Shown here one piece after another: positions 1-24,164 of a stretch of 24,164 bases of DNA; positions within the stretch are counted from its first letter, which is position 1, and each line of letters opens with the position of its first letter. The notes below the pieces were generated by a model. The model had not been told where the DNA came from, ran no database searches, and saw only the letters and a program-made list of their open reading frames with translations. The stretch is from positions 1 to 24,164 of IMG/VR virus record IMGVR_UViG_3300017917_002337, one strand, 5' to 3'. The stretch comes from a virus. Made by a program: the position numbers and the translations under genes.

Positions 1-567
1 AGGACCAGGAGCTTTACCACCAGCTGTAACCAGTCTAGCACCCTTTTGTCTAATAGCTCTGAAGTCAAATTTAGGCTTAAACCCACCCTCAAAGTAGAAT
101 TTCATTAACACTTTGATAGCATCAGCCCATCCCATAATACTATCTTCAATCAGATAGGTTCTCTGTTTGTAGTTATCCTGTTTAATAATAGGAGGAAGTT
201 TGGCAACATGGTGTTTCTGTACAGAGTATCCCACGCCAGAACCACCTAATAACAGAAACATTGTCTCGCTGAAGCTATATACGCTATCTATTGGATGATA
301 GGCACAGTTATAACCTCTTGCATTATTAACTTCCATAGCTGGGCCTGCAAACTGCATAGCTCTCATAGAAGGTAACACTTTTCTATCCCTAATAAACTCT
401 ATAGATGCCACTATAGCATCTTTAAGCTGGGGATACTTCTTAATTAACATGTTTTGGTACCTGTCAACAATCTCGTTCCAGGTTTCTCTTCTCTTCTGAT
501 TTGGTAGGTATTTAGCATACTTACTAAACACTGTAATTTTCTGCAGCGCATCTAATCCTAAATCCAT
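1..567 (-). CDS. nrdJ: Class II (adenosylcobalamin-dependent) ribonucleoside-triphosphate reductase, N-terminal part
   Basis: The reading frame starts at ATG 565-567 and stays open for 189 codons to the left edge, so the C-terminal part is outside the window. It would reduce ribonucleoside triphosphates to deoxy forms for phage DNA synthesis, using coenzyme B12. Recognisable family stretches are SKYAKYLPNQKRRETWNEIV (residues 15-34), LPSMRAMQFAGPA (65-77), RGYNCAYHPID (84-94, with Cys88 at the usual active-site cysteine position) and the glycine-rich LLLGGSGVGYSV (105-116). These match the monomeric RTPR type best. The radical-site and C-terminal redox cysteines cannot be checked here. A hairpin and a near-consensus promoter lie just upstream. 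Family assignment is firm; exact subtype is inferred. Confidence 0.9.
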   Translation of the reverse strand, partial: MDLGLDALQKITVFSKYAKYLPNQKRRETWNEIVDRYQNMLIKKYPQLKDAIVASIEFIRDRKVLPSMRAMQFAGPAMEVNNARGYNCAYHPIDSVYSFSETMFLLLGGSGVGYSVQKHHVAKLPPIIKQDNYKQRTYLIEDSIMGWADAIKVLMKFYFEGGFKPKFDFRAIRQKGARLVTAGGKAPGP

Positions 568-588
568 AATTTATTATATTTTTTGGTT

Positions 589-623
589 AAAAAAAGGAGG
601 GTTGCAAATGTACACCCTCCTTT
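589..623 (-). terminator. Intrinsic terminator-like hairpin between the 83-aa gene and nrdJ
   Basis: A perfect 10-bp stem (593-602 with 614-623) encloses an 11-base loop. On the minus strand it is followed by a run of T, giving the classic intrinsic terminator form. It would end transcripts coming from the right while a promoter in its loop restarts transcription for nrdJ. Confidence 0.75.
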
Positions 624-636
624 GTTACTAACCAAT
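605..636 (-). promoter_or_regulatory. Probable Bacteroidota-type promoter of nrdJ
   Basis: On the minus strand the -7 element TACATTTG (605-612) fits TAnnTTTG. Twenty bases further upstream is ATTG (633-636), one mismatch from the -33 TTTG. Transcription would start near 598. The -7 element lies in the loop of the hairpin at 593-623. Confidence 0.45.
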
Positions 637-650
637 AGTTTTTGAAAATT

Positions 651-902
651 CTACCTAATTAATTTTCTTACCTCTCTTCCAAGATCTGCATCATTTCCGT
701 GAGCTTTAACCAGACTAGTTATTTCTCTTTCCAGAGATAAGAACTTTTCTATATAAAGTGTAGCATCCATGAGCTCTTGTTGAAGGTGGATTAGGTAATT
801 ATCCTTATTGTTTTGGGCTAAAGTTGTGCCATATTTGAGAATTCCAAGTTCACTTCTTCTCTGATATTTATCCACAACTTGTTCAACAATTACATCTCTC
901 AT
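651..902 (-). CDS. Small conserved phage protein, possibly MazG-like (all-alpha NTP pyrophosphohydrolase-like)
   Basis: An 83-residue soluble protein. Residues 14-49 have the pattern YQRRSELGILKYGTTL followed by QQELMDATLYIEKF, common in small phage proteins often annotated as MazG-like. The ELMD stretch on a predicted helix resembles the acidic metal-binding helix of all-alpha NTP pyrophosphohydrolases, but the full set of acidic ligands is not obvious, so function is tentative. Its start overlaps the stop of the upstream gene by 4 bp (ATGA), which implies translational coupling. Beside the ribonucleotide reductase gene, a role in nucleotide metabolism would fit, but this is inference. Confidence 0.75.
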   Translation of the reverse strand: MRDVIVEQVVDKYQRRSELGILKYGTTLAQNNKDNYLIHLQQELMDATLYIEKFLSLEREITSLVKAHGNDADLGREVRKLIR

Positions 903-1258
903 AACCTCTCATTTAATATTTGAAATGCTTGTTCAATTGCTGCTTTCTCAGCATTGATCCTGTGTTCATGCCCCACTGTGCTCTTAAGTTCACCAATTCT
1001 CCACCAGAACCCATTATGTTCATCTATTGTAGTCTCTATGTACACTTTATGTTTATCAAATACGTCAAACAGTATTCTAGGACTTGCATCAATCATTTTT
1101 GATATATTTGCATTTTCCATATCCTGAGCCTTTACAAAAGACTTAAAGTTTTCAGGAACAGTGGAATCATCAATGCTATCTAACATTCTTGAAAGAAACC
1201 ACTGCTTTATTACTGTTGCTGTTTTTGGAAAGTTTTCTAACAATTTTAATGTTTCCAT
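899..1258 (-). CDS. Conserved phage protein of unknown function
   Basis: 119 residues, soluble, no membrane segment. Notable stretches are KQWFLSRMLDSIDDSTVPE near the N-terminus, PRILFDVFDKHKVYIE in the middle, and a helical C-terminus with NAEKAAIEQAFQILNERL. The layout resembles a small protein seen in many Bacteroidota phages, without a known function. It overlaps the next gene by 4 bp. Its first 83 bases are also read in another frame by the gene upstream (1176-1466), a long overlap for this genome. The start at 1258 is kept because the WFLSRM region looks conserved; the Met at residue 25 would remove it. Confidence 0.8.
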   Translation of the reverse strand: METLKLLENFPKTATVIKQWFLSRMLDSIDDSTVPENFKSFVKAQDMENANISKMIDASPRILFDVFDKHKVYIETTIDEHNGFWWRIGELKSTVGHEHRINAEKAAIEQAFQILNERL

Positions 1259-1466
1259 TTTTATTATCTTTTAAAGTTTGTAATAAATTTCCTTCGTCGT
1301 TCCACCAATCTCTCTCATATTCTATCTCACATGATCCAATCACTCCTCTATCAAGAGCATCTTCATAAAGAAGATCGTTCTTCCTAGATTCCATTTTACA
1401 ATAGAGAATGGTATTTTCTATACCAAATTCTCTAATCAGTGCATTCACTATGTCTTTGTTATACAT
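1176..1466 (-). CDS. Conserved small phage protein of unknown function
   Basis: 96 residues. The N-terminal two thirds (FGIENTILYCKMESRKNDLL, then EIEYERDWWNDE) look like a compact conserved domain. The last 28 or so residues are Lys/Asn/Ser-rich and overlap the next gene out of frame by 83 bp, so the tail may be a late extension after loss of an earlier stop codon. The start overlaps the 3' end of the upstream gene by 8 bp. No catalytic motif recognised. Confidence 0.7.
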   Translation of the reverse strand: MYNKDIVNALIREFGIENTILYCKMESRKNDLLYEDALDRGVIGSCEIEYERDWWNDEGNLLQTLKDNKNGNIKIVRKLSKNSNSNKAVVSFKNVR

Positions 1467-2010
1467 ACATTTTTAACTTTTGAGTGTCCAAAATTTCTTT
1501 TTCTTCAACAAACCCATGCCAAACTTCCTGATCATCGTCAAACTTGACATCTAACTTATCTTCCCAAAACTGCACCAAGTCTTGTGTGTGATTGAACACG
1601 CGATATTGCAAAGATATTTCATCCTTGTAATATCCATTTGTTTTTATTTTCACAACTTTTGGAAACAGTTTCTGGAATTCAGGGGAAGTTTTTGAATACT
1701 TCCCCTGTTTAACAAGTTCAAAATCTCTTTTATATTTCTGATCAAGTTCATATACCACTACAACATACCCATCTTCATAATCATAATCATCTATTACAGA
1801 TTTTGTTCGTTCATACTCCTTATCTAAAAACTCTCTAAATTTATCTATATCTGATGGTTTAAATAGCAGATAGATGCAGTTTTCATATTGTACATCTCTC
1901 ATTGCATCTTTAACATACCCATTTATAAAGCCATTATCATAGAGAGTTTCTCTATTGATTTTTAAAGTGGGCACCATAAAGATGGTGGTTATTGTTTTCT
2001 TTATCTCCAT
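1459..2010 (-). CDS. Conserved phage protein of unknown function (183 aa)
   Basis: A soluble mixed alpha/beta protein. Visible blocks are FMVPTLKI (residues 11-18), YENCIYLLFKPSDIDKFREF, an acidic DDYDYEDGYVVVVYEL, GKYSKTSPEFQKLFPK, and YYKDEISLQYRVFN. This looks like a family conserved across tailed phages rather than a random frame. I do not recognise an enzyme motif. It lies 4 bp downstream of the PD-(D/E)XK nuclease gene and probably shares its transcript. Confidence 0.8.
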   Translation of the reverse strand: MEIKKTITTIFMVPTLKINRETLYDNGFINGYVKDAMRDVQYENCIYLLFKPSDIDKFREFLDKEYERTKSVIDDYDYEDGYVVVVYELDQKYKRDFELVKQGKYSKTSPEFQKLFPKVVKIKTNGYYKDEISLQYRVFNHTQDLVQFWEDKLDVKFDDDQEVWHGFVEEKEILDTQKLKMYV

Positions 2011-2014
2011 TAGC

Positions 2015-3067
2015 TTAACTTTTAATATTTAAAACTCCGTTATTAATAAAGTTTTCTCTACTGATATTCCAAACATCAGTCTCAACAGCCCATTTCAAAT
2101 CTCCAATAAGCTGTGCTACACCTGGATACTTACGTCCTTTATGCTCAAATCCTTCATAAGCATCTAACAAATCACCTTCTTTAAGTGTATAAATTAATGG
2201 GTTATAATAGTTTGTGCTATCACAAACAATAAACTTAGGACATTCCACTTTATATTTATACAACTCACTATTTTCATTTACTGTTAAACTTATAGCTGCA
2301 CAATAATATAAATATGCCTGAATATAAGCTCTTCTGTAAAGATAATACTCTTCATAGAAATTCTCTACATTCCATGTACATTTTAAATCATACACCTGTA
2401 TTGCTCGCTGTTTGTGATCAACGATCACCTTATCCATCATACTCTTAAATAAATGCCCATCTACAGAATATCCTTCTATTTGGAACTGATTTTTAACATC
2501 ATATCGAGCACTGCTTACAAGATTAATCACATCACTTGTAACAAAGTTTGTCTTAAGTTCTGTCACAATCTTTTCAGCATTTGTAACATCATCAGATGTT
2601 ACCACGATGAGACCTTTACTTCTCACCTTTCTGAGCTCTTCGTAATAAATCTCTGCATCCGATCCCTGAAACTTACTTATTACAGCATCATATTTAATCT
2701 TAAATCCAGAATCATTATATGCATCTAGAGATATGTCTGCAAAAGATCTATTAACATTCCCAAACTCATCTGTTGCTGCTGCTGTATGTTTATATAACGC
2801 TTCTACAAATGCAAGCATCAGACCAGTTGGGGCAGATAGACAAACTGACATATGAAATCTCTCATCAAACAATTCTGGTTCTAATAGAAGAGTTTCTACC
2901 ACTCTACCTATAATAGAGGCTTTTGTATCCTCTTCTTCCAATTTTTCACCTAATATGTACTTCTTGTAATAGGCTTTTCTATTTGTAGAAAACTCCTTTA
3001 GACTAGAAGAGCTATCCATTTGAACAGCTCTATACTCTTTTTCTGTTTTAACTTTTCCTGCTATCAT
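2015..3067 (-). CDS. PD-(D/E)XK nuclease (RecE/Cas4-like phage exonuclease family)
   Basis: 350 residues. Near residues 54-71, GRVVETLLLEPELFDERF matches the N-terminal helix motif of phage PD-(D/E)XK exonucleases, which usually contributes an early acidic or His ligand (here Glu58). Asp212 (SMMDKVIVD), then Asp227-Leu-Lys229 (VYDLKC), supply the core D...(D/E)xK motif. Tyr-rich YIQAYLYY (248-255) supplies the downstream Gln. The likely activity is metal-dependent processing of DNA ends for recombination or host DNA breakdown. The Sak4-like ATPase and SSB in this window would suit a strand-annealing pathway, which is inference. Start at 3067 overlaps the upstream gene by 4 bp. Confidence 0.8.
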   Translation of the reverse strand: MIAGKVKTEKEYRAVQMDSSSSLKEFSTNRKAYYKKYILGEKLEEEDTKASIIGRVVETLLLEPELFDERFHMSVCLSAPTGLMLAFVEALYKHTAAATDEFGNVNRSFADISLDAYNDSGFKIKYDAVISKFQGSDAEIYYEELRKVRSKGLIVVTSDDVTNAEKIVTELKTNFVTSDVINLVSSARYDVKNQFQIEGYSVDGHLFKSMMDKVIVDHKQRAIQVYDLKCTWNVENFYEEYYLYRRAYIQAYLYYCAAISLTVNENSELYKYKVECPKFIVCDSTNYYNPLIYTLKEGDLLDAYEGFEHKGRKYPGVAQLIGDLKWAVETDVWNISRENFINNGVLNIKS

Positions 3068-3294
3068 ACTTTGTTTTTTGGGATTAAAGATTCACCTGCT
3101 GTGGGATTACCATATACCACTAGGTCATTTTGATCAACTGTTCTAAGCTCTCCTGTATTATAGAAACGAACAATAAACTGAGGATTGGAATGTACGCTTC
3201 CTACAATCATGAATAAAGCCACTCCATATCCTAATTTTGTCACTTCTACATCAAACGGATTTAGAATCTCGTGCACTGTTTGTATTATCATCAA
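3064..3294 (-). CDS. Small conserved phage protein, possibly beta-barrel
   Basis: 76 residues. The core reads LGYGVALFMIVGSVHSNPQF, then VRFYNTGELRTVDQNDLVVYGNPT. Alternating beta-strands with a central turn suggest a small SH3-like barrel; this is a fold guess, not a family hit. Two Met codons stand at the start. It overlaps the gene upstream by 44 bp and the nuclease gene downstream by 4 bp. Function unknown. Confidence 0.7.
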   Translation of the reverse strand: MMIIQTVHEILNPFDVEVTKLGYGVALFMIVGSVHSNPQFIVRFYNTGELRTVDQNDLVVYGNPTAGESLIPKNKV

Positions 3295-3586
3295 TCTTCT
3301 GTTTAAACGCTTCTATAATATAGGGAATCATTGCCCTAATTTCTCTAGGCACTCTTTGGAAGAACCATCTAACATCCACCTCGTATTCATTTCCATTCAT
3401 ATCCTTACCTTTCGGATGTATTAACCAGAACCTATGTTCTTGTCCATTGTATAATATTTCTCCTTCATACCAAACCTCTGTAAAAGAGGGTTCTTTGTTG
3501 ATTTGAATTTGGACATTTTTGCTTTCAGCATTTTGTCTTTCCCACATTTGTTCGTTGGGATCAGTATCATTGTTATATATTGCCAT
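3251..3586 (-). CDS. Conserved phage protein of unknown function
   Basis: The frame is open to 3652, but the Met at 3584-3586 (MAIYNNDTDPNEQMWE) is preferred. It gives a 111-residue protein and only a 14-bp overlap with the HNH gene; the longer version would bury 80 bp inside HNH coding sequence. The middle has EVWYEGEILYNGQEHRFWLI and EVDVRWFFQRVPREIRAMIP, a compact alpha/beta domain with many aromatics. No motif recognised. The gene lies directly downstream of the HNH nuclease gene and is probably co-translated with it. Confidence 0.75.
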   Translation of the reverse strand: MAIYNNDTDPNEQMWERQNAESKNVQIQINKEPSFTEVWYEGEILYNGQEHRFWLIHPKGKDMNGNEYEVDVRWFFQRVPREIRAMIPYIIEAFKQKIDDNTNSARDSKSV

Positions 3587-4034
3587 TTTTATCGTTTTTA
3601 GTTTTGACATCATGACAAGCACTACAGAGCACTTGCAAATTGTCTGCTTCACAAAATAATCTTTCTACAAACCCAGGAAGATCATTAGCACACTTTAATG
3701 TACCAGCCGGTATGATATGATCAACATTCACCTTTTTATCAGGGAAATAGTTCATACACACAGCACATTGATACTCAAAGCGTTGTTTCTTGTTGGGTCC
3801 TTTATAAGCTCTTCTAGCTGCCATCTTAGTTTCTGTAATTGGTTTCCACCATCTACTCTTCTGTCTAAGAGCGCTTCTAATAAAGCTCCAGAAAGCTGAT
3901 TCAGTCATAGTTCCTGAATTTCTTGTTTTAGGAACCAACACTCTCTTTGTGGCTTTCTTTCTAACAGGTTTTCTTCCTGTCCCAGACTTAGGACTTAGTT
4001 CCTGCTTATTCTTTGGCTTTCTTTTGTAAGGCAT
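3573..4034 (-). CDS. HNH endonuclease
   Basis: 153 residues. The C-terminal half is a zinc-supported HNH nuclease: Cys90-x2-Cys93, then VDHIIPAG (104-111, catalytic His106), then NLQVLCSACHDVKT (132-145) with Cys137-x2-Cys140 and His141. The first 35 residues are rich in Lys/Arg and may bind DNA. No NUMOD repeats or intron are seen, so this may be either a free-standing homing endonuclease or a phage maturation/recombination nuclease. It starts right after the hairpin at 4044-4076 and overlaps the next gene by 14 bp. Confidence 0.85.
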   Translation of the reverse strand: MPYKRKPKNKQELSPKSGTGRKPVRKKATKRVLVPKTRNSGTMTESAFWSFIRSALRQKSRWWKPITETKMAARRAYKGPNKKQRFEYQCAVCMNYFPDKKVNVDHIIPAGTLKCANDLPGFVERLFCEADNLQVLCSACHDVKTKNDKNGNI

Positions 4035-4076
4035 AATAAAAAATGTGTCCCAAATTTAGTAAATATTTGGGACACA
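4035..4076 (-). terminator. Intrinsic terminator downstream of rIIB
   Basis: A 12-bp perfect stem (4044-4055 with 4065-4076) has a 9-base loop and, on the minus strand, a T-run that reaches the HNH start codon. The stem begins 11 bp after the rIIB stop. The loop and 3' stem also contain TAAATTTG (minus), a -7-like element, but no -33 partner at the right distance. Confidence 0.8.
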
Positions 4077-4087
4077 ATTTATTAAAT

Positions 4088-5515
4088 TTAGCTAATAGTT
4101 ACAATTCTTTTGCTAATTTCATTCTTCATTTCTTCAAGAGATGTAACAATGTTGTTAATCTCGGTAGCAGAAATGCTTGGAATGTTAAAGTCATATTTTT
4201 TAGACTCTGCAACAAAACCATCTTTAGCCTTTTCTGCAAGATTTTGCAGTTCGCGAACAGCGAACGACTCATCCAGCTGAAGAACATCGAAATTCATATC
4301 ATGCAAAAGTTCTGTAGCTTCCTCACGAGGAACAGTCATAATAGGAAGATACTCATAACATCTACCTTTATGTTCACCAATTCCCACTACCTTCATAGGA
4401 TTGATAAGAACAAGAACGGACTGATCACCACATCCTACATAGTGAATCTGATCAGAAGTGAAGTGTAAACCAGCAGCAGCACAATCCTGTGTACTCCAAT
4501 TGCACTGATCCATAGGCATATTCACCACTTGACCAATACGAATGTCAAATGTCTTGGTCCAATCATCAGTGAACCTATTCTCATGTCTATTAGGAAGATC
4601 CAGATAGAGCTCTGTCAAACCACCTATTTTCTCACCATGATCAACTGGTTCTTCATAGTCATAAGATTCCTCAAGTTCCTCATCCCATCCTTCAACTGTC
4701 TGGGTTAACTGACTATTATGAACTAATTTATATTGTCCATTTTCTAAGAACACTGTATAATCATCAGGGCTCTTTTTCCAAACAGCCTTCACTTTGTTAT
4801 AAGCATTACTTACAAATTGAACCAGTTCATTACTTCCGTGAAGAGTAACTACATTTCTAAGAGCTGCAAAGAAACCTTGTTTAGTGATTCTGAAGCTATT
4901 TCTCATCAGAAAATCATAAAGACTGTCAGCCACTTCAGCACGTGGGTTTAAGCAACACCACATAAAGAAGCGCTTAAGTCCTTGATATTCATGATTCTCA
5001 GCTAAATTTGCCTCTAAATCACCAAATCCTGTATAATACTTCTCTCTTTCTACCACTTCAATAAACTTCTCAACCAATAACTGAGGAAGAGATCTATTGA
5101 TTCCTTTGAGATATACAGAGTTTTCTACCACTTCAAAATCATTAAGACCTTCTAATACAGAAAGTCCTTTCTTTAAGGCCTGAACTCTCTCAATTTCTCT
5201 TTGTCTTTCCATGCGCTCTTGTCTAACTTCTTCAGTGGAAATTATATTAATAATCTCCTCTTCAGATTTAGCAGCTTGCACTCTTCTAAAATCTTCTAAT
5301 GTAGCATCTGGCTTACTTACAATCTCTCCAGATCTTAACACTACAATGAGTGTGTCATCTACTATTTTTGCTTTCGTAAATGGTTTGACATCAATGTCAT
5401 AATCAGAACCTCCGTCTTCTTGTTGCATTAATTCATCAATCTTGTTTGCAATAACTCTTTCTACTGCTGTCTCAATTTTACTTTTGAACCAGTTAAGGCT
5501 TAGAAACTTACTCAT
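4088..5515 (-). CDS. rIIB: rIIB-like protein
   Basis: 475 residues, longer than T4 rIIB (about 312). It is identified by the C-terminal block 329-378: GQVVNMPMDQCNW, TQDCAAAGLHFTS, then VLVLINPMKVVGI. This follows the T4 rIIB pattern of a GKVVKMP-like motif, TC..GLH, and a V.V.P.DVVSIP strand. The conserved helical segment DFLMRNSFRITKQGFFAALR (201-220) precedes it. The N-terminal 120 residues are helical and charged and may be specific to this lineage. Its partner rIIA is directly upstream. The pair is known in T-even phages for membrane-linked effects on lysis and exclusion of other phages; the mechanism here is unknown. Confidence 0.85.
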   Translation of the reverse strand: MSKFLSLNWFKSKIETAVERVIANKIDELMQQEDGGSDYDIDVKPFTKAKIVDDTLIVVLRSGEIVSKPDATLEDFRRVQAAKSEEEIINIISTEEVRQERMERQREIERVQALKKGLSVLEGLNDFEVVENSVYLKGINRSLPQLLVEKFIEVVEREKYYTGFGDLEANLAENHEYQGLKRFFMWCCLNPRAEVADSLYDFLMRNSFRITKQGFFAALRNVVTLHGSNELVQFVSNAYNKVKAVWKKSPDDYTVFLENGQYKLVHNSQLTQTVEGWDEELEESYDYEEPVDHGEKIGGLTELYLDLPNRHENRFTDDWTKTFDIRIGQVVNMPMDQCNWSTQDCAAAGLHFTSDQIHYVGCGDQSVLVLINPMKVVGIGEHKGRCYEYLPIMTVPREEATELLHDMNFDVLQLDESFAVRELQNLAEKAKDGFVAESKKYDFNIPSISATEINNIVTSLEEMKNEISKRIVTIS

Positions 5516-5536
5516 TTTGATTTGTTTTGAGATTTA

Positions 5537-5562
5537 AAATAAGGGAGGGACTGAGCCCTCCC
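5537..5562 (-). terminator. Terminator-like hairpin between rIIA and rIIB
   Basis: A GC-rich 7-bp stem (5543-5549 with 5556-5562) with a 6-base loop is followed on the minus strand by TTATTTT. The T-tract is interrupted, so termination may be partial, letting some transcripts continue into rIIB. Confidence 0.6.
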
Positions 5563-5568
5563 ATTTGT

Positions 5569-7893
5569 TTACGCTAATTCTTCTACTTCTTCTTCTGTAA
5601 TTGGTTGATTGACAACCTCTTCGTTTAATTTAATATTATAGTTTTTCCAATCTATCCTTTGTTTGTAGTATTTGAATAAATCAGCTATTGCTTTTATAAC
5701 AGGAATGTCCCTGTCATGTCTGTAACTGTGTAAAGTGTCACACAATGGCTGTAAGAACGCAAGCTTTTCTAAAAGAGCCTTCACTTGCTTGTAAATAGGA
5801 TAGATTTCTTGATCAAAAGCATTATTCATTTGTGCAACTTCTAACATTGCTTCGTATATAGTGACATTAGCGTATTCACAATTGCTTTTTCTATATTTAT
5901 CAAGAGTGTCTAATTTATTATATAAATCTTCAGAAATAGAACGTAATTGTTGTCTCTTGTTAAATACGTCTTTGTTTTGGTCAAACAATTTCTCTATTAA
6001 ATATGCGGTTACCAGTCTTTTAAACGGTTTGTTTTCTCCTTTCATAAATTCATCGAAGGTTATCCAGTTGTGAAAATTAACTTTTGCCATGTTCCCAAGC
6101 TCTCTTGGAGAGAATTGAACAAATTTGATTTCAGATTTACATCTATTAAAATCAACAATCTTAAACAATTTGTCCATCAGCTCTACATCTTTCTCTCCAC
6201 TATACACCATTAAAGACTTCTCTCTGTGCATAGTTTCCAACCTGTAAGTGGTACTCACCCACTTACAATTCTTACCATCCACCCATCTCTCCAAATTCAA
6301 GGCTTGCTTGCCAATTATCTCACCCTTAAGTTTCACTTTTCTTGGACCACCGGTTCCTCCAGATTGACCTATAGATATTGCTACCTTTTTCTTGCTATCA
6401 AGCCAATCCTGAGGAATGTCCAATTGATCAATGTTAAGAAAGCTATCAAACAAACTTTTTAATATAGACTGAAACTCCTGAATAGCCTGTCTCCATTTGT
6501 TTTTAGGAACATACTTTAAAGAAAGAATGTTATGATATGTTTTAAAGTCAGTGACTCCAATTCTTCCCAGTTTGAAATCCCTAACCTTTTTAACTATCCT
6601 AATCCTATTTCCATATCCTGTGTTTCTAGCATACAGTTCTTTAAGATACTCTTTCTTCTTTCCAGGAATCTTTTCGCTAAACACAAATATCCTCTCTTTA
6701 AGATGGGTGTCGTTAAGATCTGTATCATAACTTCTCTTACATTCTCTCCATCTACCACTCTCCATTCTATATCTAGTTTCATACTCACCAAACATATAAT
6801 GTTTATTTGCATAGAGCTTTTCTAAATTTAAAACTTCAACCCCTTTCATCTTTGGATTGATAATTGTAACTGTAGCAAAACTCTGAAACACGGAGATATC
6901 TTTCTTAACGCCTTGTAAATCAATATATCTTAAACCACTTGAATAGTAGTCAAATATATCCTTAATGTTTGAAACTTCTTCAACTGTTTCATTATACTTG
7001 GTTACAAAGAAGTTTGCAATTTGAGTAATTTTATTTAAAATCACTTCTTTTGCTTCCTTTGTATATCGAATAGATTCTCTGTTTGGCGTAGGGAACACAC
7101 CATCTGTAAGACCAAGTCTTATTGCTACAGGGAAAGTTATACGATCTATACCAAGTTTCTGAAAGTCAATAGGATAGTAGACATTATCTAGACACAAATG
7201 AAGATTACCATCTGTTGCCAGCTGAGAAAACTGAAACAGTTCATTCCTATATATAACAAAGTTATTGTCAATATTGCTTCCACAATCAAAATAAACACTG
7301 TCGAAATAAGCTAATTGCTCACTAATCTTCTCATAAAACTCACGTCTATCAGAATATTTTACAGGAACAATCACTTTAACACCATTATCTTCTGTTGTGT
7401 GATTTTCATAAAGAAGATCGATTGTGTTTACATCTTCTCCTTCGTACATCATATATTTACGCTCAATCCCATCTTTTCTACATACAAAATAGAAAGAAGA
7501 AGAATAAGCAAGGGGAGCTTTAAAACCCAGTCCCATCATACCTAATTCTGTAGAGCTGTTACGCTTTGTGCTCTTACCATATTTACTAATGATGTTTCTT
7601 ACATCATCAGCATCCAATCCAATACCAAAATCCTCTACAGAGAATTCATAATTATCTTCACTGTTAGGTTTAAAACTAACAACGATAGGTTTGTCAACAC
7701 CAGCTCTTCTGTGACTATCCAGTGCATTTGAGGCACATTCCCGGATAGTAGAGCCTATAGAATCTGAATACAAATTCTTACTTAACATCTGCATCAACAC
7801 TTGTGCAGATTCTAAGTCTAATGACATTCCAATAGAATCTTGTGTTTCACCTTCTTGTTCAATGATTGTGTTTGTCTGTTTCTCTAAGATCAT
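5569..7893 (-). CDS. rIIA: rIIA-like GHKL ATPase
   Basis: 774 residues, close to T4 rIIA (about 725). The N-terminus is a GHKL ATP-binding domain: N-box RECASNALDSH (51-61), G1 motif EDFGIGLD (87-94) and G2 motif LGMMGLGFKAPLAYSSS (117-133). The rest is largely helical with a charged C-terminus and has no second nuclease or transducer motif I can name. With rIIB it forms the classic rIIA-rIIB pair. A hairpin at the 3' end may lower rIIB expression. The start ATG is 2 bp from the stop of the upstream gene. Confidence 0.9.
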   Translation of the reverse strand: MILEKQTNTIIEQEGETQDSIGMSLDLESAQVLMQMLSKNLYSDSIGSTIRECASNALDSHRRAGVDKPIVVSFKPNSEDNYEFSVEDFGIGLDADDVRNIISKYGKSTKRNSSTELGMMGLGFKAPLAYSSSFYFVCRKDGIERKYMMYEGEDVNTIDLLYENHTTEDNGVKVIVPVKYSDRREFYEKISEQLAYFDSVYFDCGSNIDNNFVIYRNELFQFSQLATDGNLHLCLDNVYYPIDFQKLGIDRITFPVAIRLGLTDGVFPTPNRESIRYTKEAKEVILNKITQIANFFVTKYNETVEEVSNIKDIFDYYSSGLRYIDLQGVKKDISVFQSFATVTIINPKMKGVEVLNLEKLYANKHYMFGEYETRYRMESGRWRECKRSYDTDLNDTHLKERIFVFSEKIPGKKKEYLKELYARNTGYGNRIRIVKKVRDFKLGRIGVTDFKTYHNILSLKYVPKNKWRQAIQEFQSILKSLFDSFLNIDQLDIPQDWLDSKKKVAISIGQSGGTGGPRKVKLKGEIIGKQALNLERWVDGKNCKWVSTTYRLETMHREKSLMVYSGEKDVELMDKLFKIVDFNRCKSEIKFVQFSPRELGNMAKVNFHNWITFDEFMKGENKPFKRLVTAYLIEKLFDQNKDVFNKRQQLRSISEDLYNKLDTLDKYRKSNCEYANVTIYEAMLEVAQMNNAFDQEIYPIYKQVKALLEKLAFLQPLCDTLHSYRHDRDIPVIKAIADLFKYYKQRIDWKNYNIKLNEEVVNQPITEEEVEELA

Positions 7894-7895
7894 AA

Positions 7896-8198
7896 TTATT
7901 GATTTTTGTGTTTAATTAACCAAATTGTTCTGTCTTCTAAGTTTTGATATATATGTTTATTGTGATCTTCTGGGGTACATACGAACTTTCTTTTAGTGTA
8001 ACTACGTGTTCCGTATTTATAAACAACTTCTTCCACTCTTGTAGAGCACTTCACTGTTTTATATAAAGGAACTTGTGTACGCCAGTGTAACTTTTTCCCA
8101 ATTTGAGGATCTCTCAAAAGTCTTAAGTATTTCAATCCTGAATTAGCGGAGACAAGAATCTCATCTCCTTCTCTTAAATCCTTAATTTCTACTACCAT
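7896..8198 (-). CDS. Small conserved phage protein of unknown function
   Basis: 100 residues. The N-terminal IKDLREGDEILVSANSGL looks like the first strands of a small beta-barrel domain. The rest is basic and aromatic (WRTQVPLYKTVKCST, YGTRSYTKRKFV). This suggests possible nucleic-acid binding but no motif decides it. It sits between the UDG-like gene and rIIA, 2 bp from rIIA, so it is probably co-transcribed with rIIA. Confidence 0.75.
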   Translation of the reverse strand: MVVEIKDLREGDEILVSANSGLKYLRLLRDPQIGKKLHWRTQVPLYKTVKCSTRVEEVVYKYGTRSYTKRKFVCTPEDHNKHIYQNLEDRTIWLIKHKNQ

Positions 8199-8204
8199 AA
8201 TTTG

Positions 8205-8924
8205 TCATTTTAACCATTCAATTGAAAAATTATTGTTATCTCTTAATATCTTGTTCACCTTTGTGAACGTACCTTCTGTATCCCAATCTGTTTGTTTGTA
8301 TGAGGCAGAGGCTGGATGACTCACTACAAAACTCCATGAGAAGGGTGGTATATACTTTCTGTATACACTAGCATCCTTACCAAGAAACACATAAGGAACA
8401 CCGGATGTAGCTAAAACATCTTCAAGGAGGTATTTTGTAAACGGTTCCCACAACTTGATGTGTGATCCTGCTTTGTTCATTTCTGTTGTAAGAGCAGCGT
8501 TTACCATCAACACTCCTTGTTTGGCCAGATATGAAACATCTGGATTCTTAGTGTAATGTAAGTTGAGTCCATTATATACATCGTCTTCTACACCCTCATA
8601 GAACTTCTCTAGAGATGGTTGTAATTTGCCTGTAACAGAACAGCCCATAAGTAAACCGTCTGCAACAGGAAGTCCTTCATAAAATGTGTGATAGGGGCAC
8701 ATTCCCATCATCACCACTTTTAAGTCATCTAAGGGAGTTTCTGCAAAACATCTATAAACATTAGGAGAAAGAGGGGCAATTTTTTTTCCACGTGCAGACT
8801 CTTTCTTTAAAAATTCATATATTGGATCAAAACCTCCTGAATCAAAAAAAGGTTTAAACCTTGAAGCCCAAGTACCAAATAATACTTCAAACTTTTTCCA
8901 ACTTAACTTTGTTTGTATTTCCAT
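8205..8924 (-). CDS. Uracil-DNA glycosylase family 1-like protein with altered catalytic loop
   Basis: 239 residues, the usual length for family 1 (Ung). The fold landmarks are in order: the water-activating loop is GMCPYHTF (74-81) where Ung has GQDPYHG; the uracil-binding strand is VLMVNAALT (138-146, Asn142 matching E. coli Asn123); the DNA-intercalation loop is SHPASAS (202-208, His203 matching His187). The catalytic Asp (E. coli Asp64) is replaced by Cys76 and the adjacent Gln by Met. Family membership is strong; normal uracil excision is doubtful. It may bind uracil or DNA without cleaving, or use a different chemistry. Its first 22 bp overlap the end of the GIY-YIG gene. Confidence 0.85.
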   Translation of the reverse strand: MEIQTKLSWKKFEVLFGTWASRFKPFFDSGGFDPIYEFLKKESARGKKIAPLSPNVYRCFAETPLDDLKVVMMGMCPYHTFYEGLPVADGLLMGCSVTGKLQPSLEKFYEGVEDDVYNGLNLHYTKNPDVSYLAKQGVLMVNAALTTEMNKAGSHIKLWEPFTKYLLEDVLATSGVPYVFLGKDASVYRKYIPPFSWSFVVSHPASASYKQTDWDTEGTFTKVNKILRDNNNFSIEWLK

Positions 8925-9736
8925 ATAAATCCTTTGTGAGTTTTTCTTAATCCATTACACACACTTGTAATATTTGATTGATTGTAACCAAGTTCATCTC
9001 TAATTTGACTTGCACCCAACCACTCTTTTATAAAATTTCCATGTAAATCGTACTGAAAAACTGTTTTATATCTAGAAAGTTTCATGTTTTCTACATGTTC
9101 TTTTGACTTTTTTTTGCCTTTAGAAGCAATTGACATATTTTTTTTAGTTTCTTCAGTGTGCCAAGGTTTATTGTTCTTTCTTCTTGAATCTATTTGTTTT
9201 TTAACTGATTCTTTGTTTCTAAATTTTCCTTTATTTATTAAAGATAATTTTAACTTTGTTTCTTTAGAATGAGTTTTTCCTTTATTAGAATCAGATATTT
9301 TCTTACGACTTTCTTCAGAATGAAATTTTCCTCTCATTCCTTTTCCAGAATCTCTATTTTTAAATTTTTCAGAATTTTTTAAAGATTGACTTATTTTTTG
9401 TTTATGTTCTTCTGTAAATTTATTTTTTAAATTATTTCCTGTAGGTCGTAAATTAAAACCCTTTTCTGGATTATGAGTATCATGTAGCAAACAGTAATAG
9501 TTTTCTTTAACTTTACATTCATTAAATTCACAATATTCTAATACACTAAAAGAAAAATTATCATATCCATACTTATTCCATGCATTTTGCAAGTAAGGAT
9601 TTTCATGACGATTTCCTTTTAAGTTTTGAATATGATAATTTATTCTTTTTCTAATATTTCCTGTTTCTCCAATTATAGATTTATTTGTAGGAACACAAGT
9701 TATCATATATATTCCTGGTTTGTTTTCCAATATCAT
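8903..9736 (-). CDS. GIY-YIG homing endonuclease with NUMOD3 and NUMOD1-type DNA-binding regions
   Basis: 277 residues. The nuclease domain (about 7-98) has GIY at 8-10, IIG in place of YIG at 21-23, Arg29 and catalytic Glu78, followed by GFNLRPTG. Residues about 105-222 are repeated NUMOD3-like helices of the form EE..KKIS.SNKGK. The C-terminus, FQYDLHGNFIKEWLGASQI followed by NITSVCNG and GFIWKY, is a NUMOD1/IENR1-type helix-turn-helix. It is clearly more A/T-rich than neighbouring genes, as expected for a mobile gene. It carries its own consensus promoter at 9756-9787 and its last 22 bp overlap the UDG-like start. Confidence 0.92.
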   Translation of the reverse strand: MILENKPGIYMITCVPTNKSIIGETGNIRKRINYHIQNLKGNRHENPYLQNAWNKYGYDNFSFSVLEYCEFNECKVKENYYCLLHDTHNPEKGFNLRPTGNNLKNKFTEEHKQKISQSLKNSEKFKNRDSGKGMRGKFHSEESRKKISDSNKGKTHSKETKLKLSLINKGKFRNKESVKKQIDSRRKNNKPWHTEETKKNMSIASKGKKKSKEHVENMKLSRYKTVFQYDLHGNFIKEWLGASQIRDELGYNQSNITSVCNGLRKTHKGFIWKYKQS

Positions 9737-9755
9737 AAAAATTAGATTTAGAATA

Positions 9756-9787
9756 CAAACATATGATAATTACATGAAACTACCAAA
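9756..9787 (-). promoter_or_regulatory. Consensus Bacteroidota-type promoter of the GIY-YIG gene
   Basis: Minus-strand TTTG (9784-9787), 20 bp, then TATGTTTG (9756-9763) match the -33 and -7 consensus exactly. The start of transcription would be near 9749, 13 bp before the ATG at 9736. Confidence 0.65.
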
Positions 9788-9806
9788 TAAATTTCTCCCA
9801 ATTCAT
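9780..9806 (-). pseudogene. Possible remnant of the original 5' end of the UDG-like gene
   Basis: A short frame MNWEKFIW-stop begins 2 bp after the stop of the DUF932-like gene, the normal gene spacing here. It resembles the UDG-like N-terminus LSWKKFEVLFGTW (residues 8-20): TGG, TTT and ATTTGGTA stretches align if about 8 bp are missing. It may mark where the GIY-YIG gene entered. The match is short and could be chance. Confidence 0.3.
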
Positions 9807-9808
9807 AA

Positions 9809-10594
9809 TTAAAACATTGATAATTGACTATATCCTGAAACTTCCTCTACAGGAACTTCTATTGCTTCAATTGGTTGAATTGCTGAAGGAACCAGCTCTC
9901 CCAATTGATTAACAAAAAAGTTGTGAGCTTTGATGTGATTGTCCATCCAAAGAGATGGGTGAGATTGTCTCATAGAGAATGTTGTGAACTGATAAAGCTC
10001 CCACAAGCTATCTTTAGCACCGTAATCATATGTAGGCTTCTTTAATTCTCTCTCAATAATATTCAGCTGTGTACTCTGGATGATTTGATCTTCGATCATC
10101 ATTCTACCAATAAGCTCAGCCTGCACTCTCTTACTCACCTCAATTTGTTTCGTCTGCTCACGAATATCTTGCATTAATTTGAAAGATTCTCCTGCACGCT
10201 TGATATATTCTGTAATAGCATTAGGAGTGAAAGTTTGCACTGCTCCTACATGTTTCCTTTTAAATGCGCCATAATCACCTGATACACAACCATTCTGACA
10301 AATCATAATTCTTACTCCCAAGGCAAACTTGAGGGTGAGGGATTTGTCATAGCTATTCTGCCAGCCCACTTCTAATTGCATCTCACTATCCATAACATTG
10401 CTAATTGTAAATCTACCATTAGCAATAGCGCCACCTTTAGCAGCTGAATATAGTTCTTTATCTAATTTAAACCCGGCTTTCTCAATACCATTGAGAGTTA
10501 GGTCTATAAGTTGACCGTGAGATACAGGTTTGTAAGTGCGAGTTTGCTCAGGAATAGGAGCATTCAATACGATGTCTTTTGTTACGTTGTACAT
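9809..10594 (-). CDS. DUF932-like phage protein with C-terminal clamp-binding-like motif
   Basis: 261 residues. The central part, FALGVRIMICQNGCVSGD (residues about 90-108), followed by a long helical region and then SLWELYQFTTF and HPSLWMDNHIKAHNFF, resembles the DUF932/phage-plasmid-like family found beside replication genes. Function of that family is not established. The extreme C-terminus is QLSMF (257-261) after a flexible acidic linker; this fits the bacterial sliding-clamp binding consensus QL(S/D)LF well. Recruitment to a DNA polymerase clamp is inference. The leader TTTAAAACCAATTTT directly precedes its ATG and recurs before the gene at 21874-22227. Confidence 0.75.
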   Translation of the reverse strand: MYNVTKDIVLNAPIPEQTRTYKPVSHGQLIDLTLNGIEKAGFKLDKELYSAAKGGAIANGRFTISNVMDSEMQLEVGWQNSYDKSLTLKFALGVRIMICQNGCVSGDYGAFKRKHVGAVQTFTPNAITEYIKRAGESFKLMQDIREQTKQIEVSKRVQAELIGRMMIEDQIIQSTQLNIIERELKKPTYDYGAKDSLWELYQFTTFSMRQSHPSLWMDNHIKAHNFFVNQLGELVPSAIQPIEAIEVPVEEVSGYSQLSMF

Positions 10595-10604
10595 AAAATT
10601 GGTT

Positions 10605-10832
10605 TTAAATGTAATTAATTCGATTCATCTCGTTTTTAAAATGAGCATATACTTCTGGTACATGCTTTTTGTAATAAGGCTGGTTTTCTTTACACCACTT
10701 TTTTAACTCATCTGATGTTCTGAAGGGCTTTTGCCAGCTTTGTCCTGACATTATTACTTCAAAAGATGGTTTTAACTCATCTATAAAATCTTGAGGGGTC
10801 CAACCCTCCCAAACATTTCTGTCTAAACTCAT
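10605..10832 (-). CDS. Small phage protein of unknown function
   Basis: 75 residues, soluble and rich in Trp, Lys and Glu (WEGWTPQDFIDEL, then KPFRTSDELKKWCKENQPYY). Predicted mainly helical. It overlaps the primase gene by 4 bp, so the two are probably translationally coupled. No domain recognised; a primase accessory role is only suggested by position. Confidence 0.75.
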   Translation of the reverse strand: MSLDRNVWEGWTPQDFIDELKPSFEVIMSGQSWQKPFRTSDELKKWCKENQPYYKKHVPEVYAHFKNEMNRINYI

Positions 10833-11827
10833 AATAACTGTTTTTGTTTTAGATAGTCTTCAATGGTTTTCATACCATACGTCTTTGCTAAATCAGCCCA
10901 ATCTTTAATACCCTCTTTAAGATATTTCCTTGGAACATTACAATATCCAAAATCAAAAAGCTTGGTGATTTGCTGAGAGTTTTCTACACCTGTGATATCA
11001 GAATCAAAAGACAGGATCTGTTTATCAGAATTTGCTTTAAGGAATTCTACGTTCTCTGGAGAGAAACATCCCATACTCTCATTCTGAACAGCACAGGAAC
11101 AAGGAAATATCTTCCTCATCACCATATAGTCCTTTTTGCTCTTGTTGATGAACGCAGTGTCACAATTAACAACCCTATCTTTCCCATCCATTGCGGTAAT
11201 AGGAACATTGTTAGGAATCCACTTCATCTTCTTATCTGCAAAAGGCTTATATATCTTCCAGTGTCCGTCATAGAAATAACCAAATCTAAGTTCTGTATCC
11301 TTAAGAGGGAACATGCTCTTGTTAAGATAGAGTTTCTTAATAGAATACACACCACACTCTTTAAGATCGTCGATAGATTGGTGATATCTGGCCCAATATT
11401 CAAGTTCCTCATTAGTAAACTTTCTTGTAACCACCTGAATAAGAGAATATCTCTTACCAAGTTCTTCCGGCTGTTTATATTCAGGAACCACTCTTTTCAC
11501 CTCTTCAACACCTTTTGTAGATATTCCAAGTCCAAAATCTCTATCAATAAGTCTTAATACATCATCTATAGAAGCTAAATTATATAAGAGCTTTACAAAT
11601 GTGAAACAGTTTCCTCTTCTAGATGTATCTCCAAAATCTATAAAATATAGACTTCCATACTTATTACCAATTAGAAATGAAGGATTGCTTTCAGTTCTAA
11701 ATGGAGAGAGTGTCACCTGGTTCATCTTCCAGGGATTGGGCATATACCACTTAAATATGTCATACTCAGATATTTTACTGAGCACTGTTTCTGGTGTTAG
11801 TTGTTCTCTTCTTTTGCCCTTAATCAT
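10829..11827 (-). CDS. DnaG-type primase (Toprim) with degenerate zinc-binding domain
   Basis: 332 residues from ATG 11825-11827. An in-frame ATG at 11848 exists, but it lies inside the hairpin at 11839-11866, so the inner start is chosen. The N-terminal part follows the CHC2 zinc-domain layout (SPFRTESNPSFLI, then LYFIDFGDTSRRGNCFTFVK at 60-79), yet the zinc-binding Cys/His are replaced by Ser, Arg and Asp. The Toprim region has INKSKKDYMVM in the phage KSLKD-like form and ILSFDSDITG with the DxD metal site. It would make primers for the DnaB-type helicase encoded upstream. Confidence 0.85.
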   Translation of the reverse strand: MIKGKRREQLTPETVLSKISEYDIFKWYMPNPWKMNQVTLSPFRTESNPSFLIGNKYGSLYFIDFGDTSRRGNCFTFVKLLYNLASIDDVLRLIDRDFGLGISTKGVEEVKRVVPEYKQPEELGKRYSLIQVVTRKFTNEELEYWARYHQSIDDLKECGVYSIKKLYLNKSMFPLKDTELRFGYFYDGHWKIYKPFADKKMKWIPNNVPITAMDGKDRVVNCDTAFINKSKKDYMVMRKIFPCSCAVQNESMGCFSPENVEFLKANSDKQILSFDSDITGVENSQQITKLFDFGYCNVPRKYLKEGIKDWADLAKTYGMKTIEDYLKQKQLL

Positions 11828-11829
11828 AA

Positions 11830-11866
11830 CAAATAAAAAGCCTCCCACTATTTCTAATGGGAGGCT
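11830..11866 (-). terminator. Intrinsic terminator between the SSB-like gene and primase
   Basis: A 9-bp GC-rich stem (11839-11847 with 11858-11866), 10-base loop, followed on the minus strand by TTTTTATTTG. It lies 16 bp after the SSB-like stop, and would favour SSB over primase expression. Confidence 0.75.
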
Positions 11867-11882
11867 AATTTTAAATCAACAA

Positions 11883-12752
11883 TTAGAAATCAGGAGCGTC
11901 CTCAGAAATAGTTTTATCAGAAGCAACTAAGTTATCTTCTGCATTATATTCTTTAAGGTCTTTCAAGATATAGAAATCTCTACATCCATATTCTCCTGTA
12001 ACTGTTACAACAAAACGCTCATGAGGTTTGAGATCTTTGCTTTTCTTTTTGCGAAGACTATCCAATACAGCAGAATTGCTATAATCAGAAACACGGAATT
12101 GCTTCATGCTATAAGCTGGTAAGAATGCTTTGTTGTAAACACCTTGATATTCTTTGGTTTCATCATCCTTAATTACAGTTTTGATTGTTGCCAAAGCTAC
12201 CACTGGTGTACACCACTCACCATCAATTTGATCCTTCAGATCCTTTACATTACCTTTCATCAGCTTTTTCCAATCTAAAGATAGAGTGGTTTCAGCATCA
12301 CGATAGTCAAGTTCACCTAACCATGTGCGAAGGAAATTATAAAGTTCCTCTTCTCCTACAAATGCTACACGATAGTCTCTAGAAGCAAACCAACTAGGAA
12401 GATCGTTAGCATCAGAAGCCCAAGAACATACACCAATAGAATTAATGTATTGTTTCTTTGTACCATCCTTGTTATCTTTCTCCTTATTCTCTAAAAAGAA
12501 TGTCACTTTAAACTTATCCTTATTTTTCACTTCTTCAAGCCATACATCCACACGAAGTGTTGTATTACCATCTTGAGAAGTTCCTAAATACTCAACAGCT
12601 TTACTGTCTTCTTTAGGTTCAAACCCAAGAATGTCTTTACACTCTTCAGCATTAGGATTGATAGCTATTACATTAGCTTCAAATAATCCCACCTTTCTTA
12701 CAGGTGCTTCAAATTGTTGTTGTTCTTTCTTTTTTCCTCCAATGTTACTCAT
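11883..12752 (-). CDS. Probable single-stranded DNA-binding protein
   Basis: 289 residues. The N-terminus is Lys/Gln-rich; the middle is beta-rich (TLRVDVWLEEVKNK, FKVTFFLENKEKDN, QYINSIGVCSW), and the C-terminus is a flexible acidic tail ending SEDAPDF. An acidic tail with a terminal aromatic residue is typical of SSB proteins such as T7 gp2.5. Placement between a Sak4-like ATPase and a primase supports this role. I do not see a canonical OB-fold signature, so this is inference from tail, context and strand pattern. A strong hairpin follows the gene, consistent with high-level separate expression. Confidence 0.6.
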   Translation of the reverse strand: MSNIGGKKKEQQQFEAPVRKVGLFEANVIAINPNAEECKDILGFEPKEDSKAVEYLGTSQDGNTTLRVDVWLEEVKNKDKFKVTFFLENKEKDNKDGTKKQYINSIGVCSWASDANDLPSWFASRDYRVAFVGEEELYNFLRTWLGELDYRDAETTLSLDWKKLMKGNVKDLKDQIDGEWCTPVVALATIKTVIKDDETKEYQGVYNKAFLPAYSMKQFRVSDYSNSAVLDSLRKKKSKDLKPHERFVVTVTGEYGCRDFYILKDLKEYNAEDNLVASDKTISEDAPDF

Positions 12753-12774
12753 TGTTTTCTAGTTTAAATTGTTA

Positions 12775-13443
12775 TTAATTGTAATACTCATTGACCTTAT
12801 CTACCACCAACTGCAAATTGTTTGGAACTTTCAGGTCTTCAAACATTCCATCAGGGCTCTTTGCAGGGTATTTCTTATATCTATTTGTTACGAAATAATA
12901 ATTAGCCCCTTCTTTTGTGTCTTCAACATGTGTGTAAAGACAAATAGTAAATAAACCTTCTAAAACAATCTGGTTGTCCAGCATCTTTCCAGAGGTTTTC
13001 ATCTTATATCCTACAATCTCTCCACTATCTTCAACAACTTCTGGGTGAGAAAAATAGAAGATTTTCAAATCATCCCTAAGTTTGCGAGCCTCTCTAAACA
13101 AATCCACCATATCTTTAGCCATTACAGTGAACTTTGTATATCCCACCTCATTAGCTTTATCAGCCATACGAAATGCCATCATATAATTGCTATCTTCAAT
13201 AACAATGTTTTTGATGTGAGGAGCTTTCTCAGAAACGGTTTTAATGAGACGTGTAATTTCTACAATCTCATCAACCTCCTTGTAGTTTTTGTTTTCAGAG
13301 TTGTACAGTTTTTCTGCGCCTTTGAAAGGAAGTTCTTTCTTAGCAGTGTTGATGATGTAAGTTTCCTTTGGATCTAAATGCTTGATCGAGGTGGATTTTC
13401 CAGTGCCTGTAGCACCAACAATCCCAATTAATTTACTTGCCAT
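12775..13443 (-). CDS. Sak4-like RecA-fold ATPase (phage recombination)
   Basis: 222 residues. Walker A is GATGTGKST (10-18), Walker B is IVIED (80-84), and FYFSHPEVV provides the sensor-like strand with polar His. Size and motif layout match the Sak4/AAA_24 group of phage ATPases, which assist single-strand annealing together with SSB. The SSB-like gene is immediately downstream, the known genetic association for Sak4. A consensus promoter lies directly upstream (13463-13493), so this gene probably starts a Sak4-SSB transcript. Confidence 0.8.
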   Translation of the reverse strand: MASKLIGIVGATGTGKSTSIKHLDPKETYIINTAKKELPFKGAEKLYNSENKNYKEVDEIVEITRLIKTVSEKAPHIKNIVIEDSNYMMAFRMADKANEVGYTKFTVMAKDMVDLFREARKLRDDLKIFYFSHPEVVEDSGEIVGYKMKTSGKMLDNQIVLEGLFTICLYTHVEDTKEGANYYFVTNRYKKYPAKSPDGMFEDLKVPNNLQLVVDKVNEYYN

Positions 13444-13462
13444 AATTGTAATTTATTTTTGA

Positions 13463-13493
13463 CAAATATACTTAAATTTCCTCAGATTTCAAA
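13463..13493 (-). promoter_or_regulatory. Consensus Bacteroidota-type promoter of the Sak4-SSB unit
   Basis: Minus-strand TTTG (13490-13493), 19 bp, then TATATTTG (13463-13470) match the consensus exactly. Transcription would start near 13456, 13 bp before the Sak4-like ATG. The -33 box lies in the 3' end of the preceding gene. Confidence 0.7.
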
Positions 13494-13666
13494 ACATCTA
13501 TACGAGTTGTTGAAAAGTTTTCAGGATCTTTTTTATATAATGTGTACAATTCTTCTATCTTATTTAAATTAAAATCTCCTGTAATATATTCACCATCAAC
13601 AAGTAGCTTATACCAAGGTTTGTCATCACCTATAACCTTTGTTTCTTTTATGATTTGTAGTTTCAT
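13472..13666 (-). CDS. Small protein of unknown function (64 aa)
   Basis: A small soluble protein with a beta-rich first half (MKLQIIKETKVIGDDKPWYK, LLVDGEYITGDFN) and a helical end. It overlaps the SF2 helicase stop by 4 bp and its 3' end carries the -33 box of the next promoter. No family recognised. Confidence 0.65.
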   Translation of the reverse strand: MKLQIIKETKVIGDDKPWYKLLVDGEYITGDFNLNKIEELYTLYKKDPENFSTTRIDVLKSEEI

Positions 13667-14736
13667 TTGTATTTAATTTTAGATTGATCTAACATTGATA
13701 AACTTTCCTTGATTTTCTTGAGTTCCGGAGTTTCATTTAAACATAGAATATGTAAATCTGCCACCTTGTTCTTATAATCAAGTTTTATAGCCCTATTGAG
13801 AATCTGTGAGGTTTCTTCTGCATTATATGTGAAGTTCATCAGAATAACAGAGTCTAGCTCTTTATATGTCACACCCACTTTTCCCATAGCAGCCAAAGCT
13901 AAATGATTAGATTCACCAGACTGAAACTTTCTAAATGCATCATCATTAGGAGACTTACTGTGATAGGACGGTATTCCTATTTCATCAGCCACTTTAGATA
14001 GGCCGGTGAACACTACCACTCTTTTATCATTCAGACCTTTAAGAAGCCTTCTTACATATTGCATCTTACCTATTGAGGATAGAGAAAGTCTGTTTCTAGC
14101 TAGTGCTAATTGCATGAAATCTCTTCTCTCATCTTTCATCTTTTCAATCACCCAGGTGTATGCGCCATATCTCTGCTTCTCTGTCTTTAGCTTTCCTTTC
14201 TTATCCTTTGTCTTCTGTACATCATCCAAAGGAACCTTGTGCACTGTAATAGTGTAATCTGCAAGAATACCATCCTCTATGCCCTGTAAAGTGGTGTATT
14301 TAGCTATTTCTTTCAGTCCCCAATCCATTCTTGTCACCTCACTCACTGTTCCTGAAAGAGCTAGTGTTCTAACAGAGTTTTTCATTATTTCAAAACATGA
14401 TTCGCGCTCATTCTCAGAGGCTGAATGAAACTCATCAATAATGAAGAAATTATACCCAATGTTTAAATGCTTCTTAAGAGAACTGAAGTTAACATGTGTT
14501 ATATTAGGATTGTCATATCCCCACATATCACATTCGCTAATCCAGGTTTCTCTAAGCTTATTATCCGGATAGGCTATTAACACCTCTCCATTTTTACACA
14601 GCTTCTTCAGAACCTCAATAACACAACGAGTTTTCCCAAATCTCATAGCAAGGTCCAAATAACCCTCATCATTAGTCTTATAGAATTCAATGGTCTTTTT
14701 AACCATCTGTTTTTGTAACTCATCTTGCTTTGTCAT
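13663..14736 (-). CDS. SF2 DNA helicase
   Basis: 357 residues. Helicase motifs in order: MRFGKT (31-36, motif I), DEFH (101-104, motif II), ALSGT (126-130, motif III), RVVVFTG in the second RecA domain (motif IV), and QILNRAIKLD (motif VI, lacking the usual second Arg). A single ATP-driven motor with two RecA domains and no accessory domain. It would act in recombination, replication restart or branch migration, like T4 UvsW; the exact role is inferred. It overlaps both neighbouring genes by 4 bp. Confidence 0.88.
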   Translation of the reverse strand: MTKQDELQKQMVKKTIEFYKTNDEGYLDLAMRFGKTRCVIEVLKKLCKNGEVLIAYPDNKLRETWISECDMWGYDNPNITHVNFSSLKKHLNIGYNFFIIDEFHSASENERESCFEIMKNSVRTLALSGTVSEVTRMDWGLKEIAKYTTLQGIEDGILADYTITVHKVPLDDVQKTKDKKGKLKTEKQRYGAYTWVIEKMKDERRDFMQLALARNRLSLSSIGKMQYVRRLLKGLNDKRVVVFTGLSKVADEIGIPSYHSKSPNDDAFRKFQSGESNHLALAAMGKVGVTYKELDSVILMNFTYNAEETSQILNRAIKLDYKNKVADLHILCLNETPELKKIKESLSMLDQSKIKYK

Positions 14737-14990
14737 AGTACATTAATTATATTTCCACTCTTGTCAGCAAGTTTTACAAGAGTAAACTTGTTATCAAAAT
14801 ACTCACAAGCTCTCTGAAACGCTTTGTCTATATTTACATTAGCGTACATTGAGAAAAATGTAGAGAATTCATAAGGAGAGAGAAACTTATTATGTTTGTT
14901 AGAATTGTATTTCTCCTTGTAGAATTCGTATAATATGTCTGCTGAATTAGCTTTTCTAAGATTTAGATATTGTTCCCTTGTCATTTTCAA
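14733..14990 (-). CDS. Small phage protein of unknown function (85 aa)
   Basis: Mainly helical (MTREQYLNLRKANSADILYE, then FLSPYEFSTFFSMYANVN). Met1 and Met3 are both possible starts; Met3 (14984) shortens the overlap with the upstream gene. It overlaps the helicase gene by 4 bp. Function unknown; the tight coupling suggests a helicase-associated role. Confidence 0.65.
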   Translation of the reverse strand: MKMTREQYLNLRKANSADILYEFYKEKYNSNKHNKFLSPYEFSTFFSMYANVNIDKAFQRACEYFDNKFTLVKLADKSGNIINVL

Positions 14991-15153
14991 TTAGAATTGT
15001 CATTGACCAAAATAACCATTCTGTATTAATAGCGGTGTATTCATCACCTTCAGTTGTACGACGTAAAATGCTAATTGTTGGAAATACAACAATTTGCCAA
15101 AAATCTTCTTGATTCTTTGGTAGTGTATTAAATACTGATAAACTTAACTTCAT
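14956..15153 (-). CDS. Small protein of unknown function (65 aa)
   Basis: Aromatic and hydrophobic, with FWQIVVFPTISILRR and NTEWLFWSMTILIEN forming two likely beta-strand pairs rather than membrane helices. It overlaps the upstream gene by 4 bp and the downstream gene by about 30 bp. No motif recognised. Confidence 0.6.
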   Translation of the reverse strand: MKLSLSVFNTLPKNQEDFWQIVVFPTISILRRTTEGDEYTAINTEWLFWSMTILIENDKGTISKS

Positions 15154-15455
15154 GTTGTTGATTTAATTGTTTTACTTTCTCTAATTTCCACTTTTGAATC
15201 ATTCCAGCTAAACAATATACAAAATAATTGCATAGCTTCTGAATAATCAAAAGTTAATTTCTTACCGCCCACTCTAACTTGAATATCATCTCCTGTATCA
15301 AATAAGAATGCTGCTGGTTTTCCTACTAAATTATCAGACCATCCTCCTGCATCAGAATACTTTAAAGATGTACCTATTGGTTCTTTTTCTAAATCATATT
15401 CGTGAGAAAGTGACTTACCTTCATCCAGGTCATTTTGGATATAAACTTGTTTCAT
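15150..15455 (-). CDS. Small protein of unknown function (101 aa)
   Basis: Soluble, with GTSLKYSDAGGWSDNLVGKP and a beta segment FLFDTGDDIQVRVGGKKLTF. The start is preceded by ATTAAAACCAAGTAT, resembling the leader of the DUF932-like gene. It lies 10 bp downstream of the DnaB-type helicase gene. Function unknown. Confidence 0.7.
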   Translation of the reverse strand: MKQVYIQNDLDEGKSLSHEYDLEKEPIGTSLKYSDAGGWSDNLVGKPAAFLFDTGDDIQVRVGGKKLTFDYSEAMQLFCILFSWNDSKVEIRESKTIKSTT

Positions 15456-15465
15456 ATACTTGGTT

Positions 15466-16524
15466 TTAATTTATAAAAAACGATTTGTTTACAACAGCCT
15501 GATAATCAGCATCCGTCATATTTTTCTTCTTAGGTAGCTCTTTGAACATACCAATCTGGCCAAGAAAACCTAGTCCAATTCTAACATCATCCTCACCATA
15601 AGAATTCTTAATTAGTCTAAGGCTTCTGAAATACTTTGCACCATACTCATCTTTTAGTTTCATTAAGTCATATCCAGAAGGATCAGCCACTTTATACCTC
15701 ATAGGATCAAATAAGGCTAATACAACATCAGCATCATTCTGTGTAGAAGAACTGTCTGCAAAATCCTCTAATTGAGGCTCTACATCACCGTTCTTTATCC
15801 TCATAGGATTGCTAATATCACGATTGAACTGACTAACCACCACTGGCGTATATCCATAGAAATCTCTGGCATACCTGAGCTCATCACTCATCTTGTCAAT
15901 AGACTGTTTCTTTGTAGGTAGGTCCTTTGTAAGCTTCAATAAACCAATGTGATCAATAATGACAATTGTCACTTCATGCTCGTTATTTGGTATATAGCGC
16001 CTATTATACTCATCAATCTGCTCAATGCGCCCATTTTGCACAGCGTGCTCCTTTAATTCTTTAGCTATACCTACAGGATTCTCTGCACCATCAATGATTG
16101 TAATTACATCTTCCATAGCCTGGATGTAATCTTCGTACATTAGAAAAAGATCGTGCTCATCCTTAGTCATCTTATCTGTCCAGCCCAACATCTTAGAAAC
16201 TGGAACAATTATCCCCTGATCTATAAAGATCTTCCTACTCACCCATTTTGCCAATTTGTAGGTTTTAGAACGCTCCATTGAACGATATATAATGCGTAAT
16301 TTGATCTTTGGGTCTTTCTGACTGATATACCAGTCAAAAGGGTTCAAGACAAACGCATCATCAATGAAACTTGTTTTACCAGATCCTGTAAGTCCACCTA
16401 CAAGGAAATACATAGATTTTCTGATTCCTATATACCGGTTTAGTCTGTTAAAGCCCATGGGAATACCACCGTTATTACCAGCTAAACCATTCTCAACCGC
16501 TTGTTTCAATACATCAAAGCTCAT
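15466..16524 (-). CDS. dnaB: DnaB-type replicative helicase (RecA domain only)
   Basis: 352 residues, about 100 shorter than bacterial DnaB because the N-terminal primase-interacting domain is absent. Walker A is GLTGSGKT (44-51), SMER (82-85) is the DnaB-type motif H1a, Walker B is VIVIIDH (186-192), and VVVSQFNRDIS (228-238) is motif H3 with its Gln and Arg. The hexamer would unwind phage DNA at forks. It follows a palindrome-rich non-coding region with a consensus promoter, so it heads the replication transcript. A loader is not obvious; the protein at 20950-21588 is a weak candidate. Confidence 0.9.
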   Translation of the reverse strand: MSFDVLKQAVENGLAGNNGGIPMGFNRLNRYIGIRKSMYFLVGGLTGSGKTSFIDDAFVLNPFDWYISQKDPKIKLRIIYRSMERSKTYKLAKWVSRKIFIDQGIIVPVSKMLGWTDKMTKDEHDLFLMYEDYIQAMEDVITIIDGAENPVGIAKELKEHAVQNGRIEQIDEYNRRYIPNNEHEVTIVIIDHIGLLKLTKDLPTKKQSIDKMSDELRYARDFYGYTPVVVSQFNRDISNPMRIKNGDVEPQLEDFADSSSTQNDADVVLALFDPMRYKVADPSGYDLMKLKDEYGAKYFRSLRLIKNSYGEDDVRIGLGFLGQIGMFKELPKKKNMTDADYQAVVNKSFFIN

Positions 16525-16737
16525 AAATTACCAATTTTTGGTACTATTAGTACGATTATCAAACCAAAAATAAAACGCATGAGTTTTTTGGCAAAATTCA
16601 TGCAAATCTGTCGCAAATGTTTGCCACTTTTGAGACAAAAGCTGTCTAAAATTTGTCACGATTATTTGAAAAATTGTGACATAAATAAGTGTAATTTTTT
16701 GCGAATAGTAGCACTTTTCATCACTTATTGCAAATTA
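16525..16737 (-). other. Palindrome-rich non-coding region upstream of dnaB
   Basis: 213 bp without an accepted gene. Besides the promoter it holds GCAAA-TG-TTTGC (16613-16624), AGACA-N5-TGTCT (16633-16647), and TGTCAC-N16-GTGACA (16654-16681). A possible weak terminator for the gene ending at 16738 could form from AAGTG/CACTT repeats (16687-16726). The density of inverted repeats next to a replicative helicase suits a control region or replication origin; neither is shown. Confidence 0.5.
16565..16595 (-). promoter_or_regulatory. Consensus Bacteroidota-type promoter of dnaB, with flanking inverted repeat
   Basis: Minus-strand TTTG (16592-16595), 19 bp, then TATTTTTG (16565-16572) match the consensus exactly. 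An inverted repeat GCATGA (16577-16582) / TCATGC (16598-16603) brackets the -33 box, and GTAC-N5-GTAC (16541-16553) lies just after the predicted start near 16558. Both could be operators. Confidence 0.7.
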
Positions 16738-17064
16738 TTACTTCTGGGTGACATTATTGTCGCTCACAAAAGACTTTGGTGCTAATTCAGATATTCTATC
16801 TGTTTTTGCTGCCAGAATACCTCTACCATACCAATACCCTTGTACAGATTTCTGTACAGATTCCTGTACATCAAGTTTGAGATGAAGATAACCTTTTATA
16901 AATCCATTGATAAAAAAGTTTTTATCATTCTCATCACAACCATCACATCCTTCCCAGGATTGTTCTGCTAAGTTTTTTACTCTTTCCAGTTCAGCTTTAC
17001 GTTTTTCATTCTGTTCAATAACGTCTGCTTGTCTTTGATATTCATTCCATTGTGCTGGTGTCAT
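16738..17064 (-). CDS. Accessory cassette protein of unknown function (108 aa)
   Basis: The N-terminal 35 residues are a charged helix; then SWEGCDGCDENDKNFFINGF has a CDGC pair, and residues about 66-77 carry a triple repeat of VQ.S encoded by three 12-bp units. The C-terminus is Ser/Asn-rich. The start is fixed by the junction leader AAAAAAGATTAGTT-ATG, which is shared with other genes here. Last gene of the small-gene cassette. Confidence 0.7.
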   Translation of the reverse strand: MTPAQWNEYQRQADVIEQNEKRKAELERVKNLAEQSWEGCDGCDENDKNFFINGFIKGYLHLKLDVQESVQKSVQGYWYGRGILAAKTDRISELAPKSFVSDNNVTQK

Positions 17065-17088
17065 AACTAATCTTTTTTAGGTTGTTTA
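17065..17088 (-). repeat. Junction repeat copy (QPKKD end plus leader)
   Basis: Same unit as at 18494-18515, encoding the KQPKKD end of the zinc-ribbon-like protein and the leader of the 108-aa gene. Confidence 0.75.
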
Positions 17089-17264
17089 ATATATTTTTGA
17101 AGTATGTATTGCAGTTTTGACATTCCAATGGTTAGTCCTTCTTTTTTAGGTATTTCAGTATCATACATATCAACACCTTCTTGGATAACTGATTCTGATT
17201 CTACACAATCAAAACAAAAACCCATTCTAAGTTCTTGCTCTCTGTTACAACATTTACATTCCAT
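17067..17264 (-). CDS. Small zinc-ribbon-like protein with KQPKKD tail
   Basis: 65 residues. Cysteines at 3, 5, 6, 17 and 20 (ECKCCNREQELRMGFCFDC) suggest a small zinc knuckle; then MYDTEIPKKEGLTIGMSKLQ. The protein seems to have its natural end near LQYILQKY, followed by the tail IKQPKKD, which is encoded by the repeated junction. Function unknown; zinc binding is inferred from the Cys pattern. Confidence 0.75.
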   Translation of the reverse strand: MECKCCNREQELRMGFCFDCVESESVIQEGVDMYDTEIPKKEGLTIGMSKLQYILQKYIKQPKKD

Positions 17265-17287
17265 AATTAATCTTTTTTAGGTTGTTT
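17265..17287 (-). repeat. Junction repeat copy (QPKKD end plus leader)
   Basis: Same unit with one base change (TAATT instead of TAGTT), encoding the KQPKKD end of the 45-aa protein and the leader of the zinc-ribbon-like gene. Confidence 0.75.
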
Positions 17288-17404
17288 GTTTTTCCAATAA
17301 AATCTACTATAATTTCTATAAAAATCAATACCACAAATTGTATAAGATATAAATTCCATCCATCTATATTTTGATACTATAATAAACTCTTTGAGCCTGT
17401 TCAT
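17267..17404 (-). CDS. 45-aa cassette protein with KQPKKD tail
   Basis: A short basic, aromatic protein (MNRLKEFIIVSKYRWMEF at the start, SRFYWKNKQPKKD at the end). Its ATG overlaps the upstream stop as TAATG, and its stop is 2 bp before the next ATG, so spacing supports a real gene. The last six residues are the junction-encoded tail shared with genes at 17067 and 18496. Function unknown. Confidence 0.55.
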   Translation of the reverse strand: MNRLKEFIIVSKYRWMEFISYTICGIDFYRNYSRFYWKNKQPKKD

Positions 17405-17997
17405 TATTTAGGTTGTTTAAGTGATAACATTAAGTATTCAGCAGTTAATCCTGTTTCTCTGCTTTTCTCAACTATTTCTTTAACTTGTTCCTCTGTATAT
17501 AGAGTTTCTTTGGCTTTGTTGTAACCCCATTTAGCACCTAATTCAAAACCTAATAACTGACCATCATTATATTGACCATCGTCAAGATGCTTAGTATATG
17601 GAAGTTTATTAAGTTCATCTTCTAACCCTAATTCCCATACATCATCTTTATAGAACCCATCCCTATCATTTAATTCCATAATCTCTTTGATAAGTTCTTT
17701 TTGGCTTTCTTTCTTACCAGTTTTTGTAAATTCTAATTCTCCTGATGGAATTAGTTTGGCATAACGTTTGAAATCATCAAGTGTAGGTAGTTTCCTATCA
17801 GTATTTGTATTTGTTTCCCATATATTTACTATCTCAAACTCTACTTTTTTACCCTCCCAAGCACTATCTCTTACGGCATAACTTAGACTTTCATCTTCTG
17901 GATGTAATGGTAAATAATGAAGTGGCTCAAGATATTCTTTCGGGTTTGAAAACCTGACTACCCACCCTTGTTCTGTTTTATGTAATGTTCCTTTCAT
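17404..17997 (-). CDS. Two-part accessory protein, MKGTL-type N-domain plus TEEQV/SLKQPK C-module
   Basis: 197 residues. The N-terminal part (1-62: MKGTLHKTEQGWVVRFSNP, then KKVEFEIVNIWET) is a small beta domain seen as a free protein in Bacteroidota phages. The C-terminal part (about 97-197) is related to the separate gene at 18496-18804: ELIKEIMELNDRDGFYKDDV versus QLITEIMDLDAKDGLYEDDV, then YTEEQVKE, then SLKQPK. This looks like a fusion made by recombination between cassette members. No catalytic motif is visible. Confidence 0.8.
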   Translation of the reverse strand: MKGTLHKTEQGWVVRFSNPKEYLEPLHYLPLHPEDESLSYAVRDSAWEGKKVEFEIVNIWETNTNTDRKLPTLDDFKRYAKLIPSGELEFTKTGKKESQKELIKEIMELNDRDGFYKDDVWELGLEDELNKLPYTKHLDDGQYNDGQLLGFELGAKWGYNKAKETLYTEEQVKEIVEKSRETGLTAEYLMLSLKQPK

Positions 17998-18281
17998 TGT
18001 ATTTCTATTTCAGAGTTAAAATATCTTTGTTTTAATTCGTTAAATCCTTTGGCATTACCTGTGTTTGGGTCTAATGTATTATATAAAATCTCTGCACCAT
18101 ATTCAATAGAATGTTCAGCAAGTTTTTCTGCTGGTATTAGCTGATATATTTTACGCTTCATATCTGTAACATTTAAATAAACCTTATCCTGTGAAAAATC
18201 CATAAATTTATCTAATAACTCGTCTAATTCATTTATAAATTCATTACTAATAAGTGAATAGTCTTGTAGTTTAATTTTCAT
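17994..18281 (-). CDS. Cassette protein of unknown function (95 aa)
   Basis: Mainly helical and acidic (EFINELDELLDKFMDFSQDK), ending ELKQRYFNSEIEIQ. The start has the junction leader AAAAAAGATTAGTT-ATG although the upstream gene does not end in QPKKD, so the leader travels separately from the tail. It overlaps the next gene by 4 bp. Confidence 0.7.
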   Translation of the reverse strand: MKIKLQDYSLISNEFINELDELLDKFMDFSQDKVYLNVTDMKRKIYQLIPAEKLAEHSIEYGAEILYNTLDPNTGNAKGFNELKQRYFNSEIEIQ

Positions 18282-18322
18282 AACTAATCTTTTTTAAATA
18301 TTATTTCATATACAACTTTTGT
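18282..18322 (-). repeat. Junction leader copy without the QPKKD-coding part
   Basis: Minus strand TTTAAAAAAGATTAGTT (18282-18298) directly before ATG 18281 matches the leader half of the repeat at 17065, 17265 and 18494. The upstream half, which would encode KQP, is absent. Confidence 0.6.
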
Positions 18323-18493
18323 TCAATAGTAAACTTCAATTATATGACACGGTTCAATCTTCGATGCGATTGGTATTGCTTGATTTGCCTCTAATAAATT
18401 AGAGTATTTGGTTGCGTATAACCAGCCTTTGAATTCCTTATAAGAGTCTGCCCAAAATCCTAATCTTACGCTTTGTATTACATATGCTTTCAT
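18323..18493 (-). CDS. 56-aa cassette protein of unknown function
   Basis: Starts at ATG 18491-18493 directly after the junction repeat and reads MKAYVIQSVRLGFWADSYKE, ending EPCHIIEVYY before TGA 18323-18325. The pattern of short beta segments and a helix looks like a genuine small domain, and it fills an otherwise empty 200-bp gap with normal spacing. Function unknown. Confidence 0.6.
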   Translation of the reverse strand: MKAYVIQSVRLGFWADSYKEFKGWLYATKYSNLLEANQAIPIASKIEPCHIIEVYY

Positions 18494-18515
18494 AACTAAT
18501 CTTTTTTAGGTTGTT
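18494..18515 (-). repeat. Junction repeat copy (QPKKD end plus leader)
   Basis: Minus strand reads TTAAACAACCTAAAAAAG then ATTAGTT-ATG: the upstream gene ends KQPKKD-stop and the downstream ATG follows 2 bp later. Other copies are at 17065-17088, 17265-17287 (TAA in place of TAG) and a shortened one at 17404-17420. These are the boundaries of the small-gene cassette. Confidence 0.75.
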
Positions 18516-18804
18516 TAAGTGATTGGATGATTTCTTCTTCTGACCATTTAGTTCTTAAATCATTATTATCCCCGTAATGTAAAACCATATTAAGGTCAAC
18601 TGTTCCATCAATAGAATCTGCTTCCCAAGCCATTCTTATTGCTTCCCTAACTTGTTCTTCTGTGTATAGAGTACATTCAACTATTACACCATCAAATGCT
18701 TTTTCTTTTGATACTAATTTCTCAACATCATCTTCATACAACCCATCCTTAGCATCTAAGTCCATTATTTCTGTAATGAGTTGTTTTTGTTTTTCTTTGT
18801 TCAT
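18496..18804 (-). CDS. TEEQV/SLKQPKKD-type accessory protein
   Basis: 102 residues, acidic and helical: KQLITEIMDLDAKDGLYEDD, then LYTEEQVREAIRMAWEADS, then WSEEEIIQSLKQPKKD. It is the free-standing counterpart of the C-terminal half of the protein at 17404-17997. The YTEEQVREA...IIQSLKQPKK layout is common in small Bacteroidota phage proteins with no known role. First accepted soluble protein of the cassette after the 29-aa membrane peptide. Confidence 0.8.
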   Translation of the reverse strand: MNKEKQKQLITEIMDLDAKDGLYEDDVEKLVSKEKAFDGVIVECTLYTEEQVREAIRMAWEADSIDGTVDLNMVLHYGDNNDLRTKWSEEEIIQSLKQPKKD

Positions 18805-18807
18805 AAA

Positions 18808-18897
18808 CTATTTCATTAATTGTTTAATCATATCGATAGATGCTACAATGACAAAAACCACTAATGTGATTAGTGCTGATACTATAATATATTCCAT
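18808..18897 (-). CDS. 29-aa single-pass membrane peptide
   Basis: MEYIIVSALITLVVFVIVAS (1-20) is an almost uninterrupted hydrophobic helix, followed by IDMIKQLMK, a short amphipathic basic end. The stop is 3 bp before the next ATG and the start is 4 bp after the upstream gene, matching local spacing. Such peptides in phages may act on the host membrane or as toxins/holin-like factors, but the sequence does not decide. Confidence 0.5.
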   Translation of the reverse strand: MEYIIVSALITLVVFVIVASIDMIKQLMK

Positions 18898-18901
18898 AAA
18901 G

Positions 18902-19375
18902 TTAATTAATTGCTCTATATTGAAATTTATACCCCATAACGTTTAGTGCTTTTATCAAACTTGCTATAGATATTTTTCCTTGAACCTCTCTTGTTTCCAT
19001 ATCAAGAACTGCCTGTTTACTTATTCCAAGAAGCTCTCCCAACTCTTCCATAGATAGATTTTTCTCCAATCTACAGCGTTTTATTTCTCCTATTGGAGAA
19101 GAATCGTAATGCTCAAATCCATACTTCCACAACAATGCCTTATCAAGACCTTCAACAAACTCCTGAAGCTCTTGTGTATAACAAAACCATTCTCCATTAG
19201 AAAGAATATGTTTAAACCTTTCGTGATAGGTGGATTCATCATTCAAATCCCCTTCAATTAAAGCAAGAACTTTCAACCTAACAGGACAGCTAGTTTGAAG
19301 ATCACTCAATCTACTACGAATATCACCAGTGTATCCAATCTTTACATAATCTGTATGATTTATAAAATATATCAT
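18902..19375 (-). CDS. Regulator: T5orf172/GIY-YIG-like domain fused to XRE helix-turn-helix
   Basis: 157 residues. Residues 1-75 (YFINHTDYVKIGYTGDIRSR, LQTSCPVRL, YHERF, NGEWF) match the T5orf172/MUG113 branch of the GIY-YIG superfamily, with Arg20 or Arg22 and His51/Glu52 as possible active-site residues. Residues 95-157 are an XRE-type HTH (MEELGELLGISKQAVLDMET) with a C-terminal extension REVQGKISIASLIKALNVMG that resembles mobile mystery protein A. Repeated AAGTAAAG-type sites overlap its promoter, so it probably represses itself. Nuclease activity is uncertain; DNA binding is well supported. Confidence 0.85.
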   Translation of the reverse strand: MIYFINHTDYVKIGYTGDIRSRLSDLQTSCPVRLKVLALIEGDLNDESTYHERFKHILSNGEWFCYTQELQEFVEGLDKALLWKYGFEHYDSSPIGEIKRCRLEKNLSMEELGELLGISKQAVLDMETREVQGKISIASLIKALNVMGYKFQYRAIN

Positions 19376-19379
19376 ATTT

Positions 19380-19449
19380 CTTTACTTTTTAGTAAAGATA
19401 CGTATAAGTAAAGATATAACCAAATAAAAGTAAGTTTATAACTTTACTT
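19380..19449 (-). promoter_or_regulatory. Autoregulated promoter with five AAGTAAAG-type operator sites
   Basis: Minus-strand TTTG (complement of 19421-19424), 20 bp, then TATCTTTA (19393-19400) is one base from the -33/-7 consensus. The motif (A)AGTAAAG or its complement occurs at 19380-19386, 19391-19397, 19406-19413, 19428-19434 (AAGTAAG) and 19442-19449. The first two form a palindrome with a 4-bp spacer covering the -7 box and the start site. Confidence 0.65.
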
Positions 19450-19761
19450 TTAATAAAATTCTTCTAATTGTGTTTGTTTTAATAATTCATCCATTGAAAA
19501 ATCTGTGTCATTACAGTCTTTAATTAGTTCTATTAACTTTTTTAGATTTTCTTCTGTAAAAGCAAATCGAGAGGCATCAAAATATTCATAAGGTAGTTCG
19601 TTTTCTGTTAACTGAATTTCTGAAAGTAAAAATGCTAATTTTTTCTGAGGTAAAACAGTAACACTATATATTACATGATATATATTTCCTTTCTTAACCC
19701 ATTTTTCTTTAGGTATAATTATAGGTTTATCAGAATCATTAATACAAATAGTTTCAATCAT
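19450..19761 (-). CDS. Conserved small phage protein of unknown function (103 aa)
   Basis: MIETICINDSDKP at the start, then EKWVKKGNIYHVIYSVTVLP, then ELPYEYFDASRFAFTEENLK. This follows a widespread small phage family with the pattern CIDDSN..P..W(V/I)KKG and YEYF.ASRF, probably a small beta-barrel. Its start overlaps the stop of the GIY-YIG gene by 4 bp, and a partial second copy of its first codons stands upstream of that gene (20501-20536). Confidence 0.8.
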   Translation of the reverse strand: MIETICINDSDKPIIIPKEKWVKKGNIYHVIYSVTVLPQKKLAFLLSEIQLTENELPYEYFDASRFAFTEENLKKLIELIKDCNDTDFSMDELLKQTQLEEFY

Positions 19762-20414
19762 TTGTTATTCTTTTTATTTTCTAAATATTTTTTTCTTCCA
19801 GCTATCATTTTAGCTTTTGTTTCTTCAGAAATACCTCTTTTTTTAGCAGATTCACTCATTTTAAGTAATGTTTCAGGAGAATTTTTCTTTCCTTTGTGAA
19901 TTTTTTTCATTAGCTCACTAAACTCTTTTTTATGTTTCTTTCCATGAAAAAATTTCTTACCTTTAGAATGAGCTTTTTTTAATCCTTCACTTAAACTTTT
20001 TTTATGTTCTTCAGATAATTTCACTCCTTTTCTAGCCATGGATAAATTTTTTAATTGCTGTTCTGTGAATTTATATCCTTTATTCTTTAAAGATATTTTT
20101 TTCTTTGTTTCTTCAGAATGACTACCATTGCTTCCAGGTTCTTTTATATTCATCATTTCAAAATTACAATTCTTATATTGTTGCCAATAAAAAACTTCAT
20201 AGTTATTTAAAACCTCTTGAGAAACATCGCTTGGAAGTTCATAAACTAATTCAATTAAATGAGCTTTTGAGCCATACTTTAAAAAAGAATTGTATAATAT
20301 TCTTTGACTAAAACATCTAATATTTTTATAATTTCTAAATCTTGTTACATGATCTCTAGTTTGACCAATATAAACTTTACCAGAAGGGCTAATTATTCTA
20401 TATATTCCTGTCAT
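19758..20414 (-). CDS. GIY-YIG homing endonuclease with NUMOD3 repeats
   Basis: 218 residues. GIY at 3-5, YIG at 15-17 (SGKVYIGQT), Arg25 and catalytic Glu73 (NNYEVFYW) form a complete GIY-YIG nuclease domain. Residues about 97-212 are NUMOD3 repeats (SEETKKKISLKNKG, SEEHKKSLSEGLKKA, SEETKAKMIAGRKK) for DNA binding. Very A/T-rich and Lys-rich. Unlike the first GIY-YIG protein it lacks a NUMOD1 C-terminus. It overlaps the next gene by 4 bp, as if it entered at that gene's 5' end. Confidence 0.92.
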   Translation of the reverse strand: MTGIYRIISPSGKVYIGQTRDHVTRFRNYKNIRCFSQRILYNSFLKYGSKAHLIELVYELPSDVSQEVLNNYEVFYWQQYKNCNFEMMNIKEPGSNGSHSEETKKKISLKNKGYKFTEQQLKNLSMARKGVKLSEEHKKSLSEGLKKAHSKGKKFFHGKKHKKEFSELMKKIHKGKKNSPETLLKMSESAKKRGISEETKAKMIAGRKKYLENKKNNK

Positions 20415-20500
20415 AAAATTATTTTTAATAAAATTACTAAGAAATATTCATATAGAAAAATTTATTTACAAATTATAAAAATATATTCTAACAAGTTTGA

Positions 20501-20536
20501 TTAATTCTCATCGTCAATACATATACATTCTACCAT
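20501..20536 (-). pseudogene. Possible remnant of the original 5' end of the 103-aa gene
   Basis: The frame MVECICIDDEN-stop begins 7 bp after the stop of the 64-aa gene. It resembles MIETICINDSD at the start of the 103-aa protein: 6 of 11 residues are identical and 24 of 36 bases match by hand alignment. It probably marks the former start before the GIY-YIG gene entered. The rest of 20415-20543 is A/T-rich with no other gene. Confidence 0.45.
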
Positions 20537-20543
20537 AACATTA

Positions 20544-20738
20544 TTATTTTACAATCAAATCTCCATTAACTTCTAATATCAATCTACCATTAACTATTAC
20601 AGCTGGAGGATCTCCTTTATAAACAACCAAATCTTGGTTGATGGTCACTCTTGGTGGATTGTTAAATGTTAACAACCAATGCCATTTGTCTATAATATAA
20701 TATTTAATCTTTTTTAGAGTCTTTTTTACTTTGTACAT
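20544..20738 (-). CDS. Small protein of unknown function (64 aa)
   Basis: A basic N-terminal helix (KKTLKKIKYYIIDKWHWLL) is followed by a beta-hairpin-like half with repeats of the form VxINQDLVVYKGDPP and VIVNGRLILEVNGDLIVK. It lies 14 bp after the tRNA-like gene and may share its promoter. No family recognised. Confidence 0.6.
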   Translation of the reverse strand: MYKVKKTLKKIKYYIIDKWHWLLTFNNPPRVTINQDLVVYKGDPPAVIVNGRLILEVNGDLIVK

Positions 20739-20752
20739 AAATTATTATTTAG

Positions 20753-20822
20753 TGCTCAAAATAGGATTCGAACCTATAACTGAAACTTACGCAACTGCTT
20801 TAACCAATTAAGCTATTTGAGC
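20753..20822 (-). tRNA. tRNA-like gene with non-canonical anticodon arm
   Basis: Acceptor stem GCTCAAA/TTTGAGC is a perfect 7-bp pair, extended by 2 bp. T8-A9, the D-arm GCTT-AATTGGTTA-AAGC, and the T-arm ATAGG-TTCGAAT-CCTAT are textbook. The part between D-arm and T-arm is only about 19 bases, roughly four short; the best anticodon stem is AGTTG/CAGTT with two G-T pairs and a 9-base loop CGTAAGTTT, leaving no variable loop. I cannot assign an anticodon. CCA is not encoded. It may be a decayed tRNA or a tRNA with an unusual role. Confidence 0.65.
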
Positions 20823-20858
20823 ACACAACTTATTATCCTATGTCAGTAGGGAAGTTGC

Positions 20859-20891
20859 CAAACCTATCTAGCTTACGATCTAGCTCTCAAC
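20859..20891 (-). promoter_or_regulatory. Probable promoter of the tRNA-like gene
   Basis: Minus-strand GTTG (20888-20891), 21 bp, then TAGGTTTG (20859-20866) match the consensus with one mismatch in the -33 box. AAGTTG/CAACTT (20852-20857, 20888-20893) brackets it, and CTAG-N8-CTAG (20868-20883) fills the spacer, so it may be regulated. Confidence 0.5.
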
Positions 20892-20892
20892 T

Positions 20893-20949
20893 TGATTTTC
20901 ATCAGAGGTAAAGAGGAACTACGATCCTTTGTACTTCAGGCACATCATC
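20893..20949 (-). other. Short non-coding stretch with small hairpins
   Basis: Between the gene ending at 20950 and the promoter. It holds TGAT-GAAA-ATCA on the minus strand (20893-20904), a stem with a GNRA-type loop, and an imperfect hairpin at 20910-20930 (AAA/TTT and GGA/TCC). It could be a structured RNA leader or weak terminator; no known RNA family recognised. Confidence 0.3.
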
Positions 20950-21588
20950 TTAAATATCAACAGATCCTTCTGAACTAGATTGAGAAGGGGTGATTTTAGC
21001 ACCCTCTCTTATCAGCTCTATAAAAGGTTCAAATGTTCTTTGATTCAAATATGTAAGACTGTTCTGCATATATTTAAGCTTGTTTTCACCAGCTTTATAT
21101 GAATTCTCCTTTTTCTGAAGCACTTCATATTCTAATGCAGCAATCATTTCATCAATAGTATATTCTCCCTCGTTAAGGATCTTTGAAAGCTTGGTTTTAC
21201 AGTCATCTCTTTTTTGTCTTAAGCTTCTACTACCTGAGAAAGATTTTCCTTTATATGTGAATGTGTCTGTACCAGGATAAACTTTCCACCATTTTTCAAA
21301 GTCTTCAGTGGGTACAAATGCAGCTGATCTCTTAAGGGTGGGTTTTTCAATAACTTCTTTATTGAGAATATCTAAAACTGCTTTACCGGATAGTGTTAAT
21401 TTGGAATCTTCTGTAAGCAGCCCTTTTCTAAGCATCCCTTGAAAGAGAGCCCCTAATTTAGGGCTCCCTTCACATAAAGACTTAATATCAGTTCCCTCCT
21501 GAGTTAAGGATAACATGAAAACCATATCAACAGAATATCCGTTTTTATACAACTCCTCAAAATGGGAGAAGGTCAGACATAGATTCAT
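20950..21588 (-). CDS. Possible phage replication-organiser-like protein
   Basis: 212 residues. The N-terminal 80 residues resemble a winged-helix domain (FSHFEELYKNGYSVDMVFML, then KGLLTEDSKLTLSGKAVLDI). The C-terminal half begins FEKWWKVYPGTDTF and ends KYMQNSLTYLNQRTFEPFIE. This echoes the FW..YP...TWLNQRRWE layout at the C-terminus of phage replication proteins that recruit the helicase. The middle does not align well, so this is a context-supported guess. Its start overlaps the next upstream gene by 32 bp. Confidence 0.55.
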   Translation of the reverse strand: MNLCLTFSHFEELYKNGYSVDMVFMLSLTQEGTDIKSLCEGSPKLGALFQGMLRKGLLTEDSKLTLSGKAVLDILNKEVIEKPTLKRSAAFVPTEDFEKWWKVYPGTDTFTYKGKSFSGSRSLRQKRDDCKTKLSKILNEGEYTIDEMIAALEYEVLQKKENSYKAGENKLKYMQNSLTYLNQRTFEPFIELIREGAKITPSQSSSEGSVDI

Positions 21589-21745
21589 TTTGTTTCAAGA
21601 TTTTATCTTTATCAACAATAACAACAATAGCAGGTTTTCTATTTATGTGTTCTAAAACCTCCTGCTCCATTCTCATCTTTTCTTCTAGCAAATATACGGA
21701 ATCTTTCAGAGATTCTCTTTCAAAATCTTCAATATTTAGCTTCAT
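21557..21745 (-). CDS. Small protein of unknown function (62 aa)
   Basis: An acidic helical N-terminal half (NIEDFERESLKDSVYLLEEK) and a short hydrophobic strand KPAIVVIVDKDKI. It overlaps the lipoprotein gene by 17 bp and the gene at 20950 by 32 bp, which are long overlaps, but otherwise about 140 bp would be empty. No family recognised. Confidence 0.55.
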   Translation of the reverse strand: MKLNIEDFERESLKDSVYLLEEKMRMEQEVLEHINRKPAIVVIVDKDKILKQNESMSDLLPF

Positions 21746-21974
21746 AAACTCTGGGGATTTCTTCTTCCTCTACAGGAAATGTATATGGAACATATATCAC
21801 TCCACCTTGAGGAAGATGTTGTTTTAGATAGTAGTTATCATATTCATCAGAAACAATTTCTATTTTATTTCCATCAATAGTTAGAAAGGGTGTTTCCTCC
21901 TGTATCAGTTCTTGTATATGTGTACTCGTGCACGAGCTTAGGACTATTATCAATAGCAGCACTAACTTTTTCAT
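21729..21974 (-). CDS. Small phage lipoprotein
   Basis: 81 residues. MKKLVLLLIIVLSSC is a clear lipoprotein signal peptide, with lipobox LSSC and Cys15 as the lipidated residue. The mature part is 67 residues, acidic and beta-rich (FLTIDGNKIEIVSDEYDNYY, then GGVIYVPYTFPVEEEE). It could be an outer-membrane-facing lysis partner (o-spanin-like) for the membrane protein at 22557, or a superinfection-exclusion lipoprotein; the mature part is short but not Pro-rich like Rz1. Its 5' third overlaps the upstream gene out of frame by 101 bp. Confidence 0.75.
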   Translation of the reverse strand: MKKLVLLLIIVLSSCTSTHIQELIQEETPFLTIDGNKIEIVSDEYDNYYLKQHLPQGGVIYVPYTFPVEEEEIPRVYEAKY

Positions 21975-22227
21975 TACAAATGAGTTTTTTAAGTAGTTTT
22001 ATAATTTCTTCACTTTTAGCAAACTTTTCTTGCCCACTAAGAGTATCAAAGAAATGATCTGATGTACAATCTGGTTCTTTTCCTTGTGCCCATCTAGGAA
22101 TGTAAACGTCAAACTGAAAATTGTTTGCATGCCCATACCATCTAAATATCACTTGAGCTTTCCCAGATGCTTGAATGTCTAATAAATCGTTTTGTAAGTT
22201 TTTAATTCTGTCTATTAACGTGTTAAT
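21874..22227 (-). CDS. Phage protein of unknown function, apparently starting at ATT
   Basis: No ATG, GTG or TTG exists in frame between GTG 22150-22152 and the upstream stop at 22261. The preferred start is ATT 22225-22227, giving 117 residues beginning (M)NTLIDRIKNLQNDLLDIQAS. The leader TTTAAAACCAATTTTAT before it is identical over 17 bases to that of the DUF932-like gene, where the last base makes ATG. The protein has a core QVIFRWYGHANNFQFDVYIP and a helical C-terminus. The GTG start would give 92 residues and lose the helical N-terminus. Function unknown. Confidence 0.65.
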   Translation of the reverse strand: MNTLIDRIKNLQNDLLDIQASGKAQVIFRWYGHANNFQFDVYIPRWAQGKEPDCTSDHFFDTLSGQEKFAKSEEIIKLLKKLICNEKVSAAIDNSPKLVHEYTYTRTDTGGNTLSNY

Positions 22228-22246
22228 AAAATTGGTTTTAAAAATA

Positions 22247-22281
22247 ATAAAAAAACGACGTTAGTAGAAACCACCGTCCGT
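22247..22281 (-). terminator. Terminator-like hairpin before the ATT-start gene
   Basis: On the minus strand, ACGGACG (22275-22281) pairs with CGTCGT (22255-22260) with one bulged base, enclosing a smaller GTGG/CTAC stem, followed by seven T. It lies 20 bp after the stop of the gene at 22301. The interval 22153-22300 has no other gene. Confidence 0.6.
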
Positions 22282-22300
22282 AAAAAATATGAAAAATATA

Positions 22301-22552
22301 TTAATCTTTCACTCTCAATCCAAATTCTAAATTAAACCAAGAAAATGTTCTTTCAGCTCTAGATTTGTTACATTTAAACACTTTTTTGATTAAGGGAATA
22401 GCATAGGCCCTGAACTCATCAGCTTGTTTCTGCGTGATGGTCCAGTTAAAAAACCACATATCATCTTTTTTGGCATCAGCCATAGTTTTACCAATCATAG
22501 CTAACTGGTATTCTACAAGATGTTCTGCAATATTTGTCCTATTTATTCTCAT
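22301..22552 (-). CDS. Conserved small phage protein of unknown function (83 aa)
   Basis: Helical: RINRTNIAEHLVEYQLAMIG, then WFFNWTITQKQADEFRAYAI, then CNKSRAERTFSWFNLEFGLR. The pattern resembles a small protein found in Bacteroidota phages next to the spanin-like gene. No motif recognised. It follows the spanin-like gene by 4 bp and is followed by a terminator-like hairpin, so it ends a transcript. Confidence 0.75.
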   Translation of the reverse strand: MRINRTNIAEHLVEYQLAMIGKTMADAKKDDMWFFNWTITQKQADEFRAYAIPLIKKVFKCNKSRAERTFSWFNLEFGLRVKD

Positions 22553-22556
22553 TAAT

Positions 22557-23297
22557 CTATAATAGTCCCATTAACAATATTCCTAAAGATACACCCATCA
22601 CTCCTCCTCCGAAGAAGGAATGAGCATCAAATTTACGATTTTTTTTGTAAAAGAAAGCATCTATATTTTTATTTTCAAAATATGGGTTAGTATGCTTTAT
22701 CTCGATTTTGGTGCGCCTGGGCTCATAAAACCTCAATTTACCTTTTGTATTTCGTTTGAAAAACCCTCCTTTGAATTCTGTAATGCTAACATATTGAGAA
22801 TCAATAAATTTAATTTCATTAATCTTAATCCCGGATTTCTGTACAGAGGCATCTATTTTGTAATAAGCTGTAGAATCCTTAGCCTGTGAACCCACTAAAA
22901 CCGTGCTATCCTCATAATATTTAATCACATCCTTACAGATGTTAGCAACACTATCTTCCCATTGTTTCATTCTAGCACTATCTAGATAAGGAACATCTTT
23001 ATCTTTAATAACCACTTCTGTTCCTTGGGCTATAAGAGCTTTCACCTCTTTCACTTTCTTATTATATTTCTCTGTTGTCTCAAACAGTTTAGCTCTCAGG
23101 TCCTGCATGCTTTGTTGATTTGTTACAATCTCAGCATCTTTTACAGCTATTGTTCTACCAAGACTATCGTTCATTTTGGTAGCCTCTTCATATTTAAGTT
23201 GTAATTCTCTATAATCTCCGTCCTTTCCACAAGACTTGAAAATTAAGAAAAATATTACTGCTAATGCTAATAATAGCGCAAAATCTGACCACTTCAT
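22557..23297 (-). CDS. Spanin-like membrane protein with coiled coil
   Basis: 246 residues. One membrane helix near the N-terminus (residues about 5-20, FALLLALAVIFFLIF), a long charged coiled-coil region (about 28-95, with LQLKYEEATKMNDSLGRT), then a beta-rich domain (YVSITEFKGGFFKRNTKGKL, LRFYEPRR), and a second hydrophobic helix at the C-terminus (FGGGVMGVSLGILLMGLL). An N-terminal anchor followed by a coiled coil fits inner-membrane spanins or other envelope-spanning phage proteins; the C-terminal helix is unlike classical Rz. The lipoprotein gene two genes downstream could be its partner. This is inference. Confidence 0.7.
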   Translation of the reverse strand: MKWSDFALLLALAVIFFLIFKSCGKDGDYRELQLKYEEATKMNDSLGRTIAVKDAEIVTNQQSMQDLRAKLFETTEKYNKKVKEVKALIAQGTEVVIKDKDVPYLDSARMKQWEDSVANICKDVIKYYEDSTVLVGSQAKDSTAYYKIDASVQKSGIKINEIKFIDSQYVSITEFKGGFFKRNTKGKLRFYEPRRTKIEIKHTNPYFENKNIDAFFYKKNRKFDAHSFFGGGVMGVSLGILLMGLL

Positions 23298-23695
23298 TTT
23301 AAATTGTATTTAGTTAATAAATTATTTCGTCTGGTGTTTATTTCTTCATACCTATACATATCCATCTCCACTTGATTGTGCTCCTGAAGAGTTAGGAGTA
23401 TGATGTTCTCCTCATCAAGAGCGCCTTGTGGATACTTCTCTTTGGGAAGTATGTGGTGAAAGAACACTGATAAAGGCTGTTTACCAAGGTATTCACCACT
23501 TACTTCTGACTTGTGAGGTCTTTTTTCCCAAATTTGTAAGAAAAAGCGTGCTTGATCGGAATATTTCCGATGTTTGTCCTCTAATTTGTCCAGTTTTTTA
23601 CGCAAAAAACTTGACATTTTGGACATTGGTTTTCTTGGTTTGTGTCTGAAACAGTAGTCTGATTCAGAATTGCACCCACATGTTTTACACTTCAT
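23294..23695 (-). CDS. HNH-type nuclease related to NinG recombination proteins
   Basis: 133 residues. The N-terminal CKTCGCNSESDYCFRH (residues 3-18) is a zinc knuckle. The C-terminal part FFLQIWEKRPHKSEVSGEYL, then FFHHILPKEKYP (78-89, His80-His81), then ENIILLTLQEHNQVEMD (with His106) follows the HNH layout of phage NinG-like nucleases. The CxxC expected before the HH is SEVS here, so the second zinc site is missing. It may process recombination intermediates. Overlaps the next gene by 4 bp. Confidence 0.75.
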   Translation of the reverse strand: MKCKTCGCNSESDYCFRHKPRKPMSKMSSFLRKKLDKLEDKHRKYSDQARFFLQIWEKRPHKSEVSGEYLGKQPLSVFFHHILPKEKYPQGALDEENIILLTLQEHNQVEMDMYRYEEINTRRNNLLTKYNLK

Positions 23696-23702
23696 AGGTG
23701 GA

Positions 23703-23924
23703 TTATTTTATTCGATTATAAGTTTTATACTTCGATTTAGCATTATACATGTCTATAAGAAAGTTAATCTTATCCTTCCAAGCCTTATATTCTTTTTTAC
23801 GCTTGTCAAGCTTCTCTCCTTCCTCTTCTAATTTATCTATTTCCTCCTGAAGCTCTCCAAGACTTACATACTGTTTCTTAAATAATGACATTTCATCATC
23901 TTCTAAAGATAAGATTAACCCCAT
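23703..23924 (-). CDS. Small coiled-coil protein
   Basis: 73 residues. YVSLGELQEEIDKLEEEGEK then LDKRKKEYKAWKDKINFLI form a continuous, highly charged heptad-patterned helix. Met1 overlaps the upstream stop by 10 bp; Met12 (23891) is an alternative start. It may form a dimer or bind a partner; function unknown. Confidence 0.65.
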   Translation of the reverse strand: MGLILSLEDDEMSLFKKQYVSLGELQEEIDKLEEEGEKLDKRKKEYKAWKDKINFLIDMYNAKSKYKTYNRIK

Positions 23925-24164
23925 AACGATAATTGATTTGGATCTACTAATATTTTTCTTTTCTTACCCTCTGTTTGTATCTTATGTATGATTTTATTAG
24001 CTCTTTCGATGTAATAATCATAATTGATATTATCCAGAGGATGATCTGCTGTTAAATGATTACATACATGCATCACCCAATCACCAGCTTCCACTTGAGA
24101 AACATCTGCTGCATTAGTGGTACAATCAGGATTCTTCACCTTTAATAACTTTTCACCCGATCTA
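23915..24164 (-). CDS. C-terminal end of an unidentified protein, possibly a DNA polymerase
   Basis: The frame is open to the right edge (RSGEKLLKVKNPDCTTNAAD), so GTG 24137-24139 is not needed as a start and the gene continues outside the window. HPLDNINYDYYIERANKIIH resembles the YDYYI.KA..II end of family B DNA polymerases, and the extreme C-terminus QLSLWG is close to a sliding-clamp binding motif. Both fit a polymerase beside this replication block, but fewer than 90 residues are visible, so this is a guess. Confidence 0.6.
   Translation of the reverse strand, partial: RSGEKLLKVKNPDCTTNAADVSQVEAGDWVMHVCNHLTADHPLDNINYDYYIERANKIIHKIQTEGKKRKILVDPNQLSLWG

Follow-up and report, generated by a model that had tools for sequence, protein, structure and literature searches.

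Background

The aspartate of motif 1 is the textbook catalytic residue of family 1 uracil-DNA glycosylases (UDGs; Ung/UNG). In E. coli UDG, six active-site residues are distinguished (D64, Y66, F77, N123, H187, and L191; PMC1936997), and a UDG with the L191A exchange flips bases less efficiently (PMC3989344). Here and below, E. coli residue numbers are taken from PMC5387724, PMC1936997, and PMC3989344 together with our alignments. Outside family 1, members of UDG families 4, 5, and 6 are without the motif 1 Asp yet are glycosylases, so that loss of this residue alone is no proof of inactivity (PMC5387724). In family 4 UDGa, Gly or Ala occupies the Asp site, a His is critical, and an Asn of motif 3 positions the water; Tth UDGa shows strong coupling between the QD and EG doublets (PMC5387724). 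UDGX cross-links to the abasic site through His109, and motif 1 of family 4 and UDGX reads GEGP or GEQP (PMC10776899).

Among viruses, vaccinia D4 brings a UDG fold into the polymerase holoenzyme via A20, independently of glycosylase activity and catalytic residues, and its motifs comprise an altered Leu loop (HPAARDR) and the motif 1 sequence GIDPYP (PMC1936997). For crAss-like phages, PMC7886860 counts UDG among the replication genes, with the active site absent from the available part of its text, and our search of the open-licence PMC literature returned no paper on the active site of a crAssphage UDG and none on a UDG with GMCPYH.

Here, we analyzed a UDG-like gene in a stretch of 24,164 nucleotides (hereafter the window), which corresponds to positions 1 to 24,164 of the IMG/VR virus record IMGVR_UViG_3300017917_002337, and compared its product with relatives from viral sequence collections, with solved UDG structures, and with the better-described systems above.

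Results

Family and fold of the window protein

The features of the window are collected in Table 1. The NCBIfam ung models match the UDG-like protein with E-values of 3e-32 to 5e-21, none reaching the curated cut-offs; for the TIGR00628 equivalog, the score is 88.3 bits vs. a cut-off of 185.75, which is reached in 0/17 related records. The Pfam UDG match also stays under its cut-off (E 6e-4), and the PHROG match is to phrog_12143 (E 4e-31), a family whose function label reads "unknown." An AlphaFold2 model made from an alignment of 50 sequences (pLDDT 90.1, pTM 0.89) has as its best VIA-align matches the human UNG structures 9lnp (218 residues, rmsd 2.3) and 2ssp (217 residues, rmsd 2.2), at Z 26.1 each, and in Foldseek (E 1.7e-13), the family 1 UDG fold spans the full domain. 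Both the PDB and the viral fold searches are headed by ordinary UDGs of family 1 and by viral UDGs. In the profile alignment, solved family 1 UDGs align along most of the protein, with Cys76 falling on the Asp of GQDPYH. This alignment and the fold match bear out what a sequence-only reading of this DNA had proposed, namely a UDG fold with the catalytic Asp replaced by Cys, and the residues that it had named (GMCPYH at 74-79, Asn142, and His203) are all exact in the 239-aa translation. Judged by sequence and predicted fold, the protein is best filed as an Asp-less homolog within the family 1 UDG fold rather than as a proven UDG.

Table 1. Coordinates of the UDG-like gene, its active-site features, and its replication-module neighbors in the window
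Feature	Positions	Strand	Evidence
Asp-less family 1 UDG-like protein, 239 aa	8205..8924	-	ORF, translation, NCBIfam/Pfam/PHROG profiles, AF2 model
Motif 1 GMCPYH (residues 74-79) instead of GQDPYH	8688..8705	-	Alignment to PDB UDGs
Met93 at site of uracil-stacking Phe (E. coli F77)	8646..8648	-	Alignment
Asn142, uracil-reading Asn (E. coli N123)	8499..8501	-	Alignment
HPASASY (residues 203-209), altered Leu-intercalation loop, His kept, Leu to Ala207	8298..8318	-	Alignment
DUF932 protein, usual upstream neighbor	9809..10594	-	Pfam PF06067 E 2e-7
DNA primase	10829..11848	-	phrog_12622 E 1e-34
Sak4-like ATPase	12775..13443	-	phrog_2872 E 1e-55
DNA helicase	13663..14736	-	phrog_16, Pfam ResIII/Helicase_C
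DnaB-like replicative helicase	15466..16524	-	Pfam DnaB_C E 4e-17
rIIA-like HATPase protein, downstream	5569..7893	-	phrog_612 E 2e-56, Pfam HATPase_c_3
PD-(D/E)XK-type exonuclease of replication module	2015..3067	-	phrog_412 (exonuclease VIII) E 2e-14

Gene neighborhood

The UDG-like gene lies in a replication module that also includes a rIIB-like protein, and it occupies the slot of the crAss001 UDG gp74, between the primase and the PD-(D/E)XK exonuclease. In the relative G012 (114,745 bases), a DUF932 homolog is found immediately upstream of the UDG-like gene, and the homolog of the window exonuclease matches both crAss001 gp70 and phi14:2 gp57. Compared with crAss001, G012 has matching RNAP (E 2.5e-33), portal (E 3.9e-36), and TerL (E 4.4e-18) proteins, and it also encodes ribonucleotide reductase, RecA, PhoH, and dUTPase. 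By its replication neighbors and by the structural and RNAP genes of G012, the window gene is a Crassvirales phage gene; the window itself is without structural genes.

Several further features of these neighborhoods were observed. A GIY-YIG/NUMOD3 homing endonuclease gene (window 8903-9736) sits between the DUF932 and UDG-like genes and overlaps the start of the latter, and relatives of it are found immediately upstream of the UDG-like gene in loci L012 (2949-3743) and L047 (1265-2059); shorter fragments occur in L003. Residues 7-36 of the window protein (window 8817-8906) depart from the clade stretch HESWH..PFIES..CD, which is otherwise near-invariant, in a protein that is 85% identical overall to that of L001; this divergent segment may be the trace of a homing endonuclease insertion. 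Two glycosyltransferase genes stand side by side in G012 (L181, 15984-17665), possibly for capsule or DNA decoration. In crAss001 and its relatives, ThiF/E1-like and metalloprotease-domain genes precede the UDG (L078, 2702-5100), and none was seen in the window module.

Census of the Asp-less form

Pooling all loci yielded 153 unique UDG-like sequences, 19 with Asp at the motif 1 site and 134 with another residue (127 Cys, 3 Ala, 3 Ser, and 1 Glu). A first scan of IMG/VR, biased in that its patterns took in motif 1 (KVVMMGMC), gave 74 loci, 73 of them without Asp, and one further scan in the locus collection also carried a motif 1 pattern. The outcome agrees with that of a second scan whose patterns were placed outside motif 1, where the best 80 of 574 relatives comprised 75 Cys, 4 Ala, 1 Ser, and 0 Asp. 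The sequence-only reading had suggested asking whether close homologs keep the Cys, which they do (127/134 non-Asp sequences), and had allowed for the opposite case of relatives with Asp around a single decayed copy, which does not apply since 134 of the 153 unique sequences are non-Asp.

The GMCPYHT codon pattern occurs in at least 119 stretches of viral contigs, and all 80 of the matches listed fall within a UDG-like ORF; as a control, 84,980 bacterial and archaeal species genomes held nine such stretches, none in a UDG-like ORF. A protein search of bacterial genome contigs found none that encodes a clade relative, and the phage record collection contained no match to the window protein above 60% identity (99 records). 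In the collections searched, the Cys form looks phage-specific.

Active-site residues and linked changes

Three of the six classical active-site residues (Tyr, Asn, and His) are left in the window protein. Across the 134 non-Asp sequences, motif 1 Tyr78 is retained in all, the uracil-reading Asn142 in 133 (with one gap; 19/19 in the Asp-bearing sequences), and motif-2 His203 in 132. Cys76, encoded by TGC (8699-8697, minus strand), comes with linked changes that are an addition to the earlier observation: the Gln preceding the motif 1 Asp (Q63) is Met75 in 129/134 non-Asp sequences, the stacking Phe is Met93 in 130/134, and the intercalating Leu is Ala207 in 131/134. Asp-bearing relatives retain Q, D, and F in 19/19, and most of them have already lost the Leu, with Tyr or Phe there in 15/19.

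Cys occupies the site of the water-activating residue in 127/134 sequences, and a cross-linking UDG is known (PMC10776899), both of which would suit a Cys nucleophile that links the protein covalently to DNA, a sulfur version of UDGX. We rate such a Cys-based mechanism as very improbable because Ala (L042, L045, and L046) or Ser (L061 and L160) stands in for Cys in five unique clade members, and these retain Met93, Asn, His, and Tyr; the UDGX nucleophile, moreover, sits at another position, in motif 3 (PMC10776899). With Ala (3) and Ser (2) in the clade and Ser (1) and Glu (1) in independent lineages, a special role of the Cys itself is weakened, and the exchange of Asp for Cys, Ala, or Ser most plausibly means an acid group removed rather than a nucleophile gained. 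Of what had been proposed from the sequence, the family 1 fold, the conserved lack of Asp, and the setting in a replication module stand, and lost activity, uracil binding, or a different chemistry are possibilities.

The residues that remain bear on the main rival to the reading of this protein as a DNA- and base-binding replication accessory (see Discussion), namely a retuned, histidine-driven glycosylase. Here, His203 would stabilize the leaving group and the water would be positioned by means other than Asp, as proposed for family 4 UDGa. Met75, Cys76, and Met93 would reline the pocket, which may take uracil or an altered base as its substrate. Asn142, Tyr78, and His203 are almost invariant, and the joint changes of Q63 to M75 and F77 to M93 resemble repacking more than decay. 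Family 4, where a critical His and a water-positioning motif-3 Asn go with Gly or Ala in place of Asp, provides a precedent (PMC5387724), and the motif-3 Asn (N150) is present in 118/134 non-Asp sequences; however, it is also common in Asp-bearing relatives (13/19) and is therefore not a compensating change. In addition, the MC doublet fits neither of the coupled doublets of Tth UDGa, QD or EG (PMC5387724), the protein has also lost its wedge Leu and stacking Phe, and Pfam identified no base-modification pathway among 10 window and 10 G012 proteins. We regard a retuned glycosylase as possible and well short of probable.

Independent losses of Asp

In a quick maximum-likelihood tree of 71 of the 153 unique sequences (representatives at 80% identity and some added by choice), built with the motif 1 columns excluded, the Cys clade forms a single branch (SH-aLRT 99), from which phi14:2 (Glu) and L282 (Ser) are separate; L080, L074, L286, and L077 are on long branches. 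By parsimony on this quick 71-sequence tree, Asp was lost at least three times, and the site changed state six times. In each loss, the Gln changes alongside the Asp (to MC, KE, and LS), and the paired change seen here echoes the doublet coupling described for the UDG superfamily (PMC5387724). The Asp-bearing L286 has HPASAAY, Cys95, Gln102, Tyr209, and Trp214 in common with the Cys clade and may represent the state before Asp loss, with a placement in the tree that its long branch makes unsure.

Two of these lineages deserve separate description. L282 (3001-3654) encodes a crAss001-type UDG with GLSPYP, 49% identical to the crAss001 UDG, in which Asp loss is apparently independent. The phi14:2 UDG (L077, 11986-12696), which as a query against viral contigs had its own genome as sole match, adjoins ATP-grasp, glutamine-amidotransferase-type, and gamma-glutamyl cyclotransferase genes, which may together form a modification cluster.

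Selection and conservation

The median dN/dS is 0.115 (102 pairs, 80 to 98.5% identity), with values of ~0.7 at very low dS for L033 paired with L039 and L040 among the 40 of 102 pairs listed. Median identity to the window is 66% for the UDG-like protein (72 loci), close to that of the primase (68%, 66 loci) and between those of rIIA (51%, 55 loci) and Sak4 (75%, 55 loci). Sites were compared between 131 of the 134 non-Asp and 17 of the 19 Asp sequences, leaving out L080 and L074 from the Asp group as well as phi14:2, L282, and rows under 190 residues. Across the 131 clade sequences, 70 sites reach at least 97% identity; Y78, N142, S154, H155, P103, G182, H203, and P204 are among those that the Asp group conserves too. 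The UDG-like frame is open in 279/279 loci searched (duplicates included).

Asp, Phe, and Leu are lost together and the scores lie under the curated UDG cut-offs, as might be expected of decay or an annotation artefact in a gene that is losing function. The dN/dS, the conserved sites, and the open frames all run counter to this, which leaves it hardly credible; for the clade, decay was rejected on the grounds of purifying selection and conserved sites. From these comparisons, we take the UDG-like gene to be a working gene under strong purifying selection.

Other UDGs, dUTPase, and polymerases in related phages

The ung model TIGR00628 has one match per record in 17/17 related records, and PF03167 has one match in 9/17, each within the gene of the ung match and none elsewhere; with these two models, no second, active UDG was found in the 17 records. 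A dUTPase is encoded in 13/17, which makes a uracil-substituted genome unlikely and disfavors it as the cause of the Asp loss. The other four, G013 to G016, gave no dUTPase match. ThyX was present in 2/17 and ThyA in 0/17 related records, counts that are uninformative because hosts can supply thymidylate.

The dUTPase also bears on a protein that would shield or act as a decoy, binding uracil or abasic sites uncut and keeping off host Ung or a base-sensing defense glycosylase. Many hosts are expected to have Ung, the base-reading residues are retained with the hydrolytic Asp lost, and strong conservation is compatible with such a role. Against it, the uracil load should be low given dUTPase in 13/17 records, and a protein without the Leu wedge should capture flipped bases less well (L191A, PMC3989344). 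We hold a shield or decoy to be improbable.

No DNA polymerase of family A, B, or C was found above the Pfam cut-off in the 19 phage records G001-G019 (about 104-118 kb). A single family B match under the cut-off lies in a 672-codon frame of G018.

Discussion

Proposed role in replication

The replacement of the catalytic Asp suggests that this protein may read or hold DNA during replication rather than quickly excising uracil. The fold persists together with three active-site residues, the Asn that reads uracil, the Tyr that excludes thymine, and the His of motif 2. The residues lost are the Asp that activates water, the Phe that stacks on uracil, and the Leu that intercalates; loss of this Leu alone would lower and not abolish base flipping (PMC3989344). 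By analogy with the catalysis-independent role of vaccinia D4, we favor a replication accessory that binds DNA and bases and is at most a weak glycosylase, a reading to which we give close to an even chance. In such a protein, the UDG groove would bind DNA at or near the replication fork, the pocket could still sample a base, and the glycosidic bond would be hydrolyzed slowly or not at all, so that its main role would be that of a DNA-scanning, tethering replication accessory.

Several points count against this replication-accessory reading. The near-invariance of Asn, His, and Tyr indicates a pocket that is not degenerating and fits continued catalytic use; UDG families 4, 5, and 6 are glycosylases in spite of their missing Asp (PMC5387724); there is no polymerase above the cut-off in the 19 records and hence no identified tethering partner; and vaccinia D4 itself keeps both Asp and Phe. 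A broader version, in which the UDG of crAss-like phages was repeatedly turned into a non-cutting, DNA-scanning replication factor, a counterpart of poxvirus D4 that has moved beyond it by shedding the catalytic Asp, the Phe, and the Leu and that keeps only the base-reading side of the pocket, appears possible to us and less than likely.

A large phage clade under strong selection and two separate crAss-like losses imply a protein worth keeping without Asp. Whether a UDG fold serves these phages in replication purely through binding, as in poxviruses, or whether family 1 can sustain catalysis by another route thereby becomes directly testable. UDG labels on crAss-like genes, in turn, should not be taken as proof of uracil repair.

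Comparison with known systems

With family 1 UDGs, the window protein shares the whole-length fold, the PYH of motif 1, the Asn, the motif-2 His, and the Pro-rich and Gly loops; it differs from them in having MC for QD (with A or S in some relatives), Met for Phe, Ala for Leu, and a score under the TIGR00628 cut-off. UDG families 4 and 5 and UDGX resemble it in that they have no Asp at the motif 1 site and that His and Asn remain important in them (PMC5387724, PMC10776899). The GEGP/GEQP motif of family 4 UDGa and UDGX is, however, absent from it, and by sequence and fold, it groups with family 1.

Closer at hand, the Steigviridae UDGs (crAss001 gp74 type) occupy the same replication-module slot, are ~33% identical to the window protein, and have the Leu replaced (by Tyr or Phe) in most cases, but they keep GQDPYP and the Phe in seven of the eight records examined. 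The eighth is Cellulophaga phage phi14:2, whose gp53 is likewise a crAss-like protein in the UDG slot without Asp, yet with GKEPYR, an Asp at the site of the motif-2 His, and a separate lineage in the tree. Vaccinia D4 has in common with the window protein a UDG fold in a viral replication module, an altered Leu wedge, and an altered motif 1, and differs from it in that D4 keeps Asp68 and Phe79 and excises uracil (PMC1936997).

Follow-up and report, generated by a model that had tools for sequence, protein, structure and literature searches.

Promoter early stem-loop (PeSL) cassettes of T4-type phages, reportedly described by Arbiol et al. in 2010, are said to carry a repeated regulatory element between small genes that is thought to shuffle modules. 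Cluster K mycobacteriophages carry Start Associated Sequences (SAS/ESAS), a short asymmetric repeat that lies in one orientation immediately upstream of the ATG start codon (Pope et al. 2011, PMC3203893). The SAS precede different genes and sometimes hold the stop codon of the upstream gene, and the role in translation initiation that has been proposed for them is unproven (PMC3203893). Conserved boundary sequences in mosaic phage genomes are targets of homologous recombination (reviewed in PMC3233612), and relaxed homologous recombination is a property of the Rad52-like recombinases of phages (De Paepe et al. 2014, PMC3945230); Sak4 annealing proteins have been described as well (PMC5928155). 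With regard to translation, the start regions of Flavobacterium johnsoniae have no Shine-Dalgarno sequence, are A-rich at -14 to -11 and have an A at -3, and high translation is associated with A at -13, -12, -6, and -3 (PMC6847099).

Here, we compare with these systems a locus in a virus record from IMG/VR, 24,164 bp long, the whole of which we refer to as the window. A sequence-only reading of the window had noticed a 25-bp unit at the junctions of a small-gene cassette and had offered two explanations for it: the unit is a homology handle for swapping or adding accessory genes and spreads a peptide tail, KQPKK(D), as a by-product, or the tail itself has a function. It is probable, in our judgment, that the unit is a start-associated sequence that doubles as a short joint for recombination, with the tail indeed a by-product. 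The DnaB helicase of the window has its nearest relatives in Flavobacterium, Bacteroides, and Cellulophaga phages and in uncultured gut phages, and these affinities make a Bacteroidota host likely for the window phage.

Results

The window contains the unit, AAACAACCTAAAAAAGATTA[A/G]TTATG, in full three times, in a short form once, and once as the leader alone, which confirms the inventory and the sites claimed in the sequence-only reading (Table 1). All copies lie on the minus strand and inside 1.5 kb, and in shuffled sequence no match to the 25-mer with at most 3 mismatches is expected. Parts of the unit are the leader, AAAAAAGATTARTT, which is its 3' part and is followed by ATG, and AAACAACCT. 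As had been claimed, the unit supplies the start region of the next gene, in that it carries the leader and the ATG of the 56-, 65-, and 108-aa genes. The short form at approximately 17404 reads CACTTAAACAACCTAAATAATG, and a 12-bp core, AAACAACCTAAA, also marks junctions with other starts (TAATGA, CAATGA, CCATGA, and AAATGA).

Table 1. Positions of the junction units, the cassette genes, and other features in the window, and of contigs with the second junction unit.
Feature	Position (strand)	Remarks
Full unit AACAACCTAAAAAAGATTAGTTATG, exact	18491..18515 (-)	End of 102-aa gene (KQPKKD), leader and ATG of 56-aa gene
Leader-only copy TTAAAAAAGATTAGTTATG	18279..18297 (-)	Precedes 95-aa gene
Short junction TCACTTAAACAACCTAAATAATGA	17402..17425 (-)	SLKQPK end of 197-aa gene overlaps ATG of 45-aa gene
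Full unit, A variant (TTAATT, one difference)	17262..17286 (-)	End of 45-aa gene, leader and ATG of 65-aa gene
Full unit AACAACCTAAAAAAGATTAGTTATG, exact	17062..17086 (-)	End of 65-aa gene, leader and ATG of 108-aa gene
102-aa cassette gene	18496..18804 (-)	Ends EEIIQSLKQPKKD
56-aa gene	18323..18493 (-)	Started by unit
95-aa gene	17994..18281 (-)	Started by leader-only copy; homologue in L004
197-aa gene	17404..17997 (-)	MKGTLHKTEQGWVV...SLKQPK; left neighbor of swapped slot, also in L004 and L028
45-aa swapped gene	17267..17404 (-)	Unrelated genes instead in L004 and L028; L020 homologue has other neighbors
65-aa gene	17067..17264 (-)	Between two full units; ends KQPKKD
108-aa gene	16738..17064 (-)	Started by unit
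Sak4-like single-strand annealing protein	12775..13443 (-)	phrog_2872, E 1e-55; candidate recombinase, putative role
Exonuclease VIII-like protein	2015..3067 (-)	phrog_412, E 2e-14; candidate partner, putative role
GIY-YIG or T5orf172-type (homing) endonuclease-like genes	8903-9736, 18902-19375, 19758-20414	Around cassette region
rIIB-like protein and adjoining large HATPase-domain protein	4088-5515, 5569-7893	phrog_609 (rIIB-like); perhaps an rIIA/rIIB pair
ACTAAACAAACAAGACTAAT junction contigs	L176 1986-2774; L169 3812-4113; L175 1986-2472	Second junction unit

The KQPKKD C-terminus is present on three ORFs, of 102, 45, and 65 aa, as claimed; however, the tailed proteins are not all unrelated to one another, as the claim had it. 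The C-terminus of the 197-aa ORF is SLKQPK and lacks KD. This ORF has a 98-bp dispersed segment (17618-17715) in common with the 102-aa gene (18704-18801), with 77% DNA identity, and a TLYTEEQV segment is also common to the two proteins. Kin of the 98-bp segment were seen in loci L002, L003, L004, and L071. No function could be assigned to the cassette proteins from Pfam or PHROGs.

We also looked for structure and regulatory signals in the unit. The fold z-scores of four copies range from -0.2 to 1.1, indicating no structure above that of shuffles and no stem-loop, and neither a hairpin nor a palindrome was found. An Rfam search was negative, and there was no excess of terminators or of sigma-70 promoters, Bacteroidota promoters lying outside the models of the latter scan.

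Elsewhere in the window are a Sak4-like gene and an exonuclease VIII-like gene (Table 1). Sak4 was found in just 3 of 22 records, many of which are fragments. One of the three GIY-YIG/T5orf172-type genes is fused to a helix-turn-helix domain.

Beyond the window, the exact 25-mer (G form) is present in four other viral-contig stretches, and the A-or-G form in 27 loci, a count in which the window is included and in which two or more loci possibly represent one virus. Thus the unit, which the sequence-only reading had proposed to seek in other phages, is present in other phage contigs. The 19-base leader, CTAAAAAAGATTARTTATG, occurs in 59 stretches as compared to 2 for a permuted control of equal composition, and close copies within a record are clustered and mostly on one strand. 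No copy of the unit turned up in the collection of sequenced phages at the search sensitivity applied, at which short-query matches were at chance level; the region had no DNA match in this collection, and the 102-aa protein had no relative there. Likewise, the full unit was not found in approximately 85,000 bacterial and archaeal species (one genome each). Three 21-mer matches in these genomes, in a Prolixibacteraceae MAG, an Anaerolineales MAG, and Lutibacter, were rejected as true units, as their flanks show none of the unit's extension. The short form AAACAACCTAAATAATG by itself gave mostly unrelated matches in viral contigs and is therefore unreliable as a marker. We found no mention of KQPKKD in the literature searched.

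The genes that flank the unit assort independently. Among pairs of copies on different contigs, the upstream side alone is shared in 102, the downstream side alone in 66, and both sides in 16, 10 of which represent one clonal gene family. We examined 479 alignments of at least 80 bp; 24 of them end and 18 begin in the unit in both contigs, where the null gives 0.016 and 0.010, respectively. That is, homology breaks at the unit in 42 alignments, and approximately 0.03 are expected. Eight alignments pass through the unit, all between contigs that are 98-100% identical and mostly come from different metagenomes, which indicates that the junctions in those pairs (the window's own junctions being outside this evidence) are real; assembly chimerism was considered and, on this basis, rejected for those pairs.

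The clearest replacement concerns the MKGxLHKTEQGW...SLKQPK gene, which is common to the window, L004, and L028. It is followed by three unrelated small genes, of 45, 38, and 50 aa, respectively, each of which closes with KQPKKD and the unit, and then by three different genes. The window and L004 are near-identical over approximately 110 bp up to AAACAACCTAAA, unalike over the small gene, and alike again over the next unit alone. The L020 homologue of the window's 45-aa gene, with 79% DNA identity, has AAACAACCTAAACAATG on both sides and other neighbors. Similarity thus stops at the boundary and the genes beyond it differ, as is the case for conserved boundary sequences, and the genes between copies are not the same genes in the same order. 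These breakpoints point to recombination. Of the two earlier explanations, the homology handle with the tail as its by-product is favored.

We then compared the tail at the DNA and protein levels. A scan that was free in all synonymous codons of KQPKKD-stop gave genuine copies and chance matches. The genuine copies have one spelling, AAA CAA CCT AAA AAA GAT TAR (GAC for GAT in one), and in nearly all cases are followed directly by a start codon, while the chance matches use other codons, lie inside other genes, and have no TTATG behind them. Of 33 copies spelled AAACAACCTAAAAAAGATTAR in this codon-free scan, 30 have TTATG next and 2 have ATG one base further. When the codons of IIQSLKQPK were left free in a second scan, essentially a single spelling came back again, and other junctions keep just KQPK or KQPKQ. 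Among 65 nonredundant copies of the leader, the upstream gene ends in the KKD frame, two bases from the next ATG, in 45, and in 6 it ends in a different frame, at the CCTAA of the unit; the remainder are in spacer or are read past. The conserved 19-mer was chosen by exact match, and its invariance is partly ascertainment. The codons of the neighboring TEEQV module likewise vary little at synonymous sites, so recent common descent or spread accounts for part of the identity. Given the several frames, the use in spacer, and the fixed codons, the tail follows from the DNA: it is conserved as DNA and not as a peptide, and neither the free synonymous codons nor the constant frame of a peptide tag were seen.

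The unit runs straight into the next ATG, with six A at -14 to -9, T at -6, and A or G at -3. The start regions of ORFs of at least 100 aa in unit-bearing contigs, unit copies counted in, are A-rich and G-poor and have no Shine-Dalgarno sequence. AAAAAAGATTA is continued by [AG]TTATG in 91 of its 107 occurrences. When repeated words ending in ATG are counted per locus, the unit's word ranks first, most of the loci having been fetched because they hold it. The leader also occurs without the KQP part, and some leader-only matches may be convergent A-rich starts. It was seen behind a conserved 373-aa gene in L048, L057, L058, L065, L068, and L075; in L057, the gene that follows differs from that in the other loci.

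The small proteins are combinations of dispersed segments, among them MTSIEW, TEEQV...SLKQPK, and ISDEEIEKA...KWYREQLKQ. The MTSIEW start is found in 57 nonredundant contexts, 14 of which have the unit's leader. Relatives of the 197-aa protein include contigs with a second junction unit, ACTAAACAAACAAGACTAAT, which is followed or overlapped by ATG, goes with SLNKQD or KKQD tails, and has as many as three copies in a record (Table 1). This differently spelled unit suggests, from few examples, a class of such units. A palindrome-like sequence, GTACTAATAGTAC, lies at 16540-16554 in the window, approximately 20 bp before the DnaB gene, and a similar sequence is present upstream of MTSIEW genes in L030, L044, L152, L135, and L150; it is possibly an operator or promoter element.

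Discussion

The unit is conserved at the DNA level, holds a fixed place before the ATG, is read in several frames, and coincides with homology breakpoints. From these observations we infer that the leader is what drives translation, that homology underlies recombination at the unit, and that the tail is a by-product. The 3' part of the unit, AAAAAAGATTARTT-ATG, would act as the translation-initiation leader of the next gene. Because the genes are packed with approximately 2 bp between them, the 5' part, AAACAACCTAAA, would overlap the 3' end of the preceding gene and be read as KQPK(KD), be read in another frame, or go unread. Many small genes would enter and leave via the same 12-38 bp, so that unrelated genes would be homologous exactly at their borders, and this border homology would allow recombination between copies, within or between phages, to replace or add a whole small gene together with its start signal. 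The Sak4-like protein and the exonuclease are candidates for the recombination machinery of the window phage.

Exchange could also be illegitimate, with selection for intact genes. Together with a strong translation-start consensus, conserved or convergent, that reflects a ribosome preference of Bacteroidota, such exchange might explain the junctions with no joint at all, and it would fit both the generally A-rich start regions of these contigs, which lack Shine-Dalgarno sequences, and the leader copies that have no KQP part, including those behind the 373-aa gene. This alternative is nonetheless unlikely, given that AAACAACC recurs together with the leader although it is not part of the start region, that permuting the leader at equal composition yields few matches, and that the window and L004 diverge directly behind AAACAACCTAAA. 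Less likely again is a recombination joint or hitch-hiking sequence that is spread by exchanges and has no translation role: the conserved block resembles a start region and, in nearly all codon-free matches, ends exactly at the ATG, although breakpoints and assortment at the unit and the copies in spacer are what such a sequence would leave.

The proposal that KQPK(KD) is a functional peptide tag whose DNA identity stems from recent spread is rejected on codons and frames and retains very little probability. The KKD frame does prevail among the leader copies, and neighboring modules too have few synonymous changes, but other copies are in another frame or unread, genuine copies have no synonymous spellings, and some junctions retain KQPK or KQPKQ alone. 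The earlier suggestion that the tail itself has a function is disfavored by the same use of more than one frame, the spacer copies, and the fixed codons. It is just as improbable that the cassettes are moved by a specific enzyme, such as a homing endonuclease or a site-specific recombinase, whose target is the unit. Three GIY-YIG homing endonuclease-like genes are present in the window; however, the unit has no hairpin or palindrome, and junction variants are also breakpoints or gene borders, a better fit to homology than to a strict site.

Whether phage mosaicism is guided by border sequences or results from random recombination and selection is an old question (PMC3233612). The unit offers a border that is compact, plausibly has a function of its own in translation start, is present in many copies, and shows clean single-gene replacements, and these make the guided model directly testable. 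Annotators should note that when unrelated proteins of phages end in a common C-terminal tail, this tail can derive, as a by-product, from the start signal of the gene that follows. The unit could also help to locate small accessory genes in uncultured phages. More tentatively, environmental Bacteroidota-type phages might share 'dialects' of gene-start junctions, such that the short unit of each lineage pool (KQPKKD, or ACTAAACAAACAAGACTAAT/SLNKQD) makes accessory genes interchangeable with their starts intact; if true, this would amount to plug-and-play assembly of accessory gene sets.

The unit resembles the PeSL element in that it is repeated between small genes, but it differs in having no stem-loop and, in the sigma-70 scan, no excess of promoter-like sites. 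In part, and for a host that is a probable one, the unit resembles the start regions of F. johnsoniae (PMC6847099): it is A-rich at -14 to -11, has A or G at -3, and lacks a Shine-Dalgarno sequence; unlike in F. johnsoniae, where A is favored at -6, it has T at this position, and it is a fixed repeated word of 19-26 bases where F. johnsoniae shows a trend in base frequency. The window encodes a Sak4-like protein, in keeping with the Rad52-like and Sak4 recombinases that promote mosaics, though most partial unit-bearing records have no Sak4 match. Like conserved boundary sequences, the unit is a short conserved gene border between copies of which the gene is exchanged; unlike them, it is also a likely start signal, recurs within a genome as well as across contigs, and overlaps coding sequence. 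Like the Cluster K SAS, it lies directly upstream of starts and in one orientation, but it is also read as the C-terminal tail of the gene in front of it and marks the sites at which genes have been replaced. Since it has neither AGGAG nor GGG and thus lacks the SAS consensus, GGGATAGGAGCCC, with its Shine-Dalgarno core, the unit is not a member of the SAS family, yet it would work like the SAS and conserved boundary sequences.
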